Assembly: GCF_006861825.1 (NCBI RefSeq)
Contig: NZ_VDGI01000003.1
Span: 195,989-259,988 of the forward strand
Direction: 5' to 3'
Source: Psychrobacillus vulpis
GTDB lineage: Bacteria; Bacillota; Bacilli; Bacillales_A; Planococcaceae
DNA: 64,000 nucleotides
Shown here: positions 1 through 64,000 of the stretch, one piece after another
Numbering within the stretch: the stretch's first letter is position 1
Layout of the letters: every line of letters begins with the position of its first letter
Made by a program: the position numbers and the translations under genes
The notes under the pieces: generated by a model
The model's input: the letters and a program-made list of their open reading frames with translations, nothing else
What the model was told of the DNA's origin: nothing
The model's database searches: none

Positions 1-2
1 AT

Positions 3-116
3 ACAGCAATTAATGAGGAAGATGTACCGAACGAAGAAAGTGTAAGAGGACACTTTTTCTTATTACCTGATCCTGAATCATTTGAAGCTATTTTTAATGC
101 ATTAGGAGTAAACTAG
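3..116 (+). CDS. cheC: CheC, chemotaxis phosphatase (3' end only)
   Basis: The first bases continue an open frame entering from outside the window and ending at the TAG at 114-116. The 37 visible residues (TAINEEDVPN...FNALGVN) match the C-terminal tail of CheC, a CheY-P phosphatase, with the typical ending FLLPDPESFEAIFNALG. cheD begins one base after the stop, the usual cheC-cheD coupling; CheC and CheD interact in the Bacillus adaptation system. Too little is visible to judge the catalytic motifs. The call rests on the tail and the cheD neighbour. Confidence 0.8.
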   Translation, partial: TAINEEDVPNEESVRGHFFLLPDPESFEAIFNALGVN

Positions 117-117
117 T

Positions 118-615
118 ATGATTGGACAAGGACAAGTAGTCAAAGTCGGTATTGCGGATATGAACATTGTAAAATCACCGAATACAATTAGAACTTCTGG
201 TCTTGGATCATGTGTTGGTGTTGTTCTTTATGATGAAAAATCACAAACAGCAGGATTAATCCATGTAATGTTACCAGATTCTAGTTTGGGTAGAGCGGAA
301 AATATCAATATAGCGAAATTTGCAGATACAGGTATTTCGGCAATGGTAGAACAACTTAAATTAGAAGGTGTACAACCGTATAAATTGCGTGCGAAAATCG
401 CTGGAGGAGCACAAATGTTTCAATTTACCTCAAGTAAAGACACGATGCGAATTGGACCCAGAAACGTTGAAGCAGTAAAAGAACAGTTGAAAAAATTTAC
501 AATTCCGATTATATCCGAAGAAACAGGTGGTAACAGTGGAAGAACGATAGAATTTAATCCTTCCACAAGTGTGTTAAATATCCGAACTGTTAACCAAGGG
601 GTGAGAGAAATATAA
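118..615 (+). CDS. cheD: CheD, chemoreceptor glutamine deamidase
   Basis: 165 aa, full length for the family. CheD deamidates selected glutamines on methyl-accepting chemotaxis proteins in the cytoplasm and binds CheC. The catalytic cysteine lies in TSGLGSCVGVVLYD (about residue 32) and the catalytic histidine in LIHVMLPDS (about residue 49); GGAQMF and the Thr-rich C-terminal strand are also typical. It follows cheC by one base and its stop overlaps the next start (ATAATGG), so it belongs to the fla/che operon. Nothing is odd in the reading frame. Confidence 0.96.
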   Translation: MIGQGQVVKVGIADMNIVKSPNTIRTSGLGSCVGVVLYDEKSQTAGLIHVMLPDSSLGRAENINIAKFADTGISAMVEQLKLEGVQPYKLRAKIAGGAQMFQFTSSKDTMRIGPRNVEAVKEQLKKFTIPIISEETGGNSGRTIEFNPSTSVLNIRTVNQGVREI

Positions 616-908
616 TGGTAGGAACAATTCTATCAAACTTTTGGGCTGCACTCTTTGCTTTTAGTATTTACTTTTTTTCCACTTATCCTTTTATTAATGC
701 TGTAAATATTTTATTCAATGCAAGTGTAATTGCTATTATTGTATTTTTTGTCACTTTTATAATACGTGCTATTATTGCTTTTGTAATGGAAACACCCGTT
801 GTATCAAGAGAAATAATTGGTTCATCTAATGTAGTAGGACATTCCCAGACTCCTTCATCAGAAGAAATGGCGAAAGTTATTAAATCTATGCTGAATGAAG
901 ACGAATAA
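615..908 (+). CDS. Small membrane protein of unknown function between cheD and sigD
   Basis: 97 aa; I do not recognise a named family. Residues about 8-28 and 33-58 are strongly hydrophobic and read as two membrane segments; a polar C-terminal tail (about 60-97) follows. Its ATG overlaps the cheD stop, so it is translated with the che genes. B. subtilis has no gene at this point between cheD and sigD. A strong hairpin (992-1025) follows, making it probably the last gene of this transcript. A role near the flagellum or the receptor array is only inference from position. Confidence 0.6.
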   Translation: MVGTILSNFWAALFAFSIYFFSTYPFINAVNILFNASVIAIIVFFVTFIIRAIIAFVMETPVVSREIIGSSNVVGHSQTPSSEEMAKVIKSMLNEDE

Positions 909-991
909 TATTTATACGTAGGCTCCTTGAAAACGCCTAGTAGTCAATACGTGTCAAGTAACGATGAATGTTGCGTTTCTTTGGCAGTAAG

Positions 992-1026
992 AGGGGGTCG
1001 AATATTGTTTCGACTCCCCATTTTTT
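992..1026 (+). terminator. Intrinsic terminator after the che segment
   Basis: GGGGGTCGAA pairs with TTCGACTCCCC around a short loop, with one bulged base, followed by ATTTTTT. It separates the cheD cluster from sigD, which in B. subtilis is reached by read-through of the long fla/che operon. Confidence 0.85.
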
Positions 1027-1046
1027 ATAAAATAAGAAACTATAAA

Positions 1047-1213
1047 CTTTTTTACTCAGTATGGATCCAGCTCCAGCGCCTAGCCCCTCGAGGTCAAATA
1101 ACCTTCCCCATTGAAGTCAAAGAACGACTTCTTTGGGGAAGAACATTTGCTCCTGCGCAAGCTCGTCGCAGCAAAAGAGCGTGCTTGTCGGGGCAGACAA
1201 AGGCGCTTGCGCA
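1047..1213. repeat. Long hairpin repeat, family A (GCGCCTAGCCCC type)
   Basis: GC-rich block in AT-rich surroundings. Outer arms AGCGCCTAGCCCC (about 1074) and GGGGCAGACAAAGGCGCT (about 1190) can pair. Inside, CTTCCCCA (about 1101-1108) pairs with TGGGGAAG (about 1135-1142) and GAAGT with ACTTC, so the whole unit can fold into one extended hairpin. The left flank AACTTTTTTACTCAG recurs at 6510 before a decayed copy. Shorter or decayed relatives lie at 2051-2100, 6510-6605 and 15590-15660. It holds no believable gene. Its right edge (TTGCGC) abuts the sigD promoter region. Confidence 0.75.
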
Positions 1214-1237
1214 TTTCATATATTAATTTGTTATAAT
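1207..1237 (+). promoter_or_regulatory. Possible sigma-A promoter for sigD
   Basis: A TATAAT hexamer at 1232-1237 lies 40 bp before the GTG start of sigD. The nearest -35-like hexamer is TTGCGC at 1207-1212 with a long 19-bp spacer, supplied by the end of the repeat. The -10 box is good and the -35 is weak. Confidence 0.4.
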
Positions 1238-1276
1238 AAACATATACATACGATATATTCGGAGAGGGGGACAATT

Positions 1277-2050
1277 GTGGGAAAACATAATTCGACAGAA
1301 GAGCAACTTCTTTGGGAAAAATGGATAGAAAGCAAAGATCCTCAAGCTGGAGATTTACTAATACGTAAATATACACCACTTGTTACCTACCATGTTCAAC
1401 GTATTGGTGCAAGTATCCCTAAAAATATATCTAGAGACGAACTTAAAAGCCTAGGAATGATGGGTTTATTTGATGCTCTCAATAAATTTGATTATTCGAG
1501 AGATTTGAAATTTGATACATATGCTTCATTTAGAGTTAGAGGAGCGATAATTGACGGATTAAGGAAAGAAGATTGGCTTCCAAGATCTTCTCGTGAGAAA
1601 GCGAAAAAACTAGAATTGAAAATTGAAGAACTTGAACAAAGATTGATGAGACATGCTACTGCAGAAGAAATTGCAGACTTTGTAGAAATGCCAGTAGACG
1701 ATGTATATCAAACTGTTCAAGAGCATTTTTTTTCTAATGTTTTGTCCATTGATGAGCAACTACAGGATAATGAGGAAATGGAAAGTAAATCATTCGTTAT
1801 TAGGGATGATACACAGAAAACACCAGAGCAACAAATGGTTAAACGAGAATTGCTTCATGATCTTGCCAATCAAATCCACTTATTAAACGAAAACGAACAG
1901 CTAGTTTTGAGTCTTTTTTATACAGAAGAGCTAACCCTTACAGTGATTGGTGAAATGCTTGGGCTATCTACTTCAAGAATTTCGCAAATCCATTCAAAAG
2001 CTTTATTCAAATTAAGAAAACTATTAGTAAATGAAATGATAAATGCCTAA
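1277..2050 (+). CDS. sigD: RNA polymerase sigma factor SigD (FliA family)
   Basis: 257 aa from the GTG at 1277, preceded by GGAGAGGGGG at 1261-1270. The open frame extends further upstream (to 1133), but that part only translates the repeat, so it is rejected. Sigma-D directs transcription of flagellin, chemotaxis, motor and autolysin genes. Region 2 is visible in the NISRDELKSLGMMGLFDALNKFD and FDTYASFRVRGAIIDGLR stretches, then region 3, and region 4 in the C-terminal helix-turn-helix ending LGLSTSRISQIHSKALFKLR. Unlike B. subtilis it is cut off from the che genes by a terminator and a repeat, so it may rely on its own promoter. Confidence 0.95.
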   Translation: MGKHNSTEEQLLWEKWIESKDPQAGDLLIRKYTPLVTYHVQRIGASIPKNISRDELKSLGMMGLFDALNKFDYSRDLKFDTYASFRVRGAIIDGLRKEDWLPRSSREKAKKLELKIEELEQRLMRHATAEEIADFVEMPVDDVYQTVQEHFFSNVLSIDEQLQDNEEMESKSFVIRDDTQKTPEQQMVKRELLHDLANQIHLLNENEQLVLSLFYTEELTLTVIGEMLGLSTSRISQIHSKALFKLRKLLVNEMINA

Positions 2051-2100
2051 AAAGCGAAAGCGCCTTAGTAAGCTCTTGAGGGGCTAAGCGCAAAAGCGAA
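2051..2100. repeat. Short remnant of repeat family A
   Basis: AAGCGCCTTAG ... GAGGGGCTAAGCGC immediately after the sigD stop matches, in reverse orientation, the GCGCCTAGCCCCTCGAG arm of the unit at 1066-1213. It can form a small hairpin and might terminate sigD transcription, but there is no T-tract. Confidence 0.5.
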
Positions 2101-2215
2101 TGAACATAGTTATCAACCTTATGTGAAGAATCGTTAGTTATATTAAGGATATCGTGCAAAACAATATCTTAAACGAGAGAATACATATTCTTAAAATAGT
2201 AAAGGGGCAGATGAA

Positions 2216-2518
2216 ATGAGCCTAAAAGGTGTCGAACTTCAAATTGCAATTCCTAAAACATTTGATGCGGGAAAAGTAGCAGACCAACTTCAACAGCAAA
2301 ATTCTGTGAACCAAGCAAACGCTCAAGCTGCCTCCGAAAGACAATTAGAAAAAAATAGAGAAACAGTTACCAAATCGAACAATACAGCAGAAGCTCATTT
2401 GACAGATGGTGAAAGAGATAAAGAAGAGCAAGAACGAAAAAAACGTGAAAAAAAAGAACAAGAACAGAAACAGGCCAAGCATCCCTTCAAAGGAAATTTT
2501 GTAGATTATAGTGGATAG
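2216..2518 (+). CDS. Small highly charged protein of unknown function
   Basis: 100 aa from an ATG with AAAGGGG eight bases upstream. Residues 1-20 look folded (MSLKGVELQIAIPKTFDAG). Residues about 25-90 are rich in Gln, Glu, Lys and Arg (QERKKREKKEQEQKQ) and read as a helix or coiled coil. The end is HPFKGNFVDYSG. I do not recognise the family. It lies between sigD and the swrB-like gene, so it is probably co-expressed with motility genes; any function is unproven. Confidence 0.6.
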   Translation: MSLKGVELQIAIPKTFDAGKVADQLQQQNSVNQANAQAASERQLEKNRETVTKSNNTAEAHLTDGERDKEEQERKKREKKEQEQKQAKHPFKGNFVDYSG

Positions 2519-2526
2519 GAGTAATT

Positions 2527-3009
2527 ATGACATCTATCGTATTAGTAATTTTGTTTTTACTACAATTAATTAGTTTTTATGTAATAGCTTTGTTATATTC
2601 GAAGTTGAGTAAATTAAATGACATAGAAAAAAAACAAGACCAAGTTTTAGCAGAAATGGAAGATTCTTTTGTAGCTTATATAGCAGAAATAAAGGATGAA
2701 AATAATCGACTTTTACAAGAATTGAGAAATACTGAAAAATCGATTGCAGCATCTACTGTTGAAATTGTTCCTAAAGCAACGAATGAGAAAGAGCCATTTA
2801 CTTTTGAACAACCTAAATCGTATGTGTCTAAAGTTCTTGCCGCTAACAGCTATCTAAAATCGGTAGCATCGAAAGAGAAAAAAAATCCTGTTACAATTCA
2901 AGAAAAAGTACTCTTTTATGAAGAAGAAGGAAAAAGTATTGATGAAATAGCAAAACTTTTGCAAATAGGTAAAACAGAAGTGGAGCTTTTCCTGAAATTT
3001 AAAAACTAA
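2527..3009 (+). CDS. swrB: SwrB-like swarming motility protein
   Basis: 160 aa. One N-terminal membrane helix (about residues 3-24), then a long charged coiled-coil linker, then a C-terminal motif VLFYEEEGKSIDEIAKLLQIGKTEVELFLKF resembling the last part of B. subtilis SwrB (YlxL). SwrB promotes assembly or activation of the flagellar export apparatus and sits directly after sigD there. Here one small gene intervenes. The middle of the protein is poorly conserved, so the call rests on topology, the C-terminal motif and position. Confidence 0.75.
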   Translation: MTSIVLVILFLLQLISFYVIALLYSKLSKLNDIEKKQDQVLAEMEDSFVAYIAEIKDENNRLLQELRNTEKSIAASTVEIVPKATNEKEPFTFEQPKSYVSKVLAANSYLKSVASKEKKNPVTIQEKVLFYEEEGKSIDEIAKLLQIGKTEVELFLKFKN

Positions 3010-3012
3010 TAG

Positions 3013-3041
3013 TTGAAAGTGTTAAATATGTATGGTATATT
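3013..3041 (+). promoter_or_regulatory. Sigma-A promoter of rpsB
   Basis: TTGAAA at 3013-3018, a 17-bp spacer and TATATT at 3036-3041, about 120 bp upstream of the rpsB start. Confidence 0.75.
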
Positions 3042-3078
3042 ACAATACGGTATGAATACACACGCAGTTCGGATGGAA

Positions 3079-3109
3079 TTAGCAGGTGCTCTATTTATAG
3101 AGTTGCTAA
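3079..3109 (+). promoter_or_regulatory. Hairpin in the rpsB 5' leader (possible r-protein autoregulatory leader)
   Basis: TTAGCA (3079-3084) pairs with TGCTAA (3104-3109). CTCTAT (3089-3094) pairs with ATAGAG (3097-3102). The result is a two-part stem with an asymmetric internal loop. It lies in the untranslated leader between promoter and start. Leaders of rpsB operons are often structured for feedback by S2; here that is inference. Confidence 0.45.
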
Positions 3110-3158
3110 TGAAAAATGATGAATGCGGAAGACTAAACCAAACTAGGAGGAAATAATC

Positions 3159-3878
3159 ATGTCAGTAATCTCTATGAAACAATTACTTGAGGCTGGTGTA
3201 CACTTTGGTCACCAAACTCGCCGTTGGAACCCAAAAATGAAAAAATTCATTTTTGTTGAACGTAACGGAATCTACATCATCGATCTACAAAAAACGGTGA
3301 AAAAATTAGAAGAAGCTTATGACTTCATGCGTCAAGTAGGTCAAGACGGTGGTAAAGTTCTATTTGTTGGAACTAAAAAACAAGCTCAAGAAGCTATTAA
3401 AGAAGAAGCTGAACGTTCTGGTAACTACTACATCAACCAACGTTGGTTAGGTGGTACTTTAACTAACTTCGGTACTATTCAAAAACGTGTAGCTCGTCTA
3501 AAAGCGATTGAAAAAATGGAAGAAGACGGTACTTTCTCTGTACTTCCTAAAAAAGAAGTTGTTCAACTTAAAAAAGAACATGAGCGTCTTGTTAAATTCT
3601 TAGGCGGTATCCGTGATATGAAAGCTATTCCGGATGTAATGTTCGTAGTTGACCCACGTAAAGAGCGTATTGCTGTAGCAGAAGCTCGTAAATTGAACAT
3701 TCCATTAGTAGGAATCGTTGATACAAACTGTGATCCAGATGAAATCGACTATGTTATTCCTGCAAATGACGATGCAATTCGCGCAGTAAAATTATTAACT
3801 GCTAAAATGGCGGATGCATTACTTGAAGCAAGACAAGGTGAAGACGAAGTAGCTCCAGCTGAAGTTGCTGCTGAGTAA
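3159..3878 (+). CDS. rpsB: 30S ribosomal protein S2
   Basis: 239 aa, usual length. S2 binds late at the head-body junction of the 30S subunit. The N-terminus [27 protein letters not shown] and the internal [10 protein letters not shown] and [33 protein letters not shown] signatures are all present. The ribosome binding site is AGGAGG at 3145-3150. Codon choice is that of a highly expressed gene. A terminator (3895-3932) separates it from tsf, so the two may be only partly co-transcribed. Confidence 0.99.
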
Positions 3879-3894
3879 ACACATGTAAGTAACA

Positions 3895-3932
3895 GGTGAT
3901 AAGCGGCCAAACCACTTATCACCTTTTTTTGA
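3895..3932 (+). terminator. Intrinsic terminator between rpsB and tsf
   Basis: AGGTGATAAG at 3895-3904 pairs perfectly with CTTATCACCT at 3916-3925, followed by seven T. It lies about 40 bp before tsf and may attenuate tsf relative to rpsB. Confidence 0.9.
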
Positions 3933-3967
3933 GACATTGAATTTATTTGTACTAGGAGGAATATAAA

Positions 3968-4852
3968 ATGGCAGTTACAGCACAAATGGTAAAAGAATTG
4001 CGTGAAAAAACTGGCGCAGGTATGATGGATTGTAAAAAAGCATTAGTTCAAACAGACGGTAATTTAGAAGCAGCAATCGACTTTTTACGTGAAAAAGGTC
4101 TTTCTTCTGCAGCTAAAAAAGCAGATCGTATTGCAGCAGAAGGTACTACTTTTATTCAAGTAGAAGGAAACAAAGCTGTATTATTAGAAATGAATGCTGA
4201 AACAGACTTCGTTGCAAAAAACGAAGCATTCCAACAATTAGTACTACAAGTAGCTTCACATTTATTAGCAACTGAGCCATCTTCAGTAGAAGAAGCTTTA
4301 GCTTCTACAATCGAAGAAGGGGTTACAGTAGAAAATGCTATTTCTAACGCTGTAGCAAAAATCGGAGAAAAAATTACTCTTCGCCGTTTTGTTATCGAAA
4401 CAAAAACAGATGCTGATGCATTTGGTCCTTACCTTCACATGGGTGGACGTATTGGTGTTCTAACAGTACTTGAAGGTTCTGATAACGAACAAGCTGCGAA
4501 AGATGTTGCAATGCACATTGCTGCATTAAACCCAGCTTACATTTCACGTGATGAAGTATCTGCTGAAGAAGTTGAGCGTGAGCGTAAAGTATTAACAGAA
4601 CAAGCGTTAAATGAAGGTAAACCTGAAAATATCGTTGCGAAAATGGTAGAAGGTCGTCTTGGAAAATACTTCGAAGATGTTTGCCTATTAGACCAAACTT
4701 TCGTTAAAAATCCAGATCAAAAAGTTCGCGTATTCGTTGAATCAACTGGTGGCAACTTAAAATCATTTACACGTTATGCTGTTGGTGAAGGTATTGAAAA
4801 ACGCGAAGATAACTTTGCAGAAGAAGTAATGAGCCAAGTTAAAGGTAACTAA
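3968..4852 (+). CDS. tsf: Elongation factor Ts
   Basis: 294 aa, usual length for Bacillales. EF-Ts is the nucleotide-exchange factor that releases GDP from EF-Tu. The UBA-like N-terminal domain (residues 1-55) holds [19 protein letters not shown]; next comes the core signature [11 protein letters not shown] (about residue 80) and a C-terminal [12 protein letters not shown] segment. AGGAGG at 3955-3960 sets the start. It is followed by a repeat and a terminator before pyrH. Confidence 0.98.
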
Positions 4853-4860
4853 TTAGAAAT

Positions 4861-4976
4861 GCGGAAGACGCCGTTTAGCTGCGACAAGCAAATGACGGTT
4901 TCCGAGGAGGCAGTTCCTCAGCCACCGCAGGAAATTGGCATTTGACCTCGAGCGGCTGGCGTCTGCAGCTGGACAG
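4861..4976. repeat. GC-rich hairpin repeat between tsf and pyrH
   Basis: AGACGCC near the left edge pairs with GGCGTCT near the right edge, and CAAATG with CATTTG inside, so the 115-bp block can fold on itself. Its composition differs sharply from the flanking AT-rich DNA. It resembles in style, not in exact sequence, the other intergenic repeats here, and is the only clear copy of its type. Confidence 0.6.
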
Positions 4977-5060
4977 TTACTAAATAGAAAAGTATTTCTG
5001 TAAAATTAATAAAGTGAAGAATCTTTCGAAAAGTATTTTTCACTAAATAGACAAAACTAC

Positions 5061-5092
5061 TAGGGAGCACGTAATTTGTGTTCCCTATTTTT
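5061..5092 (+). terminator. Intrinsic terminator upstream of pyrH
   Basis: TAGGGAGCAC pairs with GTGTTCCCTA around ATTT-like loop bases, followed by TTTTTC. It ends 25 bp before the pyrH start, so it either terminates tsf transcription or attenuates pyrH. Confidence 0.75.
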
Positions 5093-5116
5093 CAAGAAAA
5101 GAGATGGAGGATACCT

Positions 5117-5842
5117 ATGAGCACACCACAATACAAAAGAATCGTTTTAAAATTAAGTGGCGAGGCGTTAGCTGGAGAAAAAGGTTTCGGACTATCACCC
5201 GATATTATTAAATCTGTAGCAGAGCAAGTAAAAGAAGTAGTTGAACTAGGTGTAGAAGTTGCAGTAGTAGTAGGTGGAGGAAATATTTGGCGAGGTAAAG
5301 TAGGAAGCGAAATGGGTATGGATCGTGCGACAGCAGATTATATGGGTATGCTTGCTACTGTTATGAATTCACTTGCATTACAAGATTCACTTGAGAAATC
5401 AGGTATTGAGACACGTGTTCAAACTTCTATTGAAATGCGTCAGGTTGCAGAGCCATACATACGTAGAAGAGCAATTCGTCATTTAGAAAAGAAACGAGTA
5501 GTTATTTTTGCTGCTGGAACAGGAAATCCTTACTTCTCAACAGATACAACTGCAGCACTTAGAGCGGCAGAAATCGAAGCAGATGTTATTTTAATGGCTA
5601 AAAACAATGTGGATGGTGTTTATTCTGCTGATCCAAAAACCGATACAACAGCAATAAAATATGATGAACTTTCATTTATTGAAGTGATTCAACAAGGTTT
5701 ACAAGTGATGGATTCAACAGCTTCTACATTATGTATGGACAATGATATCGCACTTATTGTATTCTCAATAATGGAAAAAGGAAATATTAAAAGGGCTGTT
5801 CTAGGTGAAACGATAGGTACAGTCGTTAGGAGGAATTCATAA
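5117..5842 (+). CDS. pyrH: UMP kinase
   Basis: 241 aa from the ATG at 5117, preceded by ATGGAGG. The longer frame starting at 5078 runs through the terminator and is rejected. PyrH phosphorylates UMP to UDP; it is hexameric and regulated by GTP and UTP. Amino-acid-kinase fold motifs: [14 protein letters not shown] at the N-terminus, [11 protein letters not shown] (about residue 53), [17 protein letters not shown], and [13 protein letters not shown] near residue 165. Its stop overlaps the frr start, giving translational coupling. Confidence 0.98.
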
Positions 5843-6399
5843 TGCCGAAACAAGTAATTGAGCAAACGAAGGATAAAATGGCAAAAACGATACAAGTTTA
5901 TAGTCGAGAGCTTGCTTCCATTCGAGCTGGTCGTGCAAATGCATCATTGCTTGACAAAATTTCAGTAGATTATTATGGTGCACCAACTCCACTTAATCAA
6001 ATGGCTGGTATTTCAACTCCAGAAGCACGATTAATAACAATCCAACCATATGACAAATCAATTCTTGGTGATATCGAAAAAGCTATTATGAAGTCAGATT
6101 TAGGTATCACACCTACAAATGATGGTTCAATTATTCGTATCGCAATACCTGCTCTAACAGAAGAGCGTCGTAAAGATTTAGTAAAGCAAGTGAAAAAAGA
6201 AGCGGAAGAAGCAAAAGTTAATATTCGAAATGTTCGCCGTGATGGTAATGATGATCTGAAAAAACTTGAAAAGTCTGGAGATATTACAGAAGACGATTTA
6301 AGAAATTATACAGAAGAAATTCAAAAACTTACTGACTCTAACATTGATAAAATCGATGCAATTACGAAAGAAAAAGAAAAAGAAATTATGGAAGTTTAA
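5842..6399 (+). CDS. frr: Ribosome recycling factor
   Basis: 185 aa, exact family length. RRF splits the post-termination 70S ribosome together with EF-G. The long helices carry [25 protein letters not shown] and the hinge region, then [20 protein letters not shown] and the C-terminal [10 protein letters not shown]. It starts inside the pyrH stop (AATGCCG) with AGGAGG just upstream, and is followed by an intrinsic terminator at 6421-6451. Confidence 0.98.
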
Positions 6400-6420
6400 G
6401 TTTTGAACTTTCTGTAGGGA

Positions 6421-6451
6421 AAAGGCGTCCTTTTAGTGGGACGTCTTTTTA
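6421..6451 (+). terminator. Intrinsic terminator after frr
   Basis: AAAGGCGTCC pairs with GGACGTCTTT (one G-U pair), followed by a T-run. Confidence 0.85.
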
Positions 6452-6509
6452 AATTAATGAGGAGAGTATAAACAATTTCCTCAAGCATCCTTTGAGAAGG
6501 GAAAGCTTA

Positions 6510-6605
6510 ACTTTTTTACTCAGAAAATTGCTCAGCTCCAGATGCCATCTACTCTTAAGGTTATACATCGAGGTGGAATCATGAGCAACATGGCGGATTC
6601 TGCAG
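6510..6605. repeat. Decayed copy of repeat family A
   Basis: It shares the left flank ACTTTTTTACTCAG and the CAGCTCCAG arm with the unit at 1047-1213, then diverges. A CAGATGCCAT arm near 6538 pairs with ATGGCGGATTCTG near 6590. No gene is present between frr and uppS. Confidence 0.45.
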
Positions 6606-6643
6606 CTTTTCCAAATTTCAATGCAGTAATATAAGAAGAAATT

Positions 6644-6652
6644 TGATATGAT
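6644..6652 (+). promoter_or_regulatory. Extended -10 promoter candidate for uppS
   Basis: TGATATGAT (extended -10 form) lies 44 bp upstream of uppS. No good -35 hexamer is visible at 17 bp. Confidence 0.35.
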
Positions 6653-6695
6653 AGGATATATATGTTCCGAATTGGTTTAAAGTGGAGGATTCAGT

Positions 6696-7490
6696 ATGCT
6701 AAAAAAACTTATTCGTAAAAATGAACAAACGATAAGTAACGATTTAATGAAGAGAAAAGAAATAGCTCAACAAGAACAATTACCAGACCATATTGCAATT
6801 ATTATGGATGGAAACGGAAGATGGGCGAAAAAAAGATCCCTACCACGTGTTGCTGGTCACTATGAAGGTATGAAAACTGTAAAGAAAATAACACGGTTTG
6901 CCAATGAAATTGGGATAAAGACGCTAACACTCTACGCTTTTTCTACAGAAAATTGGAAAAGGCCTAAGTTAGAAGTGGATTTTTTAATGCGTCTTCCTGA
7001 GGAGTTTTTAGGAACATATTTACCCGAGTTGATTGAACAAAATGTTCGTGTAAAAATGATGGGAAATATTGAAACCTTACCTGAACATACTAAAAGAGCA
7101 GTTATGAAAGCAATGGAAAGAACAGCGAGCAATGATGGACTAATATTAAACTTTGCTTTGAATTATGGTAGTAGAGATGAAATTGTGCAAGCTGTCCAAA
7201 AAATAGTGAATGAAGTGCAAGAAGGAAAAATTTCTACAGATACTGTTTCAGAAGAACTGATTGACAATTATTTAATGACGAAAGATTTATCCGAACCTGA
7301 CTTGCTTATTCGTACAAGCGGAGAAGTTCGTCTAAGTAATTTTATGCTTTGGCAGCTTGCTTATACAGAGTTTTGGTTCACAGATACGCTATGGCCTGAT
7401 TTTGATGAAGCTTGTTTGATGGATGCGATTGAAAGCTATCAAAAAAGAAACAGAAGATATGGTGGCCTTAAGGGGGAAGAAGTTAATTGA
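6696..7490 (+). CDS. uppS: Undecaprenyl pyrophosphate synthase (isoprenyl transferase)
   Basis: 264 aa. It condenses FPP with eight isopentenyl-PP units to make the C55 lipid carrier precursor for peptidoglycan and teichoic acids. The catalytic motif IAIIMDGNGRWAKKR is at about residues 32-46, STENWKRP about 84, and the substrate-binding stretch LLIRTSGEVRLSNFMLWQ about 205-223. An AGTGGAGG site precedes the ATG. It overlaps cdsA by the TTGA motif, so the uppS-cdsA-dxr-rseP group is likely one operon. Confidence 0.98.
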   Translation: MLKKLIRKNEQTISNDLMKRKEIAQQEQLPDHIAIIMDGNGRWAKKRSLPRVAGHYEGMKTVKKITRFANEIGIKTLTLYAFSTENWKRPKLEVDFLMRLPEEFLGTYLPELIEQNVRVKMMGNIETLPEHTKRAVMKAMERTASNDGLILNFALNYGSRDEIVQAVQKIVNEVQEGKISTDTVSEELIDNYLMTKDLSEPDLLIRTSGEVRLSNFMLWQLAYTEFWFTDTLWPDFDEACLMDAIESYQKRNRRYGGLKGEEVN

Positions 7491-8278
7491 AACAACGTAT
7501 TATAACGGGGGCAATTGCTTTTGCATTGTTTGTACCGATTGTATTGTTAGGGGGACCCGTTTTTAACATCGTAATTTATTTGATGGCAACTATTGGGTTA
7601 TTTGAGCTTTTAAGAATGAAGGGTATTAAATTAATTTCGATTGCTGGACTTATATCAATACTACTTTTATTCCTATTGTTAATCCCTTCATCTATTACAA
7701 CTGATTTATTACAAGTAACTGGACATACGAAACTAGAGTGGCTATTTGTAGCAATTTTTCTAATGCTTATTTATACAGTATTAGTGAAAAATCGATTTAC
7801 ATTTGATGATGCTGCTTTTGCAATTATGGCCTCATTATATGTAGGGATTGGTTTTTATTATTTTATAGAAACTAGAGAAATTGGATTAACATATGTAGTA
7901 TTCGCCTTACTAGTAGTATGGACAACCGATTCAGGTGCTTATTTTACTGGTAGAAAAATAGGGAAAAGAAAGCTATGGCCGGATATCTCACCAAATAAAA
8001 CGATAGAAGGCTTTATTGGAGGAATTGTTTGGGCAATTATTGCTGCCTTCATCCTTCAATGGATTACTCCATTTAGCTCTTCTTATCTCATTTTAGTGGG
8101 AATAACGATAGCTGCTTCTATTTTTGGACAGTTAGGTGACTTGGTAGAATCGGCCATAAAAAGACATTATAATGTAAAAGATTCAGGTAAATTGTTGCCT
8201 GGACACGGTGGAATTTTAGATCGTTTTGACAGTTTACTTTTTGTCATTCCGTTATTGCACTTTTTACATTTTGTATAA
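7487..8278 (+). CDS. cdsA: Phosphatidate cytidylyltransferase (CDP-diglyceride synthase)
   Basis: 263 aa from a TTG overlapping the uppS stop, with AAGGGGG upstream. This membrane enzyme makes CDP-diacylglycerol, the precursor of all phospholipids here, including the substrate of PgsA encoded later in the window. About eight hydrophobic segments are visible. The family signature is the C-terminal SAIKRHYNVKDSGKLLPGHGGILDRFDSL (about residues 222-250), preceded by DSGAYFTGRKIGKRKLWPDISPNKT. Confidence 0.97.
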   Translation: MKQRIITGAIAFALFVPIVLLGGPVFNIVIYLMATIGLFELLRMKGIKLISIAGLISILLLFLLLIPSSITTDLLQVTGHTKLEWLFVAIFLMLIYTVLVKNRFTFDDAAFAIMASLYVGIGFYYFIETREIGLTYVVFALLVVWTTDSGAYFTGRKIGKRKLWPDISPNKTIEGFIGGIVWAIIAAFILQWITPFSSSYLILVGITIAASIFGQLGDLVESAIKRHYNVKDSGKLLPGHGGILDRFDSLLFVIPLLHFLHFV

Positions 8279-8295
8279 GGAGAAGACATTAAATC

Positions 8296-9444
8296 ATGAC
8301 AAAAAGAATAAGTTTATTAGGAGCAACAGGTTCTATTGGAATACAAACATTGGATATAATTAAAGAACATCCGAATCAGTTTCAATTAGTTTCTTTTTCT
8401 GCTGGTAAAAATATCGAAGAGACTCGAAAAATTTTGAAACAGTTTCCAGTGGAAGTAGTTTCTGTTTCTCTTGAAGAAGACGCTCGTCAATTACAAACGG
8501 AATTTCCGAAAGTACAAGTTTTTTTCGGGGATGAAGGATTAGTTCAAGTGGCTGCAAATACAAATGCAGATGTTCTTGTAAATGCGGTTCTTGGGAGTGT
8601 TGGTTTAAACCCAACACTAGAAGCGATAAAAAAAGGAATAACAATAGCTCTTGCAAATAAAGAGACGCTTGTTACTGCAGGTCATCTTGTTATGAAAGCA
8701 GCAAAAGAAAATAATGTTCCAATATTACCAGTAGATAGTGAGCATTCTGCACTTTTCCAAGCAATGAATGGAGAAAGGAAATCTGAAATCTCTAAGATAA
8801 TCATTACTGCTTCAGGCGGAAGCTTTCGTGATCGCTCAAGAGAAGAGTTACGAAATGTGACGGTAAAGGATGCTTTAAATCATCCAAACTGGTCAATGGG
8901 TGCGAAAATAACGATTGATAGTGCTACGATGATGAATAAGGGATTAGAAGTAATTGAGGCACATGTGTTATTTGATACTTCTTATGATGATATTGAAGTT
9001 TTACTACATAGAGAGAGCATTATTCACTCCATGGTTGAGTTTCAAGATACAAGTATCATTGCACAGTTAGGAACGCCTGATATGAGAGTTCCGATACAAT
9101 ATGCATTATCTTATCCGAACCGATTAGATCGTTCCAATGCCAAAAGATTAAACTTAGTTGAGATTGGTAAGTTACATTTTGAAGAAATGGACTATACAAG
9201 ATATCATGCTTTAAAACTTGCTATCGATGCTGGTAGAGCTGGTGGGACAATGACTACCGTATTAAATGCTGCAAATGAAGCAGCAGTTGCCTTATTTTTG
9301 CAAGAGAAAATTGCATTTCTAACAATTGATGAATTAATTGAACGAGCGATGAATGAACATGTTAACATTTCTAGTCCAGATTTAGAAACGATTTTAACTG
9401 TCGATGCTAATACAAGAAAAAACGTTCAAAACATGATAAAATGA
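8296..9444 (+). CDS. dxr: 1-deoxy-D-xylulose 5-phosphate reductoisomerase
   Basis: 382 aa, usual length. Second step of the MEP isoprenoid pathway, NADPH-dependent. The N-terminal Rossmann motif is [28 protein letters not shown] and [12 protein letters not shown] hold metal and substrate residues; then [13 protein letters not shown] and [27 protein letters not shown]. It sits between cdsA and rseP with short gaps, as in B. subtilis. The pathway feeds isopentenyl units to UppS. Confidence 0.98.
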
Positions 9445-9486
9445 GGAAATAATGTAGGATAAGCTGTTTTACTATAAAGGTGGGGT

Positions 9487-10749
9487 ATGATGGAAACGGC
9501 CATTGCGTTTATTATTATATTTGGTAGTATTGTTTTTTTTCACGAACTAGGGCATTTTATTTTTGCGAAAAGAGCAGGAATAATGGTGCGAGAGTTTGCT
9601 ATTGGTATGGGACCGAAAATTTATGGAATGACAAAAGGCGAAACAATGTACACCATTCGATTATTGCCGATAGGTGGATATGTTCGAATGGCTGGGGAAG
9701 ACTTGGACTCTGTCGAACTTCAGCCAGGTTATCGATTAGGTATACATCTAAATGTTAACGATGAAATAGATCAAATTGTATTAAATCAAAATAAGCAATT
9801 TCCGGACATGCTTTTCTTAGAAGTCGAGAAATCAGACTTATCGAAAGAAATGTATATCGAGGGATATGATGAGGAAGAGAAGTTAGTCCGATATAAAGTA
9901 GCACGAAATGCTGTACTAAATGAGAATGGCAAGGAAACATTCATTGCACCATTTGATCGTCAGTTTGGATCTAAAACAGTTGGTCAAAGATCGATGACCA
10001 TTTTTGCAGGACCACTATTTAACTTTGTATTATCATTTTTCATCTTTTTATTAATAGGATTACTCCAAGGAGTTCCAACTTATGAACCGGTCATAACAAC
10101 AGTAGTAGCTGACAGTCCGGCAGCGCAAGCAGGGATGAAAGATGGAGATTTAGTAACTAAAATAAATGGAAATTCCATTTCTACTTGGGAAGAACTGTCT
10201 GAGGAAATAAAACTAAGCCCAAATGAAAAAATGAATTTTACAGTAAATCGTAATGGACAATTAATAGAAATTCCGATGACACCAAAAGAAGTTACTTCTG
10301 GTAAAGAAAAAGTTGGCCAAATTGGTGTTCAATATGTTAGTCCACTAGAAAAAAATCCGATTAAGGCAGTAGCTTTCGGAGCCGAACAAACGTATGAATG
10401 GACAAAACGTATATTTACTTTATTGGGTACTTTGGTATCAGGTAATTTTTCAATTGATGATTTATCAGGTCCTGTGGGTATTTATAAAGCGACTGAAGAA
10501 GTTGCTCAATCAGGTGTATATAATTTAATGCACTGGGCAGCTATATTAAGTATTAACTTAGGTATTATGAATCTGTTGCCGCTTCCAGCACTTGATGGTG
10601 GGCGACTTTTATTCTTCTTATTTGAAGCTATTCGCGGAAAACCAGTCGATAAGCAAAAAGAAGGAATGGTACATTTTGTTGGAATCATGCTTCTAATGGT
10701 ATTGATGGTAGTAGTAACGTGGAATGATATACAACGGTTTTTCTTTTAA
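9487..10749 (+). CDS. rseP: RIP metalloprotease RseP (site-2 protease)
   Basis: 420 aa. Intramembrane zinc protease; in B. subtilis the homologue (RasP) cleaves anti-sigma factors and signal peptides. The zinc motif HELGH is in TM1 (residues about 20-24), a PDZ domain spans about 195-275 (AQAGMKDGDLVTKINGNSI), and the third zinc ligand is in NLLPLPALDGGRLLF (about 364). AGGTGGGG precedes the ATG. proS, which follows this gene in B. subtilis, is not present before polC. Confidence 0.96.
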   Translation: MMETAIAFIIIFGSIVFFHELGHFIFAKRAGIMVREFAIGMGPKIYGMTKGETMYTIRLLPIGGYVRMAGEDLDSVELQPGYRLGIHLNVNDEIDQIVLNQNKQFPDMLFLEVEKSDLSKEMYIEGYDEEEKLVRYKVARNAVLNENGKETFIAPFDRQFGSKTVGQRSMTIFAGPLFNFVLSFFIFLLIGLLQGVPTYEPVITTVVADSPAAQAGMKDGDLVTKINGNSISTWEELSEEIKLSPNEKMNFTVNRNGQLIEIPMTPKEVTSGKEKVGQIGVQYVSPLEKNPIKAVAFGAEQTYEWTKRIFTLLGTLVSGNFSIDDLSGPVGIYKATEEVAQSGVYNLMHWAAILSINLGIMNLLPLPALDGGRLLFFLFEAIRGKPVDKQKEGMVHFVGIMLLMVLMVVVTWNDIQRFFF

Positions 10750-10881
10750 CCTTAAGTAGTAGCGCGTTCAAATGTCTACTATTGACCTACGTCGGAAGTG
10801 TCACAGGTTTTGTTTAGAAGTTTACCTTGCAAGCAATCTGGACGCAAATACGCTAAGGTAATTTTGATAAGGAATTATAAG

Positions 10882-10920
10882 AAGGGGAAGTTCGATAAAG
10901 TGAACTTTCCTTTCTTTTTC
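10882..10920 (+). terminator. Intrinsic terminator after rseP
   Basis: GGGAAGTTC pairs with GAACTTTCC across a short loop, followed by TTTCTTTTTC. It closes the uppS-rseP unit. The remaining rseP-polC gap shows nothing else I can name. Confidence 0.75.
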
Positions 10921-11021
10921 TTGGTGTAGGGATTTATAAGATTTTTACTTATATAACCCATGTTAATTTCCGTCGGATGTGTTTGTGTTTTTGGACGTAA
11001 AGTATTAAGGGGGGATTCACT

Positions 11022-14000
11022 ATGATGCAAGATGGCAAGACAAGAATGCATATATTATTACAACAACTTGAATTAACAGATGATTCTTTCGTTAAGCATT
11101 TCGAAAATGCCTCCATCACAAGATTCACAGTCCATAAAAAAATTAGACAATGGCATTTTCATATTCATTGTTCTTTTATTCTTCCAATCGATGTATACAC
11201 TATTTTTAGAAAAAGAATGGAAGAAAAGTTTGCTGGTATTGCAAGCGTTCATTTAACTATTGAAAGTGAAGTTACAGAAGTATCAGATGCTCAAATAAAA
11301 GAGTATTGGTTTCCAGTTATGAATGAATTAAGTGATATGGCACCACCATTGAAGGATCGTCTTCTTCAACAACAACCAGAGTGGAATGGACAAACAATTC
11401 AACTAACATGTGGACAAGAACTCGAGCTTCGTACATTTAAAAAGAAATATGTAGAACAATTGGCAGATACTTATGTTAGCTTTGGTTTCCCGAAAATGGC
11501 AGTTGATTTTCGATTGGTCGAAGATACACAAGCGCTAGCAGAGGCGCAACTTGCTTTTTTAGAACAACGAAAGTTAGAAGAAGAGGAACTAGGAAAGAAA
11601 GCATTAGTAGATTTACAAAAGAGAGAACAAGGTCGTCAAGAAAATGGGTCAGATGGGGCAGCAGAAGGTCCGTTCCAACTGGGTATTCCGCTTAAGAAGG
11701 AAGAACCTATTATGGAAATACGTCAAATTCAAGACGAAGAACGAAGAGTGACAATTGAAGGATTTGTCTTTGACGTTGAAGTAAAAGAGTTACGAAGCGG
11801 TAGGTCACTTTTGACGGTGAAAGTGACCGATTACACAGATTCTATCCTTGTGAAAATGTTCTCACGAGATAAAGAAGATGCGCAGATGATGGAACGATTG
11901 AAAAAAGGTATGTGGATAAAGGTAAGAGGGTCTGTTCAAAATGATACATTTGTACGCGATTTAATCATTATGGCACAAGACATGTGCGAGATTAATCCGG
12001 TCCTTCGTTTTGATACAGCAGATGAAAAGCGTGTTGAATTGCATTTACACACTCCAATGAGTCAAATGGATGCTGTATCATCAGTCAGTTCTCTTGTTAC
12101 TCAAGCGGCTAAATGGGGTCATAAAGCAATAGCGATAACAGATCATGCAAATGTCCAATCTTTCCCAGAAGCTTTTGCAGCAGGGAAAAAGAACGGTATA
12201 AAAATCTTATATGGTTTAGAAGCGAATCTTGTTCACGACGGAGTTCCTATAGCTTATGATGAACAACATATTCAATTGGAAGACGCAACATATATTGTGT
12301 TTGACGTTGAGACGACAGGATTATCTGCGACTTATGATAAGATTATTGAGCTTGCTGCAGTAAAAATGAAAAATGGTAACATCATTGATAAGTTTGAACG
12401 ATTTGCCAATCCTCACCATGCATTGTCTGCTACTACCATTGAGTTAACTGGAATAACGGATGACATGGTACGTAATGCGCCTGAAATTGAGCAGGTTATT
12501 CAAGATTTTTATGAATTCATTGGAGATGGAATAATTGTAGCTCATAATGCCTCTTTTGATATGGGCTTTTTATATGAAGGATACCGTCGATGTGGAATTG
12601 ATCATTTTACACATCCAGTCATTGATACATTAGAATTAGCAAGATTTTTACACCCAGAATTAAAAACTCATCGACTTGGCTCATTAGCCAAAAAGTTTAA
12701 CATTGAATTGACACAAGCGCATCGAGCTATATTTGACTGTGAAGCAACAGGATATTTACTTTTACATTTATTAAAGGAATCCTCAGAAAAGGATATATTA
12801 TTTCATGATGATTTTAATAAACATATAGGTCAAGGAGATTCCTATAAAAGGGCTAGACCATCACATTGCACAATTTTAGCTGTCAATGAAGAAGGACTAA
12901 AAAACTTATTTAAATTAGTTTCTCTATCACATATTTCCACATTCTATCGTGTTCCTAGAATTAAGAGGTCTGTATTGCAAAAACATCGTGCAGGTCTTAT
13001 TATCGGTTCGGGTTGCGACAAAGGGGAAGTATTTGAAGGGCTAATGCAAAAACCTTTGGAACAAGTTGAGGAAATTGCTAAGTTCTATGATTATTTAGAA
13101 ATTCATCCAAAAGAAGTTTACTCTCATTTACTCGAGCTAGAACTAGTACGAGACGAATGGAATTTAGAAGATATCATTCGAAAGATGATCAAATTAGGGA
13201 AAAAACTAAATTTACCTGTTGTAGCTACAGGTAATGTACATTACTTACATGAAAATGACGCGATCTTTAGAAAGATATTAGTGAACTCTCAAGGTGGAGC
13301 AAATCCATTAAACCGTCATGAATTACCTAAAGTACATTTTCGAACAACAAATGAAATGTTAGATGCCTTTTCATTCCTAGGTGATGAATTAGCAAAGGAA
13401 ATAGTTGTAACAAACCCACAAAAGATTGCTGATTCAATAGAGGATATTAAGCCAATTAAAGATGATTTATATACACCTAAAATCGAAGGTGCAGATGAAG
13501 AAGTAAGGACTCTAACTTACGCTAAAGGAAAAGAAATTTATGGAGAAAATCTTCCTGAAATAGTAGAAGCACGTATTGAAAAAGAGTTAGCTTCTATTAT
13601 TGGACATGGATTTGCTGTTATCTATCTAATATCACATAAGCTCGTAAAAAAATCGCTCGATGATGGATATTTAGTTGGATCCCGTGGTTCGGTAGGTTCT
13701 TCATTAGTTGCAACTTTAACCGAAATCACAGAAGTAAATCCGTTACCACCACATTATGTATGTCCAAATTGTAAGCATTCCGAGTTTTTCCAAGATGGTT
13801 CTGTAGGTTCTGGTTTTGACTTACCAAACAAAAACTGTGAAAAATGTGATATTCCTTATGTAAAGGATGGACAAGATATACCGTTCGAAACTTTCCTTGG
13901 ATTTAAAGGGGATAAAGTACCGGATATTGATTTGAACTTTAGTGGAGAATATCAGCCAACAGCGCATAATTATACGAAAGTTCTTTTTGGTGAAGATAAT

Positions 14001-15341
14001 GTTTTCCGAGCTGGAACAATAGGTACGGTTGCAGAAAAGACCGCATATGGATATGTTCGTGGATATACGAATGATAATAATTTAACATTGAGGGGAGCGG
14101 AAATTGATCGCTTAGTACAAGGTTGTACAGGAGTTAAACGTACAACTGGTCAGCATCCAGGGGGAATTATAGTTGTTCCTGACTATATGGACATATTCGA
14201 TTTCTCGCCTATTCAGTTTCCAGCAGATGCACAAGATTCTGAATGGAAAACAACGCATTTTGACTTCCATTCCATACATGATAATTTGCTGAAGCTTGAT
14301 ATTCTTGGACATGATGATCCAACGGTTATTCGTATGCTTCAAGATTTATCTGGAATTGATCCAAAAACGATTCCTACAGATGATCCAGAAGTGATGAAAA
14401 TTTTTAGTGGTACTGAATCTTTAGGGGTAACAGAAGAACAAATAGATTGTAAAACAGGTACACTTGGTATTCCAGAGTTTGGAACTCGGTTTGTCCGTCA
14501 AATGTTGGAAGAAACGAAACCTTCCACTTTTTCGGAGCTCGTACAAATTTCGGGACTTTCTCATGGAACCGATGTATGGCTTGGAAATGCACAAGAACTT
14601 ATTCAAGATGGAACTTGCCAACTATCAGATGTAATCGGTTGTCGGGATGATATAATGGTTTATTTAATCTATCAAGATCTCGAACCTTCATTAGCATTTA
14701 AAATTATGGAATCAGTTCGAAAAGGAAAAGGCTTAACTCCTGAATTTGAAGCAGAAATGAAAGCAAAAGGAGTTGCAAACTGGTATATTGAATCATGTAA
14801 AAAGATCAAATATATGTTCCCGAAAGCCCATGCTTCTGCTTATGTATTAATGGCAGTTCGTATTGCATATTTCAAAGTGCATTTTCCAATACTATATTAT
14901 GCAGCATATTTGACTGTTCGAGCATCTGATTTCGATTTAATATCCATGATTAATGGTTCTCAAACGATTCGAGCGAAGTTGGATGAGATAAACGCAAAAG
15001 GTTTAGAAGCATCTACAAAAGAAAAAAGCTTAGCGACAGTATTAGAGATCGGATTAGAAATGTCGGAACGCGGAATCAAACTGCAAAAAGTTGATTTGTA
15101 CAAATCTAAAGCAGCTGAATTTACGATTGAAGGAAATACCCTTATTCCTCCTTTCGATGCAATTCCAGGATTAGGAACGAACGTTGCAATCCAGATTGTC
15201 AAAGCAAGACAAGATGGAGAATTTTTATCAAAAGAGGACTTACAGCAAAGAGGTAAAGTTTCAAAAACAATTATTGAATACATGGATGCAATGGGTTGTT
15301 TAGAAGGGCTTCCAGACGCCAACCAGCTTTCTTTATTTTAA
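11022..15341 (+). CDS. polC: DNA polymerase III PolC-type alpha subunit
   Basis: 1439 aa, full length. Replicative polymerase of low-GC Gram-positives. Order: N-terminal tau-interacting domain; OB fold (about 235-320); PHP domain ([14 protein letters not shown] about 340, ITDHANV); DEDDh proofreading exonuclease (FDVETTGL about 427, [20 protein letters not shown]); palm catalytic acids in [12 protein letters not shown] (about 967); a zinc knuckle CPNCKH...CEKC (about 912-945). The end QLSLF is a beta-clamp-binding peptide. AAGGGGGG precedes the start. Confidence 0.98.
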
Positions 15342-15701
15342 GTAATTTAGATTTGATCTATACTACTAGTTCTAGTGAAAATAGAGAAAGAATGATGTCG
15401 CTAGCGGTATATAAGCGCTTACGCTTTCCTCATGAATTTGCATGAAAATGATTAGTATGGTAATATAAAAACTACCAATGTTTCATAGTTCTGTGACGAA
15501 AGAGTGGGATTTCCCGCTCTTTTCTGTTGTTATCTAGGAATAATGAAAATTACACAAGTAGTAAACTTACTACAAGTGTTCTACGTCCAGACTCCAGCGT
15601 ATAGACCTCCAGTATAGATAATAGTAAATCTAAGATACTGAGCTAGGCGCTTTCGCTTTTATTCTTATATATATAAAATCATTAATGTGTAGGAGGCTTG
15701 T
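15342..15701. other. Gene-free gap polC-rimP with a terminator and a decayed repeat
   Basis: No believable gene. It contains the terminator at 15499-15525 and, from about 15590 to 15660, a decayed family-A repeat (CCAGACTCCAGCG ... AGGCGCTTTCGCTTTT). Confidence 0.6.
15499..15525 (+). terminator. Intrinsic terminator downstream of polC
   Basis: AAAGAGTGGG pairs with CCCGCTCTTT (one G-U pair) around a short loop, followed by TCTGTTGT. Confidence 0.8.
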
Positions 15702-16181
15702 ATGAGTAATATCACTAGTAAAATTGAAGAGCTTGTAACGCCGATTTTGCAAGAGTTAAATTTAGAACTTGTAGATATTGAATATGTAAAAGAAGGTCGC
15801 GATTGGTTTCTAAGAATCTATATTGATACGCCAGCTGGTGGTATAGATATAGAGCAATGTGCTCAAGTTAGTGAAAAACTAAGCGAAAAATTAGATGTCA
15901 TCGATCCAATCACGGAAAACTATTTCTTAGAAGTCTCATCTCCAGGGGCTGAACGTCCATTAAAAAAAGATGCAGATTTTCTCCAAGCAGTTGGAAAATA
16001 CATTTTTATTAAAACGTACGAGCCTGTAAATGGTGCCAAAGAATTTGAAGGGACATTACTTTCTTATTCTGTAGAAGAAGGTGCATTAATAGAAGTACGT
16101 GTAAAAACTAGAAGAGTTAAAATTCAAATTGATAAAGAGAAAATTGCGCTTGCTCGTTTAGCAATCGATTTCTCTGCATAA
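15702..16181 (+). CDS. rimP: Ribosome maturation factor RimP
   Basis: 159 aa. It assists 30S assembly. The N-terminal domain carries [22 protein letters not shown] and [18 protein letters not shown]; the C-terminal SH3-like part carries [15 protein letters not shown] and the closing [21 protein letters not shown] precedes the ATG. It opens the conserved rimP-nusA-ylxR-ylxQ-infB operon. Confidence 0.97.
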
Positions 16182-16203
16182 TGTATATTGAGGAGTGATA
16201 GCT

Positions 16204-17334
16204 ATGAGTAGTGAATTATTAGATGCGTTAACTGCGCTCGAAAAACAAAAGGGAATTTCAAGAGATGTATTAATAGAAGCAATTGAGGCAGCTCTTGTTA
16301 CAGCTTATAAAAGAAATTTTAATCAAGCGCAAAATGTTCGTGTAGATATCAATTTAGCTAACGGGTCTATGCTTGTATATTCTAGAAAAGATGTAGTGGA
16401 AGAAGTGGCAGATGACCGTTTACAAATATCTTTAGAAAATGCAAAAGCAATCAATCCACTTTACGAAGTTGGTGATATTGTAGAGGAAGAAGTTACTCCT
16501 CGTAACTTTGGCCGTATTGCTGCACAGACTGCTAAGCAAGTGGTAACACAAAGAGTAAGAGAAGCAGAACGTGGTCTAATTTATGAAGAATATGTTGATC
16601 GTGAAGACGACATTGTCAACGGGATTGTGGAACGTTTAGATGCACGTAATATTTACGTAGGCTTAGGTAAGGTAGAAGCTGTGTTACCGGTTAATGAGCA
16701 AATCCAAACAGAAACTTTTCGTCCTCATGACCGAATTAAAGTATATATAACAAAAGTAGAACGTACTACGCGCGGACCACAGGTTTTTGTGTCTAGAACG
16801 CATCCAGGATTACTTCGTCGCTTATTTGAAATGGAAGTACCTGAAATTTTCGAAGGAATCGTTGAGATTAAATCAATTGCTCGAGAAGCTGGAGATCGTT
16901 CTAAAATTTCCGTTTTTGCACATAATGAAGAAATAGATCCAGTTGGTTCATGTGTAGGAGCAAAAGGTGCTCGTGTACAAACAATTGTAAATGAATTAAG
17001 CGGTGAAAAAATCGATATCGTTGAGTGGTCAGAAGATCCAGTAGTTTTTGTTGCAAATGCACTTAGCCCTTCAAAAGTGCTAGATGTACAAGTAAACGAG
17101 GAAGAAAAATCTACAACTGTTGTAGTTCCAGATTACCAACTTTCATTAGCTATCGGTAAAAGAGGACAAAATGCACGCCTTGCTGCTAAATTGACTGGTT
17201 GGAAAATTGATATAAAGAGTGAGACAGATGCAAGAGAATTAGGAATCTATCCAAATGAAAACTCTCCTGAAGTTGTATTAGAGAGCTTAGATGATGATAT
17301 GGATGACTTTGACTTCTATAAAGATGAAGAGTAA
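16204..17334 (+). CDS. nusA: Transcription termination/antitermination factor NusA
   Basis: 376 aa from the ATG at 16204; an in-frame GTG at 16195 lies inside the GGAG site and is rejected. NusA binds RNA polymerase and RNA and modulates pausing and termination. Order: N-terminal RNAP-binding domain (1-125), S1 domain (about 135-200, [22 protein letters not shown]), and KH1/KH2 ([53 protein letters not shown]). It lacks the acidic C-terminal repeats of proteobacteria, as is normal here. Confidence 0.98.
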
Positions 17335-17353
17335 GCAAGGGTGGTGAGCTTGT

Positions 17354-17632
17354 ATGGCTATTCAAAAGAAAATTCCATTACGTAAATGTGTTGCAACAGG
17401 TGAAATGTTTCCTAAAAAAGAAATGATTCGCATTGTTCGCTCAAAAGAAGGAGAAGTATCTGTCGATTTAACAGGCAAAAAATCAGGCAGAGGTGCTTAT
17501 GTTTCGAAAACAATCGAAGCAGTCAATCAGGCAAAAAAGAAAAATTCACTTGGCAATCATTTAGAATCGCCAATTCCAAATGAAATATATGATGAGTTAA
17601 TCGTCATTATAGAGAGAGAAAAACTAAAATGA
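17354..17632 (+). CDS. ylxR: YlxR family RNA-binding protein
   Basis: 92 aa. DUF448/YlxR fold; the signature IPLRKCVATGEMFPKKEMIRIVR is at residues 6-28, and GRGAYVS is near 55. Homologues are reported as nucleoid- or RNA-associated regulators, and one study links YlxR to RNase P; the role in this organism is unknown. It lies between nusA and ylxQ and overlaps ylxQ by four bases (AAATGACA), so the genes are translationally coupled. Confidence 0.93.
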   Translation: MAIQKKIPLRKCVATGEMFPKKEMIRIVRSKEGEVSVDLTGKKSGRGAYVSKTIEAVNQAKKKNSLGNHLESPIPNEIYDELIVIIEREKLK

Positions 17633-17949
17633 CAATCGAGCAACAAATAATGCAACTACTTGGCCTTGCGACTCGAGCTAGGAAGACAATTTCTGGCGAA
17701 GAGTTAGTAGTAAAAGAAATAAGAAGCAATAAAGCAAAGCTTGTTATACTTGCTTCAGACGCTTCTCAAAATACAGCAAAAAAAATAAATGATAAATGTG
17801 CATCTTTTAACGTTGAGCTGCATGTCTTTGGAGACCGGCACGATCTCGGACATGCGACGGGAAAAGAGGCCAGGGTGGCAATAGCCATTATGGATGACGG
17901 TTTCGCTAAAAAACTGTCCGGCCTTCTCAACGAATTTAACCGGGGGTGA
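17629..17949 (+). CDS. ylxQ: L7Ae-family ribosomal protein YlxQ
   Basis: 106 aa. Pelota/L7Ae fold: [23 protein letters not shown] at the N-terminus and [20 protein letters not shown] (about 38-57), as in kink-turn RNA-binding proteins. Thought to be a ribosome-associated protein. It overlaps ylxR upstream and ends five bases before the infB start, keeping the conserved nusA-infB operon order. Confidence 0.93.
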
Positions 17950-17953
17950 GCTA

Positions 17954-20179
17954 ATGACTAAAATCAGAGTTCATGAGTACGCGAAACAAATAGAAAAATC
18001 AAGTAAAGAAGTTATTGAGCAACTAGGAAAACTTAATATTCAAGTGACTAACCATATGTCAATGCTTGAAGGAGACGCTGTCCAAAAATTAGATAGTGTT
18101 TATAAAAAATCAGTGGAGCAGACGAAACAATCAGCTCCATCACAATCTAAACCAGCTGGGCAAAATGATCGCACAAACCGTCCAACAAATAATAATAGCC
18201 AAGGACAAGTAAAACCTGCACAAGGAAATACTAACCAAGGCACAAACAATCAATCAAAAGATAAAAAGTCTTTCAATAATAATAATCGACCAGGTGGACA
18301 AAATAGACCGGGCGGACAAAACAGACCAGGTGGACAAAATAGACCGGGGCAAAGACCTCAAAAAAGAAGAAAAGGACCAACAACTCCTGTTCAACCACCA
18401 GTACCAAGAAAAGAAAGAGAGCTTCCTGCAAAAATTACTTTTACAGAATCTTTGACAGTAACTGAACTTGCCAAAAAACTTGGTCGTGAGCCTTCAGAAA
18501 TTATTAAAAAACTGTTTTTACTTGGAGTAATGGCAACAATTAACCAAGAACTTGATAAGGATGCAATTGAGTTAATTTGTGCAGACTATGGAGTAGAAGT
18601 AGAAGAAGAAATTAAAATCGATATTACCGATTTAGAAGTACATTTCGAATCTTCTGAAGAAGACGAAGCGAATTTAAAAGAACGTCCACCAGTTGTTACA
18701 ATTATGGGACATGTTGACCACGGTAAAACGACACTTTTAGACTCGATTCGTAACACAAAAGTTACTGCTGGTGAAGCAGGTGGTATTACACAACATATTG
18801 GTGCATACCAAATAGTTGATAATGGTAAGAAAATTACTTTCCTTGATACTCCTGGACATGCGGCGTTTACAACAATGCGTGCACGTGGAGCAAAAATCAC
18901 AGACATTACAATTCTTGTAGTTGCAGCGGATGATGGTGTGATGCCACAAACAGTAGAAGCGATTAACCACGCGAAAGCTGCGGAAGTACCTATTATTGTT
19001 GCTGTCAATAAAATGGATAAACCTTCTGCAAATCCAGATCGTGTTATGCAAGAGTTAACAGAGCATGGATTAGTGCCAGAAGCATGGGGTGGAGAAACAA
19101 TTTTCGTTCCAATCTCTGCATTGAAAGGCGAAGGAATCGACAATCTTCTTGAAATGGTATTATTAGTTTCTGAAGTTGCGGAATTAAAAGCAAATCCAAA
19201 ACGTCTTGCATTAGGTACAGTTATTGAAGCTCAGTTGGACAAAGGTAGAGGTTCAGTTGCTACATTATTAGTACAAGATGGTACATTACGCGTTGGAGAT
19301 CCAATCGTAGTAGGTCATGCATTTGGTCGCGTACGTGCAATGGTAAATGATCTTGGTCGCAGAGTGAAAGATGCAGGTCCTTCTATGCCGGTAGAAATTA
19401 CAGGTTTAAGTGAAGTACCACAAGCAGGAGATCGTTTCGTTGTATTCGAAGATGAAAAAACTGCACGTCAAGTTGGGGAAACTCGTGCTTCACAAGCTCA
19501 GGTAAACCAACGTTCTGAAAAAGCTCGCGTGACATTAGACAACTTGTTTGATCAAATGAAACAAGGTGAAATGAAAGAATTAAACTTAATAGTTAAAGCG
19601 GATGTTCAAGGTACTGTGGAAGCAATGGCTGCTTCTCTTATGAAAATCGAAGTAGAAGGTGTAAATGTTCGTATCATTCACACTGGTGCAGGGGCAATTA
19701 CAGAATCAGATATTAGTCTTGCAGCAGCTTCGAACGCTATTGTTATCGGATTTAACGTTCGTCCTGATATTAATGCAAAACGTGCAGCAGACCAAGAAGG
19801 CGTAGATATCCGTCTACACCGAGTTATTTATAAAGTAATCGAAGAAATTGAATTTGCGATGAAAGGGTTACTTGATCCTGAATTCAAAGAGAAAATTATC
19901 GGTCAAGCAGAAGTTCGTGAAACATTTAAAGTATCTAAAGTGGGTACAATTGCAGGTTCTTATGTAACGGAAGGTAAAATTACTAGAGACAGCGGTGTAC
20001 GTATTATTCGTGATTCAATCGTTATCTTTGAAGGCGAATTAGATACTTTAAAACGCTTCAAAGACGATGCAAAAGAAGTAGCAAAAGGGTACGAATGTGG
20101 TATTACGATTAAAAACTTTAATGATATTAAAGAAAATGACATTATCGAAGCATATGTAATGGAAGAGATTAAACGATAA
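17954..20179 (+). CDS. infB: Translation initiation factor IF-2
   Basis: 741 aa from the ATG at 17954 with GGGGGTGAG upstream; the longer frame from 17894 overlaps ylxQ and is rejected. IF-2 places initiator tRNA on the ribosome. Order: short N-terminal helical domain, a low-complexity Asn/Gln/Pro linker (about 55-165) with a tandem GGQNRP repeat, an IF2N domain, the G domain ([12 protein letters not shown] about 250, DTPGHAAFT about 300, NKMDK about 352), then domains II-IV. Its stop overlaps the ylxP start. Confidence 0.98.
18290..18343 (+). repeat. 18-bp tandem repeat inside infB
   Basis: Three 18-bp units in phase with the reading frame encode PGGQNR three times; units 1 and 3 are identical and unit 2 differs at three bases. 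This lies in the disordered linker of IF-2, where copy-number change would be tolerated. Confidence 0.85.
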
Positions 20180-20457
20180 TGATTGTATACGCAGAGTGTG
20201 AATACATCATTTCTACTGCACATTCCTTAAAAGAAAAAAGAGCAGTTCTTCAAAGTATGCTCACTCGTACGAAACAGAAATTCAATGTTTCTATAGTGGA
20301 GTTAGATCACCAAGATGTATGGCAGCGGACTTGTATTGGCATTGTTACAATTTCTTCAGACAAACTTGCTGCAGAACGAGAGCTCATGCATGCCATTCGT
20401 TATTTGGATTCTAACCCCGAATGGGAACGGACTGAAACAAGAAAAGAATATTTATAG
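20179..20457 (+). CDS. ylxP: YlxP, DUF503 protein
   Basis: 92 aa. Small conserved protein always found between infB and rbfA in Bacillales. The DUF503 signature is SLKEKRAVLQSMLTRTKQKFNVSIVELDHQDVWQRTCIGIVTIS. Function unknown; homologues have been linked to ribosome assembly, which would fit the position, but this is not shown here. ATG overlaps the infB stop (ATAATG). Confidence 0.93.
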   Translation: MIVYAECEYIISTAHSLKEKRAVLQSMLTRTKQKFNVSIVELDHQDVWQRTCIGIVTISSDKLAAERELMHAIRYLDSNPEWERTETRKEYL

Positions 20458-20480
20458 ACAGAATATGAGGTGAAGCCATC

Positions 20481-20831
20481 ATGTCGATGCGCGCAAACCG
20501 AGTTGCCGAACAAATGAAAAAAGAGTTAGGCGAAATTATTGTCCGAAAACTAAAGGACCCCCGCATTGGTTTTGTTACTGTAACGGATGTAGAGGTTACG
20601 GGTGATCTTCAACAAGCTACTATTTATATAACTGTACTTGGTGGAGAAACAAAACAAGAGGATACATTAAAAGCTTTAGAAAAAGCAAAAGGGTTTATTC
20701 GCTCTGAAATAGGACAACGAATTAGACTTCGTATTACGCCTGAACTATTATTTAAATTTGATGAGTCTGCAGCTTACGGAAATCGTATAGATGATTTATT
20801 GAGAAATCTTAACAAATCATCAGAAGAATAA
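20481..20831 (+). CDS. rbfA: Ribosome-binding factor A
   Basis: 116 aa. Late 30S maturation factor that acts on the 16S 5' region. Signatures: [40 protein letters not shown] and [37 protein letters not shown] precedes the ATG. Followed by a hairpin that separates it from truB by about 30 bp. Confidence 0.97.
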
Positions 20832-20842
20832 ACAGAAAACGA

Positions 20843-20879
20843 GAAGTCTGCTTACTATACCGAGCAGACTTCTTTGTTG
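20843..20879 (+). terminator. Hairpin terminator/attenuator between rbfA and truB
   Basis: GAAGTCTGCT pairs perfectly with AGCAGACTTC, followed by a mixed TTTGTTG tail. The imperfect T-tract suggests partial termination. Confidence 0.7.
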
Positions 20880-20906
20880 TATATCAATGTTAAAGAGGTG
20901 AAGTCA

Positions 20907-21827
20907 ATGTATGAAGGAATACTTCCGCTATGGAAAGAAAAAGGAATGACTTCTCATGACTGTGTGTTTAAGCTTCGCAAAATATTAAAAATGAAGCGTA
21001 TTGGGCATACAGGTACACTTGACCCAAGTGTAGAAGGAGTATTACCAATATGTTTAGGGGAAGCAACAAAGGTATCCGAGTATATAATGAACGAAGGTAA
21101 AACGTATATCGCAACGATATCAATTGGAACATCAACAACAACAGAAGATTCGGATGGAGAAAAGGTCAGTCAAGATGAATCGGATAAGCATTTTTCTCGT
21201 GAGCAAATAGAAAGTACATTAAAAAAGTTAACTGGTGAAATTATTCAAACACCTCCGATGTACTCTGCAGTTAAAGTAAATGGGAAAAAGTTATATGAAT
21301 ACGCTCGAGAAGGAAGAGAAGTAGAAAGACCAAGTAGAATGGTGACTATTTATAAACTAAACCTACTTGATGAAGCGACAGATTTCGCTGGAAAAACTAT
21401 CGAATTTACCATTGAAATTGGTTGTAGTAAAGGTACATATATTCGAACGCTCGCTGTGCAAATTGGGGAGTTACTCGGTTATCCAGCCCATATGTCTTCT
21501 TTAGTTCGAACTGCTTCGGGAAGTTTTACAAAGGATCAATGTTTAACATTGGCAGAAGTAGATGCAGCGAAAGAAAATGGATATCTTATGGATTCCATTT
21601 TTCCGATAAAGTATGCTTTAGAAAACTGGCCACATATTGAGATAACAGTTGATATAGAGAAAAGTATATTAAACGGGCAAGTTATAAAAGCACATTCTTT
21701 ACTTGAACAAAATGAAAAAATTATCTATACAAAAGATTTAATTCCTAAGGCAGTATATATAAAGCATCCAACGAAAAATGGTATGATGAAACCTGAGAAA
21801 ATGTTTTCAGCTGAAAAAGGAGAGTAA
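20907..21827 (+). CDS. truB: tRNA pseudouridine(55) synthase
   Basis: 306 aa from the ATG at 20907 with AGAGGTGAAG upstream; the frame open from 20874 overlaps the preceding hairpin. TruB converts U55 of tRNA to pseudouridine. The catalytic Asp is in KMKRIGHTGTLDPSVEGVLPICLGEATK (about residue 41), with QTPPMYSAVKVNGKKLYEYAREG and a conserved CSKGTYIRTLAVQIGELLGYPAHM. A C-terminal PUA-like region follows. Its stop overlaps into the ribF start (TAATATGG). Confidence 0.97.
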   Translation: MYEGILPLWKEKGMTSHDCVFKLRKILKMKRIGHTGTLDPSVEGVLPICLGEATKVSEYIMNEGKTYIATISIGTSTTTEDSDGEKVSQDESDKHFSREQIESTLKKLTGEIIQTPPMYSAVKVNGKKLYEYAREGREVERPSRMVTIYKLNLLDEATDFAGKTIEFTIEIGCSKGTYIRTLAVQIGELLGYPAHMSSLVRTASGSFTKDQCLTLAEVDAAKENGYLMDSIFPIKYALENWPHIEITVDIEKSILNGQVIKAHSLLEQNEKIIYTKDLIPKAVYIKHPTKNGMMKPEKMFSAEKGE

Positions 21828-21828
21828 T

Positions 21829-22776
21829 ATGGAAGTATATCACTTATCTTATCCACATCATTTATTTGAAAATGAGCATAACAATGCATACTCATTAGCA
21901 ATTGGTTTCTTTGATGGGGTACATAGAGGTCACCAAGAGGTAATAAAAAAAGCATTAGAAAAAGGTAAAGAGCTTCATATAAAGACCGCAGTAATGACGT
22001 TCGATCCTCATCCCTCTTTAGTGCTAGGTGGAAGTAAAGAACAAGTATTTTATATAACTCCACTTGAGCAGAAAATAGAAATATTAAAGGAACTAGAAGT
22101 AGACGCAGTTTTTGTTGTGAGGTTTACTTCAGACTTTGCTAAGCTAACACCTAAACAATTTGTTGATTCTTTTATAAAACATACAAATGTAAAGCATGTA
22201 ACAGCAGGTTTTGATTTTTCATTTGGTGCATTTGGTAAAGGTACTATGAAGGAAATGGAAAATCTAGCTGCTGGAGATTATACAGTTTCCGTTGTGGACA
22301 AACAACAACTGACAGGTGAGAAAATTAGCTCTACTAGAATTAGAGCTGAGCTTAAAATAGGAAATTTGGAAGAAGTAAAAGAACTTCTAGGGCGCCCTTT
22401 TAAGTTAACTGGCGTTGTTATTCACGGGGACAAAAGGGGTAGAACGATAGATTTTCCAACCGCTAACGTTCAACCAACTGAAGGGCAATATACTCCTGCA
22501 ACTGGTGTATATGCAGTAAAAATACGTGTGCAAGAAACATGGTATGAAGGAGTTTGCAATGTAGGATTCAAGCCGACATTTAACAACCCAGATGCTAAAA
22601 AACTTTCTATTGAAGTGCATATTATCAATTTTGATCAATCTATTTACGGTGAAGAAGTTGTTGTACACTGGTATAAACGGATACGCTCAGAACAAAAATT
22701 TAATGGAATCGATGAATTGAAAGAACAAATTGGAAAAGATAAATTAGTAGCAATCGATTATTTCAACCAAATTTAA
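21829..22776 (+). CDS. ribF: Bifunctional riboflavin kinase/FAD synthetase
   Basis: 315 aa. It makes FMN from riboflavin and FAD from FMN. The N-terminal adenylyltransferase has IGFFDGVHRGHQEVI (about 24-38), MTFDPHP and GFDFSFGAFGKGT, then ISSTRIR; the C-terminal flavokinase has GDKRGRTIDFPTANVQP (about 200-217) and GVCNVGFKPTF. No FMN riboswitch is visible upstream, as expected for this housekeeping gene. Short gap from truB. Confidence 0.97.
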   Translation: MEVYHLSYPHHLFENEHNNAYSLAIGFFDGVHRGHQEVIKKALEKGKELHIKTAVMTFDPHPSLVLGGSKEQVFYITPLEQKIEILKELEVDAVFVVRFTSDFAKLTPKQFVDSFIKHTNVKHVTAGFDFSFGAFGKGTMKEMENLAAGDYTVSVVDKQQLTGEKISSTRIRAELKIGNLEEVKELLGRPFKLTGVVIHGDKRGRTIDFPTANVQPTEGQYTPATGVYAVKIRVQETWYEGVCNVGFKPTFNNPDAKKLSIEVHIINFDQSIYGEEVVVHWYKRIRSEQKFNGIDELKEQIGKDKLVAIDYFNQI

Positions 22777-22909
22777 TTAGTTGCTTAGCATAATAGAATA
22801 TGTTATTCTGTAAATGTACAAAACTGTACTTAACCATTCCTTGGCTTTTTCGATTCTCCAACGATTGCTCAGGAATAGGGGATACTTTGAATTCTAGGAG
22901 GAAATCAAC

Positions 22910-23179
22910 ATGGCAATTACACAAGAACGCAAAAATGAATTAATCGCTGAGTACAGAACTCACGAAAGTGACACTGGATCTGCAGAAATTCAAATCGCAA
23001 TTCTAACAGAAGAAATTAATTCTTTAAACGAACATTTACGTACACATAAGAAAGATCACCATTCACGTCGTGGTCTATTCAAAATGGTTGGTCGTCGTCG
23101 TAACTTGTTAAAATACTTACGTGAAAACGAAGTACAACGTTACCGTGAGCTAATCGCTAAACTTGGTTTACGTCGATAA
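22910..23179 (+). CDS. rpsO: 30S ribosomal protein S15
   Basis: 89 aa, exact family length. Primary binder of 16S central domain. Contains [60 protein letters not shown] at 22897-22902. The 130-bp gap upstream may carry its own promoter (TTGCTT, 17 bp, TATTCT at about 22782-22810) and the S15-binding leader known for this gene in other bacteria, though I cannot define the structure. Confidence 0.98.
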
Positions 23180-23192
23180 GATAACATTTAGA

Positions 23193-23219
23193 AAAAAGCG
23201 GGATTTATCCCGCTTTTTC
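23193..23219 (+). terminator. Intrinsic terminator after rpsO
   Basis: AAAAAGCGGGA pairs with TCCCGCTTTTT around TTTA: a perfect 11-bp stem ending in a T-run. Confidence 0.92.
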
Positions 23220-23381
23220 TATTGGAATGATAAAAAAGCATTTTTATTTATTGTCTAGACTCCAGAGGGCATTCACTTGTAGCCGAATACAAACTGGAAC
23301 TACTGCAGATTCTTATTGTAGGAACCCTTTGTTGAGGCAGATTTACAAGCTCATGCTATTCTTTTTAAAATATTTCGCATA

Positions 23382-23416
23382 GTTTCAATATTTTTGATAC
23401 ACTACTTATGATACAT
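23382..23416 (+). promoter_or_regulatory. Candidate sigma-A promoter of pnp
   Basis: TTTCAA, an 18-bp spacer and TATGAT lie about 60-90 bp upstream of pnp. Between the rpsO terminator and this site is a degraded repeat (about 23255-23345, AGACTCCAGAGGGC...) with no gene. Confidence 0.4.
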
Positions 23417-23473
23417 ATAACTTTTATATACCCTTTATTAGGAGTTTTTTTAAGTTGAGAGGAGTCCAAATTG

Positions 23474-25591
23474 ATGAGTGAAAAGAAAGTATTTACGTAT
23501 GAATGGGCAGGACGTCCGTTGCAAGTAGAAATTGGACAACTTGCAAAACAAGCGAACGGTGCTGTTTTAGTAAGATATGGTGATACAACAGTATTATCGA
23601 CAGCGACTGCTTCGAAACAACCAAAGAATTTAGATTTCTTCCCTCTAACATGTAACTATGAGGAAAAATTATATGCGGTTGGTAAAATACCAGGTGGATT
23701 TATTAAAAGAGAAGGAAGACCTTCTGAAAAAGCAATATTAGCTAGTCGTTTAATAGATAGACCAATCCGTCCTTTATTCCCAGATGGATTCCGTAATGAA
23801 GTACAAGTTATCTCCATTGTTATGTCAGTGGACCAAAATTGCACTTCTGAAATGGCAGCAATGCTAGGATCTTCGTTGGCATTAAGTGTATCGGATATCC
23901 CATTTGAAGGACCGATAGCAGGTGTACAAGTTGGTTTGATTGGTGATGAATTCATTATTAACCCAACTGTAGAGCAAATGGAGAAAAGTATTTTAGATCT
24001 TACTGTTGCTGGAACAAAAGATGCGATTAACATGGTTGAAGCTGGAGCTAAGGAAGTTTCAGAAGAAGTAGTGTTAGAAGCAATTATGTTTGGTCACAGT
24101 GAAATTATAAAACTGATTGAATTCCAAGAAAAAGTTGTAGCTGAAATTGGAAAAGAGAAAAAAGAGATTGTCCTGTTTGAACTAGATAAAGAACTATTTG
24201 CTGAAGTAAAAGCAATTTGCGAACCAAAACTTGTACAAGCTATACAAGTACAAGAAAAGCACGCTCGTGAAGATGCAATTTCTGAAGTGAAAAAAGAAGT
24301 ATTGGAACAATACACACAACAAGAAGCAACGGATGAAACGTTGAAACAAGTTCGTGAAATCTTAGACACTATGGTCAAAGACGAAGTTCGTCGTTTAATA
24401 ACAGATGACAAAATTCGTCCAGATGGCCGTAGAGTAGATGAAATTCGTCCACTATCATCTGAAGTTGGAATTTTACCAAGAACACATGGTTCTGGATTAT
24501 TTACTCGTGGTCAAACGCAAGCATTAAGTATTTGTACTTTAGGGCCATTAGGCGATGTACAAATTATAGATGGTATCGGTGTAGAGGAATCGAAACGTTT
24601 CATGCACCATTATAATTTCCCTCAATTTAGCGTAGGAGAAACTGGGCCTATTCGAGCTCCTGGTCGTCGTGAAATCGGACATGGTGCACTTGGAGAACGT
24701 GCTCTAGAAGCAGTGATTCCGAGTGAAACTGATTTCCCTTATACACTTCGTCTTGTTGCGGAAGTATTAGAATCGAATGGATCTACTTCTCAGGCTAGTA
24801 TTTGTGCTTCTACACTTGCTATGATGGATGCTGGAGTTCCTTTAAAAGCACCTGTAGCTGGTATTGCAATGGGACTTGTGAAAAAAGGTGAAAACTATAC
24901 CATTTTAACAGATATTCAAGGAATGGAAGACCATTTAGGAGATATGGATTTTAAAGTAGCTGGTACATCTAAAGGGATTACAGCTCTTCAAATGGACATA
25001 AAAATTGATGGTTTATCTAGAACGATTTTAGAAGAAGCATTAACACAAGCTAAAATCGGACGTATGCAAATTTTAGAAAGCATGCTTGCAACAATCTCCG
25101 TACCACGTGAGAAATTGTCTAAATATGCACCTAAAATTGTAGTTATTAAAATAAACCCTGACAAAATACGTGATGTAATTGGACCAGGTGGTAAACAGAT
25201 TAATAAAATTATTGATGAAACTGGTGTGAAAATCGATACAGAACAAGATGGTACGATCTATATCGCTTCTCCAGATGAAGATATGATTGCTCGCGCAAAA
25301 CAAATTATTGAAGATATCGTTCGTGTTGCACAAGTTGGAGAGTATTATTTAGGTAAAGTGAAACGAATTGAGAAATTCGGTGCTTTCCTAGAAATATTCA
25401 ATGGAAAAGATGGTTTACTTCATATTTCGGAAATTCAAGAAGAACGTACGAAAAATGTAGAAGACGTACTTAAAATTGGAGACGAGCTCTTAGTTAAGGT
25501 AATTGAAATTGATAACCAAGGCCGTGTAAATTTATCACGAAAAGTAGTACTAAAAGAAGAAAAAGAGCGCGCGGAACAAAAAGAACAATAA
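23474..25591 (+). CDS. pnp: Polyribonucleotide nucleotidyltransferase (PNPase)
   Basis: 705 aa from the ATG at 23474 (GAGAGGAG upstream). Phosphorolytic 3'-5' exoribonuclease, a main RNA-decay enzyme in Bacillus. Two RNase PH cores: first with [11 protein letters not shown] and [30 protein letters not shown]; second with [31 protein letters not shown] and [15 protein letters not shown] domain at about 555-615 ([13 protein letters not shown]) and S1 domain at about 620-690. Next to rpsO as in most Firmicutes. Confidence 0.98.
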
Positions 25592-25618
25592 TACTACCAT
25601 AACGTTCCAACACACAAG

Positions 25619-25656
25619 GTTGACCGTAGGAAAAAATCTACGGCAACTTTTTTTTA
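25619..25656 (+). terminator. Intrinsic terminator after pnp
   Basis: GTTGACCGTAG pairs with CTACGGCAAC (one bulge) and is followed by eight or more T. Confidence 0.88.
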
Positions 25657-25687
25657 ATACTTGAATAAAATAGATAGGGGTGCCATA

Positions 25688-26917
25688 TTGATAAACAAAA
25701 TTACATGTAAAAACGGACTTCGTATCGTCTCTGAACATATCCCACATGTACGTTCTGTAGCGGTAGGTATATGGGTGCAGGCAGGGTCAAGATATGAACT
25801 TCCAGAGGAAAACGGGTTAACGCATTTTATCGAACATATGCTGTTTAAAGGAACTGCTACGAGGTCTGCGAAACAAATAGCAGAAGAATTTGATCGTATC
25901 GGTGGAAATATTAATGCATTTACATCTAAAGAGAATACGTGTTATTATGCAAAAGTTTTAGACCATCATTCGAAATACGCTATTGAAATACTTGCTGATA
26001 TGTTTTTTAATTCCTTATTCGATCCAACTGAAATTGAGAAAGAAAGGCAAGTAGTACTAGAAGAAATTAATATGGTAGAAGATACGCCGGATGATATTGT
26101 TCATGAATATTTATGGAGAGCAATGTATGAAAACGATCCATTAGGTTCTCCGATTTTGGGTACAGAACAAACATTAAATAGTTTTACGAGAGATTCGATC
26201 TTGATGTATATGAAAAAGCATTACATTCCAGAAAACGTTGTTGTTTCTGTTTCTGGAAATATCCAGGATGGACTATTAGAATATATTGAAACATTATTTG
26301 AGCAGTTTGAACAAAGTAAAGGGGAAGTTTCCTCTGTAAATACTCCTACATTAAAGCCTATATATACGGAGAATTTCCGTGAAACAGAACAAGCTCATAT
26401 TTGTTTAGCATTTCCAGGATTAAGCGTGAAAGCGGACAATATTTATAGCTTAGTTGTATTGAACAATATTTTGGGCGGTAGTATGTCATCTAGGCTTTTT
26501 CAAGAGATCAGAGAAGATAAAGGTCTCGCGTATTCCATCTATTCTTACCACTCTTCTTATGAGGATACAGGAGTTATTGTTATATACGGGGGCACGTCTA
26601 GTAACCAATTAAATGAATTAAAGTCTACCATTAATGAATCCATTCGTAAGATTGTCGACAATGGATTTACTGAAACAGAAATTTCTAATGCTAAAGAACA
26701 ATTGAAAGGTAATTTATTGTTAGGGTTAGAAAGCACAAATGCTAGAATGAGTAGAAATGGAAAAAATGAGTTGCTTTATGGAAAACATCGCTCACTAGAT
26801 GAAGTTAGTGAAACGATTGATGAAGTAACACAGGAGTCCGTAGTGACTCTAGCTAGAGAAATATTTTCTTATGAACCAGCAGTATCAGTTATAATGCCTA
26901 AAAAAGTCAATCAATGA
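25688..26917 (+). CDS. mlpA: M16 zinc peptidase MlpA (YmxG)
   Basis: 409 aa from the TTG at 25688, set by TAGGGGTG just upstream; this equals the B. subtilis length. Insulinase-fold (M16) protease. The inverted zinc motif HFIEHMLFKGT is at about residues 49-59 with a downstream Glu in EKERQVVLEEINMVED. Conserved between pnp and the dipicolinate genes; in B. subtilis it affects protease gene expression. The stop codon lies inside the terminator hairpin at 26906, which is duplicated by an inserted repeat (26925-27488). Confidence 0.95.
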   Translation: MINKITCKNGLRIVSEHIPHVRSVAVGIWVQAGSRYELPEENGLTHFIEHMLFKGTATRSAKQIAEEFDRIGGNINAFTSKENTCYYAKVLDHHSKYAIEILADMFFNSLFDPTEIEKERQVVLEEINMVEDTPDDIVHEYLWRAMYENDPLGSPILGTEQTLNSFTRDSILMYMKKHYIPENVVVSVSGNIQDGLLEYIETLFEQFEQSKGEVSSVNTPTLKPIYTENFRETEQAHICLAFPGLSVKADNIYSLVVLNNILGGSMSSRLFQEIREDKGLAYSIYSYHSSYEDTGVIVIYGGTSSNQLNELKSTINESIRKIVDNGFTETEISNAKEQLKGNLLLGLESTNARMSRNGKNELLYGKHRSLDEVSETIDEVTQESVVTLAREIFSYEPAVSVIMPKKVNQ

Positions 26918-26925
26918 TGATTGAT
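26905..26925 (+). repeat. Left copy of the mlpA terminator hairpin (direct repeat)
   Basis: A 20-bp sequence containing GTCAATCA-ATGA-TGATTGA at 26905-26924 recurs exactly at 27489-27508. The left copy includes the mlpA stop and has lost its T-tract, because the inserted repeat begins right after it. Confidence 0.85.
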
Positions 26926-27488
26926 TTAGCTTGTCGACAAAATCATTTTTATGAATCAAAATGTATTAAGAACATAATGATTATTGTACTTTTCCTTTTG
27001 CAATCGCTTCCGGCGGACGCTTTCCGCGGGCTCGCGCCAAGCCTCGGGCCAACAGGATGTTGGTCATGATGGCGTTGCCGCAGGACGCGGCGATCTTAGC
27101 CTTCCTACTTATTGCCTGCGGGGTCTTGGACAGTCTCGCTGTCCCGCAGGAGTCGCCGCCTTCCGCTCATTTTAGTCTTCAATAAACAGAAAAGTGGACA
27201 TTAAAAGCCCTTTCACTTGATGAAATGGGATAGTCAATCCGTTATTTTTATCAGATGTTCCGAGAAACATTGATTGATCACAGCATCTTCAGATTTCCAC
27301 TTTCAACTTTTGAAAAATAGGCAGGGCCCGCCACGGAGACTCCTGTGGGAATAGCTTGAGCTGAAGACCCCGAAGGAACGGCAGTGACGAGGAGGCTGAA
27401 GCCAAGCCCACGGAAAGCGAAGTGGCGGGCCCCGCTGATTCTCTTATACATCTCAATTCATTGTAAAAACGAATTTGTTTACAGTCGG
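26925..27488. mobile_element. Terminator-associated repeat element, copy 1 (564 bp, non-coding)
   Basis: Ends are imperfect inverted repeats: left AGCTTGTCGACAAAATCATTTTTA (read here in two parts, about 26928-26951) against right, reverse-complemented, GACTGTAAACAAATTCG then TTTTTA (27486 back to about 27463). Inside are two GC-rich units in opposite orientation: 27001-27165 (GGCGGACGCTTTCCGCGGGC ... CAGGAGTCGCCGCCTTCCGC) and 27313-27440 (CCACGGAGACTCCTG ... AAAGCGAAGTGGCGGGCC). The same left and right arms recur at 60046-61070. No transposase is encoded; short open frames in it are by-products of GC-rich repeat sequence. Confidence 0.75.
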
Positions 27489-27518
27489 AGTCAATCAATG
27501 ATGATTGACTTTTTTTTG
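27489..27518 (+). terminator. Right copy of the mlpA terminator, with T-tract
   Basis: GTCAATCA-ATGA-TGATTGAC is a perfect 8-bp stem followed by eight T. This is the functional half of the duplicated hairpin. Confidence 0.9.
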
Positions 27519-27603
27519 TCTCTAAGTGTCTTTCGCTTTTCTATTCACTTTGTTTGAACAAAAGGCATATACATAAGTAGAAATATATAGGGGAGGGAAA
27601 AGG

Positions 27604-27876
27604 TTGTTACTTTCAGAACTTGCTGAAAAAGAGCTTATTCAAGTAAAAGACGGTGCTAGATATGGGAAACTAGCAGATACAGAGTTGTTGTTTAATCCAA
27701 CTAATGGGAAAATCGAAGGATTCGAAGTATATCCAAAATCGGCATCTTTTTTTCAAGCAAATAAAGCAAATAAGAAAAAAGAATTTATTTCATGGGAAGA
27801 AATTATTCTTATAGGAAAAGATCGTATTTTGTTCAATGAAGCGGATTCTTCCGGCGATTCTAGTGTGTATTCATGA
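27604..27876 (+). CDS. ymxH: YlmC/YmxH-type PRC-barrel sporulation protein
   Basis: 90 aa from a TTG with GGGAGGG about seven bases upstream. PRC-barrel fold typical of YlmC/YmxH proteins: LLSELAEKELIQVKDGARYGKLADTELLFNPTNGKIEGFEV. In B. subtilis ymxH sits here, before the dipicolinate operon. Function unknown. Its stop overlaps the dpaA start (TCATGAAT), so it is probably the first gene of the same sporulation transcript. Upstream DNA contains CATATACATAAG, which could be part of a mother-cell sigma promoter, but I could not assign both boxes. Confidence 0.85.
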   Translation: MLLSELAEKELIQVKDGARYGKLADTELLFNPTNGKIEGFEVYPKSASFFQANKANKKKEFISWEEIILIGKDRILFNEADSSGDSSVYS

Positions 27877-28673
27877 ATAGAAAATGTGCCATTATCGGAA
27901 CCGATGACCGCTTAAAGTACTTACAAGAAGCATTGTCTGGAGAATTAGAGCCTAAATTATTTTCAACGATGGTATGGAATGAAGAATTAGAATCAGCTAT
28001 AAATGAATTCGAGCCAAAAATAATATTTTTTCCAATTCATGCTTTAAAAATGGAGCGTCCTTTCTCTTTACCCGAAACATGTGATGTGGTATTTGTGGGC
28101 AAGAAGTATGAAGAAATGGAACTAGTATGTAATCATCCAAATAGAAAAGTTTACTACTATTTAGAAGATGAGCAGTGGATTTGGGATAATGCAAATCTTA
28201 CAGCAGAAGGGTTTATTAACTATTTTTACTTGAATGAAAAACAGGCGATTTACGATAAACAATTTATCATTACTGGTTATGGAAGAGTTGGGAAAAGACT
28301 AGCATTTGCATTGCATCATTTAGGTGCAAAAGTAATAATTTCGGTGCGCTCGGAGCATCAGCTTTATGAAGCGAAAAGCTACGGCTTTCAAATAGAAACA
28401 TTTAAAAATGTTATCGAAAAACAAAAAGATTCTACAGCATATTTAATAAACACGATTCCATCTAAATGGCTCATAAATTCAGATGCAGCTTGTTTCAAAC
28501 AAGTTTTCGATCTAGCTTCCAATCCAGGCTGTCTTTTAGATTCAATAGATAATAGGCCAGAGAATTACGTTCATGCAACTAGTTTGCCTGGCATGTTTTT
28601 TCCGCAAGATGCAGGATATTTAATTGCAACATCGGTTCAAACTCAATTGGCTTTATTGGAGGGGGAAAAATAG
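27873..28673 (+). CDS. dpaA: Dipicolinate synthase subunit A
   Basis: 266 aa. With DpaB it oxidises dihydrodipicolinate to dipicolinic acid, the calcium-chelated core solute of spores; made in the mother cell under sigma-K in B. subtilis. A central Rossmann motif FIITGYGRVGKRLAFALHHLGAKVIISVR at about residues 130-158 binds the nucleotide; ending DAGYLIATSVQTQLALLEG is typical. Somewhat shorter than the roughly 300-aa B. subtilis protein at the N-terminus. It overlaps ymxH by four bases and abuts dpaB. Confidence 0.95.
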   Translation: MNRKCAIIGTDDRLKYLQEALSGELEPKLFSTMVWNEELESAINEFEPKIIFFPIHALKMERPFSLPETCDVVFVGKKYEEMELVCNHPNRKVYYYLEDEQWIWDNANLTAEGFINYFYLNEKQAIYDKQFIITGYGRVGKRLAFALHHLGAKVIISVRSEHQLYEAKSYGFQIETFKNVIEKQKDSTAYLINTIPSKWLINSDAACFKQVFDLASNPGCLLDSIDNRPENYVHATSLPGMFFPQDAGYLIATSVQTQLALLEGEK

Positions 28674-29260
28674 TGTTAAACGGTCTTCGAATTGGTCTTG
28701 GAATAACCGCTTCTCACTGTACGTACGAGGAAGTTATTCCAATGATTAAACAGTTTACAGATTTGGGTGCTACAGTCGTCCCAATAATAACGTATTCTGT
28801 TTTAACTGCTGCAACTCGATTTGGTACGGGGGAAGAATGGATTGAAAAAATTGAAGCGGCAAGTGGAAGTAATGTAGTATCGAAAATTGTGGAAGCAGAA
28901 CCGTTTGGTCCTACTAATCCACTCGACTGTATGGTTATTGCTCCAATGACAGGAAATTCAATTAGTAAACTTGCAAACGCTCAAACTGATTCACCAGTAT
29001 TAATGGCAGCCAAAGCGACATTAAGAAATGGAAAGCCAGTTGTACTTGGCATTTCTACTAATGATGCACTTGGACTTAATGGTATGAATATTATGAAGCT
29101 TCTTTCCACAAAAAACATTTACTTTATCCCCTTTGGTCAAGACAATCCTCATAAAAAACCAAATTCACTCATTGCTGATTTTGCTAAAATTATTCCAACT
29201 GTTGAACATGCTATTAAAGGAAAACAATTCCAGCCAGTGCTAATCACCCATAAATTATAA
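28673..29260 (+). CDS. dpaB: Dipicolinate synthase subunit B (flavoprotein)
   Basis: 195 aa from a GTG overlapping the dpaA stop, with GGAGGGGG upstream. Flavoprotein-fold partner of DpaA: LNGLRIGLGITASHCTYEEV at the N-terminus, PFGPTNPLDCMVIAPMTGNSISKLANAQTDSPVLMAAKATLRNGKPVVLG in the middle. With dpaA it is direct evidence that the organism makes endospores. No clear terminator before asd; a separate promoter probably precedes asd. Confidence 0.96.
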   Translation: MLNGLRIGLGITASHCTYEEVIPMIKQFTDLGATVVPIITYSVLTAATRFGTGEEWIEKIEAASGSNVVSKIVEAEPFGPTNPLDCMVIAPMTGNSISKLANAQTDSPVLMAAKATLRNGKPVVLGISTNDALGLNGMNIMKLLSTKNIYFIPFGQDNPHKKPNSLIADFAKIIPTVEHAIKGKQFQPVLITHKL

Positions 29261-29338
29261 ATATAAAAGATGATGTATTTTCATGTATAGTATGATACAA
29301 TATCGCCAATATGTTTTGATTTTAGGAGGAGAGCTTTC

Positions 29339-30385
29339 ATGTCACAAGGTTATACTGTAGCAGTAGTTGGAGCGACAGGTGCTGTCGGTCAGAAAATTAT
29401 CGAAAAATTAATAGAGAGAAGCTTTCCCTACTCAAATTTAAAGCTTTTAGCTTCCAAAAATTCAGCAGGAAAAAACTTGGAAGTGAATGGCATCACATAT
29501 ATAGTGGAGGAGGCAACTCCGGATGCGTTTGAAGGGGTGGACGTTGCATTTTTCTCTGCAGGAGGCTCTGTTTCGAAAGCATTGGCAAAAGAAGCAAGTT
29601 CTAGAGGGGCAATAGTAATCGACAATACTAGTGCTTTCCGAATGGATAAAGATACACCACTAGTTGTACCTGAAGTGAACAAACAAGCGTTACATGAGCA
29701 AACAGGGATTATTGCTAATCCGAATTGTTCTACTATTCAGATGGTTTGTGCGTTGGAGCCTATTCGCCAACACTATGGTTTAAATAAAGTAATCGTATCC
29801 ACATATCAAGCTGTTTCAGGTGCAGGCGCGTCTGCGATTAATGAGTTAACTGTTCAAAGTGAAGCTATTAAAGAAAATAATCCAAACCCTGAAATTTTAC
29901 CAGTGAAAAGTGCGGAAAAGCATTATCCAATTGCGGGGAATGTTATTCCACAAATCGATGTATTTGATGAATCTGGTTATACATTAGAAGAACTAAAAAT
30001 GATGAATGAAACGAAAAAAATTATGTCGATTCCAGAGCTATCTATTGCTGCAACATGTGTAAGAGTTCCAGTAATAACTGGTCACTCTGAATCGGTTTAT
30101 ATTGAAATAGATCAAGAAAATGTAACCGTAGATGAACTTAAACAATTACTTTCATCAGCTAAAGGAATTACTTTACAAGATTCTCCTGAACAGCAACAAT
30201 ATCCGATGCCATACTTTGCAGCAAATAAGGATGATGTTTTCGTAGGACGAATTAGAAAAGATCCTAGCAACAATAACGGGTTCCATATGTGGATTGTTTC
30301 AGACAATTTACTTAAAGGAGCAGCTTTGAATTCGATTCAAATAGCAGAAGCATTAATTGAAGAAGGAATTTTAAAAGAGGTGTAA
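29339..30385 (+). CDS. asd: Aspartate-semialdehyde dehydrogenase
   Basis: 348 aa. NADPH-dependent reduction of aspartyl phosphate to aspartate semialdehyde, the branch point for lysine/DAP, threonine and methionine. N-terminal VAVVGATGAVGQKIIEKL; the active-site Cys is in GIIANPNCSTIQMVCAL (about residue 130); catalytic His in CVRVPVITGHSESVYIE (about 245). AGGAGG at 29324-29329. Follows dpaB and precedes dapA by four bases, so substrate supply for dipicolinate and peptidoglycan is grouped. Confidence 0.97.
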   Translation: MSQGYTVAVVGATGAVGQKIIEKLIERSFPYSNLKLLASKNSAGKNLEVNGITYIVEEATPDAFEGVDVAFFSAGGSVSKALAKEASSRGAIVIDNTSAFRMDKDTPLVVPEVNKQALHEQTGIIANPNCSTIQMVCALEPIRQHYGLNKVIVSTYQAVSGAGASAINELTVQSEAIKENNPNPEILPVKSAEKHYPIAGNVIPQIDVFDESGYTLEELKMMNETKKIMSIPELSIAATCVRVPVITGHSESVYIEIDQENVTVDELKQLLSSAKGITLQDSPEQQQYPMPYFAANKDDVFVGRIRKDPSNNNGFHMWIVSDNLLKGAALNSIQIAEALIEEGILKEV

Positions 30386-30389
30386 GTAA

Positions 30390-31271
30390 ATGAATATTGG
30401 CCATATATCGACAGCAATGGTTACTCCGTTTCAAAAAAATGGATCAATTGATTTTCCAGCAACTGAAAAGTTAATTGAGCACTTACTTTCAACTGGAACA
30501 GAGTCACTTGTTGTTTGCGGAACTACAGGAGAATCTCCAACTCTATCAACAGATGAAAAGCTAGAACTTATACAATTTGTTGTAGAAAAAGTGAATGGAA
30601 GAGTCCCTGTAATTGCAGGAACAGGAAGCAATAATACAGCAGCTTCTATTGATCTATCCCAAAAGGCACAAGCACTTGGTGTAGATGCGATAATGATCGT
30701 AACTCCTTATTACAACAAACCAAATCAAAGAGGGATGATTGCGCATTTTGAAGCGATAGCTAGTGCCACATCATTACCAATTGTTGTTTACAATATTCCA
30801 GGTCGTTCAGTTGTGAATTTAGAGCCCGAAACAATTGTAGCATTAAGTAAAATACCTTCGATTCAAATTGTGAAAGAAGCAAGTGGAAACTTGGATCAAA
30901 TGACAAAAATATTGGCGAATGTTGACGACGATTTTCTTGTCTACAGTGGAGACGATTCTCTAACTCTACCATTATTAGCTATTGGTGGTTCAGGTATCAT
31001 TTCTGTTGCATCGCACGTGATAGGGCGTGAAATGCAAGAAATGATTCAAGCATTTCACACTGGTGAGTATGCTAGAGCAGCAAAGATTCATCAGTTAATC
31101 CTACCAGTTATGAAAGGTTTGTTTGTACATCCAAATCCGGTAGTTGTAAAATATGCACTTTCTAAAGTAGGTGTAGAAGTCGGTTCATTACGATTACCGC
31201 TTGTAGAGATGACTGAAGAAGAAAAATTAGGTTTCGATCAAGTATGGGACGAATTTTTACAAAATAAATAA
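30390..31271 (+). CDS. dapA: 4-hydroxy-tetrahydrodipicolinate synthase
   Basis: 293 aa. Condenses pyruvate with aspartate semialdehyde; its product feeds both DAP and dipicolinate. TIM-barrel lyase family: CGTTGESPTLSTDEK (about 43-57), the Tyr in MIVTPYYNKPNQRGM (about 133), and the Schiff-base Lys in IQIVKEASGNLDQM (about 162). Immediately follows asd. In B. subtilis dapG (aspartokinase) lies between asd and dapA; it is absent here. Followed by a double hairpin and then the accessory region. Confidence 0.97.
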   Translation: MNIGHISTAMVTPFQKNGSIDFPATEKLIEHLLSTGTESLVVCGTTGESPTLSTDEKLELIQFVVEKVNGRVPVIAGTGSNNTAASIDLSQKAQALGVDAIMIVTPYYNKPNQRGMIAHFEAIASATSLPIVVYNIPGRSVVNLEPETIVALSKIPSIQIVKEASGNLDQMTKILANVDDDFLVYSGDDSLTLPLLAIGGSGIISVASHVIGREMQEMIQAFHTGEYARAAKIHQLILPVMKGLFVHPNPVVVKYALSKVGVEVGSLRLPLVEMTEEEKLGFDQVWDEFLQNK

Positions 31272-31282
31272 AACGTTAAAAG

Positions 31283-31349
31283 ACTGAAGTTATTTGCTTC
31301 AGTTCAGACTGTAGACAAACTCTAAAAGTTGCTACAGTCTTTTTTTTTT
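31283..31349 (+). terminator. Double hairpin terminator after dapA, with an element-end-like insert
   Basis: First hairpin: ACTGAAG (31283-31289) with CTTCAGT (31297-31303), but no T-tract follows it. Next comes CAGACTGTAGACAAAC (31305-31320), almost identical to the element end at 63909, and then a second hairpin GACTGTAG/CTACAGTC (31307-31314 with 31332-31339) followed by ten T. The second hairpin is the working terminator. Confidence 0.8.
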
Positions 31350-31429
31350 ATAGATAAGAAAGTATATAAAAATGATGTACTATGAACCCAGTGTTTATAG
31401 TACTTTTACTAGGAATAGTAAAGACTTGT

Positions 31430-31560
31430 AAGGGCGCTGAAAGAGTGTCACTCCAGGGTTGACCAATAGTCCAATTAATAAGAAAATCGTTGAAACGGCA
31501 CTCTTTCCGCAGGCGTTGCCTCAGCCTCTTCGCTGCGAGGGCACTGAAAAAGTCCTCCAA
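31430..31560. repeat. Repeat fragment with CACTGAAAAAGT-type motifs
   Basis: GGGCGCTGAAAGAGTGTC at about 31432 and GAGGGCACTGAAAAAGTCC at 31537-31554, plus AGAAAATCGTTGAAACGGC near 31482. All of these recur, some inverted, in the nest at 60215-60962. No gene. Confidence 0.6.
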
Positions 31561-31570
31561 GAGATTTCAT

Positions 31571-31613
31571 AGAGAGTATGGTGAATGACAAGTTGTTCAC
31601 ATACTCTCTTTTT
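31571..31613 (+). terminator. Strong hairpin with T-run inside the repeat zone
   Basis: AGAGAGTATGGTGAA pairs with TTCACATACTCTCT (one bulge), followed by TTTTTA. No gene lies directly upstream; it may be the terminator of a lost gene or part of a mobile element. Confidence 0.6.
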
Positions 31614-31639
31614 ATTGGGAAATCGTTGATTTCCGTACC

Positions 31640-31800
31640 AGGCGGACGCTTTCCGCCGGCATGGCTTCAGCCGCTTCCCTTGCTCCTGCGCAAGCTCGTC
31701 GCAAAAATTAATTTCGCTACACTCAGTCCAGGGTCTTCAGCTCATGCTATTCCGGCTGGAGTCGCCGCCTTCCACTCCAATCAACTAGCATCCACCTATT
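31640..31800 (+). repeat. GC-rich repeat unit B at the left edge of the accessory block
   Basis: GGCGGACGCTTTCCGCCGGC ... GGAGTCGCCGCCTTCC then ACTCCAATCAACTAGCATC. It is the same family as 27001-27165 and, in inverted orientation, 37985-38112. Its ...CTCCAATCAACTA edge points into the accessory block, as does the matching edge of the inverted copy. Confidence 0.7.
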
Positions 31801-31853
31801 CTTCTAAAAACCTTATTCGTTAATAATAGAGAGACTAAATGGTGGTGTGCAAA

Positions 31854-32100
31854 ATGATTTCTAACCAAGAAACCCTTAATTTAAATGGCAATTTATGATT
31901 TGGTCGTTCCTAAAGATAATATACTTCGTCAAATAAACGAATTGGTAGACTTCTCCTTCGTTTTAGAGGAGTTGAAAACAAAATATTGTTTAGATAATGG
32001 TCGGAATGCCGTTCCCCCAATTCGGATGTTCAAGTACTTACTATTAAAGCAATTTTTGATGTATCCGATGTGGATCTAGTGAAACTGGGATAACCCCAGT
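31854..32100 (+). pseudogene. Remnant of an IS1182-family transposase (N-terminus only)
   Basis: ATG at 31854 gives MISNQETLNL, then the frame breaks; about 6-8 bases seem lost. It resumes at 31885 as MAIYDLVVPKDNILRQINELVDFSFVLEELKTKYCLDNGR...PIRMFKYLLLK, characteristic of the N-terminal domain of IS1182-type transposases. A one-base deletion near 32051 shifts the frame again: the continuation IFDVSDVDLV is readable in the next frame. No DDE catalytic part follows, so it is inactive. The family call is from remembered sequence patterns. Confidence 0.75.
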
Positions 32101-32151
32101 TCCATTAGAGGAAACAGCAGAGATTATCCGTTTGATAGAAAAAATTAACGG

Positions 32152-32199
32152 TGTCCCTGTGTAAGAAACTATTTCTGAATTATGTGATGCACAGGGACA
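32152..32199. repeat. 10-bp inverted repeat after the transposase remnant
   Basis: TGTCCCTGTG at 32152-32161 and CACAGGGACA at 32190-32199 are perfect inverted repeats 28 bp apart. Could be ends of a tiny deleted element or a hairpin; there is no T-tract. Confidence 0.5.
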
Positions 32200-32230
32200 A
32201 ATCCCAAGCAATGCCCCCTGTAAAGTGAGG

Positions 32231-32236
32231 TATAAT
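32231..32236 (+). promoter_or_regulatory. -10 box (TATAAT) upstream of the two-component system
   Basis: A perfect TATAAT lies 65 bp before the response-regulator start; no good -35 at 17 bp. A small hairpin GAAAAT/ATTTTC follows at 32244-32258. Confidence 0.35.
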
Positions 32237-32300
32237 TGATAGGAGAAAATGAGATTTTCTAGTAAATCAATGCTCCTGAATGCTGAAGGTGGGGATAGAA

Positions 32301-32969
32301 GTGAAAAAAATTCTATATTTAGAAGATGATTTGGAGATTGGACGTATTGTCAAAGAGGATTTAGAACAACGTGGCTATTTTGTCCATTGGCTAACTTCCG
32401 GTGAAGGAGCGGTAGAGGCACTAAAGGATGAGGAATTAGTCATTTTGGATGTGATGCTTCCTGGATTAGATGGTTTTACCGTAGGGCAGAGGCTAAAACG
32501 TCATCATCCTGAGGTGCCTATTTTGATGCTGTCTGCTAGGACCTCGGTAGATGATAAGTTACAGGGGCTAAATTTTGCGGATGATTATGTGACGAAGCCT
32601 TTTCATCCTGAAGAGCTGGCGGCAAGAATTGAAGTATTGCTAAGAAGGAATCAGCGCGCTATGCCAGAAGAAATTCGGGTAGGTCGATTAATTGTTAATT
32701 TGACTGAAAATCGAATTTTAACGCAAAGTGGCGAAGAAATACTTTTGACAGCAAAGCAACACCAAATTTTTATGTATTTATTACGACATCCAAATCAAAT
32801 TTTAACGAAGGAGCAATTGTACGAGGCGGTATGGGGAGCGTCCTTTTTAGAAGGGGATAAAAGTTTAATGGTTCATATTCGTTATTTACGCGAAAAAATT
32901 GAAGAGCAGCCGAGTGAACCCAAAATTGTTGAAACGATTCGAGGGATCGGTTATCGGGTGAAGTTATGA
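32301..32969 (+). CDS. OmpR-family response regulator
   Basis: 222 aa from the GTG at 32301 with AAGGTGGGG six bases before it (an ATG at 32280 has no site). The receiver domain has the acidic pair in LYLEDD, the phospho-acceptor Asp in VILDVMLPGLDG (about 48) and the Lys in YVTKPFHPEEL. The GLNFADDY loop is one residue shorter than usual. C-terminal winged helix with LTAKQHQIFMYLLRHPNQILTKEQLYEAVWG and ETIRGIGYRVKL. Overlaps the kinase gene (TTATGA). Probably controls the adjacent ABC transporter. Confidence 0.93.
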   Translation: MKKILYLEDDLEIGRIVKEDLEQRGYFVHWLTSGEGAVEALKDEELVILDVMLPGLDGFTVGQRLKRHHPEVPILMLSARTSVDDKLQGLNFADDYVTKPFHPEELAARIEVLLRRNQRAMPEEIRVGRLIVNLTENRILTQSGEEILLTAKQHQIFMYLLRHPNQILTKEQLYEAVWGASFLEGDKSLMVHIRYLREKIEEQPSEPKIVETIRGIGYRVKL

Positions 32970-34312
32970 AAAAGCTCAGGCAGTCATTATTGATACAATA
33001 TGTATTGATAATTTTAGTAGCGACGATGTTTATCCCAATTACTGTTCCAGCCCTCTCCATTCTTTTTTTTAACTTTACTCCTGAAGATGATTCTTCTGAT
33101 CGATACTATAATGGAACTGATATAGAGCAAATGTGGTCTTCGACTGCAAAAGAGCTAGGAGGGGCTACAGAAGAACAGATTCGCGATAAGTTTTTGGAGA
33201 TGAAAGGGATTTATCCGGAGGCCTCACTCTATTTTATAGATGAAGAGGGACAGAATCGATTGAAATATCCGGAATCTTTAGAGATACCTCAACATTGGAG
33301 TGCGTCCTATGCCGTTGATTTTATGAAAAAGAATCGTGGGGGAGAGGTCGATCCTTTTACAGTTGTTTCTTTCATAGGTGACGACCAAGGAGAAGGGTTT
33401 ATCGTATTGCAAATTCCGCGTTCGGATATGGTTAGTCCTAGTAGTATAAATGGAGAGTTATACAATTATTTTATCATAGGCACGTTTATCCTTATTTTAA
33501 TAGGATTCATTGTTATATCGACACTATTTTTTTACCGCATTCGAAAGCGCCTCCTTCATTTACAAAAAGTGATGGATACTTCTGAAGGAAATAGTATCCC
33601 ATCAGCTGTTGAAGTGAAGCATCAGGATGAGATTGGGCGTTTAGGACAGTCGTTTAATCGAATGGTTGAGGAGCTTGAAACAGGAAGAAAGCGTGAGCAA
33701 GAAGAGGAAAAGCTGCGGAAAGAATTAATTGCCAATTTATCACATGATTTACGGACGCCCTTGACGACCATTCGCGGACATGCATACCGTTTGAAAAAAG
33801 AAAGTCTTAGTGAAGATGGGCAAGAATCCGTTGATTTAATAGATGAAAAAGTTAACTTTATGGCTGAGCTGATGGAGAATTTACTCTCTTATACATTACT
33901 TCATGCTGGGAAATATCCATACCATCCGGAAGAAGTGGATATAGTGCGACTCATACGTACTTCTTTTGCGGGGTGGTATCCTATATTTGAAAACATGAAA
34001 TTCAAAATTGAGTTAGAGATTCCTGATGAGCGAATTGTGTGGAATATCGATCCGCAATGGTTTCATCGTATACTCGATAATTTCTTTCAAAATGTTTATA
34101 GGCATGCGGGTAACGGAAGATATGTAGGGATAAAAATTGAAAATAGATCAGTTATAATAGAAGATCGTGGTCCGGGAATGAGTGCTCAATCAGGCAAAAA
34201 AGGTGCTGGTGTTGGACTATCTGTTGTCTCGCTAATGCTTAAAGAAATGCAACTCAATTGGGACATCGATACAAGTGAACAGGGAACAACAATGAAAATT
34301 ACTCCAAAATAA
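32966..34312 (+). CDS. Membrane sensor histidine kinase
   Basis: 448 aa. TM1 about residues 8-32, an extracytoplasmic sensor domain of about 135 residues, TM2 about 168-192, a HAMP domain (about 193-245), then dimerisation/phosphoacceptor helix with the His in ANLSHDLRTPLTTIRGHA (about 258) and an HATPase domain with FFQNVYRHAG (N box), EDRGPGMS (G1) and GAGVGLSVVSLM (G2). Coupled to the regulator by overlapping ATGA. The large extracellular domain argues against the short BceS-type peptide sensor; the ligand is unknown. Confidence 0.93.
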   Translation: MKKLRQSLLIQYVLIILVATMFIPITVPALSILFFNFTPEDDSSDRYYNGTDIEQMWSSTAKELGGATEEQIRDKFLEMKGIYPEASLYFIDEEGQNRLKYPESLEIPQHWSASYAVDFMKKNRGGEVDPFTVVSFIGDDQGEGFIVLQIPRSDMVSPSSINGELYNYFIIGTFILILIGFIVISTLFFYRIRKRLLHLQKVMDTSEGNSIPSAVEVKHQDEIGRLGQSFNRMVEELETGRKREQEEEKLRKELIANLSHDLRTPLTTIRGHAYRLKKESLSEDGQESVDLIDEKVNFMAELMENLLSYTLLHAGKYPYHPEEVDIVRLIRTSFAGWYPIFENMKFKIELEIPDERIVWNIDPQWFHRILDNFFQNVYRHAGNGRYVGIKIENRSVIIEDRGPGMSAQSGKKGAGVGLSVVSLMLKEMQLNWDIDTSEQGTTMKITPK

Positions 34313-34314
34313 GA

Positions 34315-34350
34315 AGAGATGGGCCATTGACGAGGCCTGTCTTTTCTTTT
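34315..34350 (+). terminator. Probable intrinsic terminator after the kinase
   Basis: AGATGGGCC pairs with GGCCTGTCT (two wobble pairs), followed by TTTCTTTTAT. Confidence 0.65.
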
Positions 34351-34501
34351 ATTAGACAAAAGTATAACTATGAAAGGGAAACGACTTTTAATTGGAATTT
34401 TTGGGCATTTAGTTGTAAAAATAAGAGGTTTAGTTGGAAAATGATCATTTGGACCAGCTCAATCTCGTTGAGAAAAGCAGGGGTGCCATATGTTTTTCTA
34501 A

Positions 34502-34542
34502 TTTAAACAAAATTTAAACTACATCTACCCTTCGTTTTAAAC
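34502..34542 (+). promoter_or_regulatory. TTTAAAC direct repeats upstream of the ABC transporter
   Basis: TTTAAAC occurs at 34502-34508, 34513-34519 and 34536-34542, i.e. start-to-start spacing of 11 and 23 bp. Tandem half-sites one helical turn apart are typical of OmpR-family regulator binding. It lies directly before the ABC genes and downstream of the two-component pair. Confidence 0.5.
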
Positions 34543-34575
34543 TTCAAGAGTTACGATAGGTTTGAGGTGAAGATC

Positions 34576-35490
34576 ATGAGTAATTACATTATTGAAACGG
34601 AGAAGTTGACGAAAAAGTATGGGGCTAGACGTGTCGTACATCAAGTGGATTTGAAAGTGAAGAAAGGAGAAATATATGGATTCTTAGGGCCGAACGGTGC
34701 TGGGAAGACGACAACGATTAAGATGTTGTTAGGTCTTGCGCGTCCAACAAAAGGTTCGATTCATATTTTCGGTAAGGATATGAAAAAAGATAAGCTTGCT
34801 GTTTTAAAGAAAATTGGTTCTCTCGTGGAATATCCTTCGTATTATGGACATTTGACAGCATATGAAAATCTGGAAGCTGTAAGAATTTTATTGGATGCAC
34901 CCAAGTCAAGAATTGATGAGGTACTATCCATTGTACGGTTGACGAGGGATGCAAAGAGACCGGTTAAAGGTTTTTCTTTAGGAATGAAGCAACGACTTGG
35001 CATTGCGACTGCATTATTGGGCAATCCAGAATTGTTAATTTTGGATGAGCCGACAAATGGCCTTGATCCGTCGGGGATTATCGAAATACGTGAACTTCTT
35101 AAAAGCATGCCAAAAGAGCATGGTATTACGATAGTCGTGTCGAGTCATTTATTATCTGAAATCGATCAAATGGCAACACAAGTCGGTATTATTTCAAAAG
35201 GGGAAATGATTTTTCAAGACTCCATTGAAACGTTGAGAAAACGCTCTTCAAGTAAAATCAAGTTGACCGTGAACGATGCTCAATCTGCTTGGAGAAATTT
35301 AATGTCCAATGGGTTTAAAACGGATGTAGTTCAAAATCAATTATTTGTAGATAGTGTTACGGATGAAAAGATTGCTGAAATCGTGTCATCACTAGTTAAA
35401 AACGATTATTCCATTTACCGAGTAGAAGAAGAGAAAAAGTCACTTGAAGAAATTTTCTTAGAGTTGACAGGCGGGGAGGGAAGTTTGTAA
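34576..35490 (+). CDS. ABC transporter ATP-binding protein (peptide-antibiotic resistance type)
   Basis: 304 aa from the ATG at 34576 with GAGGTG upstream. Walker A GFLGPNGAGKTTTIKMLLGLARPTKG (about 36-60), Q-loop VEYPSYYGHLTAYENLE, signature FSLGMKQRLGIATALLG (about 133), Walker B LLILDEPTNGLDPSG, H-loop SSHLLSEID. A C-terminal regulatory part of about 85 residues is typical of the BcrA/lantibiotic immunity class. Paired with two ABC-2 permeases and next to a two-component system, a common arrangement for sensing and resisting cell-wall-active peptides; the substrate is not shown. Confidence 0.9.
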   Translation: MSNYIIETEKLTKKYGARRVVHQVDLKVKKGEIYGFLGPNGAGKTTTIKMLLGLARPTKGSIHIFGKDMKKDKLAVLKKIGSLVEYPSYYGHLTAYENLEAVRILLDAPKSRIDEVLSIVRLTRDAKRPVKGFSLGMKQRLGIATALLGNPELLILDEPTNGLDPSGIIEIRELLKSMPKEHGITIVVSSHLLSEIDQMATQVGIISKGEMIFQDSIETLRKRSSSKIKLTVNDAQSAWRNLMSNGFKTDVVQNQLFVDSVTDEKIAEIVSSLVKNDYSIYRVEEEKKSLEEIFLELTGGEGSL

Positions 35491-36200
35491 TGGGTCGCAT
35501 TATGGCTTCCGAAATGCTTAAAATTAAAAGGAAAATGATATTATTTTTAATCTTTTTAGGCCCCATCGGAGTGGTTGCTTTAGAAGCGTGTAATTTTGGG
35601 CTCAGGTATGACTATCTTACAAAAGTATATAAGGATGATTTGTGGGGAGGACTCATTAATGAGGCTTCACTACTATCGATTCCGACGATTTTGATTGGTT
35701 TAACGATTATTACGTCGATGATTGCCAATATTGAACACCAAACAAATGCTTGGAAGCAATTACTTGCTTTGCCGATATCCAAGACGAAGGTGTATACCGG
35801 GAAAGCATTATTAGCATTCCTGTTACTTATCTTGTCGTGCGTAGTTTTAGCAGGTGGCATAATAGTTCTTGGATTGCTGTTGAAATTTGGGGTAAATATT
35901 CCTTTTCTTTATTTACTCAAAATGTGTTTCTTTCCGTTCCTTGCATCGCTGCCGTTTCTAGCTTTGCAAATATGGTTAGCGATTACGATGAAGAATCAGG
36001 CGATTCCACTTACTGTGGGGATTATGGGGACAATTATTTCGATGTATTCGATGAATTTTCCAAATTGGGTGCCATGGAAATGGCCATTGTTAGTCAATGA
36101 TTTGGAGAAGGCTGTTTATTCCATTGTAGCAAGTATCGTTATTGGTTTACTACTCTATTTGGTTAGCCACTTAGATTTTCATAGGAAGGAAGTGAGATAA
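35490..36200 (+). CDS. ABC-2 type permease, subunit 1
   Basis: 236 aa, six predicted membrane segments (about 18-36, 62-80, 105-135, 145-165, 175-195, 212-230). Begins MGRIMASEMLKIKRKMILFLIFLGPIG, typical of lantibiotic-immunity (NisE/SpaE-like) permeases; ANIEHQTNAWKQLLALPISKTKVYTGKALLAF is the conserved loop. ATG overlaps the ATPase stop (GTAATGGG). Together with the next gene it forms a heterodimeric channel. Confidence 0.87.
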   Translation: MGRIMASEMLKIKRKMILFLIFLGPIGVVALEACNFGLRYDYLTKVYKDDLWGGLINEASLLSIPTILIGLTIITSMIANIEHQTNAWKQLLALPISKTKVYTGKALLAFLLLILSCVVLAGGIIVLGLLLKFGVNIPFLYLLKMCFFPFLASLPFLALQIWLAITMKNQAIPLTVGIMGTIISMYSMNFPNWVPWKWPLLVNDLEKAVYSIVASIVIGLLLYLVSHLDFHRKEVR

Positions 36201-36935
36201 TTGGGTAGATTATTTCAATCTGAATTTTTAAAGTTAAGGAAATCTTTAATATGGCTTCTCATTTTTGTAAGTCCAATCTTATCATTATTTCTTGGTTTAC
36301 TAGAGTCAAATGAAATAACGAATGTAAAGGGCGCAGAGTGGATGACGACGCTCTCCATGATGACGATTAGCCATGCGATTCTGTTTTTGCCTTTGCTCGC
36401 AGGTGTTTTTTCAAGTTTTGTTTGTCGTTATGAACATGCGGGGGGTGGATGGAAACAGCTGTTAGCAATGCCTGTTTCAAGAGGGAGTATCTATGTGGCG
36501 AAGTTGCTCGTTGTCGCTGCTTTGATAGCGGCGACACAATTACTGTTCGTCGTATGTTTGTTGTTCATCGGTTGGGTGAAGGGTTATCCGAGTGTTATTC
36601 CATGGGATAGTATTGCGATCAGTATCGTTGGGGGATGGGTTGCTTGTCTACCATTGATTGCCTTACAAATGTTCGTGTCGGTTGCATGGTCAAGTTTTGC
36701 TGCACCGCTTGCGCTCAATGTTATTTTGACGATTCCGAATATGTTGATTATAAACTCTGAAAAGTTTGGACCGTATTACCCTTGGGCACAGCCCTTCTTA
36801 GCTATGATGCCAAATTCATCTGAAGGTTTTGGTGCTTTAAATGTTTCGTTAGTGACATTATTAATCGTTATTCTAGGGAGTCTCGGATTGTTTTTGAGCT
36901 CTGGATTTGTGTACTTCAAGAGGAAGGAAGTTTAG
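36201..36935 (+). CDS. ABC-2 type permease, subunit 2
   Basis: 244 aa from a TTG two codons after the previous stop (GGAAGTGAG site). Same fold as subunit 1: MGRLFQSEFLKLRKSLIWLLIFVSPILSLFLG, then YEHAGGGWKQLLAMPVSRGSIYVAKLLVVAALI, so the two permeases are ancient duplicates. Ends FVYFKRKEV. Followed by a strong terminator at 36965-36998. Codon choice is somewhat richer in G+C than the neighbouring core genes, in line with later acquisition. Confidence 0.87.
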   Translation: MGRLFQSEFLKLRKSLIWLLIFVSPILSLFLGLLESNEITNVKGAEWMTTLSMMTISHAILFLPLLAGVFSSFVCRYEHAGGGWKQLLAMPVSRGSIYVAKLLVVAALIAATQLLFVVCLLFIGWVKGYPSVIPWDSIAISIVGGWVACLPLIALQMFVSVAWSSFAAPLALNVILTIPNMLIINSEKFGPYYPWAQPFLAMMPNSSEGFGALNVSLVTLLIVILGSLGLFLSSGFVYFKRKEV

Positions 36936-36964
36936 TCTAGGAATAATTCTAACGATAGTCTACA

Positions 36965-36998
36965 AGTAGCCGAAGAGAAATTTTCGGCTACTATATTT
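36965..36998 (+). terminator. Intrinsic terminator after the ABC transporter
   Basis: AGTAGCCGAA pairs perfectly with TTCGGCTACT; T-rich tail ATATTT. It can act on both strands, so it may also stop a transcript from the opposite-strand fragment downstream. Confidence 0.8.
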
Positions 36999-37130
36999 AA
37001 ATTTAAAAATGGATATTTTTCACAGATAACTACAGTTAGTTGGAAAATATACAGTTCATGTGCTAACTCATCGAAGAAAAGAGTACATTTAAACTTCAAT
37101 ACCAGTGGTCAAGCCCCTTTAAAGCGAACT

Positions 37131-37994
37131 CTACTTAATCAGCATAACCTTCGCTCTAAAATTAACCCCAAGCCTACTGTAAATAGTTGTTAAGTAGACG
37201 CGTACAGTTCCTTCGGAAAGAAAGAGGCGTTCAGCAATTTCACGATTGGTTGCACCATCTACTAACAATGTGAACACTTCCTTTTCACGTGGGGTAAGTG
37301 AGTCTAGTAAACTCCCCTGTGAATATCTATGTTCGATCAGCTGTTCTAGATAGGATAGCAGAACAAAACTCCAATGTAGTTTTGTATTCGTCTGCTGAAC
37401 TTTCAAGTATGTTTCCATCAAAGGAACAATGGCCTTCTCATCTAGAAAAGTGCGGATATACCCATAAGGTGCGCCGTGTCCTAATGCTTCGTTCAACGCC
37501 ATCAATGCAGCATCTTCATGATCCAATTCCATTTCACAAATTGCTTCAAGGACAGCTGTTTCTATAATGGTGGATACTTGCATTTCCTGTAATGCTTTCG
37601 TTTTTACTTGAATAATCGTTTTTAGCGCGTCTTCTGCTTGTCCTTTTACCAATAATAAGCGGGTATTTACTAGTAACCAAAAAGGTTGTCTCGATTCTGC
37701 TTTGCAAAGTTCGACTTCTGCTTGTGAAATATTTCCTTCTATTAAATTACAGCAAGCTTTCATTGTGCGCAATGAGTTAATCCAATGCTTTTCTTTGACA
37801 ATTTCCATCGTACTATCTAGCAAAGCATGGGCTGCTACAAAATTTCTGTTCATTGCATGAATATGAGCTTTTAGTATATACATAGGGATAAATAAACCTG
37901 AATCGTTCATGCGATGCCCATATTGAAGGGCTACTTCTAACTCAATGATCGCTAGATCTAATACGTAACCTCGTTTATTTTTCAGAGCATTAGT
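37131..37994 (-). pseudogene. Truncated LuxR/MalT-like transcriptional regulator
   Basis: The minus-strand frame encodes about 285 residues: TPR-like helical repeats, then a C-terminal LuxR helix-turn-helix, SLTPREKEVFTLLVDGATNREIAERLFLSEGTVRVYLTTIYSRLGV. The longest ATG-initiated part is 259 aa, but the similarity-like frame continues upstream (NKRGYVLDLAIIELEVALQYGHR) until it runs into the repeat at about 37985. MalT-type regulators are usually about 850-900 aa with an N-terminal ATPase; all of that is missing. The C-terminal end also looks short. Probably a dead fragment. Confidence 0.8.
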
Positions 37995-38112
37995 TGATTG
38001 GAGCGGAGGGCGACGACTCCTGCGGGAATAGCGTGAGTCTTGAGACCCTGCAGGGAGTATAGCGACCGAAGCGGCTCAAGCCACGCCCGCGGAAAGCGTT
38101 CGCCAGGAGCGG
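37985..38112 (-). repeat. GC-rich repeat unit B at the right edge of the accessory block
   Basis: AGTTGATTGGAGCGGAGGGCGA ... AAGCCACGCCCGCGGAAAGCG, read in two parts; it is the reverse complement type of the unit at 31640-31800. Its inner edge cuts the LuxR-like gene. From 38113 to 38416 I see nothing recognisable. Confidence 0.7.
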
Positions 38113-38416
38113 GAAATGTGGATACCTTCCTACAAACGTTCTTAGGTACAGACAAGGGCTCAAGCACGTAGGAGAAGAACTGTCTCACGGTTTCTTACTT
38201 TGTTCCAAACGTTGCATCTTCAGGTGCCTTTAATTTGTAAGTAAGGATTATTATACTGATTATCCAAACCATAGAGCTTCCGTTATTCTTTTAATCGATG
38301 TTGCTTTTAATTTGATTAAACCGAACGAATAACTCTCAAGTCCAAATAGGGTGTTTGACTTTTATATCTATCTAGATAAATTCTTCCTAACAAAAAGTTG
38401 TAGAATGCTTTTATTA

Positions 38417-38445
38417 TTGTGCGAATCGACGACCTTCGATATAAT
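38417..38445 (+). promoter_or_regulatory. Sigma-A promoter of rnjB
   Basis: TTGTGC at 38417-38422, 17-bp spacer, TATAAT at 38440-38445, 45 bp before the start codon. Confidence 0.75.
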
Positions 38446-38490
38446 GAAAATTAGTGGATGTTGGTCGGGTTAATATTAGGAGGAAAACAA

Positions 38491-40158
38491 TTGGTAAAAG
38501 TGAAAAATGAACTTATTCGAATCATCCCACTCGGTGGAGTTGGGGAGATCGGAAAAGCAATGTATGTAGTAGAAATTGATGAAGAGATATTCGTTGTAGA
38601 TAGTGGGCTGATGTTCCCAGAAAACGAAATGCTCGGTATTGATATAGTTATACCAGATATTACCTACTTAGAAGAAAATAAAAATCGTGTAAAAGGAATA
38701 TTTTTAACACACGGTCATGAAGATGCAATTGGATCTATTTCATACCTATTGCAAAAAGTACAAGCCCCTGTTTACGGATCAAAATTAACGATTGCCCTTG
38801 CAAAAACACATTTAAAAGCGCTACCTACAAAGCAGCCTGTTAAATATTTTGAAGTGACAAATAAAAGCCGAATGAATTTCCAAAGTACATATGTGACATT
38901 TTTCCACACAACACATAGTATTCCAGATTCACTAGGCATTGTATTTCACACTTCAGAAGGTCCAATCGTCCATACAGGAGAATTTAAATTCGACCAATCG
39001 GCAAAAGGTAAGTATCGTCCAGATATTTCAAAAATTGCGGCACTTGGAGAAGAAGGCGTATTTATTTTATTATCAGATTCAACTGAAGCAGAAAGACCAG
39101 GACATACAACGTCAGAAGCAGTTATTGAAAACCAATTATCAGAAACATTCCACGCTGCTCGAGGTCGTATTCTAGTGTCTTTATATGCTTCAAATTTTAT
39201 CCGTATTCAACAAGTATTTGATAAAGCATCAGAAACTGGCAAAAAGGTTGCAATTGCAGGGAAAAGCTTAGAAAATATCTTTGAAATTGGATTAGATTTA
39301 GGGTACTTCACAGTTGAAGAAGAGACGATTATTCCAATAAAAGAAATTTCAAAGTATGAAGACGAAGAAATTGTAATAATTGTCTCAGGTAATCAAGGAG
39401 AACCATTAGAAGCGCTAGAAAAAATGGTTCGCAAGCATCATAAAGATATTAAAATAAAAGATTCTGATACTGTTTTAATCACATTTACACCTTCGCCAGG
39501 TATGGAAGTTAGTATGTATCAAACGATGAATCAAATTGCTAAGGCGGGAGCGAAAGTATTAACTGCAAGTAAAAACGTCCATGTATCTGGGCATGGTAGT
39601 CAAGAAGATTTAAAGATGATGCTTAACTTGACGAAACCTAAGTATTTTATCCCTATCCAAGGTGAATACCGTATGCTAATAGCTCACTCTAAATTGGCAC
39701 AAGATATTGGAATGACAAAATCGGAAATCTTTATTGCGGATAAAGGAGATATTGTCGAATATAAAAGTGGCAAGATGAGAATGAGTGGAAGAGTACAAGC
39801 AGGAAATGTTCTGATTGATGGAATCGGGGTAGGTGATGTAGGTAATATCGTACTGCGAGATCGTAAACTTCTATCACAAGATGGTATTTTTATCGTAGTA
39901 GTCACATTAAATCGTGCGCAAAAGAAAATTGCATCGGGTCCAGAAATTCTATCTCGAGGCTTTGTCTATGTAAGAGAGTCAGAAGAACTTATGGATGAAT
40001 CAGCAAAACTTGTAAGAACAATTGTTGAAAAATATGTGAATAAAGAAACGTTTGAATGGACAAACATTAAACAAGAAATCCGCGATACGCTAAATTCATA
40101 TTTATTCCAACAAACAAAACGACGTCCAATGATCATCCCGATTATTATGGAATATTAA
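38491..40158 (+). CDS. rnjB: Ribonuclease J2
   Basis: 555 aa from the TTG at 38491, set by TAGGAGG at 38477-38483; an ATG at 38458 lacks a site. Metallo-beta-lactamase/beta-CASP ribonuclease, partner of RNase J1. The metal motif reads THGHEDAIG rather than HxHxDH, losing the second metal His as in J2 paralogues, which have weak catalytic activity. beta-CASP part: LLSDSTEAERPGHTTSE, HVSGHGSQEDLKMMLNLTKPKYFIPIQGEYRM. Position between dapA and spoIIIE equals B. subtilis rnjB. Confidence 0.94.
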   Translation: MVKVKNELIRIIPLGGVGEIGKAMYVVEIDEEIFVVDSGLMFPENEMLGIDIVIPDITYLEENKNRVKGIFLTHGHEDAIGSISYLLQKVQAPVYGSKLTIALAKTHLKALPTKQPVKYFEVTNKSRMNFQSTYVTFFHTTHSIPDSLGIVFHTSEGPIVHTGEFKFDQSAKGKYRPDISKIAALGEEGVFILLSDSTEAERPGHTTSEAVIENQLSETFHAARGRILVSLYASNFIRIQQVFDKASETGKKVAIAGKSLENIFEIGLDLGYFTVEEETIIPIKEISKYEDEEIVIIVSGNQGEPLEALEKMVRKHHKDIKIKDSDTVLITFTPSPGMEVSMYQTMNQIAKAGAKVLTASKNVHVSGHGSQEDLKMMLNLTKPKYFIPIQGEYRMLIAHSKLAQDIGMTKSEIFIADKGDIVEYKSGKMRMSGRVQAGNVLIDGIGVGDVGNIVLRDRKLLSQDGIFIVVVTLNRAQKKIASGPEILSRGFVYVRESEELMDESAKLVRTIVEKYVNKETFEWTNIKQEIRDTLNSYLFQQTKRRPMIIPIIMEY

Positions 40159-40168
40159 TATGAGTTTG

Positions 40169-40206
40169 AGGATTTCCTTGCCGCTAGCGGAAGGAAATCC
40201 TTTTTA
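40169..40206 (+). terminator. Intrinsic terminator after rnjB
   Basis: GGATTTCCTT pairs perfectly with AAGGAAATCC, with an inner CCGC/GCGG extension, followed by TTTTTATCTTT. Confidence 0.92.
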
Positions 40207-40231
40207 TCTTTAAGGAAAGTAGGTGGTTATT

Positions 40232-42514
40232 TTGGCTAGAAAGAAAAAAAGACCAACAAAAAAACAAAGTAATCAAACAATGCATCCTCTAATGTATGAA
40301 ATTATAGGATTACTCGTTATTGGCGTTGCCATCATTTCTTTCTTTGAATATGGCTTAGTTGGCAGGGGGTTTGCTTACGTTGGTTATTTCCTATTTGGTA
40401 ACTGGCATATTGCAGTCCCATTTATTTTAATAGTTTTTGCACTAATCATCATGATAAAGCAGACTGTACCTTCTTGGAATCATCGATTGCTATTAGGCTG
40501 TGCATCTATATTATGTAGTCTTTTATTATTTAGTCATTTGGCACTTTTTCAACAATTATTTGATGGTAAAGCTTTGGTTTCCAATTCCGTCCTTAGAGAA
40601 AGCTACCGAGTTATAGTCGAGAGTGGTGGAATTGTTGATAGGAGTAGTTCCCTAGGAGGCGGAATGATTGGTGCAGTTCTGTTTGCGACATTCCATGTTT
40701 TGTTTGATTCTGCTGGGGCAAAAGTTGCTGGTTGGTTATTACTCTTAATAGGTCTTATATTATTAACGGGAAAAGCACTTGTGCCATACTTAATAGAGGT
40801 GTCTCCGAGAGTAAAAGAACTGATTATGAATAGAAAGAAAAAAAAGAAGCAAGTTGTTTCTGAAAGAAAAGCTAGAAGAACGAAGAAAGAAGCACTACAG
40901 GAAGAGGCTGTCACAATACATGAAGTACGACCAGTAGTAATGGAGGAAGAAGTGGAACAGGTAACTGCTCCAATTATATCCGCTTTTACAGAACGCATTT
41001 CCAAAAGAGAAGAACCGGTCGAATCGAACGAACCTAATGAGCCTATGGAAATTAATATGGATTCAGAAGTTGTAGAAAATATAGATTATCAACTGCCTGC
41101 TATCTCTCTTTTAAATGCTCCCGCACATAGCGATCAGAGTGGCGAATTGAATGCTATTCAAGCAAATGCGAAAAAACTAGAACAGACTTTTTTAAGCTTT
41201 GGAGTAAAAGCAAAAGTAACTCAAGTACATCTAGGTCCTGCTGTTACAAAATATGAAGTACTACCAGATGTAGGGGTTAAAGTAAGCCGTATTGTTAGTC
41301 TTCATGATGACTTAGCGTTAGCATTAGCTGCTCGAGATATTCGAATTGAAGCTCCAATTCCTGGTAAATCAGCAGTTGGAATTGAAGTTCCTAACAAGGA
41401 AGTTGCTATTGTTAGTTTAAGCGAAGTGCTAGAGTCTAAAGAGAATAATAAACCAAACTTAAAACTACTCATCGGTTTTGGACGAGATGTAACTGGTCAA
41501 GCAGTGTTAGCAGAGCTAAACAAAATGCCTCACTTACTTGTAGCTGGTTCTACTGGTAGTGGGAAAAGTGTTTGTATAAATGGGATTATTATTAGTATTA
41601 TGATGAGAGCAAAGCCTCATGAAGTAAAAATGATGATGATTGACCCTAAAATGGTTGAGTTAAACGTATATAATGGGATTCCGCATTTACTTGCTCCGGT
41701 TGTAACGGATCCTAGAAAAGCATCACAAGCACTGAAAAAAATCGTATCTGAAATGGAACGTAGATACGACTTATTTTCGCATACTGGTACACGGAATATG
41801 GAAGGTTATAACGAGCATATTGATAAATGGAATGAAGAAAATGAAGAAAAACATCCAAAGTTACCGTATATCGTTGTCATTGTTGATGAGTTAGCGGACT
41901 TAATGATGGTTGCTTCAAACGATGTAGAAGATTCTATTACTCGTATAGCACAAATGGCTCGAGCAGCTGGTATCCATTTAATCATTGCAACACAAAGGCC
42001 AAGTGTAGATGTAATCACAGGTATTATTAAAGCAAACATTCCTTCAAGGATTGCATTCGCTGTTTCTTCTGCAATTGATTCACGAACGATACTAGATATG
42101 GGTGGTGCAGAGAAGCTATTAGGAAGAGGAGATATGTTATTCCTACCTGCAGGAAGTTCAAAACCCGTTCGTGTTCAAGGTGCTTACTTATCTGATGCAG
42201 AAGTAGAGCGAGTAGTTGATTTTGTTATTGAGCAACAAAAAGCAAGTTATCAAGAAGAGATGATTCCAGATGAAGCAGAAGCGACAGAAGAACAAATGGA
42301 TCGAGACGAACTATATGATGATGCTGTGCAATTAGTAACAGAAATGCAAACTGCATCCGTATCTCTACTACAGCGTCGTTTCAGAATTGGGTATTCTAGA
42401 GCAGCCCGGATTATAGATCAACTGGAGTTGAGTGGAGTAGTTGGGCCTTATGAAGGAAGTAAACCGCGTCAAGTACTTGCTCCAAAACACCCATTAGATA
42501 ATGATTTAATGTGA
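40232..42514 (+). CDS. spoIIIE: DNA translocase SpoIIIE/FtsK
   Basis: 760 aa from the TTG at 40232 (AGGTGG just before), giving the [12 protein letters not shown] basic N-terminus of the family. Four membrane segments lie between about 25 and 190, then an acidic linker, then the motor. Walker [19 protein letters not shown] (about 435), Walker B in [16 protein letters not shown], and a C-terminal gamma winged helix [32 protein letters not shown] that reads orienting DNA sequences. Pumps the chromosome into the forespore and clears trapped DNA at septa. Confidence 0.96.
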
Positions 42515-42599
42515 CAATAAGATTACAGCAACATAAAATTTTCATTAAATCTTTTTTTGAATTATGAATAAAACTATTTATTTCAATGATTAAAAATGG

Positions 42600-42645
42600 T
42601 ATAGTATGACTGATTAGTAGGAAAGTTTTACATCAGAGGTCTGAT
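42600..42645 (+). promoter_or_regulatory. Promoter and operator-like palindrome before the GntR gene
   Basis: TATAGT at 42600-42605 (weak -35 TTTATT 17 bp upstream) is followed by the perfect palindrome ATCAGA-GG-TCTGAT at 42632-42645, 25 bp before the start codon. GntR proteins bind such short palindromes, so autoregulation is likely. Confidence 0.5.
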
Positions 42646-42669
42646 CTCTTCAAAATGGTGGTGTTTTCG

Positions 42670-43398
42670 TTGACAATAAAATTAGACCATCGTCATTTAT
42701 ATCTTCAAGTAATTGATCGTCTTAAACAAGACATTGAAAATGGCGTATTCAAAGAGAAGGAAAAACTTCCTTCTGAATTTGAATTGGCTAAATCACTTGG
42801 AGTAAGTCGTGCAACTTTAAGAGAAGCTCTTCGATTACTGGAAGAGGAGAATGTTATCATTAGAAGGCATGGTGTAGGCACATTTGTGAATTCTAAACCT
42901 GTTTTCACTTCAGGAATTGAGCAACTTACAAGTGTTTCATCTATGATCCGAAGTGCTGGAATGGAGCCTGGTACAATTTACTTGAGTTCTATGCAATCGC
43001 TTCCTTCTGAAGATGATATAAAACGCTTTCAATGTAGTGAAGAGCAATCTATCATTTCTATGGAACGTGTTCGGACTGCAAATGGGGAACCAGTTGTGTA
43101 TTGTATCGATAAAGTTCCAGAAAACTACTTACCAAATGATTTTCTCGTTAGAGAAGAAGGTTCAATTTTTACTGCCTTAGAGGAATCTGGAAATATTCGT
43201 GTATCTCATGCAGTAGCATTTATTGATCCTGTAGGATATCATGAGGTTGCCTCACCAACATTAAATTGTGAGCCAGAAACTTCATTGCTTGTATTAAAAC
43301 AACTTCACTACGATGAAAATGATCGAGTAGTTTTATACTCGAAAAATTATTTTCGAGCAGATAAGTTTAGCTTTCATGTTGTTCGGAAAAGGGTGTAA
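42670..43398 (+). CDS. nupR: GntR/HutC-family regulator (NupR/YmfC-like)
   Basis: 242 aa from the TTG at 42670 with GGTGGTG six bases before it. N-terminal GntR winged helix: [65 protein letters not shown]-terminal UTRA-type ligand domain. In B. subtilis ymfC lies at this place after spoIIIE and I recall it as the repressor of the guanosine transporter operon nupNOPQ. Here that transporter is directly downstream (48 bp), which supports the symbol. Confidence 0.8.
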
Positions 43399-43445
43399 AA
43401 TGATTTAAATTCCTGCTAATAAGAAAATTAATGGAGGTTTTCAAT

Positions 43446-44513
43446 TTGTCAAAACGTAAATTTGGACTAGGACTGTCACTTGTACTTGCTGCCGGTACTA
43501 TCCTTGGAGCTTGTGGAACAAAAGAAGAAGGAACAACTTCAAAAGGTTCAGAAGGTTCTTCTGAAGCAAAAGATTTCTCTCTTGCAATGGTAACGGATGT
43601 TGGAGGGGTAGATGACAAATCATTCAACCAATTAGCTTGGGAAGGTATTGAAGCATTTGGTAAAGAGAACGGCTTGGCAAAAGGTGACGGTGGTTATGAT
43701 TACCTTCAATCTGCGTCAGACGCTGATTATATCACAAACTTAAACAGCTTAGTACGTCGTGACTTCGATGTAGTTTATGGAATCGGTTTCCTAATGGAAA
43801 AACCAATTGGTACAATTGCTGACCAACAACCAGATGCACAACTTGCAATTGTCGATGGGATTGTAGATAAACCAAATGTTGCTTCTGTAATGTTTAAAGA
43901 GCAAGAAGGTTCATTCCTTGCTGGTGTTGCTGCTGCTTTAATGTCAGAATCTAAACAAATCGGTTTTGTTGGTGGGATGGAAATTCCAGTAATTGAACGC
44001 TTTGAAGCTGGGTTCTTAGAAGGAGTTAAAGCTGTAGATCCAAGCATTAAAGTTGATGTACAGTATACTGGTAAATTTGATGATGCAGCACTTGGTAAAA
44101 CAACTGCTAACCGTATGTACTCTTCTGGAGTGGATATTATTTTCCACGCTGCTGGTGGTACTGGTAATGGTGTATTTGCGGAAGCGAAAGAACGTAAAAC
44201 AAAAGATGCTAATGCTAACGTTTGGGTAATCGGAGTTGACTCTGACCAATATGAAGAAGGTGCTGTTGGTGATACTAACATCACACTTACTTCAATGCAA
44301 AAACGTGTTGACATCGCAGTTCAAACAATTGCGAAAGAGGCAATGGCTGGAAACTTCCCTGGTGGGAAAACAGTTACTTATGGTTTAGCAGAAAAAGGTG
44401 TACAGCTTGCAGATTCTCGTGGTGCAATTCCACAAGACGTTTTAGATCAAATTGAAGAATACTCTAAAAAAATCGCTGCTGGCGAAATTACTGTTCCTGA
44501 AACAGTAGAATAA
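43446..44513 (+). CDS. nupN: BMP-family nucleoside-binding lipoprotein
   Basis: 355 aa from the TTG at 43446 (ATGGAGG eight bases before). Signal peptide [20 protein letters not shown] with a lipobox cysteine at about residue 22, so it is membrane-anchored outside the cell. BMP/Med domain: [27 protein letters not shown]-type start and [17 protein letters not shown]. Substrate-binding part of the following ABC importer; purine nucleosides are the likely ligands. Codon use is strongly biased, fitting high expression. A hairpin after it may lower expression of the later genes. Confidence 0.9.
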
Positions 44514-44530
44514 TTTACTTTATCTAACAT

Positions 44531-44560
44531 CATAAAGGCCGATGCTTTTCGGTCTTTATG
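44531..44560 (+). terminator. Hairpin after the BMP lipoprotein gene (attenuator or mRNA stabiliser)
   Basis: CATAAAGGCCGA pairs with TCGGTCTTTATG (one G-U), a 12-bp stem, but the following ATATTTTAATT is a poor T-tract. Such a hairpin would favour high lipoprotein levels with partial read-through into the transporter genes. Confidence 0.65.
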
Positions 44561-44770
44561 ATATTTTAATTAGTAGAAGAAAGATTTTAAATATTTAAAG
44601 TCTTATTTTGGTAGAATGCAAAATCTAATTTTGCAGGTGGACATGTTCAGATTGTCTCGATAATGCTTGACAATAATGATGAATATAGCATTCTTTTAAC
44701 ATTCTGGTAGTTAAAAATTTAAAGTCTTTCCTGTATTAATTTTGTACTAGTATAGTAGGGAGTGAATTCA

Positions 44771-46321
44771 TTGGATTATGTAATAGAGATGCTGGGCATT
44801 CGGAAAGAGTTTGGATCGTTTGTAGCAAATGATAATATCACCCTTCAACTAAAAAAGGGAGAAATTCATGCGCTCTTAGGGGAAAATGGAGCTGGGAAGT
44901 CTACTCTAATGAATGTATTATTTGGCTTATATCAACCAGAAGCAGGGGAGATAAAAGTTAATGGGAAATCTGTAAAAATTACAGATCCTAATGTAGCGAA
45001 TGATCTAGGTATCGGAATGGTTCACCAGCATTTTATGCTTGTGGAAAAATTTACGGTAACTGAAAATATAATTTTAGGTAATGAGTTAACGAAGAGTGGA
45101 ATTATTAACATTAAAGATGCTGCTAAAAAAATCCAGTCTCTATCTGAAATGTATGGATTAGAAGTTGATCCTTACGCTAAAATTGAAGATATATCTGTAG
45201 GGATGCAACAGCGCGTTGAAATTTTAAAGACACTTTATCGTGGAGCAGAAATATTAATCTTTGATGAGCCAACTGCATCTCTTACTCCTCAAGAAATACA
45301 TGAACTAATTCAAATCATGAAGCGACTTATCCAAGAAGGAAAGTCTATTATTTTGATTACGCATAAATTACAAGAAATAATGGATGTATCTGACCGTGTT
45401 ACAGTTATTCGCAAAGGTGAAGGTATTGGAACTGTTATTACTAAAGAAACAAATCCAAATGAACTTGCTTCGTTAATGGTTGGTAGACAAGTAGATTTCA
45501 CTACAGTAAAAGATGAAGCAAATCCTACAGAAGAATCATTAGTGGTGAACAACTTAGTTGTCACAGATTATCGTGGGATTGAAAAAGTTAAAGGTCTAAA
45601 CTTAACTGTTCGTAAAGGCGAAATTGTTGGAATAGCAGGGATTGATGGAAACGGTCAATCAGAATTAATCGAATCTATTACAGGTCTTCGTAAAGTAAAA
45701 AGTGGTTCGATCAAGATAAATGGACAAGATGTTACAAATAAAAAGCCGCGTCAAATAACAGAAGCTGGTGTTGGGCATATTCCACAAGACCGTCATAAAC
45801 ACGGATTGGTTATGGATTTCTCAATTGGACATAATATTGCTTTGCAAACATATTATGCACCTCCAATTTCTAAAAACGGCATTATCGATTATGGTAAGGT
45901 TTCAGAACTAGCACAAAAAATTATTAAAGATTATGACGTTCGGACACAAGGTGAAGAAACGCTTGCTCGTTCTTTATCAGGTGGAAATCAGCAAAAGGCA
46001 ATTATTGGACGCGAAGTTATTCGAAATCCAGAGCTTTTAATCGCTGCTCTTCCAACTCGTGGTCTTGATGTTGGAGCTATTGAGTTTATTCACCAACGCC
46101 TTATTGAACAGCGTGATAAAGGGAAAGCTGTACTTTTACTTTCCTTTGAATTAGACGAAGTAATGAATGTTTCTGACCGTATTGCTGTTATTTATGATGG
46201 TCAAATTGTCGATACTTTACAGCCAAAAGATACTACCGAGCAAGAATTAGGGTTACTAATGGCAGGTCAACATAAAACAGGAAAAGATGTAAAACAGGGG
46301 GAACAACAGCATGTCGAATAG
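44771..46321 (+). CDS. nupO: Nucleoside ABC importer, duplicated ATP-binding protein
   Basis: 516 aa from the TTG at 44771, set by GTAGGGAG. Two fused ATPase domains: domain 1 Walker A LLGENGAGKSTLMNVLFG (about 38), signature ISVGMQQRVEILKTL, Walker B ILIFDEPTASLTPQE; domain 2 Walker A-like GIAGIDGNGQSELIESI (about 292), signature RSLSGGNQQKAIIGRE, and the degenerate LLIAALPTRGLDVG. This layout is that of sugar/nucleoside importers (NupO/MglA). Its stop overlaps the nupP start. Confidence 0.92.
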   Translation: MDYVIEMLGIRKEFGSFVANDNITLQLKKGEIHALLGENGAGKSTLMNVLFGLYQPEAGEIKVNGKSVKITDPNVANDLGIGMVHQHFMLVEKFTVTENIILGNELTKSGIINIKDAAKKIQSLSEMYGLEVDPYAKIEDISVGMQQRVEILKTLYRGAEILIFDEPTASLTPQEIHELIQIMKRLIQEGKSIILITHKLQEIMDVSDRVTVIRKGEGIGTVITKETNPNELASLMVGRQVDFTTVKDEANPTEESLVVNNLVVTDYRGIEKVKGLNLTVRKGEIVGIAGIDGNGQSELIESITGLRKVKSGSIKINGQDVTNKKPRQITEAGVGHIPQDRHKHGLVMDFSIGHNIALQTYYAPPISKNGIIDYGKVSELAQKIIKDYDVRTQGEETLARSLSGGNQQKAIIGREVIRNPELLIAALPTRGLDVGAIEFIHQRLIEQRDKGKAVLLLSFELDEVMNVSDRIAVIYDGQIVDTLQPKDTTEQELGLLMAGQHKTGKDVKQGEQQHVE

Positions 46322-47357
46322 ATTAGTTAATATACTTGTCCCTGTTATATCCGTTATTTTAGGTTTGCTCGTAGGGGCCATTGTCATGTTAGTAAGTGGA
46401 TATGATCCTGTAAAGGGCTACACTGCATTATGGAATGGTATTTTTGGAGATTCATATGCAATTGGTGAAACAATTCGCCAAATAACACCTTATCTGTTAT
46501 CAGGACTAGCGGTTGCATTCGCTTTCCGTACTGGATTATTTAATATCGGAGTGGAAGGACAACTTCTTGTCGGCTGGTTTGCAGCAGCATATGTTGGAGT
46601 AGCTTTTGATCTTCCGATGTATATTCATTTGCCATTTGCAATTATTGCTGCCGCTGTTGCAGGGGGATTATGGGCTTTAGTTCCAGGTCTTTTAAAAGCA
46701 AAATTACAAGTCCATGAAGTAATTGTAACAATCATGATGAACTATATTGCGCTTCATACAACCAACGTACTAATACGAGCGATGTCTGATGGCGGAGAAA
46801 ATACAGGAACTATTAAAGAAACCGCTTCCTTAAAATCTGTATTTTTTGAAAGCATAACGGATTATTCTAGATTACATTATGGTATTTTCATTGCACTTGC
46901 TATGGTATTAGTTATGTGGTTTATATTAGAAAAAACAACGATTGGTTTTGAATTGAAAGCAGTTGGATTCAATAAAAATGCTTCTGAATATGCAGGTATG
47001 AATGTAAATAAAAATATTATTCTCTCTATGGTTATCTCAGGGGCATTTGCAGGACTTGCTGGTGCGATGGAAGCACTTGGTACTTTTCAATACGCGAGTG
47101 TTAAAGGTGGCTTTACTGGAATTGGGTTTGATGGTATTGCGGTAGCGCTTTTAGGTGCGAACACACCTTTAGGAGTTGTTTTTGGTGCAACATTATTTGG
47201 TGCATTAAAATATGGAGCTTTAAATATGCCTAACGCAGCTGATATACCAGTTGAAATTGTTTCTATTGTAATAGCAATCATCATTTTCTTCGTAGCATGT
47301 GGTTACGTTATTCGCTACTTCCTTGAGAAAAAGAATAAGAAAAAGGAGGCGAAATAA
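46311..47357 (+). CDS. nupP: Nucleoside ABC importer permease 1
   Basis: 348 aa starting inside the nupO end (GCATGTCG). Eight to ten membrane segments. The BPD-2 permease signature is FRTGLFNIGVEGQLLVGWFAAAY (about 65-87) and FNKNASEYAGMNVNKNI, GIGFDGIAVALLGANTPLGV near the C-terminus. The basic C-terminal tail KKNKKKEAK overlaps the ribosome binding site of nupQ. Confidence 0.92.
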   Translation: MSNRLVNILVPVISVILGLLVGAIVMLVSGYDPVKGYTALWNGIFGDSYAIGETIRQITPYLLSGLAVAFAFRTGLFNIGVEGQLLVGWFAAAYVGVAFDLPMYIHLPFAIIAAAVAGGLWALVPGLLKAKLQVHEVIVTIMMNYIALHTTNVLIRAMSDGGENTGTIKETASLKSVFFESITDYSRLHYGIFIALAMVLVMWFILEKTTIGFELKAVGFNKNASEYAGMNVNKNIILSMVISGAFAGLAGAMEALGTFQYASVKGGFTGIGFDGIAVALLGANTPLGVVFGATLFGALKYGALNMPNAADIPVEIVSIVIAIIIFFVACGYVIRYFLEKKNKKKEAK

Positions 47358-47358
47358 T

Positions 47359-48318
47359 ATGAGCTTTTTAGAGGTTCTATATTTTATTGTCCCATCTGCT
47401 ATTTTCTATGCAGCTCCTTTAATTTTCACTGCTATTGGTGGAGTTTTCTCTGAACGTTCAGGAGTTATTAACATTGGACTTGAAGGTTTAATGGTTATGG
47501 GTGCTTTTATTGGGATCCTTTTCAACTTGTTCTTTGTGGATACATTTGGCGCAGCGACTCCATGGGTAGCATTACTAGCTGCAATGGTTGTATCAGGTAT
47601 TTTCTCATTAATGCATGCGGTAGCGGCAATTTCGTTCCGTGCGGATCAGACAATATCAGGGGTAGCAATCAATATGCTTGGGGTAGCAGTGGCTCTATTC
47701 TCTGTAAAAATGATTTATGGTAAAGGACAGACTGACTATATTCAAGAACGCTTTATTCGATTTGATATTCCGTTTTTAAGTGAAATTCCAGTATTAGGTC
47801 CAATGTTTTTTAAAAATGTATATTCAACATCGATTTTAGCAATCGGAGTAGCTTTATGTGCTTGGTTTATTATTTATAAAACACCTTTTGGCTTGCGTTT
47901 ACGTGCAGTTGGAGAACATCCAATGGCTGCTGACACGATGGGAGTTAATGTAACAAGAATGCGCTATATTGCAGTAATAGTATCTGGTGCATTAGCTGGT
48001 ATCGGTGGTGCAGTATATTCTCAATCGATTTCTGGAGAGTTTAGTCATACGACTATTAATGGACAAGGGTTCATGGCATTAGCTGCAATGATCTTTGGTA
48101 AATGGCATCCACTTGGGGCACTCGGAGCTGCCTTATTCTTTGGTTTTGCCCAAGCCTTAAGTATCGTAGGTGGTCAAATTCCATATATTGATCAAGTCCC
48201 AAGTTATTATTTGCATATTTTACCATATGTATTGACAATTTTGGCTGTTGCTGGATTTATTGGAAAAGCTCATGCACCAAAATCGATTGGTAAGCCTTAT
48301 ATTAAAGGGAAAAGATAA
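47359..48318 (+). CDS. nupQ: Nucleoside ABC importer permease 2
   Basis: 319 aa from the ATG at 47359 (AAAGGAGG upstream); the frame open from 47299 overlaps nupP. Signature SERSGVINIGLEGLMVMGAFIG (about 35-56) and LRAVGEHPMAADTMGVNVTRMRYIAV, parallel to nupP. Closes the nupR-nupNOPQ cluster and is followed by a terminator. Confidence 0.92.
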   Translation: MSFLEVLYFIVPSAIFYAAPLIFTAIGGVFSERSGVINIGLEGLMVMGAFIGILFNLFFVDTFGAATPWVALLAAMVVSGIFSLMHAVAAISFRADQTISGVAINMLGVAVALFSVKMIYGKGQTDYIQERFIRFDIPFLSEIPVLGPMFFKNVYSTSILAIGVALCAWFIIYKTPFGLRLRAVGEHPMAADTMGVNVTRMRYIAVIVSGALAGIGGAVYSQSISGEFSHTTINGQGFMALAAMIFGKWHPLGALGAALFFGFAQALSIVGGQIPYIDQVPSYYLHILPYVLTILAVAGFIGKAHAPKSIGKPYIKGKR

Positions 48319-48361
48319 TAAAAGTTGTACAGTTCGTTTTTTGTACTACTTACTTCAGAAG

Positions 48362-48391
48362 AGGGACCAAATTTGTTGGTCCCTTTTTGTT
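48362..48391 (+). terminator. Intrinsic terminator after nupQ
   Basis: AGGGACCAA pairs with TTGGTCCCT around ATTTG, followed by TTTTTG. Confidence 0.9.
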
Positions 48392-48420
48392 TGTATTGGA
48401 ATAACTTGAACATGTATAGT
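48391..48420 (+). promoter_or_regulatory. Sigma-A promoter candidate for ymfF
   Basis: TTGTAT at 48391-48396, 18-bp spacer, TATAGT at 48415-48420, 46 bp before the ymfF start. Confidence 0.5.
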
Positions 48421-48466
48421 GAATAGATGAATGAGTTAAACTAGAGAGAAAAAGGGGGATAATTAT

Positions 48467-49747
48467 ATGTTTCAACAATTTAAGCTCGCGCAAGGTGTGA
48501 AGCTTTATGTAAGACCAACAGAACAATTTAAAACGATCAGTATCTCATTTAAGTGGAAACAGCAAATAACTGAACAAAATGCTGCTATTCGTTCTGTACT
48601 CGCAAATATATTGCAATATAGTAATAATGTGTATACGTCGAATGCAGAGTTTCGAAAACGCTTAGATGATTTATATGGAGCAGTTTTATATTTCGATACA
48701 ACGAAAAAAGGGAATTATCATATCCTTTCTTTAAATGCTGAAACAGTGAATGACGCGTATTTGTCCAATGAAAAGGTAGTAGATGAAGTCTTTTCATTAT
48801 TATCAACTGTCATTTTTGAACCACTTATGAAGAATGGAAAATTTGTGGATTCCATTGTAAAGCGCGAGAAGGAACAGGTCATTGAAAGAATTCAATCGAT
48901 GTATGATGATAAAACTAGGTATGCACAGCAACGTTTACTAGAAAATATTCGACCAAATCATCCTGCATCTATTTCTGCAAATGGAACGGTATCTACAGTG
49001 CAACAGATAACTAACGAGCAATTAGTTGAAATGTACAATACAATACTCTCATCCGATGAGTTATCCATCTATGTCGTAGGAGACGTGAATGTGGAAGCAA
49101 TAAAAGAAAAAATGGATAAACATTTCCGTTTTTCTAGTAGAACACCAGTCCAGGAACCATCAACAGTGGATATAAAGCAGGCATCACATGAAAAAGACTT
49201 TTTACATGAAATACAAGATATGAAGCAAGGTAAATTACATATCGCCTATCACACTCCAATTAATTTTTATTCCGAAGACTTTCCAATCATGCAGATGACG
49301 AATGGTATATTTGGTGGATTTGCACACTCGAAAATATTTATGAATGTACGTGAAAAAGAAAGTATGGCTTATTATGCTTCGAGTAGTTATTCTTCCTTGT
49401 ATGGTTTAGTATTTGTCTTTGCGGGTATTGATGCGAACTTACAAGAAAAGGCAGTTTTATTAATAGATGAGCAGTTAAAAGTAATGCAAGCAGGTGACAT
49501 TTCTGATTTAGAAATCAATCAAACAAGATCTATGTTAATAAATCAGCTAAAAGAAGCCTTAGATTCTGCTCGAGCTCAAATTGAAATTTACGATCAATAT
49601 AAAGAATTGAATGAAGCATTTACAGTAGAAGAATGGATAGAAAAATGGTCCAAAGTCTCAAAAGAACAAATTCAACAAATGGCTTCTAAAATAGAGAAGG
49701 AATTCGTCTATTTCCTATCTGGCAAGGAGGGTGCAGACAATGAATGA
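48467..49747 (+). CDS. ymfF: M16-family protein YmfF, lacking the zinc motif
   Basis: 426 aa. M16 fold by overall pattern (YEVMYNTILSSDELSIYVVGDVN-type and VREKESMAYYASSSYSSLYGLVFVFAGID segments), but the N-terminal half has no HxxEH: the matching region reads LANILQYSNNVYTSNAEFRKRLDDLYGA. Probably the non-catalytic partner of YmfH, whose gene overlaps its 3' end. Such catalytic/non-catalytic M16 pairs process small peptides in other systems; the substrate here is unknown. AAAGGGGG precedes the start. Confidence 0.88.
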   Translation: MFQQFKLAQGVKLYVRPTEQFKTISISFKWKQQITEQNAAIRSVLANILQYSNNVYTSNAEFRKRLDDLYGAVLYFDTTKKGNYHILSLNAETVNDAYLSNEKVVDEVFSLLSTVIFEPLMKNGKFVDSIVKREKEQVIERIQSMYDDKTRYAQQRLLENIRPNHPASISANGTVSTVQQITNEQLVEMYNTILSSDELSIYVVGDVNVEAIKEKMDKHFRFSSRTPVQEPSTVDIKQASHEKDFLHEIQDMKQGKLHIAYHTPINFYSEDFPIMQMTNGIFGGFAHSKIFMNVREKESMAYYASSSYSSLYGLVFVFAGIDANLQEKAVLLIDEQLKVMQAGDISDLEINQTRSMLINQLKEALDSARAQIEIYDQYKELNEAFTVEEWIEKWSKVSKEQIQQMASKIEKEFVYFLSGKEGADNE

Positions 49748-51041
49748 AACGTATTTTAAACAACTAGAAGAAACGTTATATCATGAACAATTACCTAATG
49801 GTCTAAATGTATATATATTACCGAAAAAGGGATTTTCAAAAACCTTTGTAACCTTTACAACAAAGTATGGTTCGATAGATCGTGAATTTATTCCTATCGG
49901 TAAAGAGGAACCTGTTATTGTCCCAGACGGAATTGCTCACTTTTTAGAGCATAAAATGTTTGAAAAAGAAGAAGGAGATGTATTTCAAAAGTTTAGTGAA
50001 AAAGGTGCATCAGCAAATGCATTTACTTCTTTTACAAAAACTACGTACTTATTTTCATCCACAGACCATGTACTAGAAAATACGAAGACATTACTCGATT
50101 TTGTACAGCAACCTTATTTTACAGAACAAACTGTTGAAAAAGAAAAGGGAATCATTGCCCAGGAAATTACGATGTATGATGATCAACCTGATTGGCGTTT
50201 ATACTTTGGTGCTATTGAGAATATGTATAAAGAGCATCCAGTGAAAATTGATATTGCAGGTACTATTGAATCGATCAATCAAATCACGGCAGATCATTTA
50301 TATGAGTGTTATCATACTTTTTATCATCCATCCAATATGGTAGTATTTGTCGTCGGGGCAGTGGATCCAAATCAAATGATGAATTTTATTAAAGAAGATC
50401 AAGCGGCGAAATCATTTGAAGAACCACAGGAAATAAAGCGATTTTTCCCAACTGAACAAAATTCAGTTGCATATTCAGAACGATCATTACAAATGGATGT
50501 GCAAAAACCGAAAGTTATTTTTGGGATCAAATCTAATAATGCAACTATTTCTGGAAATGAGATGTTAAATTTTGAACTTTCCATGCAAGTAGCTATTGAA
50601 CTGATTTTTGGAAGGACTTCTGCATTCTATCAAGATGTATATGACAAAGGCTTAGTTGACGAATCGTATTCGGCTGATTTTTCGATGGAACAAGGATATG
50701 GATTTACGATGATTGGTTCAGATTCTCCAAATCCAGAGACTCTTGTAAAATCGATTAAACAAACGATTCTAGATAATACAAACGAGTGGAATTTCTCTGA
50801 TGAAGATTTAAAGCGTATTACTCGTAAAAAAATCGGATACTTTTTAAGAGCATTAAATTCTATTGAATATATTGCTAATCAGTTTACACGTTATTCATTC
50901 AACGAGATGAATTTATTCGATGTAGTACCAGCTTTAGAAAGTTTAACAATGGAACAAGTGAAAAATGCTTTTGAAACACTGAAAAATGAAGAAACGCATA
51001 CAATTTTTACAATAGTTCCTTTTGAGAAAAAAGGTCAATGA
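49740..51041 (+). CDS. ymfH: M16-family zinc protease YmfH
   Basis: 433 aa from the ATG at 49740, set by AAGGAGGG seven bases upstream; it overlaps the ymfF stop. The inverted zinc motif is intact: IAHFLEHKMFEKEEGDVFQKF (about 65-85), and the third ligand Glu in EKEKGIIAQEITMYDDQP. Conserved ymfF-ymfH-ymfI order. Probably an active processing peptidase together with YmfF. The next gene starts inside its stop (CAATGAG). Confidence 0.92.
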   Translation: MNETYFKQLEETLYHEQLPNGLNVYILPKKGFSKTFVTFTTKYGSIDREFIPIGKEEPVIVPDGIAHFLEHKMFEKEEGDVFQKFSEKGASANAFTSFTKTTYLFSSTDHVLENTKTLLDFVQQPYFTEQTVEKEKGIIAQEITMYDDQPDWRLYFGAIENMYKEHPVKIDIAGTIESINQITADHLYECYHTFYHPSNMVVFVVGAVDPNQMMNFIKEDQAAKSFEEPQEIKRFFPTEQNSVAYSERSLQMDVQKPKVIFGIKSNNATISGNEMLNFELSMQVAIELIFGRTSAFYQDVYDKGLVDESYSADFSMEQGYGFTMIGSDSPNPETLVKSIKQTILDNTNEWNFSDEDLKRITRKKIGYFLRALNSIEYIANQFTRYSFNEMNLFDVVPALESLTMEQVKNAFETLKNEETHTIFTIVPFEKKGQ

Positions 51042-51769
51042 GTAAAAAGTTTGCATTAGTAGTAGGTGCTTCTGGTGAAATCGGCCATGCAATCAGTCAT
51101 AAGCTCGCAGAAGATGGCTGGTCTTTGTACTTACATTTTGCGAGCAGTAAAGAACGTGTTATGGGACTTTTAGAAGAACTAGAGGCATCGTATAAAGAAC
51201 AGGAATTTATGTCTGTGCAAGCGGATTTGCGAAATGTAGAATCTATTGAAAGATTATCTTCTGCAATTTTTTCTTTACAGGCGGTAATATTTGCGCAAGG
51301 TCATAGTCTGTATAAAGGATTAGAGGATACTTCGATTGAAGAAATACGTCAACTATTTCAGGTTCATGTGGAACATCCCATGTCTTTATTAGCTAAGTTA
51401 ACTCCAAAGCTTCGAAAGAAGGCTAATGCTTCTGTTGTTTTTGTAGGTTCTATTTGGGGGGATACAGGTGCATCTTATGAAGCTGCATATTCGGCTGCAA
51501 AAGGTGCTCAGCATGCATTTGTAAAAGCATATGCGAAAGAGGTTGCTTCGCAAAAAATTACAGTGAATGCAGTTGCACCAGGATTTATTGATACAAAAAT
51601 GAACCAACATGTGGAATTGGATACACGCCAAATGTTACTAGAGGAAATTCCAGCAGGGGTTTTCGGTACTACAGAAGATGTTGCGAATGCAGTTGTTTTT
51701 TTAGTAGGCGAAAAAGCAAACTATATAACTGGTCAAATCATTAGAGTAAATGGCGGCTGGTATATTTGA
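51038..51769 (+). CDS. ymfI: Short-chain dehydrogenase/reductase YmfI
   Basis: 243 aa. Classical SDR: cofactor motif ALVVGASGEIGHAISHKLAEDG (about 7-28), FAQGH in place of NNAG, catalytic Ser in VVFVGSIWG, and YEAAYSAAKGAQHAF with the catalytic Tyr and Lys (about 149-153). Ends with ANYITGQIIRVNGGWYI, a FabG-like ending. Substrate unknown. Overlaps ymfH by four bases. In B. subtilis ymfJ follows; here it is missing. Confidence 0.93.
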   Translation: MSKKFALVVGASGEIGHAISHKLAEDGWSLYLHFASSKERVMGLLEELEASYKEQEFMSVQADLRNVESIERLSSAIFSLQAVIFAQGHSLYKGLEDTSIEEIRQLFQVHVEHPMSLLAKLTPKLRKKANASVVFVGSIWGDTGASYEAAYSAAKGAQHAFVKAYAKEVASQKITVNAVAPGFIDTKMNQHVELDTRQMLLEEIPAGVFGTTEDVANAVVFLVGEKANYITGQIIRVNGGWYI

Positions 51770-51887
51770 TTTGAATACAGAAGAAATAAATACAGACTTA
51801 ATTTGTTGGCGACTTAGTAACGTTTTTTTATGTGTTGTGAGCAGGATCTGTATGGATAAAAGGAAGTTAGACATTCATAATCGGAGG

Positions 51888-51930
51888 AAAAGAAAAGAGA
51901 GATATACTTACTCTTTTCTTTTTTTCTTTT
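51888..51930 (+). terminator. Intrinsic terminator after ymfI
   Basis: AAAAGAAAAGAG pairs perfectly with CTCTTTTCTTTT, followed by T-rich DNA. The stem is A-T rich. The 51770-52006 gap otherwise holds nothing I can name. Confidence 0.65.
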
Positions 51931-52006
51931 ATTCACCAGAGAAATCATATATGATAGAACTTATAATGAACTGAAACGTCATCTACATAGAGAGGACAGA
52001 TGGGCA

Positions 52007-52813
52007 ATGGCTAGTGAGTGGTTTTTTGAATACGAAATTCAAATAAATCGTCCCGGACTTTTAGGAGATATTTCTTCCTTACTTGGTATGTTGAGAGTGA
52101 ATATTGTCACGATTAATGGAGTGGATGAAGGTCGACGTGGTATGCTTATTAAAGCAGAAAAAAAAGAAAATATTGAACGCTTTGAGCATATTGCTTCTAC
52201 AATGGAAACAATCCATTTAACTAAATTTAGAGAACCGAAGCTACGAGATCGTTTAGCTGTTCGACATGGTAGATATATTCAACGTGATGCCGACGATAAA
52301 AAAACATTTCGTTTTGTTCGTGATGAACTTGGGCTTCTCGTAGACTTTATGGCAGAAATTTTTAAACAAGATGGCCATAAGCTAATTGGAATAAGAGGCA
52401 TGCCTCGTGTAGGGAAAACGGAATCGGTTGTAGCAGCAAGTGTATGTGCTAATAAAAAATGGATTTTTCTTTCATCCACAATGATTAAGCAAACAATTAG
52501 AAGTCAACTTGCAGGGGATGAATTTAGTGACCGCAATATTTTCATACTAGATGGTATTGTGACGAGAAATTCAAACGATGAAAAGCATTTACAGTTAGTA
52601 AGAGAAATGATGCGTATGCCTACTATCAAAGTCGTAGAACATCCGGATATGTTTATCCAGCATTCAGAGTATTCTATTGACGATTTTGACTATATTATTG
52701 AACTTCGTCATAGTCCAGAAGAGCAAATTACGTATGAAATGATGGAGAAAAACCACAGTATGTCCGACAATGGAATGGGTGGATTTGGCGGATTTGGTGG
52801 ATTTAATTTTTAA
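52007..52813 (+). CDS. ymfK: YmfK, DUF3388 protein with ACT-like and P-loop parts
   Basis: 268 aa. N-terminal 75 residues resemble an ACT regulatory fold (FEYEIQINRPGLLGDISSLLGMLRVNIVTINGVDEGRRGMLI). A Walker A-like motif GIRGMPRVGKTESVV is at about 127-141 and a possible Walker B at IFILDGIVTR. The last residues are a Gly-Phe repeat GGFGGFGGFNF. Function unknown; conserved between ymfI and rodZ/ymfM. An AGAGAGG site lies upstream. Confidence 0.85.
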   Translation: MASEWFFEYEIQINRPGLLGDISSLLGMLRVNIVTINGVDEGRRGMLIKAEKKENIERFEHIASTMETIHLTKFREPKLRDRLAVRHGRYIQRDADDKKTFRFVRDELGLLVDFMAEIFKQDGHKLIGIRGMPRVGKTESVVAASVCANKKWIFLSSTMIKQTIRSQLAGDEFSDRNIFILDGIVTRNSNDEKHLQLVREMMRMPTIKVVEHPDMFIQHSEYSIDDFDYIIELRHSPEEQITYEMMEKNHSMSDNGMGGFGGFGGFNF

Positions 52814-52830
52814 TGGGTAGGTGTTTTTAG

Positions 52831-53688
52831 GTGACAGAATTAGGGGCTCGCTTAAAAGAAGCGAGAACGGCAAAAGGATACAGTATTGATGATCTACAAG
52901 AAATTACAAAAATTCAAAAAAGATACTTGGCTGGCATAGAAGAAGGAAATTACGCAACGATGCCAGGTGCATTTTATGTGCGTGCGTTTATAAAACAATA
53001 TGCAGATGCAGTCGGATTGAATGGGGACGAGTTATTAGAAACGTATAAAATGGAAATCCCATCTCCAACAAATGAGGATGTTTCTAAAAATATCCCTGCT
53101 ACTCCTTCAAGAAGATCTCTAGGTGGTCGTTCTTCTAACAAGTTCATGGAGATTTTTCCAATGCTCGTTGTTGGTTTATTCATCATTGCAATTATTGTTA
53201 TTGTTTGGACTTTATTTCAAAACTTACCTAAAGATACACCGGAACAAGTGGATACTGGAGATGGTCTAACCATTGAAACAAAACCACAACAACCTCAAGT
53301 TAAACCAGACGCTGAGGAAGAAAATGATCCAGTTGAAGAGGAAAAAGAAGAGGTTGTAGAAGAACCTGAAAAGGTTGAGCAGCAATTGACATTGATTGAA
53401 ACACAAGGTGATACATCCACATATGAATTAACTGGTGCTGAAAATTATAAAGTGAAAATTGTAGCAGCCAATAATACGTGGCTGAATATTAGAGATCAGG
53501 ACAATAAGATTTTGGTTGATCAAGCGGTTAATGCTGGTCAAACGTACGAATTAGATGCAACTAGCTTTACTAGAGTTCGTATCCGTATGGGCTATACTAC
53601 TGGTAATACGCTGTATATGAATGATCAAATAGTTGAATTTCCAACCGATAGAACTACGCAAAACTTAGTAATACAGTTCAACAAATAG
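52831..53688 (+). CDS. rodZ: RodZ-like membrane helix-turn-helix protein (YmfM)
   Basis: 285 aa from a GTG with GGGTAGGTG upstream. Cytoplasmic HTH_25 domain: LGARLKEARTAKGYSIDDLQEITKIQKRYLAGIEEGNYATMPGAFYVRAFIKQYADAVGL (residues 3-65). One membrane helix at about 109-130, an acidic Glu/Pro-rich linker, and a C-terminal extracellular beta domain (DUF4115, about 180-280). RodZ links MreB to the cell-wall machinery. Precedes pgsA as in B. subtilis. Confidence 0.92.
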   Translation: MTELGARLKEARTAKGYSIDDLQEITKIQKRYLAGIEEGNYATMPGAFYVRAFIKQYADAVGLNGDELLETYKMEIPSPTNEDVSKNIPATPSRRSLGGRSSNKFMEIFPMLVVGLFIIAIIVIVWTLFQNLPKDTPEQVDTGDGLTIETKPQQPQVKPDAEEENDPVEEEKEEVVEEPEKVEQQLTLIETQGDTSTYELTGAENYKVKIVAANNTWLNIRDQDNKILVDQAVNAGQTYELDATSFTRVRIRMGYTTGNTLYMNDQIVEFPTDRTTQNLVIQFNK

Positions 53689-53712
53689 TCATCTAATAGA
53701 TGGCTATTTTGT
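53685..53712 (+). terminator. Hairpin at the rodZ stop, before pgsA
   Basis: ATAGTCATCT pairs with AGATGGCTAT around AAT, followed by TTTTG. It contains the rodZ stop codon and ends 28 bp before pgsA; probably partial. Confidence 0.65.
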
Positions 53713-53739
53713 TTGAAAAATCAAAGGAGCTCGTTTTAC

Positions 53740-54324
53740 ATGAAAATGAATATACCAAATCAGATATCCATGTTTCGGATTTTTTTAATCCCGATATTTA
53801 TGTTTTTTATGCTTGTTGATTTTAACTGGGGGGATGTTAGTTTTCTTGGAGCTACAATTCCAACCGGACATTTAATAGGAGCGATTATTTTTATCATAGC
53901 TTCTATTACAGATTTTATTGATGGATATTATGCTAGAAAATATAATTTAGTGACGAATATGGGGAAATTTTTAGATCCGTTAGCCGATAAGTTACTTGTT
54001 TCAGCTGCTCTTATTATTTTAGTTCAATTTGGCATTGCCCCAGCTTGGGTAGTTATTCTAATTATTAGCCGAGAGTTTGCTGTTACAGGACTAAGATTGA
54101 TATTGGCGAATGAAGGAGAAGTAGTTGCTGCAAATCAGCTTGGAAAGATTAAAATGTGGACTCAAATTATCGCTATTTCTTCACTATTGCTAGGTAATGT
54201 TTTCTTTGAAATGTTCTCATTCCCGTTTGCAACTATTATGCTATATGTTTCATTATTCTTTACGTTATGGTCAGGGTTCGATTACTTCTATTTAAATCGT
54301 AAAGTGTTACTTGACTCAAAGTAG
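53740..54324 (+). CDS. pgsA: Phosphatidylglycerophosphate synthase
   Basis: 194 aa from the ATG at 53740 (AAAGGAG upstream); the frame open from 53713 overlaps the hairpin. Transfers the CDP-DAG phosphatidyl group to glycerol 3-phosphate, first step to phosphatidylglycerol and cardiolipin. The CDP-alcohol transferase motif D-G-x2-A-R-x8-G-x3-D-x3-D is present in FIDGYYARKYNLVTNMGKFLDPLADKLLV (about 62-90). Five to six membrane segments. Confidence 0.96.
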   Translation: MKMNIPNQISMFRIFLIPIFMFFMLVDFNWGDVSFLGATIPTGHLIGAIIFIIASITDFIDGYYARKYNLVTNMGKFLDPLADKLLVSAALIILVQFGIAPAWVVILIISREFAVTGLRLILANEGEVVAANQLGKIKMWTQIIAISSLLLGNVFFEMFSFPFATIMLYVSLFFTLWSGFDYFYLNRKVLLDSK

Positions 54325-54342
54325 GAAGGAAGTATTACTAAG

Positions 54343-55599
54343 ATGAAAGCAGAAATAATCGCAGTAGGTTCTGAGTTATTGCTAGGTCAAATTTCAAACA
54401 CGAATGCCAGATTTATCTCTTCCCAACTTGCAGAGCTAGGAATTGATGTATATTACCATACAGTTGTAGGTGATAATCCGAATCGATTATTAGATTCTAT
54501 AAAGATTGCTGAAGGACGAGCGGATCTACTCATTTTTACTGGTGGATTAGGTCCTACGAAAGATGATTTAACAAAAGAAACAATAGCTAATCATTTAAAC
54601 AAGAAATTAGTAATGGATGATCATGCCTTAATTTATATCGAAGATTTTTTTAAAAGAATGAATCGAGAGATGACCGAAAACAATAAAAAACAAGCATTGG
54701 TTCTCGAAGGCTGTACTGTTCTTCCAAATAAGCATGGAATGGCGCCTGGAATGCTCCTGAGTAACGAGAAACACTCTTATATACTTTTACCAGGGCCACC
54801 AAAAGAAATGGAGCCAATGTTCCAATTTGAAGCAAAACCATTACTACCAAAACTGCTCAATGAAGAAACAATTATATTGTCTCATGTCATTCGTTTCTAT
54901 GGAATTGGTGAGGCTGAATTAGAGACAAAAGTACAGGATTTACTGGAAAATCAAACAAATCCTACTCTTGCTCCACTTGCTTCTGATGGTGAAGTCACAT
55001 TACGTCTAACGGCTAAAAGTGACACAGAAAAGGATGCATGGCATAAAATAGAAACCCTTCAAGCCGAAATTTTACAAAGAGTAGGAAATTTTGTTTATGG
55101 ATATAACAATGACTCCCTAGCTTCTAAGCTTAGAGAACTATTAATCGATAATAACTTGACCATTTCTGCAGCTGAAAGTATGACGGCTGGTTTGTTTCAA
55201 TCTGAACTAGCAGAAGTACCTGGTATGGGCGAAGCATTAGTTGGTGGAATGATTACATACACAGAAAAGATAAAAGTAGAACAGTTAGGTGTTAAACAAC
55301 AATTATTAAGTGATTATGGGGTAGTTTCTAGTCAATGTGCGGAAGAAATGGCTGTTCGAATAAAAGAAAAGTTTGGAACGAATATTGGAATTGGCATCAC
55401 AGGAGCAGCAGGACCAGATGGACATGGCGGACAGCCAGCAGGAACTGTTTGGATTGGTATAGCTTTAGACCAAATGGCTCCAGTTTCTTATAAATTAAGT
55501 CTTACTGGTATGAGAAATACAAATAGATTAAGAGCAGTAAAATTTACAATCCATTATTTAATACGATTACTTCGTGAAGAGGGAATTGCGAAAATTTAA
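54343..55599 (+). CDS. cinA: Competence/damage-inducible protein CinA
   Basis: 418 aa. N-terminal MoCF_biosynth-type domain (AEIIAVGSELLLGQISNTNARFIS; FTGGLGPTKDDLTKETIA, about 60-77) with nucleotide pyrophosphatase activity known for homologues; C-terminal nicotinamide-nucleotide deamidase domain (ISAAESMTAGLFQSELAEVPG; GITGAAGPDGHGGQPAGTVWIG). Located just before recA as in many Firmicutes, where the pair is linked to competence; here a terminator and a separate recA promoter lie between. Confidence 0.96.
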   Translation: MKAEIIAVGSELLLGQISNTNARFISSQLAELGIDVYYHTVVGDNPNRLLDSIKIAEGRADLLIFTGGLGPTKDDLTKETIANHLNKKLVMDDHALIYIEDFFKRMNREMTENNKKQALVLEGCTVLPNKHGMAPGMLLSNEKHSYILLPGPPKEMEPMFQFEAKPLLPKLLNEETIILSHVIRFYGIGEAELETKVQDLLENQTNPTLAPLASDGEVTLRLTAKSDTEKDAWHKIETLQAEILQRVGNFVYGYNNDSLASKLRELLIDNNLTISAAESMTAGLFQSELAEVPGMGEALVGGMITYTEKIKVEQLGVKQQLLSDYGVVSSQCAEEMAVRIKEKFGTNIGIGITGAAGPDGHGGQPAGTVWIGIALDQMAPVSYKLSLTGMRNTNRLRAVKFTIHYLIRLLREEGIAKI

Positions 55600-55636
55600 T
55601 CTTTCTAGAAACGCTCAAAATTAAATTTTATACAAT

Positions 55637-55672
55637 AAAAACGGCCTAAAATTCAGTTTTGAGCCGTTTTTC
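55637..55672 (+). terminator. Intrinsic terminator after cinA
   Basis: AAAAACGGC pairs with GCCGTTTTT, with further pairing (CTAAAA/TTTTGAG) in the interior. Ends about 33 bp before the LexA-like box of recA. Confidence 0.8.
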
Positions 55673-55704
55673 GCTTTCAAATTTATATTGTCGTTAAAAA
55701 TAAA

Positions 55705-55718
55705 CGAATAAACGTTCG
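55705..55718 (+). promoter_or_regulatory. LexA (DinR) SOS box of recA
   Basis: CGAATAAACGTTCG matches the Gram-positive consensus CGAAC-N4-GTTCG with a single mismatch, and lies nine bases upstream of the -35 box. Confidence 0.85.
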
Positions 55719-55726
55719 CTTTTTTC

Positions 55727-55755
55727 TTGTATATTTCTCACACACCGAGTATAGT
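55727..55755 (+). promoter_or_regulatory. Sigma-A promoter of recA
   Basis: TTGTAT at 55727-55732, 17-bp spacer, TATAGT at 55750-55755, 46 bp before the TTG start. Confidence 0.75.
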
Positions 55756-55801
55756 AGTAGTAGAAATAAAAAACTGATTTTCTTATAAGGAGGAAATACT
55801 T

Positions 55802-56866
55802 TTGAGTAACGATCGTAAAGCAGCATTGGAAATGGCTTTAAAACAAATAGAGAAACAGTTTGGTAAGGGTTCTATTATGAAACTGGGAGAAAAGACGGAT
55901 CGAGAAATTTCAACGTCATCTAGTGGTTCTCTAGCGCTTGATGCAGCGTTAGGAATTGGCGGATATCCAAGAGGACGTATTATTGAAATATATGGCCCAG
56001 AAAGTTCAGGTAAAACAACTGTAGCACTTCATGCGATTGCAGAAGTTCAAAAAAACGGAGGACAGGCAGCATTTATTGATGCTGAGCACGCACTTGATCC
56101 CGTATATGCACAAAAATTAGGTGTAAATATTGATGAATTACTTTTATCTCAACCAGATACAGGAGAGCAAGCACTTGAAATCGCAGAAGCATTAGTACGT
56201 AGTGGTGCTGTGGAAATTTTAGTTATTGACTCAGTAGCTGCTCTAGTACCGAAAGCAGAAATAGAAGGAGAAATGGGAGATTCCCATGTTGGTCTTCAAG
56301 CACGCTTAATGTCACAAGCATTACGTAAACTTTCAGGTGCTATTAATAAATCAAATACTATCGCGATTTTCATAAACCAAATTCGTGAAAAAGTAGGGGT
56401 AATGTTCGGAAATCCAGAAGTTACACCAGGTGGTCGTGCACTTAAATTTTATAGCTCAGTTCGATTAGAAGTGAGACGTGCAGAAGCATTAAAACAAGGA
56501 ACGGATATTGTTGGGAATAAAACAAAAATTAAAGTTGTGAAAAACAAAGTAGCACCTCCGTTCAGAACGGCAGAAGTAGACATCATGTACGGAGAAGGAA
56601 TTTCTCAAGAAGGAGAAATTATCGATCTTGGATCTGAGATGGATATTGTCCAAAAAAGTGGTTCTTGGTATGCGTATAATGAAGAGCGCTTAGGGCAAGG
56701 TAGAGAAAACGCAAAGCAATTCTTAAAAGAAAATCCAGCAACTAAAAATGAAATTGCAGTAAAAATTCGTGAATCTCTAGGAATGACTGCGGGCTCTTAT
56801 ACAATTGCAGGACATGAACCTGAAGAAGAAGACGAAGAATTCGAATTATTGTTAGATGAAAAATAA
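55802..56866 (+). CDS. recA: Recombinase RecA
   Basis: 354 aa from a TTG with AAGGAGG at 55787-55793. Strand exchange and SOS activation. Walker [19 protein letters not shown] (about 62-79), Walker [42 protein letters not shown]2 loop [24 protein letters not shown]. The acidic C-terminal tail [16 protein letters not shown] is typical. A LexA box and own promoter sit upstream, a terminator downstream. Confidence 0.99.
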
Positions 56867-56873
56867 TAAATGT

Positions 56874-56907
56874 AAAAAGTCTCCCGATTTTTGGGAGACT
56901 TTTTTTG
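56874..56907 (+). terminator. Intrinsic terminator after recA
   Basis: AAAAAGTCTCCC pairs with GGGAGACTTTTT, followed by TTTTG. Confidence 0.92.
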
Positions 56908-56927
56908 TAACTATTCTTTCCGATTCC

Positions 56928-56956
56928 TTGACAGAGTATTTCTACATCTATACAAT
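56928..56956 (+). promoter_or_regulatory. Sigma-A promoter of rny
   Basis: Perfect -35 TTGACA at 56928-56933, 17-bp spacer, TACAAT at 56951-56956, about 110 bp before rny. Confidence 0.8.
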
Positions 56957-57067
56957 TAAAACTGTATAATTTCTTTACTAATATTATGATAAAAAGGCAA
57001 TACATATATGTGTTTACATGTATGGGCCGACTGAACTTAAAAATGTATAGCAATAGGGGGTGTTCAA

Positions 57068-58627
57068 ATGCCATATGAAATTATCATCTCCGCTTTGCTT
57101 GGTCTGTTTGTCGGTGCCGTTGTTGGTTATATTTTTCTAAAAAAAGTGAACGATTCAAAAGTGACTGGTGCAAAACAATCTTCTGTACTCATCTTAGATG
57201 AAGCAAAGCGAGAAGCAGAAGCGTTAAAGAAAGAAGCACTATTAGAAGCCAAAGATGAAACTCACCAATTACGAAGTGAAGCAGAATCTGACATCCGTGA
57301 ACGCCGTATGGAACTGCAAAAACAGGAAAATCGGTTATTACAAAGAGAAGAGAATCTTGATCGTAAGGATGATGCTCTAAACAAGAGAGAAGTAGGTCTT
57401 GAGCGTAAAGAAGATGCTCTAACCGAAAGACAACAGCATATTGAACAGATGGAAAGCAAAGTGGACGAGCTAGTTGGAAAACAACAAAGCGAACTAGAAA
57501 GAATTTCTACGTTAACACGTGAAGAAGCAAAAGGAATTATTCTTCAAGAAGTAGAAAACGAGCTTACTACTGATATAGCTATTATGACGAAAGAATCGGA
57601 AACTCGTGCAAAAGAAGAGTCCGATAAAAAGTCACGTGAGATTCTTTCACTTGCATTACAACGTTTTGCAGCTGATCATGTAGCAGAAACAACAGTTTCC
57701 GTTGTAAACTTACCTAACGATGAGATGAAAGGTCGTATCATTGGTCGTGAAGGTCGAAACATTCGTACGCTTGAAACTTTAACTGGAATTGATTTAATTA
57801 TTGATGATACACCAGAAGCTGTTATTCTATCAGGATTTGATCCAATACGTAGAGAAACTGCTCGTTTAGCTCTTGAAAAATTGGTACAAGATGGTCGTAT
57901 ACATCCTGCGCGAATTGAGGAAATGGTAGAAAAATCAAGACGTGAAGTGGATGAACAAATTCGCGAAATTGGAGAACAAACGACGTTTGATGTTGGTATT
58001 CATAATTTACATCCAGATTTAATGAAAATTCTAGGTAGACTTCGCTATCGTACTAGCTATGGTCAAAATGTGTTGAAGCATTCAACAGAAGTAGCATTTT
58101 TAGCAGGTTTACTTGCTGCAGAGCTCGGTGAAGATGTTACACTAGCGAGACGTGCAGGATTACTTCACGATATTGGAAAAGCAATTGACCATGAAGTAGA
58201 AGGAAGTCATGTAGAAATTGGCGTAGAGCTTGCAACAAAGTATAAAGAACATCCTGTAGTTATAAACAGTATAGCTTCTCACCACGGAGATACAGAAGCA
58301 ACTTCTGTTATTGCCGTACTAGTGGCTGCAGCAGACGCATTATCTGCAGCACGACCAGGTGCAAGAAGTGAAACATTAGAAAATTATATTCGTCGTTTAG
58401 AAAAACTGGAAGAGATTTCTGAATCTTACGATGGAGTAGAAAAATCTTTTGCTATACAAGCAGGAAGAGAGATTCGTATTATGGTTCGTCCAGACCAAAT
58501 TGATGATATATCTGCGCATCGTTTGGCTAGAGATATACGTAAACGAATCGAAGAAGAGCTAGATTATCCAGGTCATATTAAAGTGACAGTAATCAGGGAA
58601 ACTAGAGCTGTAGAATACGCAAAATAA
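57068..58627 (+). CDS. rny: Ribonuclease Y
   Basis: 519 aa, usual length. Membrane-anchored endoribonuclease that starts decay of much mRNA. N-terminal membrane helix (about 3-25), long coiled coil (about 35-190), KH domain ([39 protein letters not shown], about 205-245), HD domain with [22 protein letters not shown] (about 360) that holds the metal site. GGGGGTG precedes the start. Next to ymdB as in B. subtilis; with PNPase and RNase J2 it makes this window rich in RNA-decay genes. Confidence 0.98.
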
Positions 58628-58633
58628 TAAATG

Positions 58634-58660
58634 AAAGGCTTCGAAAAGAAGCCTTTTTTT
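58634..58660 (+). terminator. Intrinsic terminator after rny
   Basis: AAGGCTTC pairs with GAAGCCTT around GAAAA, followed by seven T. Confidence 0.9.
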
Positions 58661-58682
58661 CGTGAAAGGATTGAAGAAATAG

Positions 58683-59477
58683 ATGAAAATATTATTTATA
58701 GGTGACATAGTTGGTTCTATTGGAAGAGATACTTTGGAAAGCTATTTACCAAGACTAAAAAGAAAATACTCGCCAGACGTAGTAATTGCGAATGGAGAAA
58801 ATGCTGCTGCAGGACGTGGAATTACAAAGAGTATTTTTCAATCATTACTGCATATGGGTGTAGATGTTGTAACAATGGGTAACCACACATGGGATCAAAA
58901 AGAAATTATGGACTTTATAGATGATACTGATTATTTAATCCGTCCAGCAAACTTTTCAGAGGAAGCGCCAGGAAAAGGGATGACCTCCATTACTAAAAAT
59001 GGACAAACTATATCTATTATTAATTTACATGGAAGAACTTTCTTACCACCTCATGATGATCCATTTAAGAAAGCAACGGAATTGGTAGAAGAAGCAAAAA
59101 AAATATCACCAATCATATTTGTAGATTTTCATGCAGAGGCCACTAGTGAAAAAATTGCATTAGGATGGCATTTAGATGGAAAAGCATCCGTTGTCGTTGG
59201 AACGCATACACATGTACAAACAGCAGATTCACGTATTTTACCAGAGGGAACGGCTTATATTACGGACGTTGGTATGACAGGACCATATGATGGCGTCTTA
59301 GGGATGAAAAAAGAAGATGTATTATACCGTTTTCAAACGAATATGCCAGCACGTTTTGAAGTGCCAAAAAGTGGTCGTTCAGTATTAAGTGGATTTTTTG
59401 TGGAAGTAAACGATTATGGAAAAGCTGTACATCAGGAACGAGTTTATATTAACGAAGATTATCCGTTTAAAGGTTAA
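58683..59477 (+). CDS. ymdB: YmdB metallophosphodiesterase
   Basis: 264 aa. Phosphodiesterase with activity on 2',3'-cyclic nucleotides in B. subtilis, where it affects the switch between motility and biofilm. Metal-ligand motifs: ILFIGDIVGSIGRDTLE (3-19), VIANGENAAAGRGIT (about 37), VTMGNHTWDQKEI (about 63), FVDFHAEATSEKIALGWHLDGK and VVGTHTHVQTAD (about 175). Follows rny. Confidence 0.95.
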   Translation: MKILFIGDIVGSIGRDTLESYLPRLKRKYSPDVVIANGENAAAGRGITKSIFQSLLHMGVDVVTMGNHTWDQKEIMDFIDDTDYLIRPANFSEEAPGKGMTSITKNGQTISIINLHGRTFLPPHDDPFKKATELVEEAKKISPIIFVDFHAEATSEKIALGWHLDGKASVVVGTHTHVQTADSRILPEGTAYITDVGMTGPYDGVLGMKKEDVLYRFQTNMPARFEVPKSGRSVLSGFFVEVNDYGKAVHQERVYINEDYPFKG

Positions 59478-59510
59478 AAGAGTCTAAAAAATTTCCTTAA
59501 AGCATAGGTT

Positions 59511-59540
59511 AGATTATGAACGAAAGCAAGTTCATAATCT
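59511..59540 (+). promoter_or_regulatory. Perfect 11-bp hairpin just before the spoVS ribosome binding site
   Basis: AGATTATGAAC (59511-59521) pairs perfectly with GTTCATAATCT (59530-59540) around an 8-base loop. The AGGAG site starts ten bases later. There is no T-tract, so it is more likely a leader structure or a protein-binding palindrome than a terminator. Confidence 0.6.
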
Positions 59541-59562
59541 AGCGATAAAAGGAGAAATGATA

Positions 59563-59829
59563 GTGGATTCTTTAAAAGTATCTTCTCGTTCAAACCCAAA
59601 TTCAGTTGCTGGTGCATTGGTTGCAGTAATAAGAGAACAAGGGTATGCAGAGATGCAAGCAGTAGGAGCAGGGGCATTAAATCAGGCAATTAAAGCTATT
59701 GCCATTGCAAGAGGATTTGTCGCACCAAGTGGAACAGACTTAACATGTTCACCTGCATTCACAGATATTATTATTTCAGGTGAAGATCGAACTGCTTTGA
59801 AGTTATTAGTAGAAAAAAAAGTAAAATAG
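59563..59829 (+). CDS. spoVS: Stage V sporulation protein S
   Basis: 88 aa from the GTG at 59563, eight bases after GGAG; an ATG at 59557 is too close to the site. Alba-like small nucleic-acid-binding protein needed for spore coat and cortex assembly in B. subtilis. Highly conserved: NPNSVAGALVAVIREQGYAEMQAVGAGALNQAIKAIAIARGFVAPSGTDLTCSPAFTDI. Order rny-ymdB-spoVS is as in B. subtilis. Confidence 0.96.
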   Translation: MDSLKVSSRSNPNSVAGALVAVIREQGYAEMQAVGAGALNQAIKAIAIARGFVAPSGTDLTCSPAFTDIIISGEDRTALKLLVEKKVK

Positions 59830-59836
59830 CTTCAGA

Positions 59837-60005
59837 CTACCCATAAAATACTGTACTCAGTTGGGTGAGTAAATTATAGGTCTATTTGAGAGCTGGATAA
59901 AGGCAAGAAAGGCAACTAATGCCACTAGTGCGAAGAACTTAGGTTGCCTTACTAAACAAGCATTTCAAGACAGTTTGAAGAGGATGCTTTCGGATTTATA
60001 TTTTT
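59837..60005 (+). other. Structured gene-free stretch after spoVS (possible 3' UTR or small RNA)
   Basis: Three hairpins in a row: ACCCA/TGGGT (59839-59843 with 59862-59866) enclosing ACTG-TACT-CAGT; AAGGCAACTAA with TTAGGTTGCCTT (about 59911-59955, one bulge); and AAGCAT/ATGCTT enclosing TTCAA/TTGAA (about 59968-59999). I matched it to no riboswitch or RNA family I know. Confidence 0.35.
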
Positions 60006-60016
60006 TCATAAACCTA

Positions 60017-60044
60017 AAGCCGCTACTTTTATTAGTAGCGGCTT
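60017..60044 (+). repeat. Left copy of the spoVS-side hairpin (direct repeat)
   Basis: AAGCCGCTAC-TTTTATTA-GTAGCGGCTT, a perfect 10-bp stem. The same hairpin recurs at 61071-61097 with two changes in the loop. The repeat element begins two bases after this copy. Confidence 0.85.
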
Positions 60045-60045
60045 A

Positions 60046-61070
60046 CAGCTTGTCGACAAATGCATTTTTATGAATCAACATGTATTAAGAACATAGTGAT
60101 TATTGTGCTTTTCCTGTAGCAATCGCTTCAGGCGGGCGCTTTCCGCTGAAAAATAGGAAGGGCCCTCCACGGAGACTCCTGTGGGAATAGCTTGAGCTGA
60201 AGACCCCGCAGGAAAGACACGAGGGCACTGAAAAAGTGTCATTCAAATAAATTATCTATCAAATAGTCCTAAGAGAATTTATCGCTTTGGCATTCGCTTT
60301 CCACGGGCGAGCGACGAGCCTCCTCCTTCGCTATGCTTCGTGCGGGGTTTTGGACGCTCCGTTTTTTCGCAGGATTCTCGTAAATTTTTCCTTTATGTAT
60401 AAGGAATCTAGTAGTTGTTATGAGAAGGCATTCCTAATAAAATTAAAGTGATTAGCTAGAAAGAGTTCCATCTTTTTTCTTATAAAATGAATGAAGACTA
60501 GTTGAACGGAAAAAGCTACTCGCTTTTCGCGGAGAATCGCCAAGCATACTCCTCACTGCAATGAGGGCACTGAAAACCCATCTTTGTTTTAATAAATACT
60601 TTTCATTTCTAGAAAATCGTTGAAGAAGGCGACACTCCTGCGGGAATAGCGTTAGTCGAAGACCCCGCAGCGAAGCGAGGAGGCTGAGGCAACGCCCGCG
60701 GAAAGGGAGGCCACTGAAAAACCAAAATTCAGAAAATAAAGTCACCACTTGAGAAGTATATTTGTATCAAAATTGGCATGACGTCCCCATAAACACCCTA
60801 AAAAGTGAAGGAATTATGGGATTTCGTTTTTATTTTTTGAAAAAAAGTGACTTTTTCAGTGGCCTCCGGAAAGGGAGCCGTTTCAACGATTTTCTTATTT
60901 ACTGGAATATTAGACTACCTCATTTGGCAAAATCGAATTATAGGGACTTTTTCAGTGACTTTGCAGTGACGAGGAGGCTGAAGCCAAGTCCACTGAAAGC
61001 GAAGTGGCGGGCCCTGCTGATTCTCTTATACATCTCCATTCATTGTAAAACGAATTTGTCTAAAGTCTGA
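60046..61070. mobile_element. Terminator-associated repeat element, copy 2 (about 1.0 kb, with nested insertion)
   Basis: The left arm 60046-60146 (CAGCTTGTCGACAAATG ... GCTTTCCGC) matches copy 1 from 26928 to about 27028 with few changes. Next, 60147-60214 matches 27312-27379, so the middle of copy 1 (about 285 bp) is missing here. The right arm 60963-61070 matches 27381-27486. Between these two parts lies a 748-bp insertion (60215-60962). No gene is encoded. Confidence 0.75.
60215..60962. mobile_element. Nested insertion with CACTGAAAAAGT ends inside copy 2
   Basis: The left boundary carries GGGCACTGAAAAAGTGTC (60223-60240) and the right boundary GGGACTTTTTCAGTGAC (60943-60959), inverted relative to each other. 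Further internal copies occur at 60566, 60709 (direct) and 60850 (inverted), with AGAAAATCGTTGAA near 60611 and, inverted, 60883. Contains fragments of GC-rich units (60290-60375, 60640-60707). Looks like several small elements stacked. Confidence 0.6.
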
Positions 61071-61097
61071 AAGCCGCTACTTTCATAAGTAGCGGCT
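61071..61097 (+). repeat. Right copy of the spoVS-side hairpin
   Basis: AAGCCGCTAC-TTTCATAA-GTAGCGGCT. It pairs as in the left copy. The following bases are AAAATTT, so it is not a strong terminator by itself. Confidence 0.8.
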
Positions 61098-61170
61098 AAA
61101 ATTTAGCATTTCATACATAGTGACGATAATCTGAATATATTGTGACGAAGCAATTCCGTCAAAGGTCTGA

Positions 61171-61225
61171 TTTTCATGAAAAATATTGTGAATACATAGT
61201 GAATATCACTACTTCGTGATAAACT
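61171..61225 (+). promoter_or_regulatory. Palindromes and promoter-like boxes upstream of korA
   Basis: TTTTCATGAAAA (61171-61182) and TAGTGA-ATA-TCACTA (61197-61211) are perfect palindromes; GTGAATA repeats at 61188 and 61199, 11 bp apart. TGATAAACT at about 61217-61225 could be an extended -10. Looks like a regulated promoter, but I cannot name the regulator. Confidence 0.4.
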
Positions 61226-61269
61226 AATGAAGGTAAAAGCATTCAACCAGATAGTAAGGAGATGTTTAT

Positions 61270-63024
61270 ATGTTGCAACAGCTTTCTTGGAAAGTAGGAG
61301 GGCAGCAAGGAGAGGGTATCGAAAGTACTGGTGAGATTTTCTCAATGGCGATGAATCGCCTTGGATATTACCTTTATGGATATCGTCATTTCTCTTCTCG
61401 TATTAAAGGTGGTCATACGAATAATAAAATCTGTGTACGACCTACGCAAGTTCGTACAATCCCAGATGATTTAGATATACTTGTAGCTTTTGATCAAGAA
61501 ACAATCGATGTTAATTACAAAGAGCTTACAGAAAAAAGTGTTATATTAGCAGACGCTAAATTTTCACCTGTTTCTCCAGAGGATTGTTTAGCACCAATGT
61601 ATATTGTTCCGTTTACGGAAATTGCGGCGGAGTTAGGTACATCATTAATGAAAAATATGGTGGCAATTGGTGCAACTTCCGCATTGTTGAACTTAGATAA
61701 AGCAGTATTTCAAGGTGTGGTAGATGAGATTTTTGGTAAAAAAGGAACAGAAGTAGTAGAAAAAAATATGCAGGCGATTCAACAAGGCTTTGATGTAATG
61801 GCTGAGCAACTAGGGGACCGTTTAGGAGAATGGCAACTAATTGAAGCAGATGGAAAACATCGTATGTTCATGATTGGAAATGATGCAATTGCACTTGGTG
61901 CACTAACAGCAGGAGTTCGTTTCATGGCAGCCTATCCAATTACTCCAGCTTCTGAAATCATGGAATATATGATTAAAAAGCTACCGCTATTTGGTGGTGC
62001 AGTCATTCAAACAGAAGACGAAATAGCTGCAGCAACAATGGCAATTGGATCAAACTACGGCGGTGTACGAGCGTTTACGGCATCTGCAGGACCGGGCCTT
62101 TCACTTATGATGGAAGCAATAGGCTTATCCGGTATGACAGAGCAGCCACTTGTAATAGTGGATACACAACGTGGTGGTCCTTCAACTGGTCTTCCAACTA
62201 AACAAGAGCAATCTGACTTAATGCAAATGATTTATGGAACACATGGTGAAATTCCAAAAGTAGTTATTGCACCAAGTACAGGAGAAGAAGCGTTTTTTGA
62301 TACGATTCAAGCATTTAATATTGCAGAAGAATTACAACTTCCTGTCATTATCTTGTCTGACTTACAATTATCACTTGGTAAACAAACCGTTGATCCATTT
62401 GATTATTCAAAAATTGAAATTAGACGCGGTAAATTAGTTCAAAACGAAGAAATCCCTGAATCAGTGGATAAATCGTATTTTAAACGTTTTGAAGTAACAG
62501 AAGACGGTGTTTCTCCACGTGTTTTACCAGGAACAGCACATGCTATTCACCACGTAACAGGTGTCGAGCACGATGAAACTGGAAAGCCATCAGAAGCAGC
62601 TACAAATCGTATAGCTCAAATGGACAAGCGTATGAAAAAATTAAAGCATGTTCAATTTAATGAACCTGTATATAAAAATGTACCTTACGAAGAAGCAGAT
62701 ATCTTATTTGTTGGTTTCAATTCAACTAGAGGTGTATTAGAGGAATTACAACAAACACTGATATCACAAGGAATGAAAGTGAATCATGCACATATCCGAT
62801 TAATTCACCCATTCCCTGTAGAGGAAATGCAACCATTAGTAGCAAATGCAAAAAAAGTAGTTGTTGTAGAAAATAATGCTACAGGGCAACTAGCGAACAT
62901 TTTAAAAATGAATGTTGGTGGACATGACAAAGTAGTAAATGTAACAAAATACGACGGTACACCATTTTTACCATTACAGCTTGAAAAACAAGTAAAGGAG
63001 TTGCTAGCAGATGGTAACATTTAA
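61270..63024 (+). CDS. korA: 2-oxoacid:ferredoxin oxidoreductase alpha subunit (gamma-alpha fusion)
   Basis: 584 aa. Converts a 2-oxoacid, probably 2-oxoglutarate, to the acyl-CoA with ferredoxin as electron acceptor. N-terminal gamma domain (about 1-190, WKVGGQQGEGIESTGEIFSMAMNRLGYYLYGYRHFSSRIKGGH) is fused to the alpha pyrimidine-binding domain (GNDAIALGALTAGVRFMAAYPITPASEIMEYM; TEDEIAAATMAIGSNYGGVRAFTASAGPGLSLMMEA) and a C-terminal transketolase-like part. AAGGAG precedes the ATG. Overlaps korB by 14 bases. Confidence 0.95.
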   Translation: MLQQLSWKVGGQQGEGIESTGEIFSMAMNRLGYYLYGYRHFSSRIKGGHTNNKICVRPTQVRTIPDDLDILVAFDQETIDVNYKELTEKSVILADAKFSPVSPEDCLAPMYIVPFTEIAAELGTSLMKNMVAIGATSALLNLDKAVFQGVVDEIFGKKGTEVVEKNMQAIQQGFDVMAEQLGDRLGEWQLIEADGKHRMFMIGNDAIALGALTAGVRFMAAYPITPASEIMEYMIKKLPLFGGAVIQTEDEIAAATMAIGSNYGGVRAFTASAGPGLSLMMEAIGLSGMTEQPLVIVDTQRGGPSTGLPTKQEQSDLMQMIYGTHGEIPKVVIAPSTGEEAFFDTIQAFNIAEELQLPVIILSDLQLSLGKQTVDPFDYSKIEIRRGKLVQNEEIPESVDKSYFKRFEVTEDGVSPRVLPGTAHAIHHVTGVEHDETGKPSEAATNRIAQMDKRMKKLKHVQFNEPVYKNVPYEEADILFVGFNSTRGVLEELQQTLISQGMKVNHAHIRLIHPFPVEEMQPLVANAKKVVVVENNATGQLANILKMNVGGHDKVVNVTKYDGTPFLPLQLEKQVKELLADGNI

Positions 63025-63877
63025 GGATTTTAGAAATAATGTAAAGCCAAACTGGTGCCCTGGGTGTGGTGACTTTTCTGTTCAAGCAGCAATTCAACGC
63101 GCAGCAGCAAATGTTGGAATCCAACCACATGATTTAGCTGTTATTTCTGGTATTGGTTGTTCTGGACGTATTTCTGGGTACATCCATTCTTACGGATTCC
63201 ATGGTATCCATGGACGTGCATTACCTATTGCACAAGGCTTAAAAATGGCCAATAAAGATCTTCATGTTATTGCCTCAGGAGGAGACGGAGACGGATTCGC
63301 AATTGGTCTTGGACATACTATCCACTCGATACGTCGTAACATTGATTTAACATACGTAGTAATGGATAACCAAATTTACGGATTAACAAAAGGGCAAACT
63401 TCTCCAAGGTCAGCAGAAGGATTTAAAACAAAATCAACACCAGGCGGTGCAATTGAGCCCTCTCTTAAACCTCTTGAATTAGCGCTAACATCAGGTGCAA
63501 CTTTTGTAGCACAAGGATTTTCATCTGATATTAAAGAGTTGACTGCAATCATCGAAGCGGGGATTAATCATAAAGGGTTTTCTTTTATAAATGTATTCAG
63601 TCCATGCGTAACGTACAATAAAGTAAATACGTATGATTGGTTCAAAGAAAACCTAACAAAACTTTCCGATGTGGAGGGTTATGATCATACAAATCGCGAA
63701 GAAGCAATAAAAGTTGTGATGGAAAATGAAGGACTAGTGACTGGAATTATTTATCAAAACGAAGAAGCACCTTCATATCAAGCACAGGTACCTGGATATG
63801 CAGATACACCACTTGTTGACCAAAACTTGAAGATGAGTGAACAAGAATTTAACACTTTATTACAAGACTTTATGTGA
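63011..63877 (+). CDS. korB: 2-oxoacid:ferredoxin oxidoreductase beta subunit
   Basis: 288 aa. TPP- and [4Fe-4S]-binding partner of KorA. NWCPGCGDFSVQAAIQRA near the N-terminus holds two cluster cysteines, with others in GIGCSGRIS and NVFSPCVTYN. The TPP motif is ASGGDGDGFAIGLGHTIHSIRRNIDLTYVVMDNQIYGLTKGQTSP (about 90-135). Starts inside korA. The pair lies between spoVS and (outside the window) probably miaB, as in other Bacilli. No downstream T-tract: the hairpin after it is followed by a repeat element end. Confidence 0.95.
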   Translation: MVTFKDFRNNVKPNWCPGCGDFSVQAAIQRAAANVGIQPHDLAVISGIGCSGRISGYIHSYGFHGIHGRALPIAQGLKMANKDLHVIASGGDGDGFAIGLGHTIHSIRRNIDLTYVVMDNQIYGLTKGQTSPRSAEGFKTKSTPGGAIEPSLKPLELALTSGATFVAQGFSSDIKELTAIIEAGINHKGFSFINVFSPCVTYNKVNTYDWFKENLTKLSDVEGYDHTNREEAIKVVMENEGLVTGIIYQNEEAPSYQAQVPGYADTPLVDQNLKMSEQEFNTLLQDFM

Positions 63878-63883
63878 TATCCT

Positions 63884-63908
63884 AGACTGCCAATGCAATC
63901 GGTAGTCT
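63884..63908 (+). terminator. korB terminator hairpin without a T-tract
   Basis: AGACTGCC (63884-63891) pairs with GGTAGTCT (63901-63908, one G-U). Instead of a T-run, CAGACTGTTGACAAACG follows directly, i.e. an element end. Confidence 0.7.
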
Positions 63909-64000
63909 CAGACTGTTGACAAACGCTTTCATTCTTCGTTACTTGCATTTCGTTGTAAGCTCATGAACTTTAGTTCTATTCGCTTCCGCCTCATGCGTCG
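63909..64000. mobile_element. Left end of a third terminator-associated repeat element
   Basis: CAGACTGTTGACAAACG resembles the left ends at 26928 and 60046 and is almost identical to 31305-31320. Then TTCGCTTCCGCC near the edge resembles the GC-rich unit start. The element runs off the window. Confidence 0.6.

Follow-up and report, generated by a model that had tools for sequence, protein, structure and literature searches.

Downstream of a gene that we take to be spoVS, the analyzed stretch of Psychrobacillus vulpis DNA (64,000 nucleotides; hereafter, the window) carries nearly the same hairpin twice, with a 1,024-bp element in between. Does the hairpin pair belong to the element, or was one resident hairpin doubled when the element arrived, and if so, what was recognized at the target? 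We conclude that the pair is very probably a target-site duplication, produced when an IS1182-family DDE transposase, acting in trans, put a non-autonomous element into the spoVS terminator and recognized the folded inverted repeat there. The features of the site are as follows.

59557..59829, + strand: spoVS coding sequence (ORF of 90 aa), the upstream gene that supplies the target terminator; it served as the probe for empty sites.
60016..60043, + strand: target hairpin, left copy, the spoVS terminator stem-loop (direct repeat D4, 93% identity to the right copy); a related hairpin stands single in same-genus genomes.
60046..61069, no strand assigned: non-autonomous IS1182-related element with no transposase gene, 1,024 bp, with ends CAGCTTGTCGACAAA and TTTGTCTAAAGTCTG.
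60046..60068, + strand: left terminal inverted repeat of the element (inverted pair I1, which covers hairpin plus end); the same end is found at other copies.
60221..60237, + strand: nested end-like sequence of another IS1182 subgroup (GAGGGCACTGAAAAAGT) inside the element.
60850..60866, − strand: second nested end-like sequence of that other subgroup, inverted (inverted repeat I5 with 60221-60237, 94% complementary).
61047..61069, − strand: right terminal inverted repeat of the element (inverted pair I1); the right arm recurs at other copies.
61070..61097, + strand: target hairpin, right copy (D4); the sequence downstream of it resembles an empty site in a relative (L078).

Both hairpins are 28 nt long and equal at 26 of 28 bases (93%; AAAGCCGCTAC...GTAGCGGCT). 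A sequence-only reading had placed them at 60017-60044 and 61071-61097; both are indeed present, with the start shifted by one base to 60016-60043 and 61070-61097. The element ends, CAGCTTGTCGACAAA and TTTGTCTAAAGTCTG, form an imperfect terminal inverted repeat, and the interior contains GC-rich pieces that are 73-84% like the subterminal arm of an autonomous partner IS, described below, from another genome of the genus (G013). Positions 60221-60247 match the end of a loop-type IS of G013 (27 nt, 89%). No transposase-sized ORF lies within the element, which has just two short ORFs (98 and 102 aa) with no known kin; an Rfam search of 59000-61800 gave 0 matches, and a search of solved structures gave a single match at chance level (E 0.24).

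The window holds a comparable arrangement at mlpA:

26905..26924, + strand: mlpA hairpin, left copy, overlapping the mlpA stop codon (locus L017).
26927..27488, no strand assigned: mlpA element (the first copy), 562 bp.
27489..27508, + strand: mlpA hairpin, right copy, followed by a T-tract; relatives have one hairpin here.

The two sites had been read as carrying the same element. This holds for the arms, which match over 100 nt on the left (91%) and 88 nt on the right (95%), and for a GC-rich inner piece, but not for the other inner parts, which differ, or for the lengths, which are unequal (1,024 versus 562 bp). Comparison bears out the further claim that the mlpA hairpin is unrelated in sequence to the one at spoVS. 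At empty sites of the same genus, the mlpA hairpin straddles or adjoins the stop codon.

Across the 4.02-Mb genome that contains the window, a search with E up to 1 gives 34 matches to the left arm and 40 to the right, many of them fragments. We read 27 loci and measured 26. Omitted were L026, whose left end is truncated, the partial or unrelated loci L027, L029 and L030, and four matches that have no locus; the right end was unreadable at L002, L011 and L015, so that 23 of the 26 measured loci were scored. The direct repeat across the element scored above all 506 mismatched pairings in 22 of these 23 copies (median score 22 versus a maximum of 10), which excludes chance as the source of the repeated arrangement. 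The exception, L016, has no matching hairpin pair, and its left copy seems truncated. At L002, whose far end lies in another locus, the hairpin was also judged by eye to be duplicated; with this copy included, 23 of the 24 copies with both ends readable have a locus-specific duplicated hairpin. The sequence-only reading had expected duplicated stem-loops of varying sequence in the flanks of most copies, and had held that one identical hairpin at every copy would speak against target recognition. We find duplicated stem-loops that differ from site to site, their sequences unrelated from locus to locus, and no common hairpin.

The spoVS copy is long for the group, since the 22 other measured copies span 331-789 bp; L002, not one of these, is about 1.7 kb. 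The window element encodes no transposase, its inverted ends resemble those of an IS of the family, it is flanked by a target duplication and it occurs in many copies, which are the attributes of an IS1182-family MITE. In a rough count of ORFs, the nearest one upstream ends no more than 150 nt from the element’s left end in 15 of the 22 copies. A similarly rough count (ORFs of at least 100 codons) has the 3′ end of a gene reading toward the left end in 19 of 22, and a preferred orientation of the element relative to genes is possible.

If the hairpins come from the target, related genomes should hold one hairpin and no element. In all 18 other genomes of the genus that were examined, neither element end (two mismatches allowed) occurs in the spoVS-korA or mlpA-ylmC gap, each gap has its best hairpin at a single place, and no repeated hairpin was found; same-genus relatives thus have empty sites at both spoVS and mlpA, as the sequence-only reading had anticipated for spoVS. 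For L081, L086 and L406, where the scripted best hairpin was not the terminator, the terminator was judged single by eye, and L398 was read over 352 nt, short of the downstream gene. The reverse case also occurs: a 28-nt hairpin is duplicated at one G013 copy (L277), and the counterpart site in the window’s genome is empty, with one related hairpin preceded by an A-run and followed by a T-run. Separately, other GC-rich insertions (GGCGGACGCTTTCCGC-like) adjoin the same terminators in the spoVS-korA or mlpA-ylmC gaps of other species (L070, L399, L406, L408), which suggests that insertions use these terminator sites repeatedly.

A candidate for the source of the transposase is found in G013. 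Of 19 genomes of the genus, that of the window counted, 15 contain the end sequence CAGACTGTAGACAAA, of which the left end of the window element (CAGCTTGTCGACAAA) is a diverged form. In G013, CAGACTGTAGACAAA bounds a 1,707-bp IS (L275, L276, L277, L279 and L280; L278 carries a further insertion), whose terminal inverted repeats are CAGACTGTAGACAAA on the left and, on the right, the same with one mismatch. Six places in G013 encode the same intact transposase, a 459-codon open frame giving 458 aa from the ATG. It belongs to the IS1182 family (466 bits on NCBIfam NF033551 IS1182, cut-off 270) and scores above the cut-offs of Pfam PF05598, PF13751 and PF01609 (DUF772 and DDE transposase domains). 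D152, D281 and E408, the putative DDE triad, are invariant in 27 of 27 aligned transposases, as are D216 and D257. Ten G013 stretches were examined, nine of which gave two ends (L281 was without a second outer end); in all nine copies the direct repeats are hairpins of 22-35 nt, exact or with one mismatch, and three copies have shortened insides (L274, L282, L283). In the G013 IS, the left end forms a palindrome followed by a T-run (L276:584-635; CAGACTGTAGACAAACTCC...GGAGTTTGCCTACAGTCTT) and may, given these two features, act as a terminator against incoming transcription.

In the window’s genome, a search at 1e-30 gave no match to an intact partner transposase, and the weaker matches are fragments or of the L098 type discussed below; because of this, the link to the partner IS is drawn from the ends, the inner GC-rich pieces and the target behavior. 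On that basis, the copies in the window’s genome were presumably moved by a transposase like the relative’s 459-aa one.

This type of transposase occurs in 83 of 398 sampled Bacilli genomes (at 1e-30). We examined 81 copies, comprising the nine from G013, 26 of 30 loci returned (four at contig ends were omitted) and 46 of 47 further stretches hand-picked, as a partial selection, from the Bacilli list (L393 was clipped and left out). A direct repeat of at least 16 nt is present in 50 of the 81, and in 49 of these 50 it is a whole inverted repeat of 19-35 nt with at most one mismatch, unrelated in sequence to the others; a few of the 49 are symmetric only once up to 3 nt are trimmed. The long repeat at L392 was rejected as a false hit of the repeat finder. 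Over the 50 repeats, a mean of 7.2 of the 8 outer positions pair, versus 2.1 in random segments. The 23 loci without a repeat-finder result were re-read using anchored ends. A hairpin was found within 3 nt of the IS end at 124 of 129 readable ends (68 copies, loop-type neighbors left out), compared with 11 of 645 flanks after shuffling and 19 of 645 flanks taken at random. A long repeat is missing from 31 copies. Eight of them carry repeats of 7-9 bp and fall in the neighboring loop-type group, others show a different hairpin at each end, and for some the ends were not found. Six named plasmid records include three whole-hairpin duplications (24 nt in Peribacillus sp. R9-11 pB, 30 nt in Sutcliffiella horikoshii pBH-BAT-167 and 20 nt at ISEfa7 in Enterococcus faecium), two copies with different end hairpins and one (L424) without a good left end.

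The duplication starts with A in 38 of 49 cases and ends with T in 41 of 49, lying inside an A-tract/stem/T-tract arrangement. Because pairing extends beyond the duplication by a mean of 2.4 pairs, the join tends to fall where the stem passes into A:T pairs; not every join coincides with the foot of the longest stem.

At eight loci (L325, L329, L330, L350, L356, L363, L391, L394) the hairpin differs between the two ends, which we tentatively put down to recombination between copies that exchanged flanks. Such recombination was rejected as the only source of paired hairpins, as exact repeats flank identical multi-copy ISs. The mismatched copies could serve for tracing rearrangements.

Two other transposase groups make duplications of 7-9 bp, often at the center of a palindrome. 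The first includes L098, an intact transposase in the window’s genome that falls in a different IS1182 subgroup, and its relatives in many Bacilli; it has ends GAGGGCACTGAAAAA or GAGGCCACTGAAAAA and mostly 8-9 bp duplications. Of 80 L098-like loci, 53 were readable (CTGAAAA ends with a repeat of 6-9 bp). In 30 of these 53, at least 5 of 8 positions pair between the arms that flank the repeat, a level reached by 9.3% of mismatched pairs; the other 23 fall below this pairing threshold. The second loop-type group has ends resembling CAGACTGTTGAGAAAGTC, and its transposases share 39-42% identity with the 458-aa one. Its repeats are 7 bp long (9 bp in one), and in eight copies 5-7 of the 8 arm positions pair. 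The window element lacks the short duplication at a palindrome center that marks these groups. The L098 transposase was rejected as its driver, since the relatives of L098 end differently (GAGGGCACTGAAAAA) and for the most part duplicate 8-9 bp; GAGGGCACTGAAAAA-type ends do occur nested inside the window element. In a tree of 33 transposase rows, one branch sets apart the 8-9 bp group and another the 7-bp group; two changes are required for the hairpin-type rows, and a single hairpin clade is not rejected (p 0.10).

Two further observations concern loop-type sequences. At 31305-32055 of the window, an outer-type end (CAGACTGTAGACAAACTC) lies beside a hairpin and is followed by a fragment of an L098-type IS1182 transposase. 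At G000:C23:352517-353974, an intact loop-type IS1182 transposase lies nearly at the contig end; near-identical fragments at the contig ends of C2 and C3 indicate that the assembly probably breaks at this repeat.

The duplication is thus specific to each locus, sites without the element carry one hairpin, related transposase-encoding ISs behave alike, and the hairpin sets the length of the duplication. As this length tracks the hairpin, target choice is structure-directed. There is strong support for the proposal that a stem-loop is recognized, because in the relatives that encode a transposase the boundaries of the duplication lie symmetrically on palindromes of any length or sequence; the enzyme family appears to recognize the folded shape of its target and not the letters. 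DDE transposases usually make a fixed stagger, and a duplication of 19-35 nt equal to a complete hairpin is for this reason unusual. We propose that an IS1182-family transposase, supplied in trans, would insert the non-autonomous element into the intrinsic terminator of spoVS by reading the inverted repeat as a folded structure. The element ends would be joined to the target at symmetric points near the stem foot, one on each strand, and gap repair would then copy the whole stem-loop to both sides.

For the geometry of this reaction, a published model is available. In the scheme that Wan et al. 2017 (PMC5678879) proposed for IS1272, the stem-loop of a cruciform is lost if the element joins at the 3′ feet, may be duplicated if it joins at the 5′ feet (branch b), and may have its loop duplicated if it joins at the loops (branch c); branches b and c are drawn without examples in the parts seen, and the new insertions in the parts seen of that paper and of Furi et al. 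2016 (PMC4923244) are hairpin losses. Judging from the products, the likeliest target at spoVS would be an extruded cruciform attacked at its two 5′ feet, since the whole-hairpin product fits branch b. The loop-type groups look like branch c, and the set as a whole would fit one reaction with different symmetric joining points.

Another reading, unlikely in our view but the strongest of those we weighed, is that transcription guides the transposase to terminators (through paused RNA polymerase, an RNA hairpin or an R-loop), or single-stranded DNA at replication forks does so, the palindrome being incidental to the terminator. The targets do resemble intrinsic terminators, with a T-tract on the right in 36 of 49 and an A-tract on the left in 39 of 49, and in 19 of 22 copies in the window’s genome (rough ORF count) the left end faces the 3′ end of an incoming gene. 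A target that is single-stranded or coupled to transcription could yield the same product. However, a signal on one strand does not obviously predict symmetric boundaries on both strands, both tracts border 31 of the 49 targets, and what the loop-type groups duplicate is a short stretch flanked by inverted arms, as though centered on a palindrome of this kind. Very improbable is insertion at random, with survival only of harmless insertions in terminators: when a terminator is duplicated, both flanks keep a hairpin, and at mlpA the left copy retains the stop codon, but selection on place leaves unexplained why the duplication ends on the palindrome and varies in length with it. That the hairpins belong to a composite element with a terminator at each end, as the same hairpin at both ends in 23 of 24 readable copies might suggest, is refuted by the empty sites, because the hairpin varies by locus and pre-exists in element-free genomes.

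Recognition of the folded inverted repeat therefore remains our preferred reading, and it can be set against known systems. IS1272 and TnSha1 are placed in the IS1182 family in the parts consulted of Furi et al. 2016 (PMC4923244) and Wan et al. 2017 (PMC5678879), and as here their targets are stem-loops, many of them terminators, with no sequence consensus. According to the same sections, IS1272 replaces or partly deletes the stem-loop with no duplication, whereas the whole stem-loop is duplicated here; the window element shows direct repeats, and its hairpin is not removed. Some older IS1272 copies lie at sites other than inverted repeats, as far as the consulted parts of Wan et al. (PMC5678879) describe. 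ISEfa7 of Enterococcus faecium, annotated as IS1182-like, has a transposase 55% identical to the 459-aa one, ends in CAGACTGTAGACAAA and, like the window element, duplicates a hairpin (20 nt, in NZ_AP026656.1); unlike that element, it carries its own transposase. MITEPye1 of Paracoccus yeei (PMC11578231) is likewise MITE-type with IS1182-family ends, but has 4-bp direct repeats, with no mention of hairpin duplication in the portion consulted. ISCaa15 (IS1182) of Amoebophilus asiaticus (PMC3196728) shares the family name and has a 457-aa transposase, and the table in the part seen lists 4-bp direct repeats, unlike the hairpin-long duplication here. The loop-type subgroup shares an NCBIfam family with the partner IS and often lies between inverted arms, but differs in its ends and its short duplication.

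ISfinder gives a wide range of duplication lengths for the IS1182 family, and Siguier et al. 2015, cited by both Wan et al. and Furi et al., are said to have noted that some members target palindromes. In the literature searched, which includes few subscription papers, no report of whole-hairpin duplication was found.

The results supply natural examples, within one family and from related transposases, for two outcomes that were only proposed in the published model, and having them within one family makes structure-directed transposition directly testable. They account for a class of repeated hairpins next to Bacilli genes, and, with the hairpin kept on both sides, suggest that such elements spread almost harmlessly. 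A broader proposal, which we hold to be about evenly balanced between true and false, is that a widespread branch of DDE transposases picks its target by shape and makes symmetric cuts across the four-way junction that any extruded hairpin forms, with no fixed duplication length, relatives differing only in the symmetric points attacked; the result would be whole-hairpin duplication, loop-only duplication or hairpin loss.
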